Origin: an uncultured Paraprevotella sp.
Lineage (GTDB): Bacteria > Bacteroidota > Bacteroidia > Bacteroidales > Bacteroidaceae
DNA: 64,000 nucleotides
Direction: 5' to 3'
Assembly (NCBI GenBank): GCA_944321345.1
Contig: CALUKY010000009.1
Location: 17,283 to 81,282 of the forward strand
Below, piece by piece: positions 1 to 64,000 of this stretch (the first letter of the stretch is position 1; every line of letters starts with the position of its first letter). The notes under the pieces were generated by a model. It did no database searches, was not told where the DNA came from, and worked only from the letters and a program-made list of their open reading frames with translations. Made by a program: the position numbers and the translations under genes.

Positions 1-1073
1 CTAAACACACCGGTAGGAATGCGATAACGGGCCAATTCCGGTCGTTCTGGATCAGAATATCCGGTAGAAGTCACCACAAAAAGAACCTGACCGGCTCCGA
101 TCCGCTTTTCCACGTAATCGATCAAATCGCCCAACTGACGATCCAGACGCACATAAGTATCCTGCAACTCGATGGGATATTCTGACGAGGTTCCATGTTC
201 AAAATTACCGGCATAATAGGTTACTGACAAAAAGTCAGTCACTTCGTCTTTACCCAAAGCCGTACTTTCCATGCACACTTTGGCAAACTTATTCACCTCT
301 TCATTGACACAGCCGGTGGTCTTAAACAGAGAAATACGCTGATCATCTTTAAAACGATGCTCAAAAGAATTGGCTACCGCACTCCCCAGCAAGTAATTGA
401 AGTTACCCACCAGATCGTTTGAAGGCGTCCATTTGAACTCTCCTACTTTTTCCCATAACGGATTGGTGCGGTCATAGGCACTGGCCCACGCCGGATAACC
501 TCCATAATAAGAAGAAGTTACCCACTGACCGGTTTCATCATTAAGCCAGAAAGCACCGTCGGCAGCATGACCGGCAGCCAGAATCGCCGCATCACGGAAC
601 GGAGATATGGCATAAACCTGCGACGCTCCGGCAGAAGCCATTTTCAACTCATCCACCAAAGATGACGAACGCAAATGCTGGGGTGAAGAAGGAGTTCCCT
701 TAGGCAAAGACGGATATTTCTCATCATCCACGCAAAACACCGGACGGAGAATTTTCCGATCCATCCACATATTCGCCACAATGCCATTCTCATAAGGAGA
801 AGCACCGGTAAACAGACATGCTACAGCAGATGCCCGGTCCGGATTGACAAACGGATATTCCGCATTCAGACACACATATCCGTCCTTCATCAGACGTTTG
901 AACCCCCGCTCGCCATAAAGCGATTTAAAGGCCTGCATATAGTCTGAACGCAACTGGTCGATCGTAATGCTCACCACCAGACGCGGAGCATCTGACGCAG
1001 CGCGGGCTGAGGCATTGGATAAAATCCAGGCTCCCAACAAAGCGGTAAGTAAACGATAGTTTTTTAAATGCAT
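1..1073 (-). CDS. Alkaline phosphatase family protein (type I phosphodiesterase/nucleotide pyrophosphatase fold), 3' end cut off by the window
   Basis: The frame is open from an ATG at 1073 to the window edge, so the C-terminus is missing. The translation begins with a signal peptide (residues 1 to about 24, ending SARA). It then shows LVVSITIDQLRSDYM, the metal-binding start of the PF01663 alkaline phosphatase superfamily, and FTGASPYENGIVAN, the family's TG..P..HGI..N region. It is therefore an exported hydrolase of phosphate mono- or diesters in the periplasm or on the surface. The usual Thr nucleophile motif just before that block reads PDRASA instead of TxxGH, so the substrate and even activity are uncertain. 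It lies 3 nt after the stop of the DUF4105 gene and is almost certainly co-transcribed with it. Confidence 0.85.
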   Translation of the reverse strand, partial: MHLKNYRLLTALLGAWILSNASARAASDAPRLVVSITIDQLRSDYMQAFKSLYGERGFKRLMKDGYVCLNAEYPFVNPDRASAVACLFTGASPYENGIVANMWMDRKILRPVFCVDDEKYPSLPKGTPSSPQHLRSSSLVDELKMASAGASQVYAISPFRDAAILAAGHAADGAFWLNDETGQWVTSSYYGGYPAWASAYDRTNPLWEKVGEFKWTPSNDLVGNFNYLLGSAVANSFEHRFKDDQRISLFKTTGCVNEEVNKFAKVCMESTALGKDEVTDFLSVTYYAGNFEHGTSSEYPIELQDTYVRLDRQLGDLIDYVEKRIGAGQVLFVVTSTGYSDPERPELARYRIPTGVF

Positions 1074-1076
1074 TTC

Positions 1077-2279
1077 TTATTTTATTTGTTTTTTATAATA
1101 AAGGAGATATCCCACAGAACGTATCAACAAAATACATGCCAAAGATACAACCGGCGCACAAAAGTCTTGCCGGGTAAACACTGAAAAGATCATAAAAAAG
1201 ACTAACCAAACCGTATAAACCGCATGAATGACCGTCTTTTTCCGATGCACACAGCACCACACGATACGAGGCAAGAAAAAGAACGGCAACGGGTTCAACA
1301 ACAGAATCTGCCAATTTGACCCTACGGTAGGATGTTCTGAAAAGAAGAACAACAGGGTTACCACACAGCCCATCAGCCCCACGAGAAGCTGAAAAAACAG
1401 ATCAACACCCCAATATATTTTATGCTGCCGATACTGGAGCACACCGAGCAACAGCACCAACGTACAGAGCAATCCCCCAACGACACCGGGAGTAAGATAC
1501 TTTGAAAACAGGAGAGAAACGCCTGTTGCCGCCTGTTTTTGTGCCGGAAGCGGCACCAATGTATCCTCGCGAAGCACCAGAGGACGTTCGTTGCCGTCTG
1601 GAGTACGGATCACGGCATGAGCCGCATAATCCTTCATATAAAAAGGCGCAAACATTTCCTGTCTCATGGTAATGGGTTTGTCGGCATCAACTCCAAGACA
1701 AAGGTCATTACCGACTTCCGCCCATGGGGCATCCGCTGTATACTGATGAATAATCTGACGGTAACTTAACGTACGTTCCTTATTTTCCGGATATACAACC
1801 GTACCGTCTATGGCCTCTTCTATGCGGTCGCGCGCCCGTGTCGTACAGTTGTCGTACAGAAAATTATAACGGTATTTTCTGTTTGCAGGCTGATAATTGA
1901 TCATGAGCAAACGGAAAAGCTTTTCTTTCTCTTGAGATGTCAGGTTCAGCACCTGAGCATAAATGGCCGATCCACGACTGCGATATTCATATTCCATCGC
2001 ATCATAAGGAATGATTCCTAACTCATAGTCACACTCTCCCTTTGTAAAACGCCAGACGAAGTTGGGAGCACCAAAATCGAACAGGCCATAATTGAAAGCC
2101 CAGTCGTCACCGGTTGTCTCGTTCCGATAACGTATAGCCGTGTGCCCGTACAAGGCATAGATTTCCGTAGACGGCGAACAGGTCAGCAAACTGAATTCAA
2201 TCCGGTCGTGCTCAAAATCCTGAGCCGAAAGATTTATGGCCGTCAGCAGATACAAAAATATCCAATAAAATCGTTTCAT
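1077..2279 (-). CDS. DUF4105 domain protein with C-terminal membrane segments
   Basis: A 400-residue protein with a signal peptide (residues 1-19, ending LSAQ). A DUF4105/Lnb N-terminal-like domain follows (about 25-170), recognisable from the ALYGHTAIRY block, the NYGLFDFG block and the YNFLYDNCTTRARDRI block with its conserved Cys. Residues 260-400 contain four to five hydrophobic segments. DUF4105 resembles cysteine-peptidase-like folds, with the His of GHT and the Cys of DNCTT as the likely pair, but no substrate is known to me. It is the first gene of a two-gene unit with the phosphatase-family gene and has a TACTTTTG box upstream. Confidence 0.85.
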   Translation of the reverse strand: MKRFYWIFLYLLTAINLSAQDFEHDRIEFSLLTCSPSTEIYALYGHTAIRYRNETTGDDWAFNYGLFDFGAPNFVWRFTKGECDYELGIIPYDAMEYEYRSRGSAIYAQVLNLTSQEKEKLFRLLMINYQPANRKYRYNFLYDNCTTRARDRIEEAIDGTVVYPENKERTLSYRQIIHQYTADAPWAEVGNDLCLGVDADKPITMRQEMFAPFYMKDYAAHAVIRTPDGNERPLVLREDTLVPLPAQKQAATGVSLLFSKYLTPGVVGGLLCTLVLLLGVLQYRQHKIYWGVDLFFQLLVGLMGCVVTLLFFFSEHPTVGSNWQILLLNPLPFFFLPRIVWCCVHRKKTVIHAVYTVWLVFFMIFSVFTRQDFCAPVVSLACILLIRSVGYLLYYKKQIK

Positions 2280-2329
2280 AATCTGTCTGATCCTCGTAAA
2301 TATCTAAATATATATTGGAAAATATCGTG

Positions 2330-2337
2330 CAAAAGTA
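2330..2337 (-). promoter_or_regulatory. -7 box of the DUF4105/phosphatase unit
   Basis: Read on the minus strand the bases are TACTTTTG, matching the Bacteroidales -7 consensus TAnnTTTG. Transcription would start near 2325, giving a leader of about 45 nt before the ATG at 2279. No good TTTG box was found 19-21 nt further upstream. Confidence 0.5.
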
Positions 2338-2473
2338 ATCATTAAATCAACACAACACCCAGGAAAGCCGATAAAAAATAACAATCGCGGGCATCTTGAG
2401 TCTCTTGGTGTCAAATGTAGGCAGCCTACACGTAATTTATAGAAAAAAAGATGGGCAGATCCCTATTTTTATA

Positions 2474-2481
2474 TAACTTTG
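2474..2481 (+). promoter_or_regulatory. -7 box of the coaX-lptC-ppiD cluster
   Basis: TAACTTTG matches the Bacteroidales -7 consensus. It lies inside the longest possible coaX reading frame (which opens at 2451), so the start of translation must be downstream. This selects the GTG at 2508, about 20 nt after the predicted transcription start. Confidence 0.6.
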
Positions 2482-2507
2482 CACCTCAAAAAGACAATTC
2501 AAAGAAA

Positions 2508-3239
2508 GTGAACCTGATTATAGACATAGGAAATACACTTGCCAAGCTTGTGGCATTTGATGGAGACACGCCTGTCGAAGAAGTCAAAACATCCAACAAT
2601 TCTTTGGAGGCTTTGAGCACATTTATCCAAAAATATAAATTTCAAAAAGGAATCGTCGCATCGGTTATAGACCTCACGGCTGAGGTCAGAAACCAACTGG
2701 CAACGGTTGATTTCCCTGTTTTGTTTTTCAAGGCATCGACTCCTATTCCTATTCAGAACCGATATAAAACACCCAATTCATTAGGATCGGACCGACTGGC
2801 AGCAGCAATCGGCGCCCAGATGCAATATCCGAACCGGAATATTCTGGTCATCGACGCCGGAACATGCCTGACCTATGAATTTATCGACAGCCAGGCAAAC
2901 TATTGGGGAGGAAACATTACCTCGGGACTGCAAATGCGCTTAAAAGCCATGCATACCTTTACGGCCAAACTTCCGTTGATCGACAGCCAGGGAGAAACCC
3001 CGGAACTGGGCTACGATACGGAAACCGCCATGCGTTCCGGAGTAATCCGGGGGATGACTTTCGAAATAGAAGGCTATATCCGTCATTTCCGGTCAAAGTA
3101 TCCGGATCTTTTGGTTTTTTTAACGGGAGGAGATGAGTTTCATTTTGATTCCAGCATAAAAAATATCATCTTTGCAGACAAATACCTCGTTCCAAGAGGA
3201 CTTAACAGAATATTAAATTTCAACAATGAAAAGTTCTAG
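2508..3239 (+). CDS. coaX: Type III pantothenate kinase
   Basis: Phosphorylates pantothenate with ATP, the first step of coenzyme A synthesis, in the cytoplasm. From the GTG at 2508 the protein is 243 residues, the usual size for CoaX. It opens with the phosphate-binding DIGNT (residues 6-10); GSDRLAAAIGA (about 93-103) and DAGTC (116-120) are the other ASKHA-fold motifs of the family. The upstream ATG at 2451 is rejected because it precedes the -7 box and would add a hydrophobic extension not seen in CoaX. The last 14 nt overlap the next gene, so the two are translationally coupled. Confidence 0.93.
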   Translation: MNLIIDIGNTLAKLVAFDGDTPVEEVKTSNNSLEALSTFIQKYKFQKGIVASVIDLTAEVRNQLATVDFPVLFFKASTPIPIQNRYKTPNSLGSDRLAAAIGAQMQYPNRNILVIDAGTCLTYEFIDSQANYWGGNITSGLQMRLKAMHTFTAKLPLIDSQGETPELGYDTETAMRSGVIRGMTFEIEGYIRHFRSKYPDLLVFLTGGDEFHFDSSIKNIIFADKYLVPRGLNRILNFNNEKF

Positions 3240-4545
3240 GAGATTACTTTATAGTTTATTACTGACCGGAATCCAGATATTACCGGCTACAGCACAGACC
3301 AACGGCACAAACTCTCCCTACTCCCGCTTCGGTTTGGGAACTCTTGATGACCAGTCGCAGGGCTTCAACAAAGCCATGAGCGGGCTGGGTATCGGATTGC
3401 ACGCAGGAAACCGCGTGAATATGCTCAACCCGGCATCATACGCGAAAGCAGACTCGCTGACCTTCATCTTTGATGTAGGTATGTCTTTTCAGAATGGTAA
3501 TTTCAGCGACGGAAGCAACAAGATCAATGCGCACAACACTTCTCTGGATTATGTAAACGCATTGTTCCGCATCCGGAAAAATATGGGATGCTCTTTCGGT
3601 TTCGTACCCTATAGCAGCATTGGATATAATTTCACCAATTCACAGCGCGTCGGTACAGACTATATAACCGGAAATACAATTACCAGCAAATCTTCATATT
3701 ACGGAGATGGAGGTATCCACCAGCTGTATCTGGGTATCGGTTGGGAGCCATTCCGGAATTTTGCCATCGGAGCCAATATCAGCTATCTGTGGGGAAACTA
3801 TTACCACACAATCAGCCAGACATTATATAACGGCTCAACGGCCGATGCCAACGCCAATAACCTGTACCGCCAGTTTAATGCCGACATTGCCACTTACAAA
3901 GCAGACTTCGGTATACAATATGACATACCTATTAATAAAGACAATGTGCTGACTGTGGGAGCCATCTCCGGTATCGGACATAAGATCAACAATTCGGCCA
4001 ACCTGTTAACATATACCGCCAACAGCGATACGACAACTCAGGTTGCCCGTGACGCGTTCCAACTGCCATACAGCTTTGGTGTAGGCTTGAACTGGAACTA
4101 TAAAAACAGATGGAGTATCGGCGCAGATGTTCATCATGAGAAATGGGCCGATTGTGTGATGCCGGTCATTGATGAAAACACCTCACGCTACACCGTTCAA
4201 AAAGGACAATACCTGAACCGTACCAAAGCGGTCATCTGTGCTGAATTTGTTCCGAACCGTGACAGCCGCCGCTATCTGCAACGTGTAGAATACAAGATCG
4301 GAGCCTCATACAGCACACCGTATGTAAAAGTCAACGGCCAGGACGGTCCGCGCGAATACGGCATTACAGCCGGATTCGGACTTCCGATCACCAATAACAT
4401 CAACAACCGTTCTGTGGTTAATGTATCCTTCCAATGGCTTCACAGCAGTCCTACCGCGACTTCAATGATCACCGAGAATTATCTGAAACTGAACATTGGC
4501 ATTACCTTCAATGAGAAATGGTTTATGAAGTGGAAGATCAACTAA
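3226..4545 (+). CDS. Outer membrane beta-barrel protein of unknown role
   Basis: A 439-residue protein with a signal peptide (residues 1-23, ending ATAQ). Many alternating, aromatic-flanked strands follow, and repeated descriptions of fitted barrel strands occur to the C-terminus, which ends near NIGITFNEKWFMKWKIN. The mature N-terminus has SPYSRFGLGTL and RVNMLNPASYAKADSLTFIFD, typical of a FadL/long-chain-transport-like barrel family common in Bacteroidales. I infer an outer membrane channel or assembly factor; the substrate is unknown. It sits between coaX and lptC in an envelope cluster and overlaps coaX by 14 nt. Confidence 0.75.
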   Translation: MKSSRRLLYSLLLTGIQILPATAQTNGTNSPYSRFGLGTLDDQSQGFNKAMSGLGIGLHAGNRVNMLNPASYAKADSLTFIFDVGMSFQNGNFSDGSNKINAHNTSLDYVNALFRIRKNMGCSFGFVPYSSIGYNFTNSQRVGTDYITGNTITSKSSYYGDGGIHQLYLGIGWEPFRNFAIGANISYLWGNYYHTISQTLYNGSTADANANNLYRQFNADIATYKADFGIQYDIPINKDNVLTVGAISGIGHKINNSANLLTYTANSDTTTQVARDAFQLPYSFGVGLNWNYKNRWSIGADVHHEKWADCVMPVIDENTSRYTVQKGQYLNRTKAVICAEFVPNRDSRRYLQRVEYKIGASYSTPYVKVNGQDGPREYGITAGFGLPITNNINNRSVVNVSFQWLHSSPTATSMITENYLKLNIGITFNEKWFMKWKIN

Positions 4546-4550
4546 GCTCT

Positions 4551-5186
4551 ATGAAAGCAAAAAAACATAACTATATGAACTCCACCTCATGCATAGCAGT
4601 TATACTTCTGGTAACTGCTATGCATCTTTTGATATGCTCCTGTTCGGAAGAAAAAAAAGCAACCGCTCCGGCCATAGATGAAAAGGATTCCCTTCCTTTC
4701 ATGCAGGCCAAGGGTATCAGCAATCTTATTTCCGATTCAGGAATTATCCGCTATAAAATCATAGCGGAAAACTGGAACATCTATACCACAACCACCCCAC
4801 CCAAATGGACATTTCCCAAAGGCTTGCTGCTTGAAAAATTTGATACAACCTTCCACGTAGAGTGGTTCGTTCAGGCGGACACGGCCTACTGCTACAATCA
4901 AAAATTATGGGAACTACGCGGACGGGTCGTTGTCCGCAATGTTGAGGGCACGGTTTTCAAAACCGAGGAACTGTTTTGGGACATGTCCGAACATGAAGTA
5001 TATTCCAACAAATACGTACGGATCATCACTCCGGAACGCGAAGTGGAAGGAACCCGCTTCCGCTCCAATGAACAGATGACGCGATATACGTTCTATAATT
5101 CAAAAGGTTCACTGCCTTTTAACGACGCAGAACCTTCAAATCCTCAGGATTCTACAATGCGTCAGGGACCGACTAAACCAAATTAA
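4551..5186 (+). CDS. lptC: LptC-like LPS export lipoprotein
   Basis: LptC bridges the inner membrane LptBFG transporter to periplasmic LptA in LPS export. The protein has an N-terminal hydrophobic stretch and a lipobox-like LICSC followed by a hydrophilic linker. It then has the LptC beta-jellyroll signature: SDSGIIRYKI, WTFPKGLLLEKFD, YCYNQKLWELRGRVVVRN and TEELFWDMSEHEVYSNKYVRI. The start at 4551 lies 5 nt after the preceding stop; an ATG at 4575 would give a shorter, more typical signal peptide and cannot be excluded. The longer frame from 4518 is unlikely because it adds an acidic N-terminus overlapping the upstream gene. Confidence 0.85.
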   Translation: MKAKKHNYMNSTSCIAVILLVTAMHLLICSCSEEKKATAPAIDEKDSLPFMQAKGISNLISDSGIIRYKIIAENWNIYTTTTPPKWTFPKGLLLEKFDTTFHVEWFVQADTAYCYNQKLWELRGRVVVRNVEGTVFKTEELFWDMSEHEVYSNKYVRIITPEREVEGTRFRSNEQMTRYTFYNSKGSLPFNDAEPSNPQDSTMRQGPTKPN

Positions 5187-5192
5187 AGCCAA

Positions 5193-6461
5193 ATGGGAAT
5201 AATTTTCTTAGAAATAGCATTCATATTATTGCTCTCCGCCTTCTTTTCCGGAATGGAGATCGCCTTTGTGTCTTCCAATAAACTGCGCTATGAACTGGAG
5301 AAGTCTTCACAAAGTTTCACCAGTAAGGTGCTCGATATTTTTTACGAGCATCCCAACAACTTCATCTCTACCCTATTGGTAGGCAACAACATTGCCTTGG
5401 TAGTCTATGGTATCCTCATGGCCAGAGTGCTAGACTGTTATCTGCTCGAACCGCTCGGATTAGGAGAATACGAAGGAACGAAAGTGGTTATACAAACCTT
5501 GATCTCGACACTGATCGTACTGGTTACCGGAGAATTTCTTCCGAAAACCCTGTTCAAGATCAATCCGAACAGAATGATGAAGATTTTCGCCTTCCCGGCC
5601 TTTATTTTCTATATCGTACTGTACCCCGTATCGGAGTTCACCAGCGGACTGTCACGTCTGTTTCTCCGTCTCGTAGGTCTGAACACCAGCAAAGACCAGA
5701 CAGAACAGGCCTTTACCAAGGTGGATCTGGATTACTTTATCCAATCGAGCATTGACAGCACATCCGAAAAGGAAGAGATCAACGAAGAGGTCAAGATTTT
5801 CCAGAATGCCTTGGAGTTTTCCAATGTAAAGGTACGCGACTGCATTGTACCGCGCACGGAAATTCAAGCCATTGACCGCACCGCATCGCTCGAAGATCTG
5901 AAGAATCTTTTTGTAGAAAGCGGCAAATCCAAGATCATTGTCTACGACGGAGATATTGACCACATTGTAGGATTCATTCATTCTTCGGAACTGTTTAAAA
6001 TACACGATCAGTGGCAGCAGAACCTCCGTGAAGTGCCCATCGTTCCCGAAACCATGCAAGCCCAAAAGCTGCTCAAGACATTCATGCAACAGAAAAAGTC
6101 ACTGGCAGTCATCGTGGATGAATTCGGTGGCACTTCGGGTATTGTCACCATGGAAGACCTGGTGGAAGAAATCTTCGGCGATATTGAGGATGAACACGAT
6201 ACCTCAAACTATATCGCCAAAAAACTGGAGCACAATGAGTATATCATTTCTGCCCGACTGGAAATCGAGAAAACAAACGAACTTCTTGATCTGGATCTTC
6301 CGGAATCGGATGACTATCAGACGGTAGGCGGACTCATACTCCATCAGTATCAGAGTTTTCCAAAGCTCAACGAGGTGGTTTCATTCGGAAAATATGAGTT
6401 TAAAATCATCAAAAACACCATGACGAAGATTGAACTGGTACGCCTGAAAATCGTTGAATGA
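5193..6461 (+). CDS. CNNM/CorC family membrane protein with CBS pair (GldE-like hemolysin family)
   Basis: A 422-residue inner membrane protein. A DUF21/CNNM transmembrane domain comes first (about residues 1-180, opening with MGIIFLEIAFILLLSAFFSGMEIAF, shown here in part). A CBS pair follows (about 200-330; VPRTEIQAIDR, DEFGGTSGIVTMEDLVEEIFG) and then a C-terminal CorC/HlyC transporter-associated domain (about 340-420). Members transport or regulate divalent cations such as magnesium; Bacteroidetes copies beside lptC are often named GldE. It starts 6 nt after lptC and is in the same operon. A paralogue lies at 42,088-43,371. Confidence 0.88.
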   Translation: MGIIFLEIAFILLLSAFFSGMEIAFVSSNKLRYELEKSSQSFTSKVLDIFYEHPNNFISTLLVGNNIALVVYGILMARVLDCYLLEPLGLGEYEGTKVVIQTLISTLIVLVTGEFLPKTLFKINPNRMMKIFAFPAFIFYIVLYPVSEFTSGLSRLFLRLVGLNTSKDQTEQAFTKVDLDYFIQSSIDSTSEKEEINEEVKIFQNALEFSNVKVRDCIVPRTEIQAIDRTASLEDLKNLFVESGKSKIIVYDGDIDHIVGFIHSSELFKIHDQWQQNLREVPIVPETMQAQKLLKTFMQQKKSLAVIVDEFGGTSGIVTMEDLVEEIFGDIEDEHDTSNYIAKKLEHNEYIISARLEIEKTNELLDLDLPESDDYQTVGGLILHQYQSFPKLNEVVSFGKYEFKIIKNTMTKIELVRLKIVE

Positions 6462-6503
6462 CATTTTTTTGCGGAAAAAATCCTTATTTTGAAGGTTTTT
6501 TTG

Positions 6504-6511
6504 TATCTTCG
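6504..6511 (+). promoter_or_regulatory. Possible -7 box before the PpiD-like gene
   Basis: TATCTTCG differs from TAnnTTTG at one base and lies about 47 nt upstream of the ATG at 6558. A TTTG occurs at 6488-6491, but the 12-nt spacing is too short for a classic -33 box, so this is a tentative internal promoter. Confidence 0.35.
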
Positions 6512-6557
6512 TACGCTTTTAAAGAAAAATAAATAACAAAAATTCATAATTAAACCA

Positions 6558-8708
6558 ATGGCAACTTTACAAAAAATCAGAAGCAAAGGCCCACTTCTTA
6601 TGATCATTGTGGGATTGGCGTTGTTTGCATTCATCGCCGAAGAATTCTTCCGCTCTATGCAGTCTGCTTCGGCAGAAAGCAAACAAAGAGTAGGTGAAAT
6701 TTACGGAGAGTCGCTTTCTTACCATGATTTCCAAACACTGGTAGACGAATACTCTGAAGTAGTTAAATTAACCCGTGGCGTCAACTCTTTAGACGCTGAG
6801 GAAATGACACAAATCAGAGACGAGGTATGGAATACACTCCTCCAGAACAAGCTCATCGAGCACGAAGCAGAAAAACTGGGACTGACGGTTACAGATGCTG
6901 AACTTCAGGAAATCATCAACAACGGTCGCAGCCAGTATCTGATGCAGACTCCGTTCCGCAACGAGCAGACCGGTGCATTCGATGTCAACATGCTGAAGAA
7001 GTTCCTCACCGACTATGACAACATGAAGAAGAATCCGTCACAAATGCCGGCTGAATATATCCAGTATTATGAAAGCATGTTCAAAATGTGGCAGTTCATC
7101 GAGAAGAGCATCAGACAGGAAGCTCTCATGAACAAATATCAGTCTCTTCTGGCTCATGCGGTAATCAGCAATCCTGTTGCTGCCAAGATGAACTTTGAAG
7201 GTCATGTCAACGAAAGCGAACTGCTGCTGGCTTCTGTGCCTTATACCACCATTGCAGACAGCACCGTTAAAGTAGAAGATGCTGACATCAAGGCCAAATA
7301 CGAGGAAATGAAGGAAAACTTCAAGCAGATGACTGAAAGCAGAGATTTCAAATATATCAGCGTCCGCGTTAGAGCAAGCGAAAAAGACAAGGCAGAACTG
7401 AAAAAGGAAATGACAGAAGTCGGCAAACAGCTGGCAACCGGAGACAATATCGCCAAGATCATTCGTGAAAGCGGTTCTATCGTAAATTATTCTGAAATCC
7501 CTGTCAGCAAATCTGCTTTGCCAGGTGATATCGCCGTTCAGCTGGATACAATGACTCTGAACCAGGTATTCGGTCCTTACTACAATCCGGGTGACCAGAC
7601 CTATAACGTAGTAAAACTGATGAACCGTATCTCTGCTCCGGACTCTATCCAGTATCGTCAGATTCAGATTGCCGGTGCTGATGAAGCTACCAATACTAAA
7701 ACTGCAGACAGCATCATGACTGCCCTGAACAACGGAACTCCGTTTGACAGCATTGCCAAGAAATATGGCCAGACCGGTGAGAAGATATGGATCACTTCCA
7801 GAAACTACGAAGGTGCTACAATGGGTCCGGAAGATCTGAAATACATCAAAGCGATTACCAACGGAGCCGTAAATGAATTGCAGAACGTGAAAATCTCTCA
7901 GGCTAACGTGATCCTGCAGGTAACAGATCGCCGTGCCATGAAGAACAAATTCGATGTAGCCATCGCCAAGTGCCCGGTAACTTTCAGCAATGAAACTTAT
8001 TCTAAGGCATACAACGATTTCAGCCAGTTCCTTGCAGCCAACCCAACCTTGGAACAAATGGAAGCTAATGCTGCCAAGGCCGGCTATCAGGTAATGACAC
8101 AGAAAGACATGACCAGCAATCAGCATAATGTTGCCGGTATCAGCAATACCAGCGATGCATTGAGATGGCTGTTCGGTGAAGATACAGAAGTAAACAGCGT
8201 TTCCAAGATGTACGAATGCGGAAACAATGACCACATGCTGGTTGTAGCGCTGACCGGTATCAATCCAGCCGGTTACCGTTCTTTGGAAAGCGTGAAAGAG
8301 ATTCTGAACCGCGAAGTGATCAACGACAAAAAAGCCAAAATGCTGGCCGAGAAGATGTCTGCATGGAAGAGCATAAACGACGCCAAACAAATGACTGGAG
8401 CTATCGTTGACACCATCAAACATGTCACTTTCAACTCTCCGGTATTCGTAAGTGCAACCGGAAGCAACGAACCGGTGATCAATGGTGCAGCAGACAAGAT
8501 GGCAAAAGGCCAGTTCAAGACAGCCGTAAAAGGTCAGGTTGGTATGTATGCATTCCAGGTACTGAACAAGACAAAAGGTCAGGAGAAGATGGATGTGAAA
8601 GCTGAAGAGAATATGCTGAACAGCAAGAACATGCGTGGTATGGGTCAGTTCTTCATGGACTTGTACAAGAAAGCAGAAGTAATGGATCACCGTTACATGT
8701 TCTTCTAA
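6558..8708 (+). CDS. PpiD-like periplasmic peptidylprolyl isomerase / chaperone (SurA N-terminal domain)
   Basis: A 716-residue protein anchored by one N-terminal helix (about residues 14-32). It then has a long SurA/PpiD-type chaperone region (DEEVWNTLLQNKLIEHEAEKLGLTVTD-like segment around 85-120). A parvulin-type region lies at about 345-450 (IQYRQIQIAG, GTPFDSIAKKYGQ). PpiD assists folding of exported and outer membrane proteins at the inner membrane. The parvulin domain looks divergent, so it may act mainly as a chaperone. Its place at the end of an OMP-lptC cluster fits envelope biogenesis. The gene ends 46 nt before a strong bidirectional terminator. Confidence 0.85.
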   Translation: MATLQKIRSKGPLLMIIVGLALFAFIAEEFFRSMQSASAESKQRVGEIYGESLSYHDFQTLVDEYSEVVKLTRGVNSLDAEEMTQIRDEVWNTLLQNKLIEHEAEKLGLTVTDAELQEIINNGRSQYLMQTPFRNEQTGAFDVNMLKKFLTDYDNMKKNPSQMPAEYIQYYESMFKMWQFIEKSIRQEALMNKYQSLLAHAVISNPVAAKMNFEGHVNESELLLASVPYTTIADSTVKVEDADIKAKYEEMKENFKQMTESRDFKYISVRVRASEKDKAELKKEMTEVGKQLATGDNIAKIIRESGSIVNYSEIPVSKSALPGDIAVQLDTMTLNQVFGPYYNPGDQTYNVVKLMNRISAPDSIQYRQIQIAGADEATNTKTADSIMTALNNGTPFDSIAKKYGQTGEKIWITSRNYEGATMGPEDLKYIKAITNGAVNELQNVKISQANVILQVTDRRAMKNKFDVAIAKCPVTFSNETYSKAYNDFSQFLAANPTLEQMEANAAKAGYQVMTQKDMTSNQHNVAGISNTSDALRWLFGEDTEVNSVSKMYECGNNDHMLVVALTGINPAGYRSLESVKEILNREVINDKKAKMLAEKMSAWKSINDAKQMTGAIVDTIKHVTFNSPVFVSATGSNEPVINGAADKMAKGQFKTAVKGQVGMYAFQVLNKTKGQEKMDVKAEENMLNSKNMRGMGQFFMDLYKKAEVMDHRYMFF

Positions 8709-8754
8709 TCGAAATATTTTTTAATACATAGCAGTCAAGACTGTGTACAGAAAA

Positions 8755-8790
8755 TGAGCCCTAAAAGTTGGAGAAAACTTTTAGGGCTCA
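8755..8790. terminator. Bidirectional terminator between the PpiD-like gene and the S41 protease
   Basis: A 15-bp perfect stem (8755-8769 with 8776-8790) and a 6-nt loop GGAGAA. The stem is flanked by AAAA on the left and TTTG plus a T-rich tract on the right. It sits between two convergent genes, ending PpiD-like transcription on the plus strand and S41 transcription on the minus strand. Confidence 0.9.
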
Positions 8791-8798
8791 TTTGTCTT

Positions 8799-10511
8799 TT
8801 ATGGCTTCAAAGCATTCAAGGCTGCAGTAATCCCGGCATCGTATTTGTCCTTGAAATAGGTTTCATAGGTTTCCTGAATCACACTGTCTGGCTGAATCCC
8901 CACTCCAACAAAATCCGTTCCGTCAATACACTGATCATGTTTGGAACAGATATTGGCATAATTCTTTCCAGGAATCAACTCTATACGTACTCCGTTTCCC
9001 GTACTGCCACCTGTTGGAGTTCCAAAGACCTGCCCACACTTCATCCCATTGAACACAGAACAAAAATCTTCTGCAGCCGAAAAGGTTCCTGCATTGGCCA
9101 ATACAATTATAGGATTATCATAAATTTCACGGTCTTTAAAAGGCACAAGCTTGTTCGAAGATACAGTATACCACTGTAGCGGATATCCCCACGAAGCAAA
9201 GGCCGGCATATACATTGGAGTGCGCCACGGATTGGTCTGGATGGTATCTTGTGTGAGATGACGGAGTATATAATCGGCATTGCCGGAATTACCTCCTCCA
9301 TTGTCACGAATATCTATAATCAGTGCCTTCGTTTTCAGGAGATCCGGATACAAACCGTCGAAATTCTTTTTGAAATTCTGATCCATAAAATTACGGATTC
9401 TCAGATATCCCACCTTTCCTTTCAGAGTTTTCAATTCCAGAGCCGGAGAACGGGGAGCCACAGATTGATGCGGCCATGCTTTTACCAGCAACTCACGGTC
9501 ACCATCTCTTAATGCCAGACGCAAGGTATCTTCTTTCTTACAGGCAAATAATCCATTACCTTCATATACCTGATGCAAAGCCCATTGCGGAGTAGAAGAA
9601 GCCACATAAGGACGGATATAACATTCACCATACTTCAAAACGGGCTCTTCGTTAATGGAAAGCAGCTCCATACCCCGGCGAATTCCTTCATCCTCCAACT
9701 CTTTTGACAGAACTGCATCAATATAAACATGTCCGTCAATATATTTAGTCAGCAACGGAATTCGGCCTGTATAATGTGACACGCCCCAGACATAGGTATG
9801 TCCGTCCCCCAGTTGTGCAATCATTTTCTGAAAGATACGGGTACACGCCTCATCATCTGATGCAGCCAGCACCTGCGGAATTGTAGCAACATATATGCTG
9901 TCCCAATTCTTATGGAAACGCTCCATAAATACAAAATTCTGTTTTACACCGGCCCATAGTCGCGACAATCCCAGCAAACGCAACTCGTCGCTCTTCGCTG
10001 ATGCATAAGGATTGGAAGAAACATTCGCATTTTTAGTAGCATCCAGATAAGTAACTTCCTTCCAACTCACAGGTACACAGATTTCACCGTCGGTAGTTGC
10101 TTTCAGAAAGTACAGCTTTTGAGCGTCTTTTTCATACTCGTAGATATATACGGTCTTGGTGTCCTCCATATAAGTGGCGGCCTCAGTCTCCTTCTGAAGG
10201 TTGACAAACTGAAAAGGTTCGAAAGACTCAAATACACTGCGAATACGCTTTACTACAGAGGGCTTCACCGATTCAAGCACCAGCCTCTGCCCCACAGTCC
10301 ATCCAGATCCGGCACCGCGTTGCCAGACAAAGCCTCCACCGGCTTTCAGCATATCACTGCCGGTATATTTCACACTCTCGCAAACACATCCCCGGGTATT
10401 CCGGAGTTTCTCAAAGACCTGAATCAACGAAGATTCCTTAACTTGCTTTTGAGCTACCAGCAGAGTTGGAAACAGAAAAAGCAAGGCAAACAAACGTAAA
10501 ACTGTTTTCAT
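8799..10511 (-). CDS. Exported S41 family serine peptidase (C-terminal processing protease-like)
   Basis: A 570-residue protein with a signal peptide (residues 1-20, ending LLVAQ). An N-terminal region of about 180 residues is of no family I recognise. A PDZ-like segment follows (about 260-330), then the S41 core (about 355-550): KALIIDIRDNGGGNSGNADY, and NAGTFSAAEDFCSVFNG, in which the Ser of TFSAAE is the expected nucleophile. TPTGGSTGNG follows the core Ser. S41 enzymes cut unstructured C-termini of exported proteins. It is transcribed alone, and no confident TAnnTTTG box was found upstream. Confidence 0.88.
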   Translation of the reverse strand: MKTVLRLFALLFLFPTLLVAQKQVKESSLIQVFEKLRNTRGCVCESVKYTGSDMLKAGGGFVWQRGAGSGWTVGQRLVLESVKPSVVKRIRSVFESFEPFQFVNLQKETEAATYMEDTKTVYIYEYEKDAQKLYFLKATTDGEICVPVSWKEVTYLDATKNANVSSNPYASAKSDELRLLGLSRLWAGVKQNFVFMERFHKNWDSIYVATIPQVLAASDDEACTRIFQKMIAQLGDGHTYVWGVSHYTGRIPLLTKYIDGHVYIDAVLSKELEDEGIRRGMELLSINEEPVLKYGECYIRPYVASSTPQWALHQVYEGNGLFACKKEDTLRLALRDGDRELLVKAWPHQSVAPRSPALELKTLKGKVGYLRIRNFMDQNFKKNFDGLYPDLLKTKALIIDIRDNGGGNSGNADYILRHLTQDTIQTNPWRTPMYMPAFASWGYPLQWYTVSSNKLVPFKDREIYDNPIIVLANAGTFSAAEDFCSVFNGMKCGQVFGTPTGGSTGNGVRIELIPGKNYANICSKHDQCIDGTDFVGVGIQPDSVIQETYETYFKDKYDAGITAALNALKP

Positions 10512-10978
10512 AATGTTTCTCTTTATAATCTGTTACTCCATTTTTCAATATCAAAACGGACTCACAGAGTTGTTCAACAATATTTTTTAATCCAATCACT
10601 TCTTAAAGAAACAAAATTCGTGCCAAAACATTAACTTATTGATTATGTGATAAGTAACAAAAAACGCAAGTGTCCGAAAATGGACACACTGTCCATTTTT
10701 GTGTTCCAAAATAAAACAACAACGATTCTGCAATGTTTTTCATTAAGGTTCCGACCGGCTCTTTACTAAAAATACTTCATAAGCAAACAGACAACACAAA
10801 GACAATCCGAGAAAGCATATTCCAACCACATGACAAGCACCTCAAGGACTCTTTATCCATACATATTCCTATCTCCCCCAACCCAATACTTCATAAAAAA
10901 AAACTTTCAGCCGTACATTCTCTTTTATGAAAATGTACCGCCGAAAGTTTCTCATATCCTCTATCCGGATAATCTCTT
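10512..10978. other. 467-nt gap with TGTCC/GGACA repeats
   Basis: There is no credible gene; the only open frame (10733-10930, plus strand) has no family features and no ribosome site. The notable content is a cluster of short inverted repeats at 10670-10694, listed separately. The right half is plain AT-rich spacer up to the nudC stop. Confidence 0.7.
10670..10694. promoter_or_regulatory. Inverted-repeat cluster GTGTCC / GGACAC / TGTCC
   Basis: GTGTCC (10670-10675) and GGACAC (10682-10687) form a perfect 6-bp inverted repeat around GAAAAT. GGACA (10682-10686) also pairs with TGTCC (10690-10694) around CAC. This looks like a protein-binding site about 160 nt upstream of the S41 start. The regulator is unknown. 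Confidence 0.4.
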
Positions 10979-11764
10979 TTAAATGCGATGTTCCAGCCAC
11001 GCATCAATCAACATCCGCGCCATAGACAGCCGGGGTGGTATCTCGGGCAGAGAATCCCGTCCAAACCATCCACCGGTTGCCAATTCCTTGCGCTGCAAAG
11101 TAATCTCTCCGGAAACATAATCCGCATAAAAACCTATCATCAGTCCGCAAGGGTAAGGCCAAGGCTGACTGGCAAAATAACGGATATTGCCGATGCGCAA
11201 TCCTGTTTCTTCCATCACTTCTCGTTCCACACATTCTTCCAGAGTTTCTCCCGTTTCCACAAAACCGGCAACCAAGCCGTAAAAGGAACCTTTAAAATTA
11301 TGGGCATGCACCAAAAGGATCTGATCATCCCGCCGCACCAACACGATAATAGCAGTAGCCAGCTGGGGCCATACTTCCTTACCGCATGCCGTACACCGCT
11401 TACTGATGACCGTATGTGCTTTCATCGGAGCACCACAGACTCCGCAGAATTTGGTATTCCGATCCCAATAAAGAATCTCGGCCCCCTTACCGGCTTTCAG
11501 GTAAACTTCTTCCTCAAGCAAGGCATAAGATGCCCGCAACCCGACAAATTCATACATAGAATCAGCCGGAAGCGGATGATCCACCTGCACCACCTTACAC
11601 GGCAAACCCTTCATTTCCGTATAGCTGCGCACTACATTCCACTCTGTAAGCGGTATCGGAGACTCTTCCTGACAAGGTACCGTATAATGCCCCTCAGACA
11701 GCGGCTGCAACAGCAGATTATCCCGAAAAAAAACAAACCAGTAAGACTTTTCCATATTTGTCAT
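10979..11764 (-). CDS. nudC: NAD(H) pyrophosphatase / NADH-capped RNA decapping Nudix hydrolase
   Basis: A 261-residue protein. A zinc ribbon carries Cys107, Cys110, Cys124 and Cys127. The Nudix box spans residues 167-189, with Glu173, Arg181-Glu182 and Glu185-Glu186. The NudC subfamily signature SQPWPYP is at 199-205. NudC splits NADH into NMNH and AMP and removes NAD caps from RNA in the cytoplasm. The start at 11764 (ATG) is 12 nt after a hairpin; a second ATG at 11755 is equally plausible. It lies downstream of the phosphohexomutase gene in the same direction. Confidence 0.92.
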   Translation of the reverse strand: MTNMEKSYWFVFFRDNLLLQPLSEGHYTVPCQEESPIPLTEWNVVRSYTEMKGLPCKVVQVDHPLPADSMYEFVGLRASYALLEEEVYLKAGKGAEILYWDRNTKFCGVCGAPMKAHTVISKRCTACGKEVWPQLATAIIVLVRRDDQILLVHAHNFKGSFYGLVAGFVETGETLEECVEREVMEETGLRIGNIRYFASQPWPYPCGLMIGFYADYVSGEITLQRKELATGGWFGRDSLPEIPPRLSMARMLIDAWLEHRI

Positions 11765-11776
11765 ATTATAAAAAAA

Positions 11777-11811
11777 CGCTTCCTTCTCCGGCCGAAGCCA
11801 GAGAGGAAGCG
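11777..11811 (-). terminator. Hairpin between the phosphohexomutase and nudC
   Basis: A long imperfect stem-loop (outer arms CGCTTCCT/AGGAAGCG with an inner GGC/GCC stem, loop CGAA). On the minus strand it is followed directly by seven T residues, a classic intrinsic terminator for the upstream gene. It ends only about 12 nt before the nudC start codon. Confidence 0.75.
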
Positions 11812-11852
11812 ACTCATGTTTTATATTTCGATATATAAAAACTTGTGCAAAA

Positions 11853-13610
11853 TTACAGATTCAGATCGCTCTTGATAGCTTCAACCTTTTCCATGGCAGC
11901 GGCTGTTGCTTTCTCGTAGCACTTAGCGCAACCCATCTTCTCGGCAATCTCCATATAGAACTTGATCTTAGGCTCTGTACCAGAAGGACGCACACTCACC
12001 TTGCTGCCATCCTCAGTGTACCACTGCAAAACGTTAGACGGTTCCGGCTGATTGATATCGGTTACATTTCCTTCAGCATCGGTTGCCTTCAGAGTCTGAT
12101 AATCCTTAGTCAGGATCACCTTAGAACCGGCCAGTTCTTTCGGACCATTCTCACGGAAGTTCTGCATCATGGCCTTGATCTCATCCGCACCGCTCTTACC
12201 GGGTTTTACCACATTAATGGTGTGATTCAAAGTATAACCGTATTCCAGATAGATATCCATCAATACATCGAACAGAGTCTTGCCCTGATCTTTAGCCCAA
12301 GCACAGATCTCAGCCAACAGAGAACATGCAGAAACTGCATCTTTATCGCGAACGAAATCCTGTGCCAGGAAACCGTAAGACTCCTCACCGCCACCGATGT
12401 ACTGTTTTACACCCTCGCGCAGACGGATCTCACGGGCAATCCACTTGAAGCCAGTGTAGCAATCCAACATCTCTACGTTATTCTTGTCAGCAATAGCCTT
12501 GATCAACTCGGTAGTTACAATTGTCTTTACGATAAACTCATTACCCTTCATCTTACCGGTTGCGATACGGTTCTTGATAATGTAGTACAAGAAGATCATA
12601 CAAGTCTGGTTTCCGTTGATCAGAACCCACTCGCCATCACTGTTCTTGCAAGCCATACCTACACGGTCGGCATCCGGATCGGAAGCCATCACGATGTCAG
12701 CGTCGATGCTCTTGGCCAGATTGATAGCCATAGTCAAAGCCTCAGCATTCTCCGGATTTGGAGATACAACAGTCGGGAAGTTACCGTCTTTGATCATCTG
12801 TTCCGGTACGGTATGCACGTTCTCAAAGCCCCACAGCTTCAATGACTGCGGAATCAGCATCATTCCGGTACCATGGATCGGAGTATATACAATCTTCAGA
12901 TCCTTCTGACGGGCAATAACCTCCGGATCGATGCAGATGGTATGAATCTTCTGCAAATAGATATCGTCAATCTCCTTACCGATAATCTCAATCAGCGGAT
13001 TGCCGGCATCCAAAGTCTTGCTCAGACCCTTGATATCCTCAGCACGCACCTGATTCACTTCGTCAATAATTCCTTTATCGTGTGGAGCCAAAACCTGAGC
13101 ACCGTCATCCCAATATGCCTTGTAACCGTTATACTCCTTCGGATTATGGGAAGCAGTCAGAATGATACCGCTCTGGCAACCCAAATGACGGATGGCAAAA
13201 GACATTTCCGGAGTAGGACGCATATCGTCAAAAAGATATACCTTGATACCGTTGGCCGCAAAGATATTGGCAGAAACCTCTGCAAACAGGCGGCTGTTGT
13301 TACGGCAGTCATGACCTACCACTACAGAAATCTGTTCCTTATCCTTGAAAGCCTTGTTCAGGTAGTTTGACAAACCCTGAGTAGCAGCACCTACAGTATA
13401 GATATTCATGCGGTTGGTACCCACTCCCATGATGCCGCGCAGACCACCGGTTCCAAACTCCAGATTCTTATAGAAACCTTCGATCAGCTCGGTCTTATCC
13501 TCGCTATCGAGCATTTTCTGAACTTCAGCCTGTGTTTCTGCGTCATAAACCGATGAAGCGAGCCAAGTTTGTGCCTTAGCCTCGCATGACTTGATCAATT
13601 CGTTGTCCAT
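11853..13610 (-). CDS. Phospho-sugar mutase (phosphoglucomutase/phosphomannomutase, alpha-D-phosphohexomutase)
   Basis: A 585-residue cytoplasmic enzyme interconverting hexose 1- and 6-phosphates for glycogen, nucleotide-sugar and envelope sugar synthesis. The active-site serine loop TASHNP is at residues 152-157 (Ser154), the metal-binding loop DPDADR is at about 315, and the C-terminal phosphate-binding SVRPSGTEPKIKFY is present. Size and GTGGLRGIMG at residues 53-62 fit the long PGM2-like class of Bacteroidetes. Whether glucose or mannose phosphate is preferred cannot be read from the sequence. Upstream are a -7 box and an 8-bp inverted repeat. Confidence 0.92.
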   Translation of the reverse strand: MDNELIKSCEAKAQTWLASSVYDAETQAEVQKMLDSEDKTELIEGFYKNLEFGTGGLRGIMGVGTNRMNIYTVGAATQGLSNYLNKAFKDKEQISVVVGHDCRNNSRLFAEVSANIFAANGIKVYLFDDMRPTPEMSFAIRHLGCQSGIILTASHNPKEYNGYKAYWDDGAQVLAPHDKGIIDEVNQVRAEDIKGLSKTLDAGNPLIEIIGKEIDDIYLQKIHTICIDPEVIARQKDLKIVYTPIHGTGMMLIPQSLKLWGFENVHTVPEQMIKDGNFPTVVSPNPENAEALTMAINLAKSIDADIVMASDPDADRVGMACKNSDGEWVLINGNQTCMIFLYYIIKNRIATGKMKGNEFIVKTIVTTELIKAIADKNNVEMLDCYTGFKWIAREIRLREGVKQYIGGGEESYGFLAQDFVRDKDAVSACSLLAEICAWAKDQGKTLFDVLMDIYLEYGYTLNHTINVVKPGKSGADEIKAMMQNFRENGPKELAGSKVILTKDYQTLKATDAEGNVTDINQPEPSNVLQWYTEDGSKVSVRPSGTEPKIKFYMEIAEKMGCAKCYEKATAAAMEKVEAIKSDLNL

Positions 13611-13660
13611 TTTTTCGTTTTTTATATTACTGATTCGTTTTCTTATTTTCTTTCAATGAG

Positions 13661-13668
13661 CAAATTTA
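13661..13668 (-). promoter_or_regulatory. -7 box of the phosphohexomutase gene
   Basis: On the minus strand the bases are TAAATTTG, matching TAnnTTTG. Transcription would begin near 13655, leaving a 45-nt leader to the ATG at 13610. Confidence 0.5.
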
Positions 13669-13673
13669 GTCAT

Positions 13674-13698
13674 TATCTGTTGGAAATCCTAACAGATA
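13674..13698. promoter_or_regulatory. Operator-like inverted repeat at the phosphohexomutase promoter
   Basis: Perfect 8-bp arms TATCTGTT (13674-13681) and AACAGATA (13691-13698) are separated by 9 nt. The site lies directly upstream of the -7 box and covers where the -33 box would be, so a bound protein could block or recruit polymerase. The arms are not followed by a T tract, which argues against a terminator. Confidence 0.45.
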
Positions 13699-13742
13699 GG
13701 AAACTAAATCCATGGCTTTTGTGTTATTAAACATTTTCTTCA

Positions 13743-15416
13743 TCAATATGTAAAACGGAGCGTATCACGAGTCACATTGCCGCAACGGTCTTCAGCCACA
13801 ACCACCAGCGTACGCTGCCGGTTCTCGGCGCGCAAACCATTTTGCTGCAAATCACAGGTACGCACCTCTCGCCCGGTAAAGAGTACAAATTTACCGTCAA
13901 CATATCCTTTCAGGGAACGGACTCCCGACTGACTGTCCCGGCAAGACAAACGGTAGCGCCGGTTCTGCTTGCCTCCAACCAGACCTAAGGAGCGGACCAC
14001 CGGCGGTGTTGTATCCTGTGCAATGGCGTAATCCTCATCCAGATTGCGCACCGAAGCAGAAATCCAACCATCGTGAAAAGTTCCTCCCACATATCCCTTA
14101 CTGCTCTCTATATAACACTTCTCGGGATGAGCTACCGGCTGCGAAAGAGCCAGCATCAAAGTAACATTGGCCCGTAAAGGCAGCGGTCCGTCATGTAAAT
14201 GATATTTATGTGACAATTCATCGGGAGTAGATTTTACGGAAGGAGTCAGTACCACATCACGGAAAAGCAAACCCGACGGAATACGCAGTTCCATGCCGGG
14301 CAGCTGTACCACGTTCGAACGGTTCCATGGCAGAAAGAACGGTTCGGAACGCTGCTCTTCCTCTTTCCGGACAGCCTCAGCCAAAACCTGTTCATAAGGT
14401 GTGCCTTTAATGCGGAAACGGGTTGTAGTCGTATTGCCAAACTCATCCGTCAGGCGATACTCCACCTCATAAGTACGCACACTGTCAATGGTCACCCAGC
14501 CACGGTCTTCACCCACCTGAAGCAACGCCAGATCATTTCCCGGATCGGCAAAACCTTTCAAATACCAGGTGCGGCGATTCATATACCACTCATAATCTCC
14601 CCAGGAATTAATCTTGCGGTGATCGGTCGGCATCAGAGAATCCATTTGCGAAGTGTAAACTTCTTTGCCGTCAACCCGAAGGCTGACCTTATAAATTCCG
14701 AATTTATTGTTCGTGCCGTTCATATAATCATCGGCCCAATACGCAAAACCGATCTTTCCCCAAGCCTGGAATGTACGCGGAGCAGCGCCGGGAGCAAAAG
14801 ATACCGGGTTCAGCGAACCGCTCACCACTCCTTCACCGGGTTTGGGATAGATGCGGATGCCATGCACCCGAGGAGCAATCTTGTCACGTACCAGATGCTT
14901 GAAATACGGCATAGGATTCAGCAAGGCCCCGTCAGACGTGCGATGAAGCTCCAGATGCAGATGCGGACCCGAAGAAGCACCGGTATTGCCACTAACGGCA
15001 ATCTGCTGGCCGGCTTTCACCGGAAACTGTTCCGGAGTAAAACGCACATCCACCGTTTCCGACTCTTTTTCACACTGATGGGCAAAGACTTCACGCGTCA
15101 CATCCGGCAGGAAACGGTCCAGATGACAGTAAACGGAAGTATTTCCGTCGGGATGATTCACATACAGGGCATTTCCGAAACCGTTCAATCCCACCGTAGC
15201 CCGTGAAATATAACCGTCGGCCACACTATAGATTTTCTTGCCGATGACTCCCTGCGTACGGAAATCCAATCCGCAATGGAAATGATTGGGTCGGGGTTCG
15301 CCGAAGTTACCGGCCAGCGACACCGTAAAGTCTATCGGCGATACGTAACGTTTTTGCGCCTGAAGCACAAGACATCCCAACCAGAAAGTTAAAACACAGA
15401 TTATACGCATAAACAT
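13743..15416 (-). CDS. Exported M23 family metallopeptidase
   Basis: A 557-residue protein with a signal peptide (about residues 1-21, ending LQAQ). An M23/LytM peptidase domain follows, with the zinc ligands in NHFHCGLDF (His47, Asp51) and in SGPHLHLELH (about residue 150). The remaining 400 residues are beta-rich and probably a substrate-targeting or regulatory region. M23 enzymes cut peptide bridges of peptidoglycan in the periplasm. It is transcribed in the same direction as nadC, 119 nt downstream, beyond paired hairpins. Confidence 0.88.
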   Translation of the reverse strand: MFMRIICVLTFWLGCLVLQAQKRYVSPIDFTVSLAGNFGEPRPNHFHCGLDFRTQGVIGKKIYSVADGYISRATVGLNGFGNALYVNHPDGNTSVYCHLDRFLPDVTREVFAHQCEKESETVDVRFTPEQFPVKAGQQIAVSGNTGASSGPHLHLELHRTSDGALLNPMPYFKHLVRDKIAPRVHGIRIYPKPGEGVVSGSLNPVSFAPGAAPRTFQAWGKIGFAYWADDYMNGTNNKFGIYKVSLRVDGKEVYTSQMDSLMPTDHRKINSWGDYEWYMNRRTWYLKGFADPGNDLALLQVGEDRGWVTIDSVRTYEVEYRLTDEFGNTTTTRFRIKGTPYEQVLAEAVRKEEEQRSEPFFLPWNRSNVVQLPGMELRIPSGLLFRDVVLTPSVKSTPDELSHKYHLHDGPLPLRANVTLMLALSQPVAHPEKCYIESSKGYVGGTFHDGWISASVRNLDEDYAIAQDTTPPVVRSLGLVGGKQNRRYRLSCRDSQSGVRSLKGYVDGKFVLFTGREVRTCDLQQNGLRAENRQRTLVVVAEDRCGNVTRDTLRFTY

Positions 15417-15425
15417 AAAGTTAAA

Positions 15426-15458
15426 GGCATGTTTTCATGCCGGAAAAGAACATCCGGC
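15426..15458 (-). terminator. Two overlapping hairpins downstream of nadC
   Basis: GGCATG-TTTT-CATGCC (15426-15441) and GCCGGA-N8-TCCGGC (15439-15458) share the bases GCC, so only one can form at a time. On the minus strand they follow nadC and precede the M23 start at 15416. A T-rich tail is weak, so termination may be partial. Confidence 0.4.
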
Positions 15459-15535
15459 AAACCGAATTTCTTCTATCCACACAAAAACATGCCTTGAATA
15501 AAATCAAAATTATATTTTTCGGATTCAGACAGCAA

Positions 15536-16384
15536 TCAGCATGCCTTGAAACTCATATCCAGTCCCTTTACAGAATGAGTGAGGGCACCGACCGAAATAT
15601 AATCCACGCCACACTCAGCGTAGTCGCGGATGGTATCGAAAGTGATACCGCCGCTGGATTCGGTTTCAAAACGTCCGTTCACCATCTCCACAGCCTTGCG
15701 GGTATCTTCCGGGGTGAAGTTATCGAGCATGATACGGTCTACACCGCCCAAATCCAACACCTGCTGCAATTCATCAAAGTTACGCACCTCGATTTCAATC
15801 TTCAAATCCTTGCCTTTTGCCTTAAGATACTCATGGCAGCGGTTGATGGCCGCCGCAATGCCTCCGGCAAAGTCCACATGATTGTCCTTCAGCAGAATCA
15901 TGTCGAACAGACCGATACGATGGTTCACACCGCCACCGATCTTCACCGCCTCCTTCTCCAGCATACGCATGCCCGGAGTAGTCTTACGGGTGTCGAGGAT
16001 ACGGGTCTTGGTACCTTCCAGACGAGCCACATATTTACCGGTCATGGTGGCGATACCGCTCATACGCTGCATGATGTTCAGCATCAGACGCTCTGTCTGC
16101 AACAGACTCTGGATCTTTCCGGAAACAATCATAGCCACGTCGCCCGGTTTCACATGCGCACCGTCCTGAATAAACACCTCTACCTGCAAGGTCGGGTCAA
16201 AACGGTAAAATACCTTCTTGGCAATTTCAATACCGGCCAGGATTCCCTCTTCCTTGATGAGCAGTTTCGATTTACCCATCGCATCCTCAGGGATACAGCA
16301 CAAAGTAGTGTGGTCGCCGTCGCCAATATCTTCAGCAAAAGCCAGATCGATCAAACGATCATTCAATTCGTCTACAGTAAGCAT
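15536..16384 (-). CDS. nadC: Nicotinate-nucleotide diphosphorylase (carboxylating), quinolinate phosphoribosyltransferase
   Basis: Converts quinolinate and PRPP to nicotinate mononucleotide in de novo NAD synthesis. The 282 residues match family length. Motifs seen are EDIGDGDHTT (about 18-27), RMSGIATMTG, TRKTTPGMRMLEKEAVKIGGG (in part), and the C-terminal DRIMLDNF and ESSGGITFDTIRDYAECGVDYIS blocks. A strong TATCTTTG box lies 38 nt upstream. It is divergent from rlmH. The window also holds nadE and nudC, but these are not linked to it. Confidence 0.95.
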   Translation of the reverse strand: MLTVDELNDRLIDLAFAEDIGDGDHTTLCCIPEDAMGKSKLLIKEEGILAGIEIAKKVFYRFDPTLQVEVFIQDGAHVKPGDVAMIVSGKIQSLLQTERLMLNIMQRMSGIATMTGKYVARLEGTKTRILDTRKTTPGMRMLEKEAVKIGGGVNHRIGLFDMILLKDNHVDFAGGIAAAINRCHEYLKAKGKDLKIEIEVRNFDELQQVLDLGGVDRIMLDNFTPEDTRKAVEMVNGRFETESSGGITFDTIRDYAECGVDYISVGALTHSVKGLDMSFKAC

Positions 16385-16421
16385 CTTTTTTCTTTCTTTT
16401 GGATTAACATAAAATTTATTA

Positions 16422-16429
16422 CAAAGATA
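16422..16429 (-). promoter_or_regulatory. -7 box of nadC
   Basis: On the minus strand the bases are TATCTTTG, a perfect TAnnTTTG match. The predicted start near 16416 leaves a leader of about 32 nt before the nadC ATG at 16384. Confidence 0.6.
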
Positions 16430-16505
16430 CGCAAAATAGCCGTTGAAAGTGCGCTGTATTAGTTAAATATCACAAACAGGCCCAATCTGTGTGCCGATGC
16501 TGATG

Positions 16506-16513
16506 TATCTTTG
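16506..16513 (+). promoter_or_regulatory. -7 box of rlmH, almost touching the start codon
   Basis: TATCTTTG is a perfect match and ends 5 nt before the rlmH ATG at 16519. In Bacteroidales the transcript normally begins 4-8 nt after this box, so rlmH mRNA would have essentially no leader. Confidence 0.6.
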
Positions 16514-16518
16514 CAATT

Positions 16519-16992
16519 ATGAAAGCTACATTACTTGTTGTCGGCAAGACGGCCGACCCGCGCTTCGGCGTACTGATTGACGAATATATCCAGCGTACAC
16601 GTTTCTATCTTTCTTTTGATATGGAGGTGATTCCGGAACTGAAGAACACCAAGAATCTGAGCCAGGAACAGCAGAAGGAAAAAGAAGGCGAACTGATTCT
16701 GCGTGCTCTGGCTCCGGGCGATTATGTGGTGCTGCTCGATGAGCACGGCAAGGAGTTCCGCTCCGTGGAGTTCGCCCAGTGGATGCAAAAGAAAATGAAC
16801 ACCGTCCCCAAGCGTCTGGTGTTCATCGTCGGCGGCCCGTACGGTTTCTCACAAGCCGTTTACCAGAAGGCCAATGAAAAGATCTCGCTCTCGAAAATGA
16901 CATACTCGCATCAGATGATCCGCATGATTTTCACGGAGCAGATTTACCGGGCGATGACTATTCTGAACAACGAGCCTTATCATCACGAATAA
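16519..16992 (+). CDS. rlmH: 23S rRNA (pseudouridine1915-N3)-methyltransferase
   Basis: A SPOUT-class SAM-dependent methyltransferase acting on helix 69 of 23S rRNA in assembled 70S ribosomes. The 157 residues are full length. The trefoil-knot motifs FIVGGPYGF (about 108-116) and SKMTYSHQMIRMIFTEQIYRA and the C-terminal NNEPYHHE are all intact. The -7 box is so close that translation is probably leaderless. The last 35 nt overlap the end of the convergent exonuclease/phosphatase family gene. Confidence 0.95.
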   Translation: MKATLLVVGKTADPRFGVLIDEYIQRTRFYLSFDMEVIPELKNTKNLSQEQQKEKEGELILRALAPGDYVVLLDEHGKEFRSVEFAQWMQKKMNTVPKRLVFIVGGPYGFSQAVYQKANEKISLSKMTYSHQMIRMIFTEQIYRAMTILNNEPYHHE

Positions 16993-17989
16993 ACAAATCG
17001 AGAAACAGCGGCAGATGGTCGCTGTATCCGCCCAAATAGCGCGGTCCGAGATAAGTGCGGAACGGTTTCCATCCGCCGTATTTCTCGTCACGTTGCAACA
17101 GAAACGGAAAATCGGCAATACGGGCCACAGAATCTTTCAGTCCGACCCGTCTTCCGGAATCTCGCAGGGCCGCAGACACCAGAAAGTGATCCAGGCAACT
17201 CCAATGCCCCCGATAACGGTAGGTGCCGCGCACCGAACGGGCATCGTGCATTGCCTGAGCCGGAAGCAGATGCAAGCCCGGCACCGTCAGCAACTCCTCA
17301 CGGAAAATATCCTCCGAAGCGGTGGCATTAAAGTCACCGGTCACTACCAGACAGCCGTTGGGATGCTTCCGCAATACGAAATCACAGACAGCGGCAAGCG
17401 TCCGGGCAGCCAGCCTGCGGTGGCGGTCGGCCGCACGCGTACCGGAATATTTGCTGGGCAGATGGCAGGCTATCAGATGCAGCGTATCGCCGGAAATCAG
17501 TTTCCCTTGCAGATAAAGCAGATCGCGAGTAGGCTCAAAACCGTTTTCCCGGGAAGGAACGCGAATTGTATCGCTCCGCAACAGACGGAAACTGCCGGGT
17601 TGATAAAGCACCGCCACATCAATACCTCGGGCATCGTCCGAAGCGGTCTGCACGGAACGGTAGCCCAATGCCCGCAAGGCCGAACGTCGGCAGAAATCAC
17701 GCACCACCGTATCATTCTCCACCTCACAAAGCACCATCAAGTCGGGAATACGCTGCTCTCCCACAGCAGCTACAGCCTTGGCCAGCAGATTCAGTTTTTT
17801 CCAATATTTATAGGCATTCCATCTCTTCTCGCCCTTTGGAAGAAACTCCTCGTCCGTATGCCCTTCATCATGACTCAGGTCAAAAAGATTCTCCACATTA
17901 TATTCCATGATACGAAAAGGGCGCTGGGCTTCTGCCCGGAACAGTCCGGACAGAAACACCAGCACCCCTATGTATATCCATTTCGTCAT
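16958..17989 (-). CDS. Exported endonuclease/exonuclease/phosphatase family protein
   Basis: A 343-residue protein with a signal peptide (residues 1-21, ending AEAQ) and a complete EEP fold. The expected metal and catalytic blocks are present: RIMEYNVENLFD (about 26-37), LMVLCEVEND (about 84-93), ACHLPSKYSGTRAADRHRR, VVTGDFNATAS (about 220-230) and YSDHLPLFLDL near the C-terminus. These enzymes cut phosphodiesters in nucleic acids or phosphoinositide-like substrates; an exported copy may scavenge extracellular DNA, but that is inference. It starts 2 nt after the beta-helix lipoprotein stop, so the two form an operon. Confidence 0.88.
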   Translation of the reverse strand: MTKWIYIGVLVFLSGLFRAEAQRPFRIMEYNVENLFDLSHDEGHTDEEFLPKGEKRWNAYKYWKKLNLLAKAVAAVGEQRIPDLMVLCEVENDTVVRDFCRRSALRALGYRSVQTASDDARGIDVAVLYQPGSFRLLRSDTIRVPSRENGFEPTRDLLYLQGKLISGDTLHLIACHLPSKYSGTRAADRHRRLAARTLAAVCDFVLRKHPNGCLVVTGDFNATASEDIFREELLTVPGLHLLPAQAMHDARSVRGTYRYRGHWSCLDHFLVSAALRDSGRRVGLKDSVARIADFPFLLQRDEKYGGWKPFRTYLGPRYLGGYSDHLPLFLDLFIRDDKARCSE

Positions 17990-17991
17990 GA

Positions 17992-19479
17992 CTATTTTTT
18001 ACGCGGTACAAACTCGTAGCATCCAGCTGCCGGCCGCACGCCGTCAAAGCGGCTCACTCCCTTGCGGTCGAAAGGATAGCGCCGGGAATAAACCGTATCG
18101 GCCAGTTGCAGAGCAGCCGAACAAGAATCGGGCGCAAAGTCATACCAATAATTCTTGGTATCGAAGAGCACAAAACCCTTTTCACGGATGCAATGACTCT
18201 CTTCCATTTCCCCTTCAAACACACAACCGGCATAGCGCGGATCGTCTTTTACAGGCGGCGTATTGAGCAAGGAATTCTTGAAAAGATAGTCGTATTTCTG
18301 TTCTTCCTCATTCAGACTTCCCAGAATCACATCCTCAGCATACCCGGTAATCAGACAGTTATAGAAGTGTGCTTTCTGAAAAGGAACAGTCGCGCTGAAA
18401 TAGTTGTCCGACAGATAAAGAGCCTGCCCACGAATAGCCTCCCACGGATAGAACTGTGCCAGGGTGCAATGCACAAACTCACTGCTTCCTCCGATCAGAT
18501 ACACACAGTTTCCCAGTGTATTGCTGATTTGAGTGTTTCCTACAGCTATCCGGCAGTTTATGGCCTTCAATCCGTCTCCTCCGATATTGTGCAGAATAGA
18601 ATTTTCCAGCACCAGTTTGGAATCGTCTGTCGAAGAACTGTCGCACAGAATACCGTAACTGGCACTGTGAATATCCGTATAGCGTAACGTATTTCCGAAA
18701 CTTTCCGCAAAAAGACGCACCCCGCCCCAGCGTGAAGGTGTATTGTCATAAGGCAGATAATCAAAAAGATTGTCCGTACGGTCGCCGCGCATCACTACCG
18801 GTGCTTCGAAGGTACCTTCGGCTGCCAGACTTCCACGCACCAGAAGATTGGCCTTGTCATGGAAATAGAGCTGCACACCGGCGGCCAGTGTCAGTCGGGC
18901 ACAGGGCTCCACCGCCAGACTGTCGTAAATCACATACGGGCGACCGGCCTGCAACGTCGTGTCCTGCCGGATTACCTTGCCCCGCCACATATAGGCATCC
19001 TGCCCTATGGCCTGTAACACTACCGACTGCACCACTCCGCTCTCCAGCTGGAAGCACAAACGGTCTGTCAGTTCAAACGGTTCGTTCTGGTTCCGTTCCG
19101 GAACTGTCACTTCGGCAAAAACCATCAGGCTATCCGCCCCCCGAAGTTCCAGACCTGCCACAGAGGCTCCGGACGATGGTGCCAGAAACACCCCGTCTAC
19201 ATTGACCCGAAACGAAGTAGCCTCTCCCCGTTCCAACCAGGCACGCGTAATGCGCACCCCCCGGTCATTACGATTGTACACCTTCAACAGATGAGTACTG
19301 CTGCCCACAGTCGTAATCACCGTATCAAACTGAATGGAATCAGAAGAAAAAGACAATACCGCTCCCCGGTCAGTCGTAAACCGTTCGGAATCATCACAGG
19401 CAACCAATCCGATCGCAACTGCAACCAGGCACAACAGGCATCGGAACATCAAATGGCAATATCTCATAGTCATGATCAT
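17992..19479 (-). CDS. Beta-helix repeat lipoprotein
   Basis: A 495-residue protein with a lipobox ending at Cys28 (GLVAC). An N-terminal beta domain of about 120 residues follows (LSFSSDSIQFDTVITTVGSS, in part), similar to Ig-like/choice-of-anchor regions. A right-handed parallel beta-helix occupies about 170-450, with rungs of the form NTLRYTDIHSASYGIL, KLVLENSILHNIGGDGL and NTQISNTLGNCVYLIGG. Beta-helix proteins bind or cut polysaccharides, but no catalytic residues can be named. It is co-transcribed with the downstream exonuclease/phosphatase family gene. ATG codons at 19473 and 19467 are alternative starts. Confidence 0.8.
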   Translation of the reverse strand: MIMTMRYCHLMFRCLLCLVAVAIGLVACDDSERFTTDRGAVLSFSSDSIQFDTVITTVGSSTHLLKVYNRNDRGVRITRAWLERGEATSFRVNVDGVFLAPSSGASVAGLELRGADSLMVFAEVTVPERNQNEPFELTDRLCFQLESGVVQSVVLQAIGQDAYMWRGKVIRQDTTLQAGRPYVIYDSLAVEPCARLTLAAGVQLYFHDKANLLVRGSLAAEGTFEAPVVMRGDRTDNLFDYLPYDNTPSRWGGVRLFAESFGNTLRYTDIHSASYGILCDSSSTDDSKLVLENSILHNIGGDGLKAINCRIAVGNTQISNTLGNCVYLIGGSSEFVHCTLAQFYPWEAIRGQALYLSDNYFSATVPFQKAHFYNCLITGYAEDVILGSLNEEEQKYDYLFKNSLLNTPPVKDDPRYAGCVFEGEMEESHCIREKGFVLFDTKNYWYDFAPDSCSAALQLADTVYSRRYPFDRKGVSRFDGVRPAAGCYEFVPRKK

Positions 19480-19503
19480 ATAACAACCTTATCCTTTAAA
19501 AGA

Positions 19504-19546
19504 AGCAAGAGCCATCCCGAAGCGGAATGCCGGCATGACTCTTGCT
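19504..19546 (-). terminator. Hairpin after pepD
   Basis: Perfect 8-bp outer arms AGCAAGAG (19504-19511) and CTCTTGCT (19539-19546) enclose a GC-rich interior with ATGCCGGCAT. T-rich tracts flank it on both sides (TCTTTTTT on the plus strand, CTTCTTTT on the minus strand). It separates pepD from the beta-helix lipoprotein. Confidence 0.65.
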
Positions 19547-19571
19547 GTCTTTTTTCCTTATTCTTATTATA

Positions 19572-21032
19572 TTATGCCCGTGCCGGAATGTTTTTCAGAA
19601 TTTCCAGCAGATGGTCCCATACTTTCTCTACAGTAGGGATCAGCAGACGCTCATCCGGTGAATGCACACCACGCAACGTCGGACCGAAAGAAACCATATC
19701 CAGATGCGGATATTTCTCGCTGAACAGACCGCACTCCAAACCGGCATGAATACCCAGCACCTTAGGTTCCTTGCCGAACAGACGCTTATAGGTTTCAACA
19801 GACAGTTTCAGAATCTCAGAATCCGGATTCATCTTCCATCCCGGATAGCCGTCGCCCACCGTTACCTCGGCACCGGCCAGTTCGAAGGTTGCCTTAATCG
19901 TGGCACTCATATTCTTGCGTGCGCTCAGGATGCTGCTTCGCTGACTGGTGATAACCACAATCTTCTTTTCCTCAGCATTCATGCGGATGCTGGCCAGATT
20001 GGAACTGGTTTCCACCAGATCGATATCCTGACACATGGACAGAATGCCGTTGTGCACCGCCTGAATCGCAGTAATCAGACGGGTAGCCACACCGCGGTCT
20101 ACCGCCTCGGCCGGAGTTTCCATGCTCTCGAGCAGGAATTCCATATTCTTTTCCGTTACACTGTATTCCTCCTCAACATCGGCTGCAAAGATATTCCAGT
20201 CCACACGGATGCTCTCCTTGTCCTTCATCGGGATGGCGCAAACGGCAGCAGCCTCACGCGGGATGGCGTTGTGCAGACCGCCGGCCTGAATGTCGCACAG
20301 ATACAGGTCGTATTTCTGCATGGACTGATACAGGAAGCGACCCAGCACCTTGTTGGCGTTGGCACGCATCTTATTGATATCATCGCCCGAGTGACCTCCG
20401 GTCAGTCCCTTCACCTTCAGTTCGAAAGCAAAGTATCCGGCCGGCACCGGAGCGGTATCGTAAGAGAACACGGCAGTGGTTCCGGCACCACCGGCACAGC
20501 TTACATACAGCTGACCCTCATCCTCCGAATCAAGGTTGATCAGGATGTCGCCGCTCATAAATCCGGCCTCCAGCGCAAAGGCTCCCGACAGACCGGTTTC
20601 CTCGTCACGGGTGAACAGACACTCCAACGGTCCGTGCTGAATATCGTCCGATGCCAGTACAGCCATCTGCATGGCCACACCGATACCGTCGTCGGCACCT
20701 AAGGTAGTACCCTTGGCACGCATCCACTCTCCGTCTACATAAGTCTGTATCGCGTCTTTCTCAAAATCAAACTCCACATCACGGTTCTTTTCGCAAACCA
20801 TATCCATATGGCTCTGCAAAACAACCGTCTTTCTATTTTCCATACCCGGAGTGGCCGGTTTGGAAATCAACACATTACCACAGGCATCCTGCTTGTAGGC
20901 CAACTGATGCTTTTCCGCGAAATCCTTCAGAAAGGCCATCATCTTCTCTTCTTTCTTGGAAGGACGAGGCACCTGGTTTACCTGGGCAAAACAGTCAAAC
21001 ACACACTTTGGTTTCAACTCAATCTGACTCAT
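19572..21032 (-). CDS. pepD: Aminoacyl-histidine dipeptidase (M20 family, PepD)
   Basis: A cytoplasmic zinc dipeptidase of broad specificity that includes carnosine-type Xaa-His dipeptides. From the ATG at 21032 it is 486 residues, the usual PepD length. The M20 motifs are present: LQSHMDMVCEKN (about 71-82), GADDGIGVAMQMA (about 113-125), TRDEETGLSGAFAL (about 140-153), and the inserted dimerisation domain around KGLTGGHSGDDIN. A start at 21044 adds four residues and is less likely. It lies upstream of a hairpin and is probably monocistronic. Confidence 0.93.
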   Translation of the reverse strand: MSQIELKPKCVFDCFAQVNQVPRPSKKEEKMMAFLKDFAEKHQLAYKQDACGNVLISKPATPGMENRKTVVLQSHMDMVCEKNRDVEFDFEKDAIQTYVDGEWMRAKGTTLGADDGIGVAMQMAVLASDDIQHGPLECLFTRDEETGLSGAFALEAGFMSGDILINLDSEDEGQLYVSCAGGAGTTAVFSYDTAPVPAGYFAFELKVKGLTGGHSGDDINKMRANANKVLGRFLYQSMQKYDLYLCDIQAGGLHNAIPREAAAVCAIPMKDKESIRVDWNIFAADVEEEYSVTEKNMEFLLESMETPAEAVDRGVATRLITAIQAVHNGILSMCQDIDLVETSSNLASIRMNAEEKKIVVITSQRSSILSARKNMSATIKATFELAGAEVTVGDGYPGWKMNPDSEILKLSVETYKRLFGKEPKVLGIHAGLECGLFSEKYPHLDMVSFGPTLRGVHSPDERLLIPTVEKVWDHLLEILKNIPARA

Positions 21033-21132
21033 ATTCTTGATCAATTAATTATTGTGTACGGCAACATCTGACCTCCTCTTTTCCAAAACAATAAGAAAAA
21101 CCCTCATATTAGAAAAATTAAGTAATCAGATT

Positions 21133-21162
21133 TTTGCGGACACTGATTTTACATTACCTTTG
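21133..21162 (+). promoter_or_regulatory. Promoter of the small membrane protein/OmpH operon
   Basis: A TTTG (-33) at 21133-21136 and TACCTTTG (-7) at 21155-21162 are separated by 18 nt. Both elements match the Bacteroidales consensus. The start should be near 21169, giving a 14-nt leader to the ATG at 21183. Confidence 0.7.
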
Positions 21163-21182
21163 TAACTGCAAATATAATCAAA

Positions 21183-21395
21183 ATGTTGAAGACTTTATTA
21201 TTTACTTTGATAATTGTTGCGGTCTGTATGGCTTTGCTGGCAATTAAAATTCTGTTCAAGAAGAACGGACGCTTTCCGAACACCCACATCGGACACAGTG
21301 CCGCCATGCGTAAGCGCGGCATCAATTGTGTGCAGAGTATGGACCGTATGGAACGAAAAGAAAATCCGCACCGTATACCGGAGCACAAATCATGA
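21183..21395 (+). CDS. Small conserved single-pass membrane protein
   Basis: A 70-residue protein with one N-terminal transmembrane helix (residues 4-23). A basic, cytoplasmic-looking tail follows with the block NGRFPNTHIGHSAAMRKRG and INCVQSMDR, which I recall as a conserved short family in Bacteroides. It has its own promoter and lies 25 nt upstream of the OmpH/Skp-like gene, suggesting co-transcription and a role in the envelope. No function is known to me. Confidence 0.75.
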   Translation: MLKTLLFTLIIVAVCMALLAIKILFKKNGRFPNTHIGHSAAMRKRGINCVQSMDRMERKENPHRIPEHKS

Positions 21396-21420
21396 TTATA
21401 CACTCAAACCCGAAGAAATA

Positions 21421-22038
21421 ATGAGAAAGAAACAGTTTATCTATGCAGGAGTTCTTGCAGGAGCAATGGCTTTGTCGCTGAACAGCTGCAATCAGAAACC
21501 GCAACAGGAAGGTGAAAAGAAAACAACCGAAGCGACTGAAAATGCACAAAAAATCGGTTATGTAGAGATTGACACGCTGATGTCACAATATAATTTCTGC
21601 AAGGACTATACCTTGCTGATGAACAAGAAAGGCGAAAACATCCGAAACACACTGGCCAGCAAGGAACGCGCCCTGCACAATCAGGCTGCCGAATTGCAGA
21701 AAAAGTATGAGTCAAACGCCTTCACTACCCGCGACCAGTTGGAGCGCGCCCAGATGTCACTGGCCAAGCAACAGCAGGACCTGCAGGCTTTGAACGACCA
21801 GCTGATGACCGAGTTCGCCAACGAGCAGAACAAATACAACAATCAGCTGAGAGATTCCATCCAGGCTTTCCTGAAAGAATACAACAAGACCAAGAAGTTC
21901 GACATCATCATCAGCAAGGCCGGCGACAATCTGCTTTACGCCAGCCCGAAATACGACATTACCAATGATGTGGTAAAAGGATTGAACAAGCGTTACAAAA
22001 CCAGTCCGGAACTGGAAAAGAAACTGAACGGAAAATAA
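21421..22038 (+). CDS. OmpH/Skp-family periplasmic chaperone, predicted lipoprotein
   Basis: A 205-residue protein with a lipobox (LNSC, Cys at about residue 22) and a short Lys/Glu-rich linker. The Skp/OmpH core follows: IGYVEIDTLMSQYNF, then a long coiled coil (about 65-155, rich in Gln, Lys and Glu), then the KKFDIIISKAGDNLLYASPKYDIT return strand. Skp binds unfolded outer membrane proteins in the periplasm; lipidation would tether it to a membrane, unlike classic soluble Skp. A longer frame from 21214 is rejected because its N-terminus is a shadow of the small membrane protein gene. Confidence 0.87.
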   Translation: MRKKQFIYAGVLAGAMALSLNSCNQKPQQEGEKKTTEATENAQKIGYVEIDTLMSQYNFCKDYTLLMNKKGENIRNTLASKERALHNQAAELQKKYESNAFTTRDQLERAQMSLAKQQQDLQALNDQLMTEFANEQNKYNNQLRDSIQAFLKEYNKTKKFDIIISKAGDNLLYASPKYDITNDVVKGLNKRYKTSPELEKKLNGK

Positions 22039-22072
22039 GCTTCATCTTTACAACAAAGATTATCCCAATAAA

Positions 22073-22110
22073 AACCCGGGCGGCATCGTGATTACGATGC
22101 CGCCCGGGTT
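22073..22110. terminator. Strong bidirectional terminator closing the fimbrial locus and the OmpH operon
   Basis: A perfect 16-bp GC-rich stem (22073-22088 with 22095-22110), loop TGATTA, with A residues before and T6 after. It lies between two convergent genes and is the left border of the accessory fimbrial locus. Confidence 0.95.
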
Positions 22111-22123
22111 TTTTGTTGCGCGA

Positions 22124-25100
22124 CTATTTCAGAATAGCCTTGATCACTTTCCGTTCGTTTCCTCGAGTCACTTCAAAAGCGAATACTCCTTTCTTCAAAG
22201 CGATGTATTGCTCATATCCCTGTGCCTCAACAACCGTCAAGCGTATGCCTGCCGGATCATATACCGTTATCCGGTCACCAGCCTGCAAGCCGGAAATCAA
22301 GACATTTCCATGTCCCAAGTCACGGGTAAGAAGCACCCATTCATCAGCCGGACTGTCTTTCTCTGCAAAAGAAACGACAAAGCGTCCGGCCAGCGTACCG
22401 GCTTCAGAAACTGCAAATGAATAGCTGTTTTCCAACAGGTTCACTTTGCGTCGGGTTTTCTTGTCCTCCAGCAATACATAAGTATAGTCATCGGCAGCCT
22501 CATCAGGCACAGTTATATCATAAAGTCCGGTTTGCGGTACGTCTACGGTTACAGCCACCTCTCCTTCCTGGTTTACGGCCGAAAGCAAGGAATAACGCCC
22601 TCCGGCACGCTCGGCATAAATCTGCGCCACTGAATCCGAAATCCATTTCACACCATCAGCAGACAGGTCAAAATCAGAACGGGCCTGTTCGGCCGGAACT
22701 GCATTCAGTTGCAGATAATCCTCATTACCCGACAACACATTCCGTGTCTTTCCTGCGGCAGACAGGCCGATTCTCAAGACTGGTCCGGTGGCATATGCCT
22801 CACCGGCCTTCTCTCCTGCCGGCAATGCCACGGTAAACACTTCCGTATCCTTCAGGGTTGCCGTCTGCGTAAATACAGCCGATCCTACAGGGATATGCCC
22901 CTTAACAGCCATGCCGCTGTCGTCATAGGTGCGGATACTCCGGTAAGCATCGTCCTGATAGCCGTACAGCACTCTTCCGTATTCCAGATCACTGTAATTC
23001 ATGGCGCACAGATACGGAGATCCGAACAGGTTCCAGCTCATGTTCTCCTTATAGGTAAAGCGGTTGCTGTTGCTGGGCACGATGTTGCCGTCGGCATCCG
23101 TCGTCCACTGCTCGTTGAAGTTATATTTCTTCAGTTCGATCTGCTTGTCATTTCCGTCCTCAACATAAGGTGCCGTACTCTTTCCATAGAAGCGGAGCGT
23201 CTGGTCCTGTCCCGTGGTATTCTCAAAGAGAAGACCTTCATACATTCCGGCCTGATCCAGATTCTGATTGCTCCAGGCCTTGCTGTTCTCCTGCTCATAC
23301 TTATAATCATAAGTGGCGCGCAGGGCACTGTCATATCTCTTCGGTTCGATTCCGGCCAGATTGCTGGTTGTCGAATTGACATCGAACGGCATGGCCACCA
23401 GATCGGATTTTCCGTTTGGGATGTCGCGTTCCACAGCAAAGTTTGTCAGGCGGATATGATTTCCGTTTCCTCGCAGTCCGGCCTGATGCTCCAGCAACAG
23501 GAATCCCGGCGCGAAGCTGTTACCCGAAGGATAAAGCAATGTTCCGTCTGAAGCATTTTCTATTTTCAGTTCCTGTCCTTTACGAACATACACCACCGAC
23601 TTGCCCAACGGATAATCTTCGGCAGTAATCACATGATCAGAGGTCATTTCCTCTGAAATGTTCCAGGTCTCGAAGCAGCCGTTATCAACTGTATGCCGTA
23701 CACGCAGGTTACCGATCAGATCCCGGTCATGCCCCACCTTATTCATATATGAGGTAATCTCCGCTGTTCCGCCGTCAATATCCGCCGAAGTTTCCATCAG
23801 CTGATAGTTCCAGTAATTGTCGGTCACATAAGCATTCGTTTCCGTTACGGAATCGCGGTTGTTGGCATTGCCCGTCATGCCGGCAATGGTACCGGTAGCC
23901 GTTACATTCACCGCCTGCACTCCGTTCACGTTGCCCGCCGTTCCGGCCTCATCGTTTACCACCAGTGTGTTATAGAGCAATCCGTCTGTTCCGCCGGTAA
24001 CGCCCTGTACCGCACCTTTAACGATGGAAGTAGACAAACATCCGTCGTTGCCAAGCTGTACTCCACCGGCAATTTCGAATCCGTCCACCACACTGGCAGC
24101 CGTGATGTCCAGTCCCTTGGCAATCTGCGTACGACGGTTATTCTGAAGAATTCCCTGACGTTTCTTCACCAGATCACTCACCAGACCTTCCACATCCGTC
24201 TGGTCAGAAACCTCATCGTTCATGCTTCCATAAATCATGGTTCCCGGCATGGAAACCCTCAGGCGGTTATTAACCGGTTGCGTGTTATGTACAAACACAT
24301 ACCCCTTGCTTCCCGAGTTATTGGCGGCATATACCGCTACCAGATCGATGGCTCCCTGAAGGTCACTGGTCGCATTCGCCCAGCTTTCTCCGGTACTGTT
24401 TCCACCGACAACCGGTTTCACATAAATCACCTGCTGCAGGTCGGCACTGTATTCATAGGCGCCCACATCCACTTTGGCACCCGTCTGACGGGAGTTGTTG
24501 GCCAAATCCCTTTCGGTCGCAGGAATATTTGGGGCAGAAGGTTCATCCAGTACCAGTGCATTGTAAGCGACATTGTCACCCCGGTTCAACAGATTCAGAC
24601 TCGGACGGATTCCGTAATCACGCTCCAATACTTCCTCTGTCTCCGGATTAATAAAGTTCGGTCCGTTCTGAATATCGTTATTCTTCGTTCCGCTCGGGAA
24701 GTTTACATTGGCAGTTCCTTCCGCATCGGACAGATTCTGAACCTCATTGTTCCAGGAAACGGAGTTATACACCTCCGGTTCCGGTTGTCCGTTCGGGCGT
24801 TCCAGATCCGTGCGGTTCTGGGCAAAGGTGCAGTTCACCACCGTAGTCTTGCCTGCGGTCTGCAGTCCCACACCGGTGCTGCCTTCCGTATAGGCTCCGT
24901 CGGCAAACAGCACATTCGCCAAGAGCAATTCACCCTGATTGGCCACAGAAGAAATACCGTAACCGTAATTGTTCCGGAAAGCCACATTCTTCAGGGTTAC
25001 CTTGGCTCCTGCTCCGATGTCCATGATATTTACGCCACACCCCGGAGTCGTACCTGGTGTGCCGTCGCCCTGACTGCTATTGACAAAAGTCAGTCCGGAC

Positions 25101-28100
25101 ACCGTTACCGGCTTATTCTCGGTCCGGATATCGAGCAGAATATTCGTTGTGTTCTGCTGCACCGGATTCACGGTCAGCACCGTAGGATTTGCAAAATTCT
25201 GCTCATGGCCTACACCGGTGCAGGCACCGATAATCTCTACCGAGTTTCCGTAATCAGAGCCTTCACTCGTATACAAAGGGAAGGCCACATTGTCGTGCGA
25301 GAGCTGTCCCACACTGTACACTCCGTCGCGCACGTAGATCTTTTTCTCCTTGACGGTTCCACCGGTCGGATTGGCCATGGCAATAATCGCCATTTTCAGA
25401 TTCGAGATGGCATGAGCCCAGCTGGTACCGTTGGCCAGACCGGCATCTTCCGTGGCCACATATACGGCATCCAGTTTGGAAATGTCCACCGGATGCGGAT
25501 ACTCAAAGAGTCCGATATCGATCACCATAACATCCGGAACATGTCCGTTCTTCTCATCCAGAGGAGCGGCATAACGTGACCGGTTATACATATACTGCCC
25601 CTGATATGCTAAAGCATTATAATCAAACCACTCCTTATAGGCCCCCGTCTCTTTCTGGATGGAATAATCGTACGTTCCGTTACCCACATCCGACAGGACA
25701 GACTGGGCGCCGGGGTTCCACATGGACGCGGACTGGTTTCCGCTGACGCCTGCCACGGTGGAAGGCCTCTTGAAGCGCGGTCCGTCCACCGCCGCATTAT
25801 CCGTACTCAGGTTATAATTATGCGCATCCCCGTCAGTAGCCAGCCATTCCGACGCGGAATAGGTTATCTTGGCCTGCGGGTCGTTGATGACCGCCTGGCT
25901 GGCCGTTTCGTCCTCGTTTCCCCAGATCACCGAATTGGTAATCACGCTTTTTCCGGTGCTCCGAGTGAAAGCAGCCGCATGGTCCCGGGCCTTGTTACGG
26001 ACCAGGTTGCAGTTCATCAGATTGATGACCGAAGCCTCGTTTCCGCCTATGGCTCCACCCGAGCCATAGGTTTCGTTGTTGGCAAAGAGCGTATTCACGG
26101 CATACAGCTCGGCCGGAGTGGAGGTGCCGCCGATATTTCCGGCCAGATAGACGGCACCGCCGCGCATCGCCTCCGTATTGTCATATCCCTCAACCGAACC
26201 GTTGCCTCCCAGGACACAGCCCACCATGGTGATCCGCGCATTACGCATATACACGGCTCCGCCACGCACGGCTTTACTGTTCATCAGGCGGCAGCGGTGC
26301 AAGGTATAATTCATACCGTTGGAGTAGATGGATCCGCCGCGTCCGATTTCATCCTGATTGGCGTCATTGGAAAGCTCAGAGGCTGTTTCGCCCTCCATCA
26401 CGGTCACTCCGTCAAGGGTCACATGGCCATGGCCGTTGCTGAAGAGCACATGATACACATTACGCGTTGTGACCGACACATCCACCTTACCGGAGAGGAT
26501 GGCCTGCTGCGACAGTTCCCAAGGCTCCAGCACAGAGTTTCCGTTCAGGTCCGAGAAGGTTCTGGCTTTAAGAAGATTGTCTATTCCTTCATCTTTTGTC
26601 AGAGCGATATTTCCTGTCTGCGCCGGTATGTTGTCGACACCTGTGCTGTAGTACTCCTCCCCGCTGAATCCTCCGTAGATTTTCACGTTCGTTGGAATCA
26701 CGAAGGAATTCTGACGCTGGTCAAGCACGGTAGAAGCGGCATCCGTACGCCGTACACTCGGTTTGTAGATACCGGGGCCGAGCAGGATCTCAAATTCCGT
26801 ATTCTCTTCGGCCCGTCCCTCCGTACGCACGCGCCTGATATATTCCAGCGCATCGTCCAGATGGCTCAGTGAGGTGTAGAAAGAGCGCCCCAGATAAGTT
26901 TCCATCTTTTCGCCCTCGGCCAGTTTCACATTCGAACCTTTGGATACGAAGATACGGGTAATCACCTCGTCAATCTGCAGCGGTCCTCCGTCATAGGCAA
27001 AGGCACCGGCATCGGCTCTCTGATAATCGGGCTGCAGGCGCAAGACCGTGTTCATATCCTGCTCCGCCACCAGATAACGCCGCTGCCAGTAATCCAGATA
27101 TTTTTTCAGGATACCGCGTTTGATCAGCGGCGAGTACACCTTCAGGAAGCGGCGTTCGTCTTCGAAATAGATATTCTCCTCACTGGTCATCGAGGTATTC
27201 TCGAAAGAAGTAGGCATCTCGAAGGTTTCTACGAAACAATAGTTGTATGGATAATAGTTATTGTCGTTCTGCTCCGGATTCAGTACCTGCACCATTTCCA
27301 ACATTTTCGCATCGGCAAATTTTGAAGTAACGACTCCGCTCACATTGCGGTCGGACGATGCCGAGTTACCCCAGATGACGCTGTTCAGTCCCATCAGCGC
27401 CCCGTCTTCCTGATAGATACCTCCACCCATACCCGAGGCGGTATTATCCGTCAGGGTACAAGAAATCAGGTAAGAGCGGTTGTCAGCATCCGCATCGGCA
27501 TTAGTGGCATACACGGCGCCGCCCTCGTCGGCTTCATTTTTCTGCAAGAGTGTTCCGCTCACCAGGGCTCCGGCCTTCAGGAACAGGCCTCCGCCCTGAA
27601 TGGCTTGGCAGTCGGTCACCACACAGTTGCGCACATGGGCGCCCTTCGGCACAATGGCGCCACCGCCCATGGCTCTGGCATTGCCGGCACCGGCGTCCGA
27701 CTCGGCATTTCCATCCTGCAGGAAGATGCCGTCCACGACGGTGGTGCGGGTCAGTTCGCAGATGTTCATGTCTTTATTTCCGGCGGCATCCATAAAGGTG
27801 ACGGCATGATATCCGTTCACCTCCGGCGCGTTCAGGGTAGCCTCTTTTATCGCGCTCAGACGGGTCTGCAGGGTCATCGGTTCGCGGGTAGCAAAATCTT
27901 CGCTGTATCCGCCTTCCAGAATCACTCCTTCGGGCACCACATACGTATAGCTTCTCGGGTCGTTGGCGTCGCTCAGCGTATTGGCATGATAGACAAACGG
28001 ATTCACAGCCGGGTCATAACCGGCCACCCGCACATACACCTGTCCCTCAGTTGTTGTGGCCGCCAGTTCTCCCGCTGCCAGCAGAATCTGCTGCAGCTTC

Positions 28101-31100
28101 ATGGCACAGGCCGCTTCCGCGGGCGAAGCGCCGCTTCGCAGTCCGCTTCCGTTCTGGGTCACATAGTAAGCCAGCTGGCGGGCACTGCCCTCACCGGTTG
28201 TGCTGTAAAGGATGTTTCCTTCGTTCTGACTTTCAAAGGCACCCATATCAATGGCACAGTCCTTGATACGGTCCGTATACTCTGCGTCATAGTCCGGAAT
28301 GATGACTCCCTCGATATAGTCGGTACCGGTATTGATGGCGGGAGAACCTGTTAAAAGATGATAATCAGCATCCAACAAAGGATCCGCATACACATTCGTA
28401 TGCTGTGTATCATTGGTAAGAGCCAGATTTTTAGAATCAGATTGATCTATATGAACACAGGTATAATGCACTTTAACTTTCGTCGCATCTGGTGTATATA
28501 CAGAACTTTCACCTGTCCCCGAAATATTAAATGCAGCAATCGGATAACCAAAGATATTCGTATTGTGCTCGGTTGATTCACCATGCGTATCTGTATTATC
28601 AGAAACAATACAGTTGTACATGGTTATATTGTCATACACATATACTCCACCCAAAGAAATATTCTTCTTCTTCGTTGTATAAGTAACCGCCCGATTTCCG
28701 GAAATAGTATTATTATAAAACTCACCGTTTACTAGAAAAGCGCCAGCACCAACAATAACCTGATGATATCCATCATTCGCATCTGGAGCTATGTTTCCTT
28801 CAATTATCTCTGCTACATTCCCGGAAATAATTGTATTATATACCGTACCCGTATTCATATACAGACCAGCACCATACATCCAGGCAGATTCTACATTATT
28901 TTGTCCTCTTCTATACAAAGAATGTTGTAATTTATTGTTTTGAATCGCACAGTTTCGAATAAGACCACCATTGTTGTAAATACCCGCTCCTGCTTGATGA
29001 TAACCTCCTTCTCCTGTTCCGGTCTGATCCATACCTCTACTCTCGGGGAAAACATGTACAATATTATTGCGAACGACACAATTTTCCAACACTCCATTAT
29101 TCATCAGATAGGCACCAGCTCCTCCGGTCAAACCAATAAGATCTGTTCGTACCTCAGAAATGTCGCCTGCAATATTTTGACGATAGCAAGAAAACAAATA
29201 GCCGTGTTGCAAAGTAAAACCATCCCATACGGTCTCATATTCAAAATGATCACGTTGAACCAATACACGCCCAAAGGATGGAAATCCATACTCAACCATG
29301 ATTTCAGGGTCATACTCGCCAGGCTGTAAGATGGTTTCATATTGTTTTGGATCTCGATCGCTCTCACCTGGAGCACCTTCAGCCGGAAATCCTCCATAAA
29401 CATTCACACCTTCAATCATTTCATAAGCATAATACTGTTCATGAATTTTATCTTCATCTTCAGTTCTATGAGTATACGTACCCTTTGCCACCCAAATTTG
29501 CGGACGGCTACTTACAGTTGGAGATTGAGCCGCCTTGTCTAAAGCTGCTTCCAAAGTTGCCAAAGCATGGCCCCAAGACAAGCCGTCATTACTGTCATTA
29601 CCATCCTTACGTACATAGTACACCCGTCCACTCTCCGGCAGAATCGCCTCATAGGCACCCTTATCGGGCGCACCACCCAGATTACGCGGACTTCCGGTGA
29701 TGTCTTGTGTCAACGCAGAATTGGAACCCTGATTGATGACAACTGCCGCATCAGCCGAACTGGTCAGCGGACGATATTCGGAATAGCCTCCATAATAAGT
29801 ATTAAAGCCCAAGGTTGCTCCGCGCTGATTGGCCGGATTGGCAAATACCTTAGCACCTTCCTCTCCCACCGAAGCCAAACCTTCAACGGTGTTTCCCGAA
29901 GAATTGCCCACAGCAAAGGAAGTCGCACTTTCAGCAACCGCAACCGGAGCTGATCCGATATTATTCACCACAGTTACATGGTTCACGGTCAGCGTACGGG
30001 CATTGACCACCGGTGTCTCTTCCTGCACATTGGTATTGTTGTTGATGACACAGTTGATCAGGCTCAGGGTAGCGTTACGTGCGTCAATCGCCGCTCCGTC
30101 CTGAGCTGTATTATTCTCAAAAATACAATCTTTCAGGGTTACTACTGAACCGGTATGCGCCAGCAGTCCCGCACCATACTGACGGCTGGATTCTCCCAAA
30201 GCATGTCCGTTGATCACCTGAAAACCGTCAAGATGCACCTTGGCATTTTCCATAACAGTAATGCAGTGGTAAATACCGTCATTGACATCCTTACCCACAT
30301 AGTTACCGTTAATAATAGTACGATAAACCAAAGGCTTCCGATCTGCCTGATTCGGATTATCTGCATTAAGGCGATATCCGCCATAAACATAAAATGTAGC
30401 TCCACTCTTAGCCTCCGGAACTCTCACGGTCACAGATTTCGCATCCAGATTGGTAAATACAAAACGAGGGCGCAAGTTACCCTCCAGAACATAAAGTTCC
30501 AAACGGGTATTCTCATTCACATTCACCCGGCGTCCGTTGATTTCCTGCTCTCCTTTCGGAAGATTTCCCAAATATTCCAGAGCCTCATTGAGCGAGCGGT
30601 ACCCGTTGTCCCATGAAGAGCCGTTGTGTGCCGGCATGGTACAGTCCGCATTGACATAGACTCTCAACGTATTGCCGTCGGCACTCACCTCGGGCACAAT
30701 AGGAGTTGCATGAATACGGTAAGCGCCCAACGACGGAGTCTGGTGGAACAGACTTCCGGTGATATCCAGTTCCGGTGCTGCCAGCACTTCATCGGGGAAG
30801 GTGCCCAGCATCATACCCTTGGCACGAAGATTGGACCCGACAATCGGCTCCCAGAAATAAGTAGGGCGCAGCATGATGGAATCCACGCCGGTCGTTTTCG
30901 GCATTCCGTCCGTTTCAAAGTTCGGCGAGAGATACCCTTCTCCGTCAGTTCCAACGGCCATATTGTCATCAGACAGAGGAATCATTTCTTGCTGGAAGAT
31001 ATTGTTCCACACGGTGGAGTTGAAGCTGGACACACCCACATTATAGAATCTCACCTTATCGGGCGAGGCATCCTTTACATAAACCTGTGTCGTGACATTT

Positions 31101-33454
31101 CCACGCAGGTCGTTTCCCCAGATGACGGAGTTGATGACCAGTCCGTACTTATTGATATACAGACCGCCGGTCTGCGCGGCATTGTAGTCGGTCAGGTCGA
31201 CAGCACGGATGGTATAGTTCCGTGCGATAACCGTCTGTGTGATGACTCCACCGTCGTTACAATAAACCGCTCCATTGGCCTTATTGGTATTGTTGGTCAC
31301 AATCGAAGAACCCAGAATCAGATACTCCGGATGTTCCATACCGCTCCATAAGGCATTACGGTCCAGATACACGCCACCGCCGTTCGTAGCCGAACAGTTG
31401 GTGATCATGCTCTGCAGAACCAGACCGGCGTTATCCACATAGACACCGCCACCACGTGATTCGGCACTGCTGTTGAACACCAGCGAACCGACCAAACGTC
31501 CTCCCTTCAGGCAAACCGCACCTCCATCCGATTCGGCATGACACTCCTTGACAATACTGTTCATCAGATAACAGTTACGGCCCATATACACACCGGCTCC
31601 CCGATCGGTCAGAAAGTCCTCCACACCGATGTCACCCTGTGCGTTACCTCCGACAATCGTCACTCCGTTCAGTATCGTTACCGACTTGAAATAATCTTCT
31701 TCGTTATATGGAAAAGGAGCAAACCACACCACATGGCGCGAGGCGCTACTGTTCACATTCCACTGATAGTCCGTGGCGTTCCAGATTGCGTCGTGATCAT
31801 ACGAAGCGCCCTGCAGGACCGTCACATTTTTATACTGCCAGGGCATTTCGCCCTCTTTTTCACGCTGTGTCTTGCTCTGTTCGGTTCCGGCAAAGCCTCC
31901 GTACACACTGATTCCGTCGCGCATCCGGAAAGACGCGGTATAGGATTTTGACGGATCCAGCCATCCCACGGGCGAATACGTTCCGGCGGCCACCCACACC
32001 TCGCCCGGCTGATTCTGCGGATTGTTGTCCGCCAGCTCGTCAATCATCTTCTGCAGGTCGCCCGAAGCATTTGCCCAGGATGTTCCGTCTCCGGTAGCCC
32101 CTTCCTTCACAAAGCGCACCCGGCTGGCAGAAAGATACTGATATTCATAGGCTCCGATATCTATTGTATTGCTCTCGCGCGCGTTTCCGGCCATATCCTG
32201 ACTTCCGTACACAGCAGTCTGATACGCCGACGGGTCGCCCTGATTGAGCATCACCGATCCCAGAAGCACATTCCAGGACCACACCGGATAGGCAGACATA
32301 CGCCAGTTATATTCACGGTCGAAGCTGGTTTTGAGCGACGGTCCGTCGAACATGGGCGACTCCGCAAAACCTTTATTCTCTGTAGTTACATAAATATTTC
32401 CGTCCTGATCGTCTGCGGCCACTTCGTGAAAGGCAGAGTTCCCGAAACGGGGCGAGTTGGTGGCAAAAAGACGCGTATTACCCCATATAATGGTGTTATA
32501 CACATCATAATCCGTTCCGTTTTTCGCGGCCACCAGATCAATACCTCCTGCGGTGTTTCGGGCCACCGTGGCATTCACCACCAGTCCGCCTTCGGCCATA
32601 CGGATGCCTCCGTTCTCGTTGTTGAACACCGAAGAGTTCACCACCGTCAGCTGGCCGTCGGCCCAGATTCCGCCTCCGGCATTCTCCACCGGCGTACGGT
32701 TTCCGGCCACATTATTATATATGACGCTCTGATTGATGAGCGAAACATTGTTGTTTACATTCCGAACGGCGGCATCCACATAGACAGCGGCTCCACGCAT
32801 GGCATAATTATTTACCAGGAAGCAGCGCTCCACCCGGAAGATACCTCCGCGGCTGTTGTCTCCATAGATACGGATACCCCCACCCTGGCTCTGGTCATCG
32901 CTGCCCGCGGCCTGTCCGTTGGCCACGGTAAACCCGTTGATTACGGTAGGATAGGCATTGTTGTTCACGCCGGAAGAAGGCTCCAGATTCATGCGAAGCA
33001 CATGCCGGGCATTGTCACCGCGGGTGGTATTCTGCGGAAAGATCAGATAGTCGGTATCTAACGCATCATTGCGGGAAATGTCTCCGGAAAGCACCGAGCG
33101 ATAGCGCAGCTGATAAGGCTTTCCGAGAGTTTCACGGTCGTTGACGCTCCGCTCATCCCCCTTGAATCCGCCATAAAGCTGCACTCCGGATTTCAGCAGA
33201 AAGCCATTGACATCCGGAGTGATATAAATCTCATTGACTGTAGAAATCGTTTCGAAGCCCTGAACCCAGATCTGGTCACCGGCCACGGCCCTGTCTAAGG
33301 CATCGGTCAGCGTCGTGGTGCTTCCCCACGAAGAGCCGTCGCCCGTTCCTGCGGGGCTTACATAATAGATTTTTGCCTGCGCACGGGCCGAAAGTCCCAA
33401 CACGGCCACAGCAGCCAGAATCATCAGTCGGAATTTGTTTTGTATTTTCATCAT
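22124..33454 (-). CDS. Giant modular beta-helix surface protein with T9SS-CTD-like C-terminus, last gene of the fimbrial operon
   Basis: About 3,776 residues (numbers below count from a TTG at 33481, nine residues upstream; the ATG at 33454 is chosen because it starts a signal peptide ending SARAQA). Eight tandem modules run from residue 37 to 3270. Each opens with a strand such as IYYVSPAGTGDGSSWG or VYYVRKDGNDSNDG, then an amphipathic helix and an IWVAKGTY-like strand. Pmp-like right-handed beta-helix rungs follow (GGGVYVDN, NNTAQDGAAI), and each closes near DIGAYEY. A linker with a LFGSPYL segment comes next, then a 70-residue tail (GDRITVYDPAGIRL, KKGVFAFEV, KVIKAILK) resembling T9SS sorting or DUF6383 domains. 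It starts 55 nt after the accessory fimbrial gene. A tip or stalk adhesin is inferred, not shown. Confidence 0.85.
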   Translation of the reverse strand: MMKIQNKFRLMILAAVAVLGLSARAQAKIYYVSPAGTGDGSSWGSTTTLTDALDRAVAGDQIWVQGFETISTVNEIYITPDVNGFLLKSGVQLYGGFKGDERSVNDRETLGKPYQLRYRSVLSGDISRNDALDTDYLIFPQNTTRGDNARHVLRMNLEPSSGVNNNAYPTVINGFTVANGQAAGSDDQSQGGGIRIYGDNSRGGIFRVERCFLVNNYAMRGAAVYVDAAVRNVNNNVSLINQSVIYNNVAGNRTPVENAGGGIWADGQLTVVNSSVFNNENGGIRMAEGGLVVNATVARNTAGGIDLVAAKNGTDYDVYNTIIWGNTRLFATNSPRFGNSAFHEVAADDQDGNIYVTTENKGFAESPMFDGPSLKTSFDREYNWRMSAYPVWSWNVLLGSVMLNQGDPSAYQTAVYGSQDMAGNARESNTIDIGAYEYQYLSASRVRFVKEGATGDGTSWANASGDLQKMIDELADNNPQNQPGEVWVAAGTYSPVGWLDPSKSYTASFRMRDGISVYGGFAGTEQSKTQREKEGEMPWQYKNVTVLQGASYDHDAIWNATDYQWNVNSSASRHVVWFAPFPYNEEDYFKSVTILNGVTIVGGNAQGDIGVEDFLTDRGAGVYMGRNCYLMNSIVKECHAESDGGAVCLKGGRLVGSLVFNSSAESRGGGVYVDNAGLVLQSMITNCSATNGGGVYLDRNALWSGMEHPEYLILGSSIVTNNTNKANGAVYCNDGGVITQTVIARNYTIRAVDLTDYNAAQTGGLYINKYGLVINSVIWGNDLRGNVTTQVYVKDASPDKVRFYNVGVSSFNSTVWNNIFQQEMIPLSDDNMAVGTDGEGYLSPNFETDGMPKTTGVDSIMLRPTYFWEPIVGSNLRAKGMMLGTFPDEVLAAPELDITGSLFHQTPSLGAYRIHATPIVPEVSADGNTLRVYVNADCTMPAHNGSSWDNGYRSLNEALEYLGNLPKGEQEINGRRVNVNENTRLELYVLEGNLRPRFVFTNLDAKSVTVRVPEAKSGATFYVYGGYRLNADNPNQADRKPLVYRTIINGNYVGKDVNDGIYHCITVMENAKVHLDGFQVINGHALGESSRQYGAGLLAHTGSVVTLKDCIFENNTAQDGAAIDARNATLSLINCVINNNTNVQEETPVVNARTLTVNHVTVVNNIGSAPVAVAESATSFAVGNSSGNTVEGLASVGEEGAKVFANPANQRGATLGFNTYYGGYSEYRPLTSSADAAVVINQGSNSALTQDITGSPRNLGGAPDKGAYEAILPESGRVYYVRKDGNDSNDGLSWGHALATLEAALDKAAQSPTVSSRPQIWVAKGTYTHRTEDEDKIHEQYYAYEMIEGVNVYGGFPAEGAPGESDRDPKQYETILQPGEYDPEIMVEYGFPSFGRVLVQRDHFEYETVWDGFTLQHGYLFSCYRQNIAGDISEVRTDLIGLTGGAGAYLMNNGVLENCVVRNNIVHVFPESRGMDQTGTGEGGYHQAGAGIYNNGGLIRNCAIQNNKLQHSLYRRGQNNVESAWMYGAGLYMNTGTVYNTIISGNVAEIIEGNIAPDANDGYHQVIVGAGAFLVNGEFYNNTISGNRAVTYTTKKKNISLGGVYVYDNITMYNCIVSDNTDTHGESTEHNTNIFGYPIAAFNISGTGESSVYTPDATKVKVHYTCVHIDQSDSKNLALTNDTQHTNVYADPLLDADYHLLTGSPAINTGTDYIEGVIIPDYDAEYTDRIKDCAIDMGAFESQNEGNILYSTTGEGSARQLAYYVTQNGSGLRSGASPAEAACAMKLQQILLAAGELAATTTEGQVYVRVAGYDPAVNPFVYHANTLSDANDPRSYTYVVPEGVILEGGYSEDFATREPMTLQTRLSAIKEATLNAPEVNGYHAVTFMDAAGNKDMNICELTRTTVVDGIFLQDGNAESDAGAGNARAMGGGAIVPKGAHVRNCVVTDCQAIQGGGLFLKAGALVSGTLLQKNEADEGGAVYATNADADADNRSYLISCTLTDNTASGMGGGIYQEDGALMGLNSVIWGNSASSDRNVSGVVTSKFADAKMLEMVQVLNPEQNDNNYYPYNYCFVETFEMPTSFENTSMTSEENIYFEDERRFLKVYSPLIKRGILKKYLDYWQRRYLVAEQDMNTVLRLQPDYQRADAGAFAYDGGPLQIDEVITRIFVSKGSNVKLAEGEKMETYLGRSFYTSLSHLDDALEYIRRVRTEGRAEENTEFEILLGPGIYKPSVRRTDAASTVLDQRQNSFVIPTNVKIYGGFSGEEYYSTGVDNIPAQTGNIALTKDEGIDNLLKARTFSDLNGNSVLEPWELSQQAILSGKVDVSVTTRNVYHVLFSNGHGHVTLDGVTVMEGETASELSNDANQDEIGRGGSIYSNGMNYTLHRCRLMNSKAVRGGAVYMRNARITMVGCVLGGNGSVEGYDNTEAMRGGAVYLAGNIGGTSTPAELYAVNTLFANNETYGSGGAIGGNEASVINLMNCNLVRNKARDHAAAFTRSTGKSVITNSVIWGNEDETASQAVINDPQAKITYSASEWLATDGDAHNYNLSTDNAAVDGPRFKRPSTVAGVSGNQSASMWNPGAQSVLSDVGNGTYDYSIQKETGAYKEWFDYNALAYQGQYMYNRSRYAAPLDEKNGHVPDVMVIDIGLFEYPHPVDISKLDAVYVATEDAGLANGTSWAHAISNLKMAIIAMANPTGGTVKEKKIYVRDGVYSVGQLSHDNVAFPLYTSEGSDYGNSVEIIGACTGVGHEQNFANPTVLTVNPVQQNTTNILLDIRTENKPVTVSGLTFVNSSQGDGTPGTTPGCGVNIMDIGAGAKVTLKNVAFRNNYGYGISSVANQGELLLANVLFADGAYTEGSTGVGLQTAGKTTVVNCTFAQNRTDLERPNGQPEPEVYNSVSWNNEVQNLSDAEGTANVNFPSGTKNNDIQNGPNFINPETEEVLERDYGIRPSLNLLNRGDNVAYNALVLDEPSAPNIPATERDLANNSRQTGAKVDVGAYEYSADLQQVIYVKPVVGGNSTGESWANATSDLQGAIDLVAVYAANNSGSKGYVFVHNTQPVNNRLRVSMPGTMIYGSMNDEVSDQTDVEGLVSDLVKKRQGILQNNRRTQIAKGLDITAASVVDGFEIAGGVQLGNDGCLSTSIVKGAVQGVTGGTDGLLYNTLVVNDEAGTAGNVNGVQAVNVTATGTIAGMTGNANNRDSVTETNAYVTDNYWNYQLMETSADIDGGTAEITSYMNKVGHDRDLIGNLRVRHTVDNGCFETWNISEEMTSDHVITAEDYPLGKSVVYVRKGQELKIENASDGTLLYPSGNSFAPGFLLLEHQAGLRGNGNHIRLTNFAVERDIPNGKSDLVAMPFDVNSTTSNLAGIEPKRYDSALRATYDYKYEQENSKAWSNQNLDQAGMYEGLLFENTTGQDQTLRFYGKSTAPYVEDGNDKQIELKKYNFNEQWTTDADGNIVPSNSNRFTYKENMSWNLFGSPYLCAMNYSDLEYGRVLYGYQDDAYRSIRTYDDSGMAVKGHIPVGSAVFTQTATLKDTEVFTVALPAGEKAGEAYATGPVLRIGLSAAGKTRNVLSGNEDYLQLNAVPAEQARSDFDLSADGVKWISDSVAQIYAERAGGRYSLLSAVNQEGEVAVTVDVPQTGLYDITVPDEAADDYTYVLLEDKKTRRKVNLLENSYSFAVSEAGTLAGRFVVSFAEKDSPADEWVLLTRDLGHGNVLISGLQAGDRITVYDPAGIRLTVVEAQGYEQYIALKKGVFAFEVTRGNERKVIKAILK
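23670..33375 (-). repeat. Eight tandem protein modules inside the giant gene
   Basis: Module limits read from opening and closing motifs, in transcription order (residue numbers from 33481, approximate): 1, 37-445; 2, 454-920; 3, 938-1275; 4, 1285-1748; 5, 1769-2160; 6, 2174-2658; 7, 2669-3007; 8, 3015-3270. Closing motifs are GAYEY, GAYRI, GAYEA, GAFES, GAFAY, GLFEY, GAYEY and GCFET. Lengths vary from about 255 to 485 residues. The DNA is diverged between copies, so these are ancient duplications or domain shuffles, not recent tandem repeats. Confidence 0.75.
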
Positions 33455-33508
33455 GTCAGGTTTTCTCATTGTCAAGTTCAAGTAATAGCGCTTTTGCAGA
33501 GTTACCTT

Positions 33509-34582
33509 CTAGACACTCAGCGGATTGGGAGTGAGTGTGACGTCGGTGTTTCCATTCAGGCCTCGCACCGTTACGTTCACCTTATACCACGCAGCCTGTT
33601 TCAGGTACGATTCGAAACGCATGGTATAGGGCTGTTCATTGAGGTTTCCGTCCTTTTCGGCCTGAATGGTGAAAGTAATTCTCGGCTTGGTCTCCCCGTC
33701 AGAAAAGGAATAATGATACACCCTCCCGTTGCGCTGGCTGATGGGTGTGGTATTGTAAAAGGTGCGCGCCAGTTTGGTGGGCGTATAATAATCCGGATCA
33801 CAGGCAATCATCGGGAACAGGCGTCCGCGCTCTTCGCCATGATAAGTAAAGCCCGTGATTCTCACATCCGAATAGCCCTGTTCATAAGCGTCGGCCGCAT
33901 CCCACTGTACATCCACTTTGGTGGCCAGACGCGTGATACGCACCACGGGATATGAAGTCTGCAATCCTCCCTCGCTGGCATAGAGTGAAAAAGCCGCCGG
34001 AAGCCCGTTGCTTTCTGCAGTCTGATAATAACCGGTGCCCAAGCTCAGGAATGCAGGTGTGTTTTCGGTTCCGTCAATCGGATTGCCGCCTGGACCTGTC
34101 TGCATGGCATAGTAGTTGGAAATGGTCAGCTGCTCCACATCGCGGCGTGTGCGGCACTGGGTTATGTCGTCAGCCGGACTGCCATGCACTCCGTCTTTAT
34201 AAATCACGCCATAAAGATAGAGCTCGCCTCTCTGCACCTTGACCTCCAGTTCTTTAATGGTAGTACTGCCATCATAGGCGGGCAGGTTGTTGAACTCCTC
34301 CTGCGAAAGACGGATCACCATGACTTTGGAGTTATTCGGAAACTCGGCATCCTCAGTTTCATCATATGCCAGAATCACGTCCATACGGTCCCAGTCTTCG
34401 GCCTCATCCACGCTGCTGCCGGGATCACCGGGTGCACGTGTCTCTATATTTTCAGGCACACTGACGAGCAGTCGCATGGTCTCGGCCGGCACGTCGGGCA
34501 GGTCTGCCACATCGTTGTGGCAGGCTGTCAGAGCAAGCAGCAGGCTCATGGTTCCATATATGTTCCAGATTTTTCTGATCAT
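33509..34582 (-). CDS. Accessory fimbrial lipoprotein (fimbrillin-like, Mfa/Fim accessory class)
   Basis: A 357-residue protein with a lipobox at LTAC (Cys about residue 21). A propeptide-like segment ends at an Arg-containing site (ENIETRAPGDP), where type V fimbrial precursors are cut by Arg-specific proteases. Two beta-rich domains follow (AETMRLLVSVP to QLTISNYYAMQTGPGG, in part; then LATKVDVQWDAADAYEQGYSD to the C-terminus). Its place after the FimB/Mfa2-type anchor and before the giant protein parallels accessory tip subunits (FimC-E, Mfa3-5). It begins 2 nt after the anchor gene and the two are co-translated. The exact family is uncertain. Confidence 0.75.
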   Translation of the reverse strand: MIRKIWNIYGTMSLLLALTACHNDVADLPDVPAETMRLLVSVPENIETRAPGDPGSSVDEAEDWDRMDVILAYDETEDAEFPNNSKVMVIRLSQEEFNNLPAYDGSTTIKELEVKVQRGELYLYGVIYKDGVHGSPADDITQCRTRRDVEQLTISNYYAMQTGPGGNPIDGTENTPAFLSLGTGYYQTAESNGLPAAFSLYASEGGLQTSYPVVRITRLATKVDVQWDAADAYEQGYSDVRITGFTYHGEERGRLFPMIACDPDYYTPTKLARTFYNTTPISQRNGRVYHYSFSDGETKPRITFTIQAEKDGNLNEQPYTMRFESYLKQAAWYKVNVTVRGLNGNTDVTLTPNPLSV

Positions 34583-34584
34583 AT

Positions 34585-35637
34585 TTACATCTCTACGTCA
34601 AAATCATTTCCAGGTTCCCAATCCAGTTCTACCGAAACACCCACTTCCGGATTTTCGGTTGTCACCTCACCATTCTCATTCAGTTTCACTTTGATAATCT
34701 GCACCTCACCGGCAAGCAGTGGATTCTTTATATAAAGCACGTTCTTCACGTATTCTCCATCGGGCATCCGGGTGTACAGGTCCATCTGCCAGAGGCTTCC
34801 CTCCTCTTCGTCGTAGGTGTCGTTTATGCGTGTCAGGGGCTCCGCCTGATCGGCAGAAGGGAAACACACCGAGTGCAAGGCGATGAGCCCGGCGGCCTCG
34901 GTACGCCGGGTGCGGATCACAGCCGGTTTTCCTACCACAAACACACTGTCGGCACATCGCATGCCCGAAGACATCCCCCGGGTATAGGCCTCCACCACCT
35001 GTGCCGGCGAATTTCCCGGGTCGACAACCAGCACCGGCACGGCATTCTGCATATACAGCGGTACATAGAAGTTTCCGGACACATGTGACACCGACATACT
35101 GGTATATCCCCGATAAAACGCTGTGCTGTGTGCATCAATCGTATCGGCCTCTTCCTGTTGCAAGGCTATGGTTTTATAATTATTGCCGTCTGTAATCCGT
35201 ATTCCCTCCGGCTCTCCGGTGGCAGCCAGCGCCATATTGTCGTAATTACCCTTGTCCAGATAAACGGTGATTGCCAGACTGTTGGCATCTGGGCGCATCT
35301 CCAGATGCTTGGCCAGTCTTCCGTCCTTTGCATCAAAAAAAGACAAATCCATAAAACGGGCCTTATCGGTCAGGATATGCGAAAGATTCTCTTTCAGGGC
35401 AGTCGCCAGCTCCTGCTCTGCCGGACTGGTTAGCTGCTCATCAATCGACATGCGGAGCGAAGTGGACAGCTCCATGCAGTACTCAATAGCAAAATCCGCG
35501 CCGCACTTTGACAAATCCTCGTCAATGCACGACCCGAACCACAGGGGCAGTGCCGCCCACAGCAGGGCGCGGCTCCATCCCTCTCCTGAAAATATATTTC
35601 TTTTATTCCTCTTCATGACTCGCTCCTTGTTTCTCAT
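34585..35637 (-). CDS. FimB/Mfa2-family fimbrial anchor lipoprotein
   Basis: A 350-residue protein. The signal peptide ends at FGSC, and the mature N-terminus reads CIDEDLSKCG, the hallmark of the Mfa2/FimB family (CIxEDLSxC). The two beta domains and the C-terminal VELDWEPGNDFDVEM follow. Mfa2 and FimB anchor type V fimbriae in the outer membrane and limit fimbrial length. The C-terminus resembles that of the fimbrillin in this locus (WNSGIVFDVEL), which may reflect a shared donor strand. The ORF track start (MRNKERVMKRNK) is followed by ATG at 35616, which would shorten it by seven residues. It is separated from the fimbrillin by 138 nt containing a hairpin. Confidence 0.88.
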   Translation of the reverse strand: MRNKERVMKRNKRNIFSGEGWSRALLWAALPLWFGSCIDEDLSKCGADFAIEYCMELSTSLRMSIDEQLTSPAEQELATALKENLSHILTDKARFMDLSFFDAKDGRLAKHLEMRPDANSLAITVYLDKGNYDNMALAATGEPEGIRITDGNNYKTIALQQEEADTIDAHSTAFYRGYTSMSVSHVSGNFYVPLYMQNAVPVLVVDPGNSPAQVVEAYTRGMSSGMRCADSVFVVGKPAVIRTRRTEAAGLIALHSVCFPSADQAEPLTRINDTYDEEEGSLWQMDLYTRMPDGEYVKNVLYIKNPLLAGEVQIIKVKLNENGEVTTENPEVGVSVELDWEPGNDFDVEM

Positions 35638-35722
35638 ATTCTCTGAGCGTACACGCTCTGTTCTTGTTTACCGAGCCTGCGGAAGATTAACGGTTATCCG
35701 CAGACTTGCTCCGGTTGTAGAT

Positions 35723-35744
35723 GGCAGCCCTACGAAAGGCTGCC
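35723..35744 (-). promoter_or_regulatory. Intercistronic hairpin between fimbrillin and anchor genes
   Basis: A perfect 7-bp stem GGCAGCC (35723-35729) / GGCTGCC (35738-35744) with an 8-nt loop. On the minus strand it is not followed by T residues, so it is not an obvious terminator. It could protect the 3' end of the fimbrillin message after processing and so keep the major subunit more abundant than the anchor. Confidence 0.45.
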
Positions 35745-35775
35745 ACCCTGATAAATTATTCAATGATAAGAAATG

Positions 35776-37623
35776 TTACAGTTCTACATCAAAGACAATA
35801 CCGCTGTTCCATGTCAGATCTACGGCCAGACCCAACTGCAACTGGGTAGAGCGCAGGTCAGGAATACAGTTGTAGGCATTCTTCAAAGAACCGATAGTCA
35901 ACTGGGCAGTAGTGGTATAGTCCTGCTCGAATACGGATTTACGTTCATCCGTTCCACTGGTTGCGTTACCGCCAATATTTAGTGTCTTCAACTGACCGAC
36001 CAGATAGAATGTTGCTCCCGCTTTAACAATACCATCCACACCATAGAAATCAGTACCCGTATTATTTTGCAACTCAATAGCAATGTTTACTACGTCAGCA
36101 TCGTTCAAAGTTCCGGTAGTTTTACGGTTATCCAACACTAAGGTATAATTTGCTTTAGCGTCAGTGAAATCAGTAGCAGCCTTTGCTCTAACAATAGTTG
36201 AATCAGCTTTATCGTACACCATCAGGGCTCTATCCCCAGCATCATTACTACCCGGAACAAAGTTCCAGTTTACAGATTTTGGCTGACCGCCGACCAATAC
36301 TCCGGTAACCGGGAAACCATCTGACGGCACGGTAACCTTACGAGGATGAATTTCACCGCCAGCTGCTTTAGCATTGTCTTCCAACACAGCATTTTTACAT
36401 CTTACAACGGTCTTCAGGTTAGCCACAGCATACTGAATCGGATTTTTCAAAGCAATGGCGGTAGTGGTGCTCTTTACCGTTCCCGGATCTGTCCAATTTC
36501 CAGTCCAACTAGGGGTTGAACCCGCCCAGTCATTCAGAGAACCAGGGAATTGTGGAGTTTTATCTGCCGTTACCTTAATCGGAGTTGAAACAAAATAACT
36601 CAAAGAAGCAGGATAGCAAATATTTTCCGGTTTTAAAGTCATATTTCCCATTGTAACACCTCCATTATCTGCTTCTGTAAACGTATAGCTAGGAACACCA
36701 TCTGTCCATTTCAATTCTACAGCACCGTCCGGAAGATTATAGTCGTTAGGGAATGTATTATCCTTTAATGTTCCGTTGGTCCCATTTATTGCGGCATCAA
36801 TAGCTTCAGTAATTTTGCTAATGTCTACCGAACCAGAATATAAACTCGCATCCAACTTTCCTAATGCTGTTTTCAAATCACCCAATACAAATTTTACTGA
36901 TTTTGCAGAACCGGCTTTCAAAAAAGTTAAACTATCATAGAGTTCGGCCAATACATTTCCGCTATTAGCTGGAATTGTAGCGTAAGTTTTCCAGCTTCCG
37001 CCATCTGCACCAACTACAGTCTTCAAAGCATCCAGAATAGCTTTTGCAGAACCTTCATTTTCTGTTGATTTTGCGAAATCATTCTTCGATGTGATCTTCA
37101 ACAAATTGAAGTTAATTTTATCGATAGAATTTGTAGCTCCATCATTCAGTGTATTCAACAGAACTCCCTGGACAAACGCATCATCCGTTGCGCCCATTTT
37201 CGTTCCATCTTTAGTTCCTTCAGCTTCGCCATAAAACAGGAAATGTTTTGTTAATACCGGAATGTTTACATCCTGATAAATCTTGGTCTGATTTGAAAGC
37301 CCACCATCTTTTGCAATCTCATCCAAAGAAATGATCTGCTTGATTTCCTGATTATAGGTACCCGAAGGCGCTGTAAACATAGGCAACAGCTTGATATTCT
37401 GCATGCCCAGGAACGGATTACTTTCCTGCTGAGTATTCGCTGCAGTCATTCTGGTGCCCTTACCGGCCGGGATGTTCAGCGCAAACTGGGTCTTTACACT
37501 CTCCCCGTCAAAGGTAGGGTTAATTTCTGTTTCAGGAATTACCTCGTTAGAGCATGAAGTCATTCCCATAGTACCGGCCACCAGTACGGCAGCAAACAAG
37601 TACAGATTTTTGTTCATTTTCAT
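35776..37623 (-). CDS. Major fimbrillin (type V fimbrial structural subunit)
   Basis: A 615-residue precursor with a lipobox (MTSC, Cys24). A propeptide follows, then an Arg-containing site (AGKGTRMTAA, about residues 54-63), the expected Arg-specific protease cut that frees the acceptor groove. The large beta-rich region has fimbrillin features: IKLLPMFTAP, IYQDVNIPVLTKHFLFYGEA, YFVSTPIKV and the C-terminal LTWNSGIVFDVEL. Type V subunits polymerise by strand exchange after this cleavage. The gene is poorer in GC than its neighbours (38% in a counted 60-nt line at 36781), typical of antigenically variable subunits. No close named relative can be identified by eye. Confidence 0.85.
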   Translation of the reverse strand: MKMNKNLYLFAAVLVAGTMGMTSCSNEVIPETEINPTFDGESVKTQFALNIPAGKGTRMTAANTQQESNPFLGMQNIKLLPMFTAPSGTYNQEIKQIISLDEIAKDGGLSNQTKIYQDVNIPVLTKHFLFYGEAEGTKDGTKMGATDDAFVQGVLLNTLNDGATNSIDKINFNLLKITSKNDFAKSTENEGSAKAILDALKTVVGADGGSWKTYATIPANSGNVLAELYDSLTFLKAGSAKSVKFVLGDLKTALGKLDASLYSGSVDISKITEAIDAAINGTNGTLKDNTFPNDYNLPDGAVELKWTDGVPSYTFTEADNGGVTMGNMTLKPENICYPASLSYFVSTPIKVTADKTPQFPGSLNDWAGSTPSWTGNWTDPGTVKSTTTAIALKNPIQYAVANLKTVVRCKNAVLEDNAKAAGGEIHPRKVTVPSDGFPVTGVLVGGQPKSVNWNFVPGSNDAGDRALMVYDKADSTIVRAKAATDFTDAKANYTLVLDNRKTTGTLNDADVVNIAIELQNNTGTDFYGVDGIVKAGATFYLVGQLKTLNIGGNATSGTDERKSVFEQDYTTTAQLTIGSLKNAYNCIPDLRSTQLQLGLAVDLTWNSGIVFDVEL

Positions 37624-37686
37624 AAATTTTCTTCTTTAAGAAACAACAAAAAATTAATTAATACTATTCTATAATAAAATTTGAAA

Positions 37687-39087
37687 TCAATGTCTGATGC
37701 CCATCAGTTTCTCCAGAGCCTCCAGATTCTGCCGGGCTCCTTCGTTACCCGCAGCCACTGCCTTGCGGAAGCACTCGAGCGCCTCATGCTTCTTTCCGCA
37801 CAAGTAAAGGGCCGATCCCAGGGTGTTCCATTTGCGGCTGTCCTGCACCGGTGTCAGCAGCTCTACAGCCTCATCGCTCTTGCCGGCTGCTATCAGCTCA
37901 TTGGCGCGGTTGATCTTGCGTGCGGCAATATCGGGCACTGCCTCATAATACACCTGAATGTAACCGGAGTTACGCTGGTCGGGGAAAATATGCTCGCGCA
38001 AATAGTCAAAGGACTTGCCTCCATTGTGGCGGCGGATCAGGGCCTCGCGGCGGTTCGGATCTTTTGTCTCGTCCACAATGCGGAGCAGCTCGTCACGGCC
38101 GGGCAGATCACTTTCCGAAAGCACATCGCGCAGGTCGGCCCAGGCCTCACCGCCCGCCACCAGCTCATAGGTGCTGTCGGGCAGGGTCACGCCGTTGTCC
38201 GCCAGATATTCCTTCAGCACCCGGGCACGGTTGCGCGAAAGCTTGTTGTTGAGCGCCAGCGGACCTTCAGGCGAAGCCAATCCGATAATACGGATGCGGG
38301 CTACCGACGACAGGGTGTCGGCCTCAATGCGCTTCACCATATCCAGAATGCGGGCCAGCGTTTCGGCATTGTTGCGGAACTCGGGCAGCAGGTCCCACTT
38401 GCTCACCTTAAAGTGTACAAACAGGGCGTCCTTCATCTTGCGCAGCGGCACATTCGGATTGAAAGGCTTGTATTCCGACATCGGCACCAGCACCGGCTCA
38501 TATACGGCAATCTGCTCGGCCACACTGATCCAGGGCACTACCGGCTCGAAGGTAGGACGTATGTAGCGGGTCTGACCCAACAGCTGGGCGGGCAGCTGCG
38601 TCAGGCAGCAGCAGTCTTCAAAATCGCGCTGCAACTCCAGGCGCAGGTCGGCATCACGCATCCAGGGCTCTACCGCAATGACCTGGCTCAGGCGCACAGT
38701 GTCGCCCACCGCATAGATGCCCGTACGCTCCCGGTGTTCCAGAGCTGCCTTGCGGTCAAAATATTTGCGGTTGCGCTTTCCGGCAAACTCCACGATGGGC
38801 AATGCGTACGACTGGCTGTCGGCTGCCGACACCAGGCGGGGCATCACAAACAGGCGGTCGTCGGTGGTGAGGCGCACATCGCCCACCGTAAGCGCAAAAT
38901 CCACACGCAGGCGCGTGCTGTCTATCCATTCCATCTGCAGGCTGTCGGCCAGATGGCCCTTCACCTGAGGCATTCGGGACAGAACAGATACCGGAGATGC
39001 CTGAAGCGATCCGAATCCGGCAACCATAACCCAAAAGGCTGTCAGCATTCGCGAGCACAGTTTCTTATCTTGAAATATCTTCATCAT
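37687..39087 (-). CDS. DUF3868 / OmpA-like outer membrane protein of the fimbrial locus
   Basis: A 466-residue protein with a signal peptide (about residues 1-30, ending LQAS). An N-terminal beta region of the DUF3868 type (about 40-200) comes first, with CCCL at about 159-162. An OmpA/MotB-like peptidoglycan-binding domain follows (about 215-330; IRIIGLASPEGPLALNNKLS, RARVLKEYLADNG). A C-terminal TPR-like helix pair is present (about 385-455; ANELIAAGKSDEAVELL, KHEALECFRKAVAAGNEGA). DUF3868 proteins accompany DUF3575 proteins ahead of fimbrillin genes in Bacteroidales and are thought to link fimbriae to the cell wall. It lies 63 nt before the fimbrillin and is GC-rich (68% in a counted line at 38101). 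Confidence 0.85.
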   Translation of the reverse strand: MMKIFQDKKLCSRMLTAFWVMVAGFGSLQASPVSVLSRMPQVKGHLADSLQMEWIDSTRLRVDFALTVGDVRLTTDDRLFVMPRLVSAADSQSYALPIVEFAGKRNRKYFDRKAALEHRERTGIYAVGDTVRLSQVIAVEPWMRDADLRLELQRDFEDCCCLTQLPAQLLGQTRYIRPTFEPVVPWISVAEQIAVYEPVLVPMSEYKPFNPNVPLRKMKDALFVHFKVSKWDLLPEFRNNAETLARILDMVKRIEADTLSSVARIRIIGLASPEGPLALNNKLSRNRARVLKEYLADNGVTLPDSTYELVAGGEAWADLRDVLSESDLPGRDELLRIVDETKDPNRREALIRRHNGGKSFDYLREHIFPDQRNSGYIQVYYEAVPDIAARKINRANELIAAGKSDEAVELLTPVQDSRKWNTLGSALYLCGKKHEALECFRKAVAAGNEGARQNLEALEKLMGIRH

Positions 39088-39100
39088 GTCTTCTAAAAAT

Positions 39101-39670
39101 TTAATGGATCACATAAACAAACGATACCGACAATTTGGTGGGCAGAAAACGGTTGGTGTGCCGGCTGCCCAGATAGTCGCCACAGGTCTGGCACAGATAC
39201 TCGTCAAAATCGGCATGCGAGAATCCTACACCGGCCTCGGCTTCTATACTCCAGTGCGGAGAAAGGATCCAGTGATAACCGTAACCCAAACCGATGGCCC
39301 ACTCGTTTCCCTGCACGCGGTTGGTCTTCAAATCGGGCATCATGCCGAAAGGCAGCGATACGTTTCCTACATTGAAACGGGTATAGGAAGCGTGCAGCCC
39401 CAGAAAATGACCGCCGAACGGACGACAGATCCAGTAGCGGTACTCCGGCTGTACGCGGATGTGCTTCCACTTGCGGTTGTCCGAAAAGGTCCATGGATTA
39501 TACGAGATGCCCAGCGCCAGAGTGGATTTCTTGCCCACAGCCACCTCAGGCTCCAGGTTCAGCGACAAAGTGGTCCAATGAAGCACATTTGTCTTCAAGG
39601 CTACATTCTGTGCCTGAGCTCCGACACTCCAGCAAAATGCCAACATACATATTTTAAACCAACTTCTCAT
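39101..39670 (-). CDS. DUF3575 outer membrane barrel protein, first gene of the fimbrial operon
   Basis: A 189-residue protein with a signal peptide (residues 1-20, ending VGAQAQ). The DUF3575 barrel follows: ALKTNVLHWTTLSLNLEPEVAV, GKKSTLALGISYNPWTF and KHIRVQPEYRYWICRPFGGHFLGLH (each shown in part), then WAIGLGYGYHWILSPHWSIEAEAGVGF. Such proteins start many Bacteroides fimbrial loci and probably form a small outer membrane barrel working with the DUF3868 partner, whose gene begins 13 nt downstream. No confident promoter was found in the 413-nt AT-rich gap upstream. Confidence 0.87.
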   Translation of the reverse strand: MRSWFKICMLAFCWSVGAQAQNVALKTNVLHWTTLSLNLEPEVAVGKKSTLALGISYNPWTFSDNRKWKHIRVQPEYRYWICRPFGGHFLGLHASYTRFNVGNVSLPFGMMPDLKTNRVQGNEWAIGLGYGYHWILSPHWSIEAEAGVGFSHADFDEYLCQTCGDYLGSRHTNRFLPTKLSVSFVYVIH

Positions 39671-40083
39671 TACCTTACTTTTTAATAAAATAAATTCACA
39701 AAATCAAAAGCATGCCATAGCTATAAAAAATCCTCAGATCCCCACAAAAGGGCAACCTGTGGCATACTATGTTTTTCCAATTTCTTGTAATCTTTGAATG
39801 AAAACGAAACTGTTTTTATCTATAACGGCAAATCGCTATAATTTTCTATGCAAATGAACCGTTTTTTCCTGAAAGATACAGTCGCTTTTTATAAAATAAA
39901 ATTTGCAAATCGTAAAAAAAGAAATCCAAATTCTGAAATCCCTCTTCCCACCAACCTCTCTAAGCTCTATATATCAGCAGTTTAATTATTATATCATTGT
40001 AGTATATTTAAAGATAGAAGTATAACAAAACATAGCGCTCAGCAGTGGGATCGGAACGACTTTTAGGACGAAAAGGAACGGCT
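39671..40083. other. 413-nt AT-rich gap upstream of the fimbrial operon
   Basis: This stretch should hold the fimbrial promoter (read leftward), but no perfect TAnnTTTG box is present. Near-misses on the minus strand are TATCTTTC (39871-39878) and TTCATTTG (39851-39858). A weak inverted repeat CCACA/TGTGG spans 39742-39762. No coding sequence is seen. A non-consensus promoter would suit a gene set that depends on an activator such as the neighbouring AraC-type regulator. Confidence 0.6.
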
Positions 40084-41292
40084 TCATATCTGCTTCTGAG
40101 ACTGTTTTCGATAGCGGTTTGGAGTAACTCCGTTATGACTCTGCACAAATGTCCGGTGAAAAACCGATGGCGATGAGAATCCACAAAGTTCTGCAATCTG
40201 CCCCACTGAAATATCCTTACAATCAACCAGCATATGCTCGGCCTCGCGTATGCGGTAATCACGCACCACATCACTGAAACTCCCCCCAAAACCTTCGTTG
40301 AAAACCCGGGATATATAGGTTCGGTTCAACGGCAAAACATGAGATACGTCCATCAGCTTGAAATTCGGATTCAAGTAGGGCTTTTCCTTCATCATCCAAG
40401 TGGCCACCTCATCATGATAAGCCGGCAGTTTCTTCAGGAAAGAACTGTCTCCGCCCACCGAAGACACCTTGCAAGGATATAGCTTCTCTTCAATAAGTCG
40501 CGCTTTATGACAGGCTTCCGCCTCATTCATGCTATGCTTGAAAAAGTTCTCCGTATAGGGATTGTCATGAAAGAGACCCTTGTAAAGGGTGTAGGCAAAA
40601 AAACACTGCACCGTAAGATTATGCGTAATCAGGCTGTATGTGTTCCCATCAAGAAGAACAAAAAAATAGGCCAACCCGATAAGAAACACTCCGATACCAT
40701 ACTGGCGCAACCAGGATACGTCCATGCTCTCGATGTTGGAATAGTTGTTGAGACACCACTCGCGGTAAAAGCTTTTGTAATAGCGGGTCAACAGAAGCAG
40801 GAATACCAGATAAAACAGAACGGAAAGGTTCATAAAAATGCGGTAGCCCACATTAAAACAGGTGATATTCTCTACAAACTCCCTGATCGAACTCAGTTTC
40901 ATAGGTGTTTGTCCCAGCAGGTATAGAACCAGATAATAAAACAGGGAAACCAATACATAAGGGAGCAGCAACAGCCCCGTACGTTTCAGATTCAGCCAGC
41001 CCGGCCGCACCACCTCTATCGGATAGAACAGAAGGATAATCAGAAACAGATTACCGCTTACCAGAACTCCCGGATTCATGACACTCGTACTGGTAAAGTT
41101 CAGAAGCGGATGCTCCAAAAAAAGTCCGGACAAACGTATCATATAGAAAAGTCCCCACAACAACATGATTATCGCCAGCAGCCACCGCGACCGGTTGTTG
41201 TGACTGCGCAGAAAAAGGAGTACGGAGCCGCCTAGACAGACAACGGTAATCATTGTATACAAAACGGGTAATATATGGGTATAGTCGAACAT
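40084..41292 (-). CDS. Membrane-embedded AraC-family transcriptional regulator
   Basis: A 402-residue protein. Residues 1 to about 225 contain six or seven hydrophobic helices (TMITVVCLGGSVLLFL, SRWLLAIIMLLWGLFYMI and similar). The C-terminal 100 residues are an AraC/XylS double helix-turn-helix (NRTYISRVFNEGFGGSFSDVV; ISVGQIAELCGFSSPSVFHRTFVQSHNGVTPNRYR, shown in part). It would sense a membrane or periplasmic signal and act on DNA directly. Its place directly upstream of the fimbrial operon and in the same direction makes it the likely activator, though this is inference. Its own promoter is not obvious within 150 nt. Confidence 0.88.
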   Translation of the reverse strand: MFDYTHILPVLYTMITVVCLGGSVLLFLRSHNNRSRWLLAIIMLLWGLFYMIRLSGLFLEHPLLNFTSTSVMNPGVLVSGNLFLIILLFYPIEVVRPGWLNLKRTGLLLLPYVLVSLFYYLVLYLLGQTPMKLSSIREFVENITCFNVGYRIFMNLSVLFYLVFLLLLTRYYKSFYREWCLNNYSNIESMDVSWLRQYGIGVFLIGLAYFFVLLDGNTYSLITHNLTVQCFFAYTLYKGLFHDNPYTENFFKHSMNEAEACHKARLIEEKLYPCKVSSVGGDSSFLKKLPAYHDEVATWMMKEKPYLNPNFKLMDVSHVLPLNRTYISRVFNEGFGGSFSDVVRDYRIREAEHMLVDCKDISVGQIAELCGFSSPSVFHRTFVQSHNGVTPNRYRKQSQKQI

Positions 41293-41430
41293 ATTTTCTA
41301 TAGTGTTTTAAAATTCATCAAAACAGCACAAAAAATCCGGCTGACAATTATGACATCAGATCTTCAACTGCATTTCGTGGATACGCAGATGAAGCCCATG
41401 ACAGAATCACTTTCGATTTCCTACATGGAA

Positions 41431-41784
<354 letters not shown>

Positions 41785-41865
41785 TCCTTCTCCTTAAACA
41801 TAGAAAAAACTCATGAACCTTTTCACTGGTTACCCAAATACAAATACCTTTATTGATTTACGGTA

Positions 41866-41897
41866 CAAAGATACAAGTTAATAAAATATTAAACAAA
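41866..41897 (-). promoter_or_regulatory. Consensus promoter reading through the (GT)19 tract toward the AraC-type gene
   Basis: On the minus strand TTTG (41894-41897) is followed after exactly 20 nt by TATCTTTG (41866-41873), a perfect Bacteroidales promoter. Transcription should start near 41860. The transcript would cross the microsatellite and reach the regulator gene after about 570 nt. Confidence 0.7.
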
Positions 41898-41943
41898 TTT
41901 CAGATTGTAAAAATGCCACATTTAACAAAACAAACAATCATAA

Positions 41944-41966
41944 AAGCTACAGAAGCTACAGAAGCA
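41944..41966. repeat. 9-bp tandem repeat AAGCTACAG x 2.5
   Basis: AAGCTACAG occurs at 41944-41952 and 41953-41961, followed by AAGCA. It lies about 50 nt upstream of the -33 box of the promoter at 41866-41897 and might be an activator-binding direct repeat or a second slippage site. Confidence 0.6.
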
Positions 41967-42032
41967 AGCAAAAGGGAGGAAAACATAGGAAAAATTTAAG
42001 AATCAGCCATCCGGCCGCCCTTGTAAAAAAAA

Positions 42033-42061
42033 CTCAGAAAACTGCCAGGCAGTTTTCTGAG
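42033..42061 (-). terminator. Terminator of the CNNM/CorC gene
   Basis: A perfect 14-bp inverted repeat (42033-42046 with 42048-42061), followed on the minus strand by eight T residues. It ends the ATPase-CNNM transcript 27 nt after the stop codon. Confidence 0.92.
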
Positions 42062-42087
42062 GATAAAATCTTGATCTGACCGGGCGA

Positions 42088-43371
42088 TTATTCTTCCTGC
42101 TGAAGGCGCTGCACCAGCAGTTTGTCAATACGCGCACCGTCCATATCCACAACTTCAAAAGAGAAGGTTTTCCATACGGCGGTCTCTCCGCTTTGTGGTA
42201 TATGCTCCAGCTGACTGATCACCAGACCGGCCACGGTGGTGTATTCGGCATTCTCATACAGTTCTTCGGCTTCAAAGTATTCCAGAAAATCGTAAATCGG
42301 GCACTGACCGTCAACGAGCCAACCCGGATTTTCCTTACGCTTCACAATATAAGGATCCTCACCACCCTCGTCGTTTACCGTACCGACCAGTCCCTCGAGA
42401 ATGTCCTTCAAGGTGATGATACCGGTACACGCACCGAATTCATCGCATACCAGACCACGACTCATATTCTGCGCCTTCATCAGTTCCAAAGCCTTGTATA
42501 CACTCATGCTTTCATAGAAATACATCGGCTTCCGGATAAGCGAGCGCAAGGAAAAGTCTTTCTGCTCCAAGGTAAGAACCAGATCCTTCAGAGTGATGAT
42601 TCCCAACACATGATCCAGTCCTCCGTCGGCTATGGGATATACTTCATAGAGATCCTGCTTGAGCACGGCGCGCACCTCGTCGGCCGTATTGTTCACATCC
42701 AGCCATACCAGGTCTTTCTTATGCGTCATGATGGAATCAATCTTCAAATCGCCCATCAGAAACACACGCTCCACAATATCCTGCTCCACAGGCTGTACCT
42801 CGCCACCTTCGGTTCCTTCCTGAATGATGGACTTGATCTCTTCTTCGGTAACCTTGCTCTCGGATGATTTGATTCCCAAGAGATTGAACATCACAGAGGT
42901 GCTCTTCGACAGCAGCCATACAAATGGCGATGCGGCTACCGATAGGGCATGCATGGGGCGGGCCACAATCTTAGCCGCCTTTTCGGCGGCACTCAGTCCG
43001 ATACGCTTGGGCACCAGCTCACCGAAAATCAAAGTAAGATAGGTCACGATAATGACAATCAGCGCCTGCGCAATCGTAAAGGCATAAAATTCAGGAACTC
43101 CGATCTGTTCCATCCACTCGCCGAATACCACGGCAATGGTGTTTCCGGAATAAATACCCGTAAGGATTCCGATCAGGGTAATACCGATCTGCACGGTAGA
43201 AAGAAAACGGTCGGGCTCATTGGCCAGCTTCAGAGCGGTCTGGGCAGACTTGTTTCCTTTTTTGGCATCGGTTGTCAAATTCGATTTGCGGGCAGAAATG
43301 AGGGCGATCTCCGACATGGCAAACACACCATTGAGCAGGATCAGCCCGATAATAATCAATATTTCACTCAT
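42088..43371 (-). CDS. CNNM/CorC family membrane protein with CBS pair (hemolysin family)
   Basis: A 427-residue protein of the same architecture as the one at 5193-6461. It has a DUF21 membrane domain (about 1-190, opening MSEILIIIGLILLNGVFAMSEIA, shown in part), a CBS pair (about 205-330; IMTHKKDLVWLDV, VCDEFGACTGIITLKDILEGL) and a CorC_HlyC domain (about 345-420). Divalent cation transport or its regulation is expected. It lies 14 nt downstream of the P-type ATPase, so a shared role in calcium or magnesium balance is likely. It is clearly a paralogue and not a recent copy, since the two differ through most of their length. Confidence 0.87.
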   Translation of the reverse strand: MSEILIIIGLILLNGVFAMSEIALISARKSNLTTDAKKGNKSAQTALKLANEPDRFLSTVQIGITLIGILTGIYSGNTIAVVFGEWMEQIGVPEFYAFTIAQALIVIIVTYLTLIFGELVPKRIGLSAAEKAAKIVARPMHALSVAASPFVWLLSKSTSVMFNLLGIKSSESKVTEEEIKSIIQEGTEGGEVQPVEQDIVERVFLMGDLKIDSIMTHKKDLVWLDVNNTADEVRAVLKQDLYEVYPIADGGLDHVLGIITLKDLVLTLEQKDFSLRSLIRKPMYFYESMSVYKALELMKAQNMSRGLVCDEFGACTGIITLKDILEGLVGTVNDEGGEDPYIVKRKENPGWLVDGQCPIYDFLEYFEAEELYENAEYTTVAGLVISQLEHIPQSGETAVWKTFSFEVVDMDGARIDKLLVQRLQQEE

Positions 43372-43385
43372 ACAGTTCTCTTCGT

Positions 43386-46076
43386 TTATTTATTCTTCAG
43401 TTTCATGATCCAACGGGCAACCTCTCCGATCCAAAGCACCAGAGAAGAAGAGGCTATGATGACCAGCCAGTCTTCCCAAGGCAACGGCACCACGCTGAAC
43501 ATGGCTCCTCCGAAGGTCACAATCAGATACTGACCTACGAGAATCAGCAACGCCACCCACAGGAAGCTCTTGCACTGTGACATTCCGGCAAAAGCCGAAC
43601 CGCCGGTAAGATATGCCTTGGCGTTGAACATATTCCAGAACTGAAGCATCACAAAGAAGCTGAAGAACCAGGACAAATCGTGCGGTGTAAGCCCCTCGGA
43701 TGCATGGAAATGCAGAAGCAGAGCCATCAGTACGGCCACAAAGGCCAGACCGACTCCGAAAATACGCCAGGTCATAGAACGCGAAATGATAAAGTCGCCG
43801 TTGGCACCGCTACGGCGCGGCTTATCCTTCATCACCTGCTCGGTAGGAGGCAGAGAAGCCAGGGCACCGGCAGCAAAGGTATCCATGATGAGGTTCACCC
43901 AAAGCATCTGGGTAATGGTAAGCGGCGACTCGGTTCCGAGCAACGAGCCGACCAGTACAATAAGGCAGGCCGCCACGTTGATGGTGAGCTGGAACAGCAG
44001 GAAACGCTGAATGTTGCGATACAGCGAACGTCCCCACATCACGGCACGGGTGATGCTTCCGAAAGAGTTGTCGATAATGGTAATGTCACTGGCTTCCTTG
44101 GCCACAGAAGTTCCGTCGCCCATGGACAGACCTACCTGGGCGGCTTTCAAGGCCGGAGCATCGTTTGTTCCGTCACCGGTAACGGCCACCACGGCATCCT
44201 TCTGCTGCAACAGCTGCACCAGACGCTGCTTGTCGGTAGGACGGGCACGGCACATGATCTTCAGGTCGAGCACACGGTTCAGTGCCTCCTCGTCGGTGAG
44301 TGCCTCAAAATCCGGACCGGTAATGATGTTGCGGTCGGTGTCTTTCTCGGTCCAGATACCGATCTGGCGACCGATTTCACGGGCGGTACCCGGAGTATCA
44401 CCGGTAACGATCTTCACCGAGATGCCGGCGTTCAGACAGCTTTTAACGGCAGCCGGCACATCCTGACGTACCGGATCGGAAATGGCCACAATACCCATAT
44501 AAGTCAAATCCAGACCGGCCGCAAGGCGTCCGTTCTCGTATGGCGCGTCCGAATCACCGGGTTTCAGGATCTGATAAGCAAATCCCAAGGTACGCATGGC
44601 CTGGTTCTGATAGCTCAGCAACTGGGCTTCGATTTCGGCCTTGCATGCCGACGGCTCAACAAGACTGCCGTCGCGCGCCACTTTCCGGGAAAGTCCCAAC
44701 ACGATTTCAGGGGCTCCCTTGACATAAAGCACCTTGGCGCCCAGCTGTGGCGAGTCGACCACCGTAGCCATATATTTCCGCTCGGTAGAGAAAGTAAGCT
44801 GACTGACTACAGCCGCGTTTTCGCGCAGCTCCAGATAATCGCGGCCCTGGGCGTCCAGCCACAACAGCAGGGCGGCCTCGGTAGGATTACCCAAAGTCTT
44901 GACCTTTCCGTCTTCTTTATTCAGATTGGCGGTAGAGTTCACGGCAATACCCTCGGCAATGGCCTTGCTCATCTCGTCATCTCCCAGTTTCTGGTCTTTC
45001 AGGGCAAAGAAACGGGTTTCGTATATCTGCATCTGATTCTGGGTCAGTGTACCGGTCTTATCGGTACAGATCACCGTTGTGGCTCCCATGGTTTCGCAGG
45101 CATGCATCTTACGCACCAGGTTGTTGGTCTTGAGCATACGGTTCATGCTCAGCGCCAGACTCAGGGTTACACTCATCGGCAATCCCTCGGGCACAGAAAC
45201 CACAATCAGGGTTACGGCAATCATGAAATGGTTCAGAAGTTCGGACACAATGTCCATCCATCCGGTCGGCGCGTCGCCTCCCAAGAAGGTTTTCAGAGTC
45301 AATACGATAAAGGTGATGGTGGCAATGGCATAACCGGCCTTGCTGATCACACCGGCCAGCCCCTTGAGCTGGATCTGCAACGGGGTGTCAATATTGTTGT
45401 CAATCTGTGATCCTTCATACACCTTGCCGTAGCCGGTAGCGTCGCCCACCAGATCCACTTTCATCACTCCGTGACCGTCGACAACCGTGGTTCCGCGCAT
45501 CACGACATTGGAGGGGTAAGTGGCCTCGTGATCAAAGTCAGCCTCAACGGTAGTCTTGCCGATCATCGGTTCACCGGTCAGTGTGGATTCATTTACCTGC
45601 AACGAAACGGCCTCAAGCAAAGTTCCGTCGGCCGGGATTTCCTCGCCGGTGTTCAGCACCACAATATCTCCCACCACCACTTCCTTGCGGGTGATTTCCT
45701 GGATTTTTCCGTTACGGATCACCGTTACAGGCACATCATCGTTCACGGTATTCAACACATCGAATGCCCGGTTTGCCTTCACCTCGAAGATAAAACCGGT
45801 CATACTGGCCAACAAAATAGCAAAGAAAATACCCAACGGTTCAAGAAAAGCGGCGAATCCGGCCTGCTCGGGTCCCCAGCAGTGAACGCCGGCAATAACC
45901 ATAGACAAGCCCCATGCCACCAAAAGGATACGGATTATCGGGTCTTCAAATTTCTCCAGAAACTGTTTCCATAAAGAAACCTTTTCGGGAGGGGTCAATA
46001 CATTCTCACCAAATTTTTTCCTGTTTTCTTCGACTTCCTGAGAAGTCAGGCCTTGATAGGTCTGTTTTGTTTTCAT
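43386..46076 (-). CDS. Calcium-translocating P-type ATPase (P2B/PMCA-like)
   Basis: An 896-residue inner membrane pump. All P-type landmarks are present: an N-terminal cation ATPase domain, the actuator TGE loop (STLTGEPMIGK), the PEGLP motif (VSVPEGLPM) in membrane helix 4, the phosphorylated Asp339 in CTDKTGTLTQ, KGAPEIVL, MCRARPTDKQRLV and GDGTNDAPALKAAQVG (about 630). C-terminal helices follow. The family exports calcium (or Mg/Mn) using ATP. It is the first gene of an operon with the CNNM/CorC protein. No confident promoter was seen in the 250-nt gap upstream (CAAAATAA at 46126-46133 is a near-miss). Confidence 0.93.
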   Translation of the reverse strand: MKTKQTYQGLTSQEVEENRKKFGENVLTPPEKVSLWKQFLEKFEDPIIRILLVAWGLSMVIAGVHCWGPEQAGFAAFLEPLGIFFAILLASMTGFIFEVKANRAFDVLNTVNDDVPVTVIRNGKIQEITRKEVVVGDIVVLNTGEEIPADGTLLEAVSLQVNESTLTGEPMIGKTTVEADFDHEATYPSNVVMRGTTVVDGHGVMKVDLVGDATGYGKVYEGSQIDNNIDTPLQIQLKGLAGVISKAGYAIATITFIVLTLKTFLGGDAPTGWMDIVSELLNHFMIAVTLIVVSVPEGLPMSVTLSLALSMNRMLKTNNLVRKMHACETMGATTVICTDKTGTLTQNQMQIYETRFFALKDQKLGDDEMSKAIAEGIAVNSTANLNKEDGKVKTLGNPTEAALLLWLDAQGRDYLELRENAAVVSQLTFSTERKYMATVVDSPQLGAKVLYVKGAPEIVLGLSRKVARDGSLVEPSACKAEIEAQLLSYQNQAMRTLGFAYQILKPGDSDAPYENGRLAAGLDLTYMGIVAISDPVRQDVPAAVKSCLNAGISVKIVTGDTPGTAREIGRQIGIWTEKDTDRNIITGPDFEALTDEEALNRVLDLKIMCRARPTDKQRLVQLLQQKDAVVAVTGDGTNDAPALKAAQVGLSMGDGTSVAKEASDITIIDNSFGSITRAVMWGRSLYRNIQRFLLFQLTINVAACLIVLVGSLLGTESPLTITQMLWVNLIMDTFAAGALASLPPTEQVMKDKPRRSGANGDFIISRSMTWRIFGVGLAFVAVLMALLLHFHASEGLTPHDLSWFFSFFVMLQFWNMFNAKAYLTGGSAFAGMSQCKSFLWVALLILVGQYLIVTFGGAMFSVVPLPWEDWLVIIASSSLVLWIGEVARWIMKLKNK

Positions 46077-46267
46077 CTGTTTCTTTTATAAATTAAATAA
46101 CGTATTCTTATAATATAAGAGTTTACAAAATAAAAGAGATCAACGACATCATGAAATATAAAAGAAACAATATTACGGAAATTAATATACTTTAATTCAT
46201 AATGTAACAGAAATATTACAATCGCCCCCTTACGCAAGAAGGAGGAAAAGTGACGGACAAAACAAAA

Positions 46268-46300
46268 AAGAGGAACATCCTTTTATGGGAAGCTCCTCTT
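46268..46300 (-). terminator. Terminator of the rubrerythrin gene
   Basis: Outer arms AAGAGGA (46268-46274) and TCCTCTT (46294-46300) with a partly paired interior. On the minus strand the stem runs into TTTTTTG. It lies about 30 nt after the rubrerythrin stop. Confidence 0.75.
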
Positions 46301-46329
46301 CTTCGTTAAAGAATTATCTAAAGCATGAA

Positions 46330-46881
46330 TTATTTATCACCGAAGTAACGGTTGTACAAGCCCAGGAATCCACGGCCGTGACGAGCCTCGTCCTTAGCCA
46401 TTTCGTGAACTGTATCGTGGATAGCATCCAGGTTCTGAGCCTTAGCCATCTTAGCGATTTCCATCTTGCCAGAGCAAGCGCCGCTCTCAGCTTCCATTCT
46501 CTTCTTCAGGTTAGTCTTGGTATCCCATACCATGTCACCCAGCAACTCGCAGAAACGGGCAGCGTGATCAGCCTCCTCAAAAGCATAACGCTTGAAAGCC
46601 TCAGCGATTTCCGGATAACCTTCACGGTCAGCCTGACGGCTCATAGCCAGATACATACCTACCTCAGTGCACTCGCCTTCGAAGTTAGCGATCAGACCCT
46701 TCTTGATTTCCGGATCAACATCCTTAGCGATACCGATAACGTGCTCGGTAACAAAAGTCAGTTCTGTATCTACCAACTCCTTGAACTTGTCGGCAGGAGC
46801 CTTGCACTGTGGGCACTGTGCCGGAGCTTCATTACCTTCGTGAACATAACCGCAAACGGTACAAACAAATTTCTTAGCCAT
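46330..46881 (-). CDS. Reverse rubrerythrin (rubredoxin domain first, ferritin-like domain second)
   Basis: A 183-residue cytoplasmic NADH-dependent peroxide reductase. An N-terminal short rubredoxin has Cys7, Cys10, Cys23 and Cys26 in the rubrerythrin-type spacing CxxC-x12-CxxC. A four-helix ferritin-like domain follows with di-iron ligands in [21 protein letters not shown] and [10 protein letters not shown]. Domain order is the reverse of classic rubrerythrin. It detoxifies hydrogen peroxide in anaerobes. It lies 53 nt downstream of a PerR-like repressor, a common pairing. The rubredoxin domain is very like the one fused to NqrC at 60,563-61,417. Confidence 0.95.
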
Positions 46882-46934
46882 TTTTTTTTAGTTTTTAGTT
46901 TAGTATTAATATGTTTATCTGATCCCTCAACAGA

Positions 46935-47357
46935 TCAAGATCTTTTCTTTTTACATTCAGAGCAATAGCCCTTGTAATATACATGAGCTTCGGTTATCTC
47001 AAAGCCACTCTCCTTGGTAGGACATCCCACATACATCTGCTCTTCGGTAAGCGGAAAATCAAAAACCTTGCCGCAATCCTTGCAGAGGAAGTGAACATGT
47101 GGGGTAACCACTCCGTCAAAGCAAACCTTGCGCTCATCAATAGTCAGCATCTGGGCAGCTCCTTGCTCTGCAAACAACTTCAAAGTGTTGTATACCGTTG
47201 TCTTTGACAAGGTGGGAATCTCCTGATGCAGAGCCACATATACGTCATCGACAGTAGGATGTGTGTGGTGCTTCTGAAGATAATCCATGATGGCGATTCG
47301 CTGAACGGACGGATGAATTCCATACTCTAATAATGTATTTAACGCACTATCCTTCAT
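46935..47357 (-). CDS. PerR-like Fur-family peroxide-sensing repressor
   Basis: A 140-residue repressor. A winged helix domain comes first (about 1-80; HPSVQRIAIMDYLQKHHTHPTV and SKTTVYNTLKLFAEQG, each in part). The dimerisation domain has HVHFLCKDCGKV and a C-terminal CSEC, the two CxxC pairs that bind the structural zinc. Fur-family repressors use iron or manganese; PerR senses peroxide by oxidation of its iron-site histidines. Identity as PerR (not Fur or Zur) is inferred from the rubrerythrin gene downstream and the palindrome at its promoter. Confidence 0.88.
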   Translation of the reverse strand: MKDSALNTLLEYGIHPSVQRIAIMDYLQKHHTHPTVDDVYVALHQEIPTLSKTTVYNTLKLFAEQGAAQMLTIDERKVCFDGVVTPHVHFLCKDCGKVFDFPLTEEQMYVGCPTKESGFEITEAHVYYKGYCSECKKKRS

Positions 47358-47381
47358 ATCGTCATTTATTAATTATAAACA

Positions 47382-47394
47382 TGTAATTATTACA
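47382..47394. promoter_or_regulatory. Palindrome TGTAATTATTACA at the PerR-like promoter
   Basis: A perfect 13-bp palindrome, just downstream of the -7 box and covering the predicted transcription start. It is shaped like PerR/Fur-type boxes (AT-rich, near-symmetric) and suggests autorepression together with the rubrerythrin gene. Confidence 0.6.
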
Positions 47395-47398
47395 AGTG

Positions 47399-47430
47399 CA
47401 AATATAGAATAAAACTAGGTTAACCACAAA
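47399..47430 (-). promoter_or_regulatory. Promoter of the PerR-like/rubrerythrin operon
   Basis: On the minus strand TTTG (47427-47430) precedes TATATTTG (47399-47406) by 20 nt, a full match to the Bacteroidales promoter. The predicted start near 47393 lies inside the palindrome at 47382-47394. Confidence 0.7.
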
Positions 47431-47640
47431 TAAAAACAAAGTTTTTTCTTCAACATCTTTCATTTTTTAGATTTGTTGTGTATTTCTCTGTATTCTTTAC
47501 GTTTTTTGATAATCATCCGGCATATCAAAACCGAAGCATGACTGAAGCATCTGCACGACTTTACCTATTATATATGGAACATTACAAGCATCTGAAGCAA
47601 GTATCAGGGCGCAAAACATACAAGTTTCATTAAAATTGCT

Positions 47641-47648
47641 TATCTTTG
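47641..47648 (+). promoter_or_regulatory. -7 box of nadE
   Basis: TATCTTTG is a perfect match, 26 nt before the nadE ATG at 47675. No TTTG is present at the usual -33 spacing. Confidence 0.6.
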
Positions 47649-47674
47649 TGTTATTAAAATAATCTACCATACAA

Positions 47675-49603
47675 ATGAATTACGGTTTTGTAAAAGTAGC
47701 TTCGGCTATTCCTCATGTAAAGGTAGCCGACTGCAGGTATAACATCCTGCAAATTGAAAGCCTGATTGCGCAAGCGGAAGGCAAAGGCATCGAAGTCATC
47801 TGTTTTCCGGAATTAAGTATCACCGCCTATACCTGCGGCGATCTGTTTTCGCAACAAATGTTGCTCGACGAGGCGGAAATGGCGCTCATTTCCCTGTTGG
47901 ACTTTACCCGCTCGCTGAATGTCATTTCCATTGTAGGCTTTCCCCTTCCCTATCGCGGCACCTTGCTGAACTGCGCAGCAGTCATCCAGAAAGGCAAGAT
48001 CCTGGGACTTGTTCCCAAGACTTATCTTCCGAATTATAAAGAATTTTATGAACAACGGTGGTTTACCAGCGGAGCAGTATTTCCGGAAACGTCTGTAAAA
48101 ATCTGCGGGCAGCAGGTTCCATTAGGCAACAACCTGATTTTTCAGTTGCCGCACTTCAGTTTTGCCGTGGAAATCTGCGAAGATGTCTGGGCTCCCATCC
48201 CGCCGAGCAGTACCGCAGCCCTGCGCGGAGCGGAAATCATCTTCAATCTGAGCGCCGACAATGAGGGCATCGGAAAGCACCAGTATCTGAAATCACTGCT
48301 GGCACAGCAGAGCGCGCGCTGCCTGTCGGGCTATGTCTTCTCGGGATGCGGTTTCGGCGAAAGTACCCAGGATGTGGTATTTGCCGGCAAGGCTTTCATT
48401 TATGAAAACGGCTCCTTATTATGCGAGGCGGAACGCTTCTCGCTGAAAGAACAGCTTGTCACGACAGAAATCGATATCGAACGCCTGCGCCTGGAGCGTC
48501 AGGTGAATACCACTTTCGCAGCCTGCATGGCCCAACAGGACCTGAAACAGGCGCGCTACATCGATACGGAGCTGATCGTACCGAAAGAATTCAAACTGAG
48601 CCGAAAATTCGATCCCGCACCTTTCGTCCCGAAAGGAGAAGCCCTGAACGAGCGTTGCGAAGAGATTTTCGCCATTCAGACCGAGGGACTGGCCAAACGT
48701 ATCGTGCACACCCACGCGCAGAATGTGGTGGTAGGAATTTCCGGTGGTCTGGATTCTACCCTGGCCCTGCTGGTATGTGTCAAGACTTTCGACATGTTGG
48801 GTCTGTCGCGCAAGAACATCATCGGCATCACCATGCCGGGATTCGGCACAACCGGACGGACCTATAACAATGCCCTGAACCTGATGAAAGAGCTGGGCAT
48901 CACCATCCGCGAAATCAGTATCAAGGACGCCTGTCTGCAACATTTCAAGGATCTGAACATTGATCCGAACATACACGACGTGACTTATGAAAACAGCCAG
49001 GCACGCGAGCGCACCCAGATCCTGATGGATGCCGCCAATCAGAGCAATGGCCTGGTAATCGGTACGGGTGACCTGTCGGAACTGGCATTGGGATGGGCCA
49101 CTTACAACGGCGACCACATGAGTATGTACTGTGTAAACGCTTCCATTCCGAAAACCTTGGTGCGCCATCTGGTACACTGGGTTGCCCTGCAGGAAATGGA
49201 CGATACCTGCCGTGCCACTCTGCTCGACATTATCGACACTCCGATCAGTCCGGAACTGATTCCGGCAGACGAAAACGGTGAGATCCAACAGAAAACCGAA
49301 GATCTGGTCGGTCCGTACGAGTTGCACGACTTCTTCCTTTACTATACCTTGCGCTTTGGCTTCCGCCCGGCAAAAATCTATATGATAGCTCAGGAAGCGT
49401 TCAAAGGCTGCTACACGGACGACGTGATCAAGAAGTGGCTCAACACGTTCTTCCGCCGCTTCTTTGCCCAGCAGTTCAAACGCTCCTGTCTGCCCGACGG
49501 TCCGAAGGTGGGAAGCTGCTCGCTGAGTCCGCGCGGTGACTGGCGCATGCCGAGCGACGCTTCTTCAGCATCCTGGCTGGAAGAATGCACCTCACTGCAA
49601 TAA
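47675..49603 (+). CDS. nadE: Glutamine-dependent NAD+ synthetase
   Basis: A 642-residue two-domain enzyme. The N-terminal nitrilase-type glutaminase (about 1-280) has the triad Glu46 (FPELS), Lys115 (PKTYLPN) and Cys168 (VEICED). The C-terminal synthetase has the ATP-binding P-loop SGGLDST at about 356-362 and the GTGDLSELALGWATYNGDHMSMY block (in part). It converts deamido-NAD to NAD in the cytoplasm with ammonia from glutamine. Length fits the eukaryote/Bacteroidetes type. It is monocistronic with a very strong terminator downstream. Confidence 0.95.
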   Translation: MNYGFVKVASAIPHVKVADCRYNILQIESLIAQAEGKGIEVICFPELSITAYTCGDLFSQQMLLDEAEMALISLLDFTRSLNVISIVGFPLPYRGTLLNCAAVIQKGKILGLVPKTYLPNYKEFYEQRWFTSGAVFPETSVKICGQQVPLGNNLIFQLPHFSFAVEICEDVWAPIPPSSTAALRGAEIIFNLSADNEGIGKHQYLKSLLAQQSARCLSGYVFSGCGFGESTQDVVFAGKAFIYENGSLLCEAERFSLKEQLVTTEIDIERLRLERQVNTTFAACMAQQDLKQARYIDTELIVPKEFKLSRKFDPAPFVPKGEALNERCEEIFAIQTEGLAKRIVHTHAQNVVVGISGGLDSTLALLVCVKTFDMLGLSRKNIIGITMPGFGTTGRTYNNALNLMKELGITIREISIKDACLQHFKDLNIDPNIHDVTYENSQARERTQILMDAANQSNGLVIGTGDLSELALGWATYNGDHMSMYCVNASIPKTLVRHLVHWVALQEMDDTCRATLLDIIDTPISPELIPADENGEIQQKTEDLVGPYELHDFFLYYTLRFGFRPAKIYMIAQEAFKGCYTDDVIKKWLNTFFRRFFAQQFKRSCLPDGPKVGSCSLSPRGDWRMPSDASSASWLEECTSLQ

Positions 49604-49645
49604 GGCATCTTGAAGACTGACCATCCTTTCGGGGATGCAGATATA

Positions 49646-49695
49646 AGAACACCGCCCGTTTCATGGCAAAAGCATCATGAAACGGGCGGTGTTCT
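49646..49695. terminator. Bidirectional terminator between nadE and the YigZ gene
   Basis: A perfect 20-bp stem (49646-49665 with 49676-49695) with loop GCAAAAGCAT. It is followed by TGTTTTTT on the plus strand. It lies between two convergent genes. Confidence 0.95.
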
Positions 49696-49702
49696 TGTTT
49701 TT

Positions 49703-50308
49703 TCATTCCTCAAACCGCAGGGTATCCACCTTCTCCAGACGAGCCTTGAGGCGAGGCATCATGTTTTTGCGGATGCGGAGTGTCATACTGCAATCATTGT
49801 CATAGCCCTGGGCCACAATGGCGGGATTCTCTTCCTTGACAATACGCATCACCGAGTTCATGAACGGATATTCAAAGAAGAAAGTCACTTCCTCGTCGAC
49901 CGTCTTTTCGACAATCTCCGCATGCTCAATGGCATCGGCAGCAGCCATTTTATAGGCCACTATCAGTCCGCTGGTACCCAATTTGATACCTCCGAAATAA
50001 CGGATCACCACAATCAGTACATCGGTCAGTTCGTTGGAGTTGATCTGACCGAGGATCGGTTTGCCGGCCGTTCCCGACGGTTCACCGTTGTCGTTGGCCC
50101 GAAAGTCCTTACGTTCGGGACCGAGCATATAGGCGTAACAGCAATGGCGCGCGTCGTAATATTTCTTCTGATAAAACTCTACACGTTCCTTTACTTCCTC
50201 CAACGAATGTACCGGTTCCAGAAAAGCCAGAAACTTGCTTCTCTTCTCGTAATATTCTCCTTCCGCCGGCACATCTACCGTGCGATATACATCTGATCTA
50301 TCTTCCAT
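49703..50308 (-). CDS. YigZ/IMPACT family protein
   Basis: A 201-residue protein from the ATG at 50308. An N-terminal UPF0029 (IMPACT) domain spans about 15-125, with KRSKFLAF, ARHCCYAYMLG, ANDNGEPSGTAGKPIL and VIRYFGGIKLGTSGL. A C-terminal DUF1949 domain follows. YigZ-type proteins are small and cytoplasmic with a suspected role in translation control; the biochemical function is unsettled. The TAACTTTG box at 50338-50345 makes the longer start at 50416 impossible. It is convergent with nadE. Confidence 0.9.
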   Translation of the reverse strand: MEDRSDVYRTVDVPAEGEYYEKRSKFLAFLEPVHSLEEVKERVEFYQKKYYDARHCCYAYMLGPERKDFRANDNGEPSGTAGKPILGQINSNELTDVLIVVIRYFGGIKLGTSGLIVAYKMAAADAIEHAEIVEKTVDEEVTFFFEYPFMNSVMRIVKEENPAIVAQGYDNDCSMTLRIRKNMMPRLKARLEKVDTLRFEE

Positions 50309-50337
50309 AAAAAACTCTCTGTTCTTATTCCATATTG

Positions 50338-50345
50338 CAAAGTTA
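50338..50345 (-). promoter_or_regulatory. -7 box of the YigZ gene
   Basis: On the minus strand TAACTTTG, a perfect TAnnTTTG match. The start near 50332 gives a leader of about 24 nt before the ATG at 50308. It decides that start over the longer reading frame. Confidence 0.6.
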
Positions 50346-50416
50346 ATACTTATTTGCGTTCCTAACGGATAAAACCGAACAAACAACTTCTGAGATTCGC
50401 GTTTTTCGGGGGACAT

Positions 50417-50871
50417 CTCACGAAGTCTGAAAAATCACAAGTCTCAGAGCGCACCAAAACGGATAAAATACTAGGTAACAAGCAGATAAATACAAAAACA
50501 GCAATTAACGACACGAGGCTTCCAGACGAAAAAATATAAAAAGAAATTACTTTCCGGTGGATTTTAAAAAACTTCCTGTTGTTTTTTCCGAAACTCCCTG
50601 ATGTTCTTTTGCGATCTTCAGGGAGTTTTTTCGGACAGTTCGAATCGCTCATGCCATCAGAACCCCTTATTTTTCTGCATAAAAAGCGTATATATACAAA
50701 ATATATACCATTTAAATTGAATATTCATACAGAAAATTTTCTATTTGAGGAAAATCTGCAAATAAAAATATCAGTAAAAGCCTGCAATATTTATCAATCT
50801 GAAAGCAGAATATACAAAAAAGTTACAATCCAACCTATATCCGTTACCTATTTTTTCCATCAACGCTGTAT
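50417..50871. other. 455-nt gap between the YigZ gene and serC
   Basis: AT-rich DNA with no coding sequence I can support. It contains the orphan terminator hairpin at 50592-50627. The right 230 nt (50640-50871) hold nothing recognisable. serA, which commonly follows serC in Bacteroides, is not here. Confidence 0.65.
50592..50627 (+). terminator. Orphan terminator hairpin in a gap
   Basis: A perfect 10-bp stem AACTCCCTGA (50592-50601) / TCAGGGAGTT (50618-50627), with T residues directly after it on the plus strand (GTTTTTTCGG). No annotated plus-strand gene ends here. On the minus strand the T tail is absent, so it is not a good terminator for serC. It may end an unrecognised small RNA. Confidence 0.5.
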
Positions 50872-51957
50872 TTACACTCTTCCGGCCAACACCTGCTTTT
50901 CAAAATCACGCATTGCCTGCTGCAGAGCCATAACTCCCTCGAGCGGCATGGCATTGTAACAGGAAGCCCGAAAACCGCCGACACTGCGGTGCCCCCGGAT
51001 ATTCCGGATGCCGCGTTGTTCCACAAAATCCAGAAAATCCTGCTCCCGGGCAGCAAACTCATCGTCCATGACAAAGCAGATGTTCATCAGCGAACGGCTG
51101 TCTTCCCGCGCCACAGCACGGAACAGGCGGTTACGCCCGATTTCGTCATAGAGCACGGAGGCACGCTCACGGGCCCTACGGTCCATCTCCTCCACTCCAC
51201 CCTGCCGGTACAGCCAGCGCAGATTCAGCAAAGCGGTATAGATGGGCAGCACAGGCGGTGTATTGAGCATGGAACCGGCAGCCAGATGCTCCCTGTAATC
51301 GAGCATCATGGGAATATAACGGTCGGCAGGGGGCAACGCATCCCGACGCACAATGACCAGATTGACACCGGCCATAGACAGATTCTTCTGTGCTCCGGCA
51401 TAGATGCAGGCATAACGGCTCACCTCTACCGGACGCGAAAGAATGTCGGACGACATATCGGATATGAGAGGAACCGGAGATTCGGGATCGTAACGCAGCT
51501 CGGTTCCGTAAATCGTATTGTTGGAGGTGAAATGAAAATAGTCCGCCTGATCAGGAATGCGCTGCTCAAAACCTTTGGGTATATGGGTATAATGCTCCTG
51601 ACGGGAGGAAGCCACCGTGATTACCTGACCGAAATGCGACGCTTCGTGCATAGCCTGAAAAGCCCATGTTCCGGTATCCAGATAGGCCGCACTGCGACGC
51701 AAAAAATTATAGGGCACCCGGCAGAATTCCATACGGGCCCCTCCGGACAGGAAAAGAATTTCATAATCCTGCGGCACATCCAGCAGTGTACGCACCAAGT
51801 CGCGCGCCTCCTGCAACACGGCCCTAAACTCCGGAGAACGGTGAGGGATCTCCATCAGCGACAGTCCCGACCCGTTGAAGTCAAGACAAGCCTGAGCCGT
51901 AGCTTCGACCACTTCGCGCGGAAGCATGGAAGGACCGGCATTGAAATTGTATTTCAT
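50872..51957 (-). CDS. serC: Phosphoserine aminotransferase
   Basis: A class V PLP aminotransferase making 3-phosphoserine (serine pathway) and feeding vitamin B6 synthesis. From the ATG at 51957 it is 361 residues, standard for SerC. It opens with [11 protein letters not shown], and the PLP lysine is in [12 protein letters not shown]-terminal [19 protein letters not shown] is the family's substrate-binding block. The longer frame from 51993 is rejected because MKYNFNAGP is the conserved N-terminus. A weak TAACTTTA -7 box lies about 95 nt upstream. Confidence 0.93.
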
Positions 51958-52048
51958 TTCTCTCAATTTTTTCAACAGGAAATCTGACAACACCCGAGAA
52001 ACATCCGGGGAGATCCGACTTCCGTTTCGTTTTTTCGGTTTCAGGGCA

Positions 52049-52056
52049 TAAAGTTA
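52049..52056 (-). promoter_or_regulatory. Possible -7 box of serC
   Basis: On the minus strand TAACTTTA, one base off TAnnTTTG, about 92 nt before the serC ATG. No -33 TTTG at proper spacing. Confidence 0.35.
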
Positions 52057-52125
52057 ACACTTAATTTTGTGGAAACCATCGATAGCGCATAAAAACAATA
52101 CCTCCGGAATGTGAGATACGGATAC

Positions 52126-52160
52126 AAAAACAGCTGTCCTGAACCAGAACAGCTGTTTTT
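52126..52160. terminator. Terminator downstream of the DbpA-like helicase
   Basis: Arms AAAAACAGCTGT (52126-52137) and ACAGCTGTTTTT (52149-52160), 12-bp perfect stem with an 11-nt loop. A/T flanks make it work in both directions. It lies 35 nt after the helicase stop on the minus strand. Confidence 0.88.
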
Positions 52161-52194
52161 GTCTTTATCGCAATACTTTTCTTTCAAAAGCAAA

Positions 52195-53514
52195 TTACAG
52201 TGCCTTCTCGATAATACACTTGATGCCCTTGATCTTCTGCCCTTTGACACGGGACAGGACATCACGCTCGCAGGCACGCGCTATGGCTACAAAGGCATAA
52301 TGCTCTTTCACATCAATGCGACCGATCTCGTCTTTCTGCAAACCTCCGATTTTGGAAAGGAAGCCCACAATGTCCACCTTATTGATCTTGTCCTTCTTGC
52401 CCTTACCTATATATAAGGTGATCCATTTCGGAGGGCGCGGACGACCGGCATTCTCGCGCAGTTTCAGTACCGGCATATCGGCCGGCATATACTCCGGAAG
52501 ATGCTCTTCAGGCCCCAAAATCACATAGGCATTGCCTTCGGCATCCCAGCGGGCCGTACGTCCGTTGCGGTGGATATACGCCTCTTCGTTCAGCGGCAGA
52601 TGATAGTGGATGATGTGATCCACATCGGCTATATCCAGTCCGCGCGCCGCCAGATCGGTAGTGACCAGCACATTGCACGAACCGTTACTGAACTTGTAGA
52701 GCGCGCGCTCACGGTCTTTCTGCTCCATACCGCCATGGAATGAGGAATAGAAGAAACCTTTGCTTTTCAGGAAAGCCGCCGTACGCTCCACACTCTCACG
52801 ATAGTTTACGAATACCATCGCCGAACCTCCATGCAGACTGCCCAGCAGACTGGCCAAAGTGTCCAGCTTATCCTTCTGCGGTGATTTTACGAGGCGTACC
52901 TGCACACGGTCGGAAACAGACTCGGTGCGGTCCAGAAAATCAAGCTTGGTAAAATCACGGTCGGACACAAAAGCCGGAATCTGTTCGGTATCGGTGGCTG
53001 AAAGCAGAAAACGCCGCTGCAAAGGCTGCAGGCGCGACAGCACCTGAGCCATCTCGTCCTGGAAACCGAGCTCCAGACACTTGTCGAACTCATCGATCAC
53101 CAGGGTATGAACGGTGTCGGTAACGATGTTCTCCTTGCCGAGATGATCGTTCATACGCCCCGGAGTGGCCACCACCACGTGCGGATTGACCTGCTTGAGC
53201 GTACGGTGCTCCTCCATTGCCGGGCGACCACCGTAACAGCTTACGATGCGGAAGGGGGTCTTCATGGCCTTGAACACCTGCTCAATCTGCAAGGCCAGCT
53301 CGCGCGAAGGCACCAGAATGACGGCCTGCACCCCACCCTCGGTTTCCTTGAGACTCTGCACCAAAGGAATCAGGCAGGCCAGCGTCTTGCCGGAGCCGGT
53401 GGGCGAAAGCAGCACCAGATCCTTGCCCTTGCGGTAGGCGGCACAGGTTTCTTCCTGCATGGCATTGAGCGCGTCAATGCGCAGGTTCCATAATATCTCT
53501 TGCAACTGTATCAT
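52195..53514 (-). CDS. DEAD-box RNA helicase with a DbpA-type RNA-binding domain
   Basis: A 439-residue helicase. Motif I is SPTGSGKT (37-44), motif II reads DEFD (about 139-142) in place of DEAD, motif III LSATDTE, and motif VI HRNGRTARWD. A C-terminal domain (about 365-439; WITLYIGKGKKDKINKVDIVGFLSK, in part) matches the DbpA RNA-binding domain that recognises 23S rRNA helix 92. It probably remodels 50S precursors. DEFD keeps the two catalytic acidic residues. It begins 6 nt after the C1 peptidase stop and is co-transcribed with it. Confidence 0.9.
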   Translation of the reverse strand: MIQLQEILWNLRIDALNAMQEETCAAYRKGKDLVLLSPTGSGKTLACLIPLVQSLKETEGGVQAVILVPSRELALQIEQVFKAMKTPFRIVSCYGGRPAMEEHRTLKQVNPHVVVATPGRMNDHLGKENIVTDTVHTLVIDEFDKCLELGFQDEMAQVLSRLQPLQRRFLLSATDTEQIPAFVSDRDFTKLDFLDRTESVSDRVQVRLVKSPQKDKLDTLASLLGSLHGGSAMVFVNYRESVERTAAFLKSKGFFYSSFHGGMEQKDRERALYKFSNGSCNVLVTTDLAARGLDIADVDHIIHYHLPLNEEAYIHRNGRTARWDAEGNAYVILGPEEHLPEYMPADMPVLKLRENAGRPRPPKWITLYIGKGKKDKINKVDIVGFLSKIGGLQKDEIGRIDVKEHYAFVAIARACERDVLSRVKGQKIKGIKCIIEKAL

Positions 53515-53520
53515 AAATCC

Positions 53521-54909
53521 TTAAATCTCATTGCTGAACATCGGGTCCCAAGCCGGCAATTTGGTCGGCTCCTGCTTGAGCAGATCCAGAATGCGCTTCG
53601 GACAGTATTTCTTGTTCACCACGAGACGGAACATATATTCGTTGAACCACTCGTCGGTCATGATCAGATGACCGGCAAATCCGTGTTCCGCACCCCAACT
53701 GTTCTCCACTTTCCATTTGGTAGACTTACCGTCTTTGTCCAGATCCACAGCCATCAGGGTCATGGCATGGCTGCTGCCGCTGTCAAAGCTCTGCACGCGC
53801 TGCTTCTTGTCCATGCCGAAAGTGGTATTGAACAGACTTCCGTAATCGTAATTCTTCAGATCAAGCAGACCACGGCTGTCGAGATACTTGCCCACGTCGC
53901 AGCTGAAATAAAGCATGATGCTGTCTTTCAGGCTGGCAATGGCCATTTCCTTGATATCCTCGATCGGGAGATTGAGATATAACCAGTTGTGTCCGTCGTA
54001 AGCATGGCGGTCGAACTCGATTTCATACACTTTGTTGAACGGACGTGAAGGATCGTTCATCAGCATCACATAGTTTTTGTTCAAATCCTCGCCGCCACAC
54101 ACTTCCTTGTAGAAGCTCTGCGGAGTGTAGGTTTTCGGAGTCTCGGTATATTTGCCGTTCTTTTTCGGAGCCCAGGTAAATGACTGCACCGGCTCGCCAT
54201 AAGCCAATACCAACATGCGGTAGATGGTCTTCATCTGCTGCACCTTTTCCTTCTCCAGATCTTCCTTGCTCTTTCCCTGAGCTGCCATGTCGCGCAACTG
54301 CAAACCAAACTCACGGAGTTTGCGCTTCATCAAAGAAGCTATCTCGGTAGTATTGTTGCTGTGATAAGTCTCGGCCATAGCCTCCTTAGGCACCACACCG
54401 TACTTGCCGATCAGATCGGACACACCGGTAAACTGACCTCCGTCGCTCAGAGGATTGCGGAAAAGCCACTCTACGGTCTTGTCGTCCATGCCACGGTCAC
54501 GGGTATCGATCACTCCCTGCAAGAACAGGTTGCTCTTCTCCAACTGGTCATAGAAGAACAAATACACGTGAGAGAACTGCATCTCGTCCAGATTGTACTT
54601 GCTGATCATCTTGGAACGCAGCACATTCAGACCGGTAAACATCCAGCAACGGCCACTGTTCTGCTGGTCGGTGATGCCTTTACTGTTTACCGAAACACTG
54701 AAATAAGTATCGGGAGTGTTGGCATTTTCCTGATTGACTACCAGTTTCTTGATGGCATTGCCGCTCACGGCATTCTTCAGCGCCTTGTCGGCAACGGTAT
54801 TTTCAAAACTTCCGGACAGCTCTTTCAGAACATCCTGAGTAAGAGCTTCCTGAGCATGCAGAGCACCGCAGAAAAGCGTTGCGCCGAGAATCAAAGGTAA
54901 TTTCTTCAT
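53521..54909 (-). CDS. Exported C1B-family cysteine aminopeptidase (bleomycin hydrolase/PepC-like)
   Basis: A 462-residue protein with a signal peptide (residues 1-20, ending ALHAQ). The papain-fold catalytic residues are Cys88 in NSGRCWMF, His at about 380 in SSHAMTL, and Asn at about 402 in VENSWG. Overall it matches bleomycin hydrolase/PepC, which is normally cytoplasmic; here the signal peptide places it in the periplasm or outside. It probably trims peptides taken up for nutrition. A TATCTTTG box with a TTG 20 nt upstream drives it, together with the helicase downstream. Confidence 0.9.
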   Translation of the reverse strand: MKKLPLILGATLFCGALHAQEALTQDVLKELSGSFENTVADKALKNAVSGNAIKKLVVNQENANTPDTYFSVSVNSKGITDQQNSGRCWMFTGLNVLRSKMISKYNLDEMQFSHVYLFFYDQLEKSNLFLQGVIDTRDRGMDDKTVEWLFRNPLSDGGQFTGVSDLIGKYGVVPKEAMAETYHSNNTTEIASLMKRKLREFGLQLRDMAAQGKSKEDLEKEKVQQMKTIYRMLVLAYGEPVQSFTWAPKKNGKYTETPKTYTPQSFYKEVCGGEDLNKNYVMLMNDPSRPFNKVYEIEFDRHAYDGHNWLYLNLPIEDIKEMAIASLKDSIMLYFSCDVGKYLDSRGLLDLKNYDYGSLFNTTFGMDKKQRVQSFDSGSSHAMTLMAVDLDKDGKSTKWKVENSWGAEHGFAGHLIMTDEWFNEYMFRLVVNKKYCPKRILDLLKQEPTKLPAWDPMFSNEI

Positions 54910-54974
54910 CTTAATTTATTGTTTTATGTTTTGATTGATTCTATAAATATTTCTGTTAAATCTGAATTTCGGCA

Positions 54975-55005
54975 CAAAGATACGTTTTTTATACCACAGC
55001 TACAA
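54975..55005 (-). promoter_or_regulatory. Promoter of the C1 peptidase-helicase operon
   Basis: On the minus strand TTG (55003-55005), 20 nt, then TATCTTTG (54975-54982). Predicted start near 54969, about 60 nt before the ATG at 54909. Confidence 0.6.
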
Positions 55006-55020
55006 CAGAAGCAGGCAAAC

Positions 55021-55410
55021 TCATCCCGCCAGAAAATGGCGAAGCAGATACAAAGCCAGCAAATGCAAGGGATAAAAGAGATAAAAGAAATATTTTCCAC
55101 ATGAACCCTGAATAAAACCACGCTTGCCGTTATACATGCAGATGGGAATAAAAGCCAAACCGGCAATCCAGCGGGCCGTCAGAAAACAGCACCCGGTTAC
55201 AGCCATAACCAGACGGTCGTTGCGCAACAGATAAAGCATCAGAATAAATCCGAAACCGGCGCATCCGTAATCCGCCCGAAAAACTATGGAAAGCAACAGC
55301 AAGCCAAACAAAGCCAATGCCTTCCGCCGGGAATCAGACTGGAAGACGCCCGCATATGTACCAAAAGAAATACCGTCCGGTAAATACAACCGAACGGTAT
55401 CCTCGCGAAA
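55021..55410 (-). pseudogene. TraX-family protein remnant (C-terminal half only)
   Basis: The frame opens after a TAG at about 55413 and has no ATG; the only start is a TTG at 55389. Residues match the second half of TraX-type membrane proteins: RADYGCAGFGFILMLYLLR, LAFIPICMYNGKRGF, and KYFFYLFYPLHLLALYLL (the family C-terminal signature). The N-terminal half of the usual 220-240 residues is missing, because the next gene lies only about 25 nt upstream. TraX acetylates F pilin in conjugation, but chromosomal homologues occur widely. A decayed copy left by a deletion is the best reading. Confidence 0.6.
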
Positions 55411-55436
55411 ATAAACCCTAAACTAAACTTAATTTA

Positions 55437-55847
55437 TCAGCTGCCTCTATAGGTGGAATAACCGTAGGGCGAAAGCGTTATGGGCACATGGTAGTGAGCT
55501 CCATCTTTAATCTGAAACACCACCTCTATGAACGGATAGAACGAATCCTGCCCCTGTGACTCAAAATATGGTGCCACATGGTAGGTCAGCTTGTAAACTC
55601 CCGTATTCCCTGTAGGCTTCTCCTCCAGAAAATCCTTCACCCGTCCGTTCTCATCAGTCGTACGCTCTTCTATCGGCACCCAACGATCGGAAGCCTCTTG
55701 TCGGCTCAAAGTAATCTTAACACCCGAAGCCGGCTTTCCGACATTAATATCGAGTATATGGCTGGACAACTGATAATTCTTGTTCTGTGCTACTCCTGTC
55801 AGAGAAAACAAAGTAAAGAGCAGCAGGATAATGGAACTCTTTTTCAT
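55437..55847 (-). CDS. Exported hydroxyisourate hydrolase (transthyretin-like)
   Basis: A 136-residue protein from the ATG at 55847. A signal peptide (1-21, ending TGVAQ) precedes a transthyretin/HIUase fold: LSSHILDINVGKPASGVKITL (shown in part, His30), then AHYHVPITLSP, and the hallmark C-terminal tetrapeptide YRGS. HIUase converts 5-hydroxyisourate, the product of urate oxidation, toward allantoin. Periplasmic placement is unusual and no other purine-catabolism gene is nearby. The longer start at 55874 is excluded because it coincides with the predicted transcription start. Confidence 0.85.
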   Translation of the reverse strand: MKKSSIILLLFTLFSLTGVAQNKNYQLSSHILDINVGKPASGVKITLSRQEASDRWVPIEERTTDENGRVKDFLEEKPTGNTGVYKLTYHVAPYFESQGQDSFYPFIEVVFQIKDGAHYHVPITLSPYGYSTYRGS

Positions 55848-55877
55848 AACAGATAAAATATAAATTTGTAACAATTA

Positions 55878-55885
55878 CAAAAGTA
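55878..55885 (-). promoter_or_regulatory. -7 box of the hydroxyisourate hydrolase gene
   Basis: On the minus strand TACTTTTG, a TAnnTTTG match. The start near 55872 leaves a 25-nt leader to the ATG at 55847. Confidence 0.55.
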
Positions 55886-55986
55886 TAGTTTTTTTTCATC
55901 CAGCCATGAAAAAGAATATATCAAGACACTTTTTTATGCCTCTTTAACCATTCCGGTTATCAATTCTATTATTTTTCAAATAAAAA

Positions 55987-56019
55987 TCCCCTGAACAGAT
56001 CTGAGATCCGCTCAGGGGA
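55987..56019 (-). terminator. Terminator of the two-lipoprotein operon
   Basis: Arms TCCCCTGA (55987-55994) and TCAGGGGA (56012-56019) enclose an inner AGATCTGAGATCC. The stem is followed on the minus strand by TTTTTATTT. It lies 10 nt after the stop of the 336-residue lipoprotein. Confidence 0.85.
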
Positions 56020-56028
56020 AGGAAGTAA

Positions 56029-57039
56029 TCATTTGGTAAGTGATAATTTAAATCTCTTACATTTGGCAGCAGCCTCAGTTGTTTTCTTTTTACCCTCTTC
56101 TTTTTTTGCTTCGTCCTCTTCGAACAACTCGATATTATTCTCACCGGTAAAATCCATCGTGATGGTTTCGCCTACCTCACCTTCCAGGAAGGTCTTGAAA
56201 AGGCTTCCATCTGAATCACTGGCACGCCATTCACGGGAAGAAATGGATTTTGGATTCAAGTCATCAATATTGCGGCCTTTTTCATCCTGGGCATGTCCTA
56301 CAATCCACATCTGTCCGCCCTGACTGCACAAAGAGGCCGTAGATATGTTCTTGAGTAACTTAAAGGTAATGCTCAAAGTCGGATAGTAATATTGGTCAAA
56401 ATCCATATAAACGTATCCGTCATCTTCAGGAACGACCTCAACCACATCTTTCAATTCAGAAGGCAACTTGATGTCTTCGGCCTTGATCATTGCCAGATGA
56501 CTTGGTGTGCTTGCCACCTCTTCTGTTTTCTCTTCCTTTAGGCTAAAATCAGCTACTGCATAAGGAGAGAAATAAACGGCATCGTCAAACCAGTCCGGAG
56601 CATCCTCATCACTTAAGTCATACTCAAAAACCAATACAGAAACAGCTCCTTTTTTGCTGACCACAAGTTTATCCATACTTGCCGGATCCAAATACAGAAC
56701 AAGCGAACGGCTACATTGAATCTTATTTTCATCCAGTAATTCTACCGTACCAACACAAGAAAACCGGCTCGTATTGATATCTGAAGGATTCATGCCAACG
56801 AAATCGCCCGTAGTTTTCTGACATTTTACTTCAAGACGGAAAAAATAGGTCTGGTCCTTTTTTACCATAGTCAGCTCTGCCGGCTCATCAACAATTTTAA
56901 AATGCTGTCCTAAAGTGCCCGATGTAAATTCCAAGGATTCAGGTTTCAGCGTCTTTTTACTACTGTCTGAAGAACAGGATGCAAAAAACAATACCAGTGT
57001 GATCACTGAAAGAATAGAAAATAATTTTTTCATACGCAT
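56029..57039 (-). CDS. Lipoprotein of unknown function
   Basis: A 336-residue protein with a lipobox at FASC (Cys22) and a Ser-rich tether (SSDSSKK). The body is beta-rich and acidic, with no motif I recognise; a Lys/Glu-rich tail (DEAKKEEGKKKTTEAAAKCK) precedes the C-terminus. Stretches such as YVYMDFDQYYYPTLSITFKLLKN suggest an Ig-like or lipocalin-like beta sandwich. It is 9 nt downstream of a small lipoprotein gene and both are probably surface or periplasmic partners. Confidence 0.75.
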   Translation of the reverse strand: MRMKKLFSILSVITLVLFFASCSSDSSKKTLKPESLEFTSGTLGQHFKIVDEPAELTMVKKDQTYFFRLEVKCQKTTGDFVGMNPSDINTSRFSCVGTVELLDENKIQCSRSLVLYLDPASMDKLVVSKKGAVSVLVFEYDLSDEDAPDWFDDAVYFSPYAVADFSLKEEKTEEVASTPSHLAMIKAEDIKLPSELKDVVEVVPEDDGYVYMDFDQYYYPTLSITFKLLKNISTASLCSQGGQMWIVGHAQDEKGRNIDDLNPKSISSREWRASDSDGSLFKTFLEGEVGETITMDFTGENNIELFEEDEAKKEEGKKKTTEAAAKCKRFKLSLTK

Positions 57040-57048
57040 ACTTTTAGG

Positions 57049-57513
57049 TTAATTCATAGATTCACTTAATTGTTTTGTCAATTTCTCTGTAATTTCCAGA
57101 TAACGTTTCAGCTGAGCCGGCGACAGTTCACCCTGAAGCTTCGAAAGTTTTTCGGAATAATCCTGGGCTTCCTGCATCGTTGATGCATATTCGGCCATAG
57201 CGGCAACATCGCCTGCTTTATATTTCGTCATGCAGTCAATATACGAATCCACCAAACGTTCATAGGAACTGAGCATGGCATCCCAGTCTTCGTCTGATAC
57301 CTGCTTCTTACTCTCTTCGGCCACCTCTTCTTCGGGAGCTGAAGTCACAGACTCAGTGTCGGCTTCCTCCGCACTTTCTGTTTGTACCGAAGCAGAATCG
57401 GTTACCGTAACCTCACTCTGTTCTTCTGATTCCTGATTCTTAGTACCATTCTGGCCACATGACGCAAATGCCAAAGCTGCGGCAGTTACATAGATAAATT
57501 TTAACTTCTTCAT
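57049..57513 (-). CDS. Small helical lipoprotein
   Basis: A 154-residue protein with a lipobox at FASC (Cys19). A long Glu/Ser/Thr-rich disordered stretch follows (about 25-75), then a helical domain (about 78-154; WDAMLSSYERLVDSYIDCMTKY and SPAQLKRYLEITEKLTKQL, each in part). The helical part resembles DUF6591-type domains of Bacteroides lipoproteins. Function is unknown. It is first in an operon with the 336-residue lipoprotein and has a TATTTTTG box about 66 nt upstream (57579-57586). Confidence 0.75.
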   Translation of the reverse strand: MKKLKFIYVTAAALAFASCGQNGTKNQESEEQSEVTVTDSASVQTESAEEADTESVTSAPEEEVAEESKKQVSDEDWDAMLSSYERLVDSYIDCMTKYKAGDVAAMAEYASTMQEAQDYSEKLSKLQGELSPAQLKRYLEITEKLTKQLSESMN

Positions 57514-57963
57514 AATATTGTTTTTTTAAAAACGTGTTTTGATATTCTATTTTTACTTTTATTTTTAAAAGTTCATGGCAAAAATAGAATAGCAGCACAA
57601 AAACAAGAAGTCCTTTTAAATCCTTTTCTAATAATATTTTCATACCGGAGCATTCAGGCCCATGCAACACCAGTTCTGCTACTTCGGTTACACCCAAAAG
57701 AAAGCATCAGATAACATTTTCATTCCGAATCAAACGGTTAAATCTCATGCATAACGGTGTAATCAAGAGCCCCCTATAAAGTTCTTTAGCCTGTGGGCAT
57801 ATCCTTATCCAGGTAACAAACGAGCAACCGCAATAATATCAATTAAAAAAAAGAGAGAAAACATAATACAAGAAGAAAACAAATAAGGCAAAAAAAGCCC
57901 CTGAAAATCAGGAGCTTTTTTTGCCTTATTTTACTTTTTACTGATTTTACTTTCAGTAACAGA
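57514..57963. other. 450-nt gap between the small lipoprotein gene and nqrF
   Basis: It contains a minus-strand -7 box TATTTTTG (57579-57586) for the lipoprotein operon and the nqrF terminator at 57882-57930. The rest is AT-rich spacer with no coding evidence. Confidence 0.65.
57882..57930. terminator. Terminator of the nqr operon
   Basis: A long near-perfect stem of about 22 bp (57882-57905 against 57908-57930) with the T7 run forming part of the right arm. It lies 34 nt after the nqrF stop on the minus strand and would work in either direction. Confidence 0.92.
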
Positions 57964-59238
57964 CTATCCACCGAAGTTATCGTACATGATGCTTTCCGGT
58001 TCAACACCCAGACTGTCGAGCATGCTAACCACAGCTTTTGACATCGGGCCAGGACCACACATGTAGTATTCGATATCTTCCGGAGCCTCGTGATTCTTCA
58101 GGTATGTTTCGTAAATTACCTGATGAACGAATCCCGGAGTATACTTCACGCCAGCTGCATCGGCTGCAGGATCCGGACGGTCGAGAGCCAAGTGGAAGCT
58201 GAAGTTCGGGAAATCCTTCTCCAACTGCAGGAAGTCTTCCAGATAGAATACCTCGTTCAGTGCACGGGCACCGTAGAAGTAACTCATCTTACGATCTGTT
58301 GTCTTCAAAGTCTTGGTCATGTGCATGATCTGAGCACGCAGAGGAGCCATACCGGCACCACCACCTACCCACATCATCTCTTTCTTAGAGTTGAAGATTG
58401 GGTGGAAGTCTCCGTAAGGACCGCTCATGATCACCTTGTCACCCGGTTTCAGGGTAAAGATGTATGAAGAAGCGATACCCGGCATGACATCCATGAAGCC
58501 AGGACCCTGATCTTTCGGCTTGAACGGAGGAGTAGCGATACGTACGGTCAGCATGAAACGGTCACCCTCGGCAGGATAGTTGGCCATAGAGTAAGCACGG
58601 ATGGTTTCTTCCGTGTTCTCACACTTCAAACCGAACAGACCGAACTTCTCCCATGCCGGCAGATATTCCGGACCAATCAGATCCTTGTCAATATCCTTGT
58701 TGTAGTCCATCTTGAACTTAGGAATCTTGATCTGAGCGTATGAACCCGGAATGAAGTCCATGTGGGCACCCTCAGGCAACTGCACGATGAACTCCTTGAT
58801 AAAAGTAGCCACGTTCTTGTTGCTGATAACGGTACACTCGTATTCCTTAACACCCATTACAGATTCCGGAACAACGATTTCCATATCGCTCTTCACCTTG
58901 CACTGGCATCCCAGACGCCAGTTATCCTTGATCTGCTTACGGGTAAACTGACCCTTTTCTGAATCCAGAATCTCACCGCCTCCGGCTGGAACCTGGCACT
59001 TGCACTGACCGCAAGAACCCTTACCACCACAGGCAGAAGGCAAGTAAATTCCCTGCTCAGCCAAAGAAGACAGCAAGCTGCCACCCTGAGCTACAGAAAC
59101 AGTCTTGTCACCATTGATCTTGATGTTTACATTTCCGCTTGGTGACAAATATTTCTTTGCTACGAGCAAGATAATCACCAACAGCAGGATGATCACGAGG
59201 AATACTCCAATGCTCGTAAAAATAAAATTCATATCCAT
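57964..59238 (-). CDS. nqrF: Na+-translocating NADH:quinone reductase subunit F
   Basis: The NADH-oxidising entry subunit of the sodium pump, 424 residues. An N-terminal membrane helix (about 5-27) is followed by a [2Fe-2S] ferredoxin domain, with cysteines in ACGGKGSCGQCKCQ and a fourth in RLGCQCK. The FAD domain has RAYSMANYP, and the NAD(P)H domain has GGGAGMAPLRAQ and the C-terminal MYDNFGG. Electrons pass from FAD to 2Fe-2S and on to the other subunits. It is the last gene of the operon; an ATG at 59232 is an alternative start. Confidence 0.95.
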   Translation of the reverse strand: MDMNFIFTSIGVFLVIILLLVIILLVAKKYLSPSGNVNIKINGDKTVSVAQGGSLLSSLAEQGIYLPSACGGKGSCGQCKCQVPAGGGEILDSEKGQFTRKQIKDNWRLGCQCKVKSDMEIVVPESVMGVKEYECTVISNKNVATFIKEFIVQLPEGAHMDFIPGSYAQIKIPKFKMDYNKDIDKDLIGPEYLPAWEKFGLFGLKCENTEETIRAYSMANYPAEGDRFMLTVRIATPPFKPKDQGPGFMDVMPGIASSYIFTLKPGDKVIMSGPYGDFHPIFNSKKEMMWVGGGAGMAPLRAQIMHMTKTLKTTDRKMSYFYGARALNEVFYLEDFLQLEKDFPNFSFHLALDRPDPAADAAGVKYTPGFVHQVIYETYLKNHEAPEDIEYYMCGPGPMSKAVVSMLDSLGVEPESIMYDNFGG

Positions 59239-59256
59239 TGTCTATTCCCTTTCCTA

Positions 59257-59883
59257 TTAAATTTTCAAACCTGAGAAACACATAAATGCCATGGCCATCA
59301 AACCTACAGTGATGAAGGTGATACCCAATCCCTGCAACGGCTTCGGCACGTTGGTATAAGCCATTTTCTCGCGGATAGCCGCCAAAGAAACGATAGCCAG
59401 AGTCCAACCGATACCAGAACCCAATGCGTAAGCCAGAGAATCCCATACATTACCGATAGCCTGAGAGCTGGTAGCCGGATCCATCTGGATTCTCTGCTGC
59501 ATGAACAGAGAAGCACCCATGATGGCACAGTTTACAGCAATCAACGGAAGGAAAATACCCAATGCTGAGTAAAGTGACGGAGAGAAACGCTCTACAACCA
59601 TCTCAACCAGCTGCACAATACCGGCAATCACAGCGATAAACAGGATGAATGCCAGATATGTGAGGTCCTGACCCAAGATTCCATCTTCTGCCAGAACTTT
59701 AGTCTGCAACAAATAGTCCACCGGAACGGTTACCAGCAACACGAAGGTTACGGCGACACCCAGTCCGAGTGAAGTCTTTACATTCTTAGATACGGCCAAG
59801 TATGAACACATACCCAAGAAGAAAGCGAAAATCATATTGTCCACAAAAATTGAACGGACAAACAAGCTTAATAAATGTTCCAT
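59257..59883 (-). CDS. nqrE: Na+-translocating NADH:quinone reductase subunit E
   Basis: A 208-residue integral membrane subunit with six hydrophobic helices. Matching blocks are [24 protein letters not shown] (in part), [14 protein letters not shown] (about 114-127, with the Cys that helps bind the intramembrane 2Fe-2S centre shared with NqrD) and [17 protein letters not shown]. It forms the antiparallel pair with NqrD in the sodium-translocating core. It lies 28 nt after nqrD and 18 nt before nqrF. Confidence 0.95.
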
Positions 59884-59911
59884 AATTTTTCTTTTATCCA
59901 GTATGTGTTAA

Positions 59912-60547
59912 TTACTTTTTCTTCTTGTCAGGATCGTTGATCGCACGCTGTGCCCAGATGAAACATCCTAGCAGAATCAGAGCCATAGCCGGCATGGTCA
60001 TCATACCGTTGTTCATATAACCCATTTCATAGAATCCGTCAGGAATGATCTGGAAACCAAGCAGGCTACCGTTACCCAGGAACTCACGTACAGCACCTAC
60101 GATAACCAATACCATGGCATAACCCAATCCGTTACCGATACCATCCAGGAAACTTTCCCAAGGACCGTTCATCATGGCAAATGCCTCCAGACGTCCCATC
60201 AGGATACAGTTAGTGATGATCAGACCTACGTATACAGAAAGCTGAACACTGACATCATAAGCAAAAGCCTTCAGGATCATACTTACGATAGTTACCAGAG
60301 CAGCAACCACTACCAACTGAACGATGATACGGATTCGGTTAGGAATGGTGTTACGGATCAAAGAAATGATCAGGTTTGAGAAGGCAGTAATCACTGTTAC
60401 TGAAAGTCCCATCACAATTGCAGGCATCAACTGAGAAGTTACAGCCAAAGCCGAACAGATACCCAACACCTGTACTGCTACCGGGTTATTGAGGTTGATC
60501 GGTGATGAGAATACCTCTCTATTCTCTTTTGAAAATAATTTTCCCAT
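59912..60547 (-). CDS. nqrD: Na+-translocating NADH:quinone reductase subunit D
   Basis: A 211-residue integral membrane subunit with the paired motifs LGICSALAVTSQLMPA (about 25-40) and GLIITNCILMGRLEAFAM, the second carrying the conserved Cys. The start is the ATG at 60547, preceded by GGAGG; the in-frame TTG at 60562 would start before that Shine-Dalgarno site and is rejected. It partners NqrE in the membrane core. It begins 15 nt after nqrC. Confidence 0.95.
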   Translation of the reverse strand: MGKLFSKENREVFSSPINLNNPVAVQVLGICSALAVTSQLMPAIVMGLSVTVITAFSNLIISLIRNTIPNRIRIIVQLVVVAALVTIVSMILKAFAYDVSVQLSVYVGLIITNCILMGRLEAFAMMNGPWESFLDGIGNGLGYAMVLVIVGAVREFLGNGSLLGFQIIPDGFYEMGYMNNGMMTMPAMALILLGCFIWAQRAINDPDKKKK

Positions 60548-60562
60548 TTTTTCTACCTCCAA

Positions 60563-61417
60563 TTATTCATTAGTTGTTAAAAAAGTCATGTAACGTGACA
60601 AGCACTCGTGAAGCATGTTGTTCACACCATCACAAGTCAAGGTTGCACCGGTGATGGCATCGCAACGGCTGTCATCGGTCAGTCCTTCAACAAACTTGCC
60701 TTTCTTAGCCACACTGATCAATACAGCGCTCTTGTCAGCATTCAGCACCTTCTTGCCCTCGAACTGCTTCTGGAACTTCTCATACTCGGTGATGATGGCA
60801 CCCAAACCGGCAGTCTCACCCTTGTGAGAGAAGTAAACACCGTAAATCGTGTTCTTGTCGGCATTTACTGCCACATAACCCCAGATAGCATCCCACAGAC
60901 CCTTACCGGTCAAAGGCATTACATACTTGGTTTCACCGTTTACATTGCAAACATAAAGAGGCAGGTTCTCGGCGCTGATTGCCTTGTCTTCCACAGCAAA
61001 TCCATCCTTATCCTTGCCTGCTCCATCCTTAACCACTTCACCGCTGGAAGTAATGATCTGGTCTGAAACAATCACTTCGTTATATTTGCTTTCTACATCA
61101 GCCTTATCCAGATCGCGGATATTCAGGGCAGCCAGAATCTGGCTTTTCTTGTCAATACGTACATTGGCCATTGACTGTGGCTCCAATGCCTTGGAAACAA
61201 AGGCCAGCAAGAATGCCACGATAATTACCACTACTGAAGCATAGATAATGGTATAGGTATTGCTGCTGGTGTTGATACCTTTCTTCTTGGGCTGTCCACC
61301 TTCAGTAATCTCTTCGAACTCTGAAGCCGGAGCCTGGCAAATGGGACATTTGGCCGGAGCTGCATCACCTTCGTGAATGTAGCCGCATACTTTACACTTA
61401 AATTTCTTTGTAGCCAT
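60563..61417 (-). CDS. nqrC: Na+-translocating NADH:quinone reductase subunit C with an extra N-terminal rubredoxin domain
   Basis: A 284-residue protein. Residues 1-40 are a rubredoxin-like iron/zinc ribbon with Cys8, Cys11, Cys24 and Cys27 (CxxC-x12-CxxC, CGYIHEG, CPICQAP). A Gly/Lys linker and a transmembrane helix follow (about 55-77). The rest is a normal periplasmic NqrC FMN domain, with covalent FMN expected on the Thr of TGATLT. NqrC is normally about 235-260 residues, so the 45-residue N-terminal extension is extra. It faces the cytoplasm, whereas FMN-C is periplasmic. The frame, start and spacing to nqrB (10 nt) are clean, so this is not an error of annotation. Confidence 0.93.
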   Translation of the reverse strand: MATKKFKCKVCGYIHEGDAAPAKCPICQAPASEFEEITEGGQPKKKGINTSSNTYTIIYASVVVIIVAFLLAFVSKALEPQSMANVRIDKKSQILAALNIRDLDKADVESKYNEVIVSDQIITSSGEVVKDGAGKDKDGFAVEDKAISAENLPLYVCNVNGETKYVMPLTGKGLWDAIWGYVAVNADKNTIYGVYFSHKGETAGLGAIITEYEKFQKQFEGKKVLNADKSAVLISVAKKGKFVEGLTDDSRCDAITGATLTCDGVNNMLHECLSRYMTFLTTNE

Positions 61418-61427
61418 ATTCCTTTAA

Positions 61428-62603
61428 TTATTTTTTAATTGCACGTTTAGCTCGCTTGTCAATGTTGTTCTGAACAACGATGTAGTCAATCAGCGGAGCA
61501 AATACATTCATCAACAAAATAGCTAGCATCATACCTTCTGGATAACCCGGATTCAAGACACGGATAATCACTGCCATGGCACCGATCAGGAATCCATAGT
61601 AGTACTTACCGGTTTCGGTACGGGCAGAGGTTACAGGGTCGGTAGCCATAAATACGGCACCGAAGCAGAAGCCACCCAGAATGAGGTGCTGATACCAAGG
61701 CATAGCAGCAACAGCGTTGCCTTCCGGACCGAAGTTAGAGAAGATCAGTCCCATTACGGCACCACCGACAAATACGCTGATCATGGTCTTCCAGCTGGCA
61801 ACACCGGTCCACAACAGAATGATGGCACCGATACCGATGGCAATCACACTGGTTTCACCGATAGAACCCGGAATCAGACCGATAACCTGATCACACATAG
61901 AAGTGGTGATGGCAGCACCTGTTGCAGCCTCTCCCAGAGGAGTAGCCATCGTGAAGGCATCCGGCAGATTGTAACCCAAACCGCAGATGCTTTCTGTAGC
62001 CACCCAGCAAGTGTCACCACTCATTACTGTAGGATAAGCGAAGAACAGGAAAGCACGGGTAATCAAAGCGACATTGAAGATGTTCATACCGGTACCACCG
62101 AAGATCTCCTTAGCGAAGATTACGGCAAAAGCACAGGCAATGGCAATCACCCACAGAGGGCAGCCTACCGGCACAATCAGAGGAACCAACATACCGGTTA
62201 CCAGATAACCTTCGTGAATTTCCTCGTTCTTCCACTGAGCCACGATGAACTCAATACCCAAACCTACGATATAAGATACCAGAATCTTAGGCAATACGGC
62301 CAGGAAACCATAACCGAACATTTCCCAGAAACCGGTTTCGGCCAGTTTACCGGCAGCCAGAGCATTCTGATAACCGATGTTGTACATACCGAACAACAGA
62401 GCCGGAATCAAAGCAATCACAACAAACGACATGATACGCTTGCTGTCAATAGCGTCGTGTACATTTACTCCACACTTTGAAGTTGTATTGGGCACGAACA
62501 GGAATGTTTCGAAGCCATCGAATACAGAACGGAAAGCGTGAAGCTTGCCTCCCTCTTCAAAGTTCGGCTTTATCTTATCAAGATATTTTCTTAACGCGTT
62601 CAT
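61428..62603 (-). CDS. nqrB: Na+-translocating NADH:quinone reductase subunit B
   Basis: A 391-residue membrane subunit with about ten helices. The covalent FMN attachment motif GSIGETS (about residue 215-225, Thr) and the block MATDPVTSARTETGKYYYG are present. NqrB binds riboflavin and carries the main sodium channel and the ubiquinone/menaquinone site. It starts 29 nt after nqrA and ends 10 nt before nqrC. Confidence 0.95.
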   Translation of the reverse strand: MNALRKYLDKIKPNFEEGGKLHAFRSVFDGFETFLFVPNTTSKCGVNVHDAIDSKRIMSFVVIALIPALLFGMYNIGYQNALAAGKLAETGFWEMFGYGFLAVLPKILVSYIVGLGIEFIVAQWKNEEIHEGYLVTGMLVPLIVPVGCPLWVIAIACAFAVIFAKEIFGGTGMNIFNVALITRAFLFFAYPTVMSGDTCWVATESICGLGYNLPDAFTMATPLGEAATGAAITTSMCDQVIGLIPGSIGETSVIAIGIGAIILLWTGVASWKTMISVFVGGAVMGLIFSNFGPEGNAVAAMPWYQHLILGGFCFGAVFMATDPVTSARTETGKYYYGFLIGAMAVIIRVLNPGYPEGMMLAILLMNVFAPLIDYIVVQNNIDKRAKRAIKK

Positions 62604-62632
62604 TATTATTTACGTATTTGTTAATGTTTAAA

Positions 62633-63982
62633 TTAAGCCATTTCTTTGCGAAGCATATCCAAACCTTCGCGTACGATGCGCTGCAACTCCAATTTAGAAG
62701 AGTCAACAAACTCACACAAAGCGAAGTCTTCAGGAGCAACCTCATAGATACCCAATGCTTCCATGCGATCAATATCACCGGTAATGATAGCCTTAACCAG
62801 CTGTTCCGGGAAGATATCCATCGGGAATACACGATCATACTCATTGCTCATGATCATATGACGCTCGCCACCCTTCACACGGGCATCCAGAGTATATTCT
62901 TTCTTACCGCACAACCAGCTGAAATAAGAACGGCTGGCAGAGAACTGGTCAAAACGAGGCATAATCCAACCCAGCATCTCGTGTACATCATTACCTTCCG
63001 GAATGACGTTAACCTCGGTTGAGTGAGCACCCAGGAATCCGTTGGCAGAAATCTTCTGACCGGTCATCACGTTTCCGTCGATAATACGCACGGTCTTGTC
63101 GGTAGCGATACGGCCGTTAAGCAAAGTAGTCAGCTGCTGACCAACCTTGACTTGCGCATAAGCCGGAGCCTTCACTTCGGAACCTGCCAAAGCAATGGTA
63201 CGGGTCAGATCTACCTTACCGGTATTGATCAGACGACCGATGAAGATCACCTCTTCCGCTCCGATAGTCCAAACCACTTCACCCTTGTTGATCGGGTCAA
63301 CATGGTTGATCTGAACACCTACATTACCAGCAGGTGCCGGACCGTCGAATACATTTACGGTAACATTCTTGGCCTGAGTCAAAGCGGCATTCTTCTGCTT
63401 GCTGCTCACACCAAGATAAGTCTTGGCAATCTTTGACAATGCATCCAGACCTGTCTGGAAATCGTTTTCCTGACCAGTCAGTACATACTCAAAGTCGGCA
63501 GACAACGGCATTGAATTGAATGCAGACACGAAGATAGCCTTCGGAGTGACATCAGGAGTAGCCACCACGTCATAAGGACGCTGCTTGAAGAAAGCAAAGA
63601 GTCCGGACTCCAACAGGAGTTCCTTTACTGCATTGCCGTCCATAGACGCTACCTGCTTCTTGCCGAAGTCAACAGCCTGCTGCTCTGCATCAGCCTTTAC
63701 CTGAACGCTTAACACTTTACGACGTTCGCCACGCTCAACCAATGACACGGTTCCGCTCACCGGTGAAACGAACTTCACTGTAGGATGTGCCTTGTCTACA
63801 AACAAGGCTTCGCCGGCCTTCACGACATCACCCTCCTTGACAACCACTTTCGGCTTCATTCCTACGAAACTGTCCGGAACCAAAGCATAGGTTCCCGGAC
63901 AAGCTACCTGAAATTTTTCCTTGGCGGCTTTGCCCTTGAGATTGACATCAAGACCCTTACGTAATTTAATTACACTTGCCAT
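62633..63982 (-). CDS. nqrA: Na+-translocating NADH:quinone reductase subunit A
   Basis: A 449-residue peripheral subunit, no membrane helices. Family blocks are IKLRKGLDVNLKGKA (start), YALVPDSFVGMKPKVVVKEGDVV (in part), VSPVSGTVSLVERGERRKV, the central KTYLGVSSKQKN region and NEYDRVFPMDIFPEQL near the C-terminus. It is the first gene of the nqr operon. The promoter would lie beyond or at the window edge, since only 18 nt remain upstream. Confidence 0.95.
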   Translation of the reverse strand: MASVIKLRKGLDVNLKGKAAKEKFQVACPGTYALVPDSFVGMKPKVVVKEGDVVKAGEALFVDKAHPTVKFVSPVSGTVSLVERGERRKVLSVQVKADAEQQAVDFGKKQVASMDGNAVKELLLESGLFAFFKQRPYDVVATPDVTPKAIFVSAFNSMPLSADFEYVLTGQENDFQTGLDALSKIAKTYLGVSSKQKNAALTQAKNVTVNVFDGPAPAGNVGVQINHVDPINKGEVVWTIGAEEVIFIGRLINTGKVDLTRTIALAGSEVKAPAYAQVKVGQQLTTLLNGRIATDKTVRIIDGNVMTGQKISANGFLGAHSTEVNVIPEGNDVHEMLGWIMPRFDQFSASRSYFSWLCGKKEYTLDARVKGGERHMIMSNEYDRVFPMDIFPEQLVKAIITGDIDRMEALGIYEVAPEDFALCEFVDSSKLELQRIVREGLDMLRKEMA

Positions 63983-64000
63983 ATATTTGGATTATAAAAA

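Follow-up and report, generated by a model that had tools for sequence, protein, structure and literature searches.

The window, the whole 64,000-nucleotide stretch of DNA analysed here, carries a complete nqrA-F operon on the reverse strand, in which nqrC (60563..61417, (-)) sits between nqrB and nqrD. The products of nqrA (62633..63982, (-)), nqrB (61428..62603, (-)), nqrD (59912..60547, (-)), nqrE (59257..59883, (-)) and nqrF (57964..59238, (-)) matched TIGR01936 with 510 bits, TIGR01937 with 464 bits, TIGR01939 with 289 bits, TIGR01940 with 276 bits and TIGR01941 with 555 bits, respectively. nqrB ends 10 bases upstream of nqrC, and the ATG at 60547 was assumed to be the start of nqrD, the open reading frame of which is listed from a TTG at 60562. 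NqrF comprises a helix, a 2Fe-2S ferredoxin-like domain and an FAD/NADH domain. The nqrC gene starts with ATG and encodes 284 amino acids, which form a short-spaced rubredoxin domain (residues 1-39; 61301..61417, (-)), a flexible linker (residues 40-52; 61262..61300, (-)), a single N-terminal transmembrane helix (approximately residues 53-80; 61178..61261, (-)) and an FMN domain. The FMN_bind region (residues 173-273; 60599..60901, (-)) matched PF04205 with 62 bits and contains the predicted flavinylation motif TGATLT at residues 256-261, of which G257, T259 and T261 were invariant among 17 NqrC sequences. The whole protein scored 188.5 bits with the NCBIfam model TIGR01938 for nqrC (cut-off 144) and below the cut-offs of the narrower PRK05346 models. 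The operon position, the membrane helix, the FMN domain and the TGATLT motif are shared with NqrC of V. cholerae, P. bryantii and P. distasonis. Unlike the NqrC of the window, the NqrC chain in the solved V. cholerae structure lacks an N-terminal rubredoxin, and the two proteins can be aligned from residue 57 of the window NqrC onward.

Residues 6-35 of NqrC matched the Pfam family RUBY_RBDX (PF21349), the rubredoxin-like domain of rubrerythrins, with 3e-15 and 55.8 bits (cut-off 26.5). This match and the translation of the open reading frame bear out an earlier description of the segment as two CxxC pairs (C8/C11 and C24/C27) separated by 12 residues, within CGYIHEG and CPICQAP. The canonical rubredoxin family PF00301, in which the Cys pairs are approximately 30 residues apart, was absent from the Pfam matches of NqrC, as was PF02915, the di-iron four-helix domain that would have marked a rubrerythrin. 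When the first 40 residues were compared with the PDB using phmmer, all 36 distinct sequences matched were rubredoxins, rubrerythrins or nigerythrin. The AlphaFold2 model of NqrC (mean pLDDT 83.6, with 17 sequences in the alignment) showed a small N-terminal domain with block means of 79-90, a disordered linker with pLDDT <50 at residues 40-49, a long helix at residues 53-97 and the FMN domain. In Foldseek searches, the body of the model matched NqrC structures (3lwx, E 9e-18), and the N-terminal part gave modest matches to 4tpu (0.8 A over 37 columns, E 0.009), 1b71 (E 0.02) and 1ryt (E 0.04). The structure 3lwx is the periplasmic domain of P. distasonis NqrC, which was solved without the N-terminal part and aligns from approximately residue 85 only. 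No in-frame ATG, GTG or TTG, the three start codons considered, occurs in nqrC from codon 2 to codon 62. Since the modelled helix begins at residue 53, any membrane-anchored NqrC should contain the domain. The metal of the module is probably iron in an FeCys4 site.

A reverse rubrerythrin (46330..46881, (-)) is encoded in the same window and matched PF21349 at its N-terminus (54.8 bits) and PF02915 (65.5 bits). It carries CGYVHEG and CPQCKAP in the same places as NqrC, as had been claimed. Like the reverse rubrerythrins revRbr1/2 of C. difficile, it has the N-terminal CxxC-x12-CxxC domain followed by a di-iron helical domain in place of the membrane helix and FMN domain of NqrC. Directly upstream of its gene lies an open reading frame (46935-47357, (-)) for a 140-amino-acid regulator that resembles Fur/PerR on reading its sequence. 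A separate canonical rubredoxin is also present in the genome from which the window derives. The earlier note had called the two rubredoxin domains of the window almost identical; this holds for the layout and the Pfam family, but the surface residues differ systematically. The residues of 49 distinct fusion domains were set beside those of 30 reverse rubrerythrin domains, likewise distinct and taken from the loci fetched, two unclassifiable short-rubredoxin matches being omitted. Position 7 is K/R in 41/49 fusions versus I/V in 28/30 reverse rubrerythrins, position 9 is K in 42/49 versus T/S in 30/30, position 33 is E/D in 39/49 versus K/R in 30/30, and position 35 is E in 40/49 versus K/N/R in 26/30. 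At least three of the four charges K/R7, K/R9, E/D33 and E/D35 were present in 38 of 46 fusion domains (the other three of the 49 came from loci outside the protein table) and in none of the 30 reverse rubrerythrins. Among the same 46 domains, 39 scored better with a far NqrC (core identity <50%) than with any reverse rubrerythrin, two tied, and five (L006, L056, L066, L070 and L103) scored nearer to reverse rubrerythrins. All 30 reverse rubrerythrin domains were nearest to each other, or 20 of the 30 when near copies (<=8 differences) were left out. Given these set differences and the charge signature, the NqrC domain is in the main a specialised module rather than a fresh copy of the neighbouring rubrerythrin. 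The nearest-match comparison thus mostly, though not wholly, rejects capture from each genome's own rubrerythrin, and drift or separate captures may lie behind the exceptional domains. The distinct signature of the NqrC domain makes for a weak tie to the rubrerythrin of the window itself and hints at a dedicated partner.

The domain is strongly conserved. The four Cys were kept in 49/49 distinct fusion domains, the Cys pattern itself having served as the collection filter, and were invariant in the 18 sequences of alignment A2. Other rubredoxin-type residues were also retained (Y13 in 48/49, F34 in 47/49, and P21 and P25 in 49/49). Across 12 same-genus sequences, the domain had the lowest dN/dS (0.029; helix 0.048, FMN domain 0.066), with synonymous sites near saturation and the linker not computable. 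In one fusion (L079:5995-6219) the domain has kept the four Cys and lost the CGY, HEG and AP motifs; this is possibly a degenerating or re-purposed copy, perhaps one that binds zinc.

NqrC was recovered from 15 of the 18 genomes of the genus, each time with the fusion (one NqrC being cut by a contig end); the remaining three genomes, which are 78-87% complete, yielded none. At least 74 of the 301 genomes of the window's family, across 11 genus codes, carry the fusion, as counted by eye from the matches listed, down to approximately 3e-62, that run from residue 1-5. Of 295 Bacteroidales genomes drawn evenly, six (G000, G018, G041, G105, G229 and G289), belonging to four family codes, had the full N-terminal module with rubredoxin and helix in one frame, at scores of 122-142 bits; the other matches with E <=1e-12 reached at most 66 bits and for the most part covered just one of the two, either rubredoxin or helix. 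Of 395 genomes drawn across the phylum, the full module was found in G000 and G105, both inside the order, and in none outside it; six of the listed genomes came from the order, and the 331 unlisted genomes had no match at E 1e-6. The genus of G105 is presumed to be Parabacteroides because the G105 NqrC falls among loci so named in the NqrC tree. Of its 38 genomes, 30 have the fusion, five have a plain NqrC and three, which are 75-81% complete, have no match to the NqrC helix. Among the best 80 named loci of the scan, 22 were fusions. Named carriers include Paraprevotella sp., Segatella paludivivens DSM 17968, Bacteroides sp. Marseille-P3684, Parabacteroides distasonis An897 (L078), P. bouchesdurhonensis, P. 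massiliensis, Tidjanibacter, Paludibacteraceae and a Dysgonamonadaceae bacterium, and named non-carriers include Bacteroides finegoldii, B. cutis, Phocaeicola plebeius and Hoylesella saccharolytica. Because the fusion recurs in so many other genomes, it is due neither to chance nor to an assembly error. Some fusion proteins are also extended at the C-terminus, either by an Ala/Glu/Pro-rich segment (L056, L057 and L059) or by a Cys-rich tail, CCKEGGCEEG (L058 and L060).

The spread of the domain was mapped on a tree, as the earlier note had proposed. Of the 157 loci with a core, two were omitted (L046, which is cut, and L159, which is short); 147 distinct sequences were reduced to 124 by thinning at 88% identity, 35 of them fusions, and the columns of the domain itself were excluded. 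The resulting NqrC tree requires 17 switches between fusion and plain NqrC, no fewer than 10 of them forced by starred branches, compared with an average of 31 after shuffling. In L110, the sister of the fusion L058, the protein begins with MATKK-INTSSN, in which the start of the domain is joined straight to the start of the membrane part; this is an apparent clean loss of the domain. Since the domain has been gained or lost frequently, NQR works without it. Distances between domains correlated with distances between cores (r 0.415; none of 2000 permutations was as high), and the correlation was weak among far pairs (r 0.12), so that both an ancient origin with losses and a transfer of the module are possible. 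On a tree of the domain itself (34 columns), the NqrC label needs five changes, of which at least two are forced by starred branches, and more than one origin is therefore possible.

The co-occurrence of the fusion with genes for candidate electron acceptors was examined in 80 chosen genomes (42 carriers and 38 non-carriers), all at least 90% complete; G394, G409, G479, G482, G496, G566 and G503 were left out of this set. To count as a full reverse rubrerythrin, a match with P0002 needed E <1e-70 (the one in G059, which is partial and covers residues 138-183, was scored as absent), and flavodiiron proteins were recognised by PF19583, which we take to be their marker. Because the 80 genomes are related by descent, the Fisher tests are rough. 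No significant tie to the fusion was observed for the full reverse rubrerythrin (39/42 carriers versus 29/38 non-carriers, p 0.059 with kinship ignored), the flavodiiron protein (37/42 versus 35/38, p 0.72), the canonical rubredoxin (32/42 versus 34/38, p 0.15) or RnfC (32/42 versus 24/38, p 0.23). In the same genomes, the canonical rubredoxin and the flavodiiron protein, used as a positive control, were tied to each other with p 1e-7. Three carriers (G341, G379 and G410) have neither a full reverse rubrerythrin nor a flavodiiron protein. A flavodiiron protein without a canonical rubredoxin occurred in six of the 80 genomes, five carriers and one non-carrier, which is at most suggestive (p 0.20). 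The RnfC counts led us to reject the fusion as a replacement for Rnf.

No canonical rubredoxin was matched in 33 of the 38 presumed Parabacteroides genomes, including 27 of the 30 carriers and all five with plain NqrC. In this genus the fused domain may thus frequently be among a small number of rubredoxin centres. As a general rule, a role as stand-in for a missing rubredoxin was rejected, both from the counts of canonical rubredoxin in the 80 genomes and because the presumed Parabacteroides genomes with plain NqrC also have none (0/5), so that a genome lacking rubredoxin can do without the domain. In all four g196 genomes examined, which have a plain NqrC, the canonical rubredoxin gene adjoins the reverse rubrerythrin gene (G333 C75, G389 C33, G404 C4 and G418 C53), a hint that the two proteins may work together in this family. 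In G041, which carries the fusion, a free-standing short-spaced rubredoxin of 67 amino acids (L197, G041:C7:72313-72426) is encoded immediately upstream of a gene for reverse rubrerythrin.

In the 1197 columns of NqrB, NqrD, NqrE and NqrF, the best site co-varying with the fusion had an uncorrected p of 3.9e-5, and in comparisons of independent tree pairs, which numbered at most six and gave little power, nothing came near significance. Six carriers share K75 in NqrF, a residue characteristic of loci named Parabacteroides. The mean net charge of the NqrF ferredoxin region was +1.40 in 20 carriers and +0.69 in 55 others.

The likely position of the module can be deduced from the V. cholerae enzyme. 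According to two papers, the NqrC helix touches helix 3 of NqrD and helix 1 of NqrF (PMC9325719), and NqrF is anchored by an N-terminal helix with its ferredoxin-like domain in the cytoplasm (PMC10643135). Since the NqrC helix packs on the NqrF helix, the module should lie in the cytoplasm beside the mobile ferredoxin domain of NqrF, and the cytoplasmic placement proposed earlier is thus supported by the known topology of NQR.

The potential of the module can be estimated in a similar way. In PMC7482061 and PMC6033852, the short rubredoxins of classical rubrerythrin, nigerythrin and desulforubrerythrin are given potentials of +185 to +281 mV and that of FdpF -110 mV; the C. difficile reverse rubrerythrins are at +10 and -10 mV (PMC7482061). 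The high potential of D. vulgaris rubrerythrin is ascribed to two residues close to the Cys pairs, an Asn and a His (PMC6033852), which in our mapping would correspond to positions 10 and 29 of the fusion domain. Most of the classical domains fetched have N and H at these positions, whereas the fusion domains have V10 in 43/49 and A29 in 41/49, so that a potential of roughly -110 to +10 mV is expected. With such a potential, NADH-reduced NqrF could reduce the rubredoxin and the rubredoxin could reduce a reverse rubrerythrin, and forward feeding of the pump would be unlikely.

The best reading of these data, which we hold tentatively and at somewhat less than an even chance, is that the domain is a side outlet from NADH-reduced NqrF through the NqrC rubredoxin to soluble acceptors such as reverse rubrerythrin. 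Electrons from NADH would pass through the FAD to the 2Fe-2S cluster of NqrF. On the pump branch they would continue to NqrD/E and along the FMN chain to menaquinone, with pumping of Na+, and on the side branch they would pass to the rubredoxin, which a short flexible linker attaches to the NqrC helix at its cytoplasmic end. When peroxide or O2 enters, the rubredoxin would hand on single electrons, to reverse rubrerythrin in the first place and to the flavodiiron protein in the second. This reading draws on location, domain type, conservation and energetics and not on genetics. The earlier suggestion that the pump gives electrons to a peroxide reductase is therefore plausible as the leading interpretation, but the gene tie falls short of significance and three carriers have neither acceptor.

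The module might instead be an internal part of the pump, serving as a relay between the 2Fe-2S clusters of NqrF and of NqrD/E or as a redox or iron switch that tilts the NqrC helix, and so altering the pump rate without any soluble acceptor. The position beside NqrF and the absence of a significant tie between acceptor genes and the fusion would suit such a part, as would the V. cholerae enzyme, in the cycle of which the helix of NqrC is tilted by 12 degrees and that of NqrF by 7, both moving approximately 4 A towards the cytoplasm (PMC10643135), and in which a flexible NqrF is separated from NqrD/E by a long gap (PMC9325719). We nevertheless consider it rather unlikely, since the solved V. 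cholerae NqrC chain lacks the extension, the fusion occurs in only six of 295 Bacteroidales genomes, compensating sites in NqrB, NqrD, NqrE and NqrF were not found, and the likely potential appears too high for forward relay to NqrD/E. That a zinc or iron Cys4 site merely aids the folding, insertion or docking of NqrC, with no electron transfer, is unlikely in our view. Strong conservation alone requires no redox work, L079 keeps its Cys and not the surrounding motifs, and the domain comes and goes on the tree; however, most fusions retain rubredoxin-type residues around the site beyond the Cys, the PDB matches are all of the rubredoxin, rubrerythrin or nigerythrin kinds, and the apparent clean loss in L110 suggests that NqrC needs no such help.

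Very improbable, finally, is the alternate electron entry that had been raised for this domain, by which soluble low-potential donors would feed NQR through the rubredoxin. In its favour, the domain should lie on the cytoplasmic side, and these anaerobes make use of ferredoxins. The upstream centres of NqrF and NqrD/E, however, have potentials below the short-rubredoxin range. Potentials of -110 to +281 mV, as given in PMC6033852 and PMC7482061, are too oxidising for a donor to NqrF or NqrD/E, and Rnf, being about as frequent in carriers as in non-carriers, is not replaced by the fusion.

Two known systems resemble the proposed side outlet. The closest in logic is FdpF, the class F flavodiiron protein of C. 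difficile, in which a short-spaced rubredoxin forms part of an NADH-driven flavin chain (PMC6033852); FdpF differs in being a single chain that includes NROR and flavodiiron parts of its own, and it is not a subunit of a pump. In B. thetaiotaomicron, NADH electrons are described as passing via NROR and soluble rubredoxin, with Roo, to O2 or peroxide reductases (PMC5210497), the same job as proposed here, but through separate soluble proteins in place of a tether to a sodium pump. We infer that a rubredoxin in an NADH-oxidising pump would fit the gap in rubredoxin electron supply left by the B. thetaiotaomicron papers. The word rubredoxin does not occur in a paper modelling the P. bryantii NQR. 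The statement that the fusion had not been described agrees with our full-text search, in which no published description of an NqrC-rubredoxin fusion was found, most subscription papers, as well as InterPro and similar domain databases, lying outside the text searched; automated databases very probably list the architecture.

NQR is usually treated as a linear chain of six subunits. A further reading, which we regard as doubtful though worth stating, is that in Paraprevotella, Parabacteroides and their kin the pump is branched, with NqrF doubling as NADH:rubredoxin reductase while the NqrC helix, as it moves, gates electrons between menaquinone, for energy, and the tethered rubredoxin, for defence by way of peroxide- and oxygen-reducing enzymes. 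If this is true, a conserved rubredoxin tethered beside the entry cluster makes NQR a branched enzyme in some gut anaerobes, and the pump would offer such bacteria a rubredoxin-type source of electrons besides NROR.
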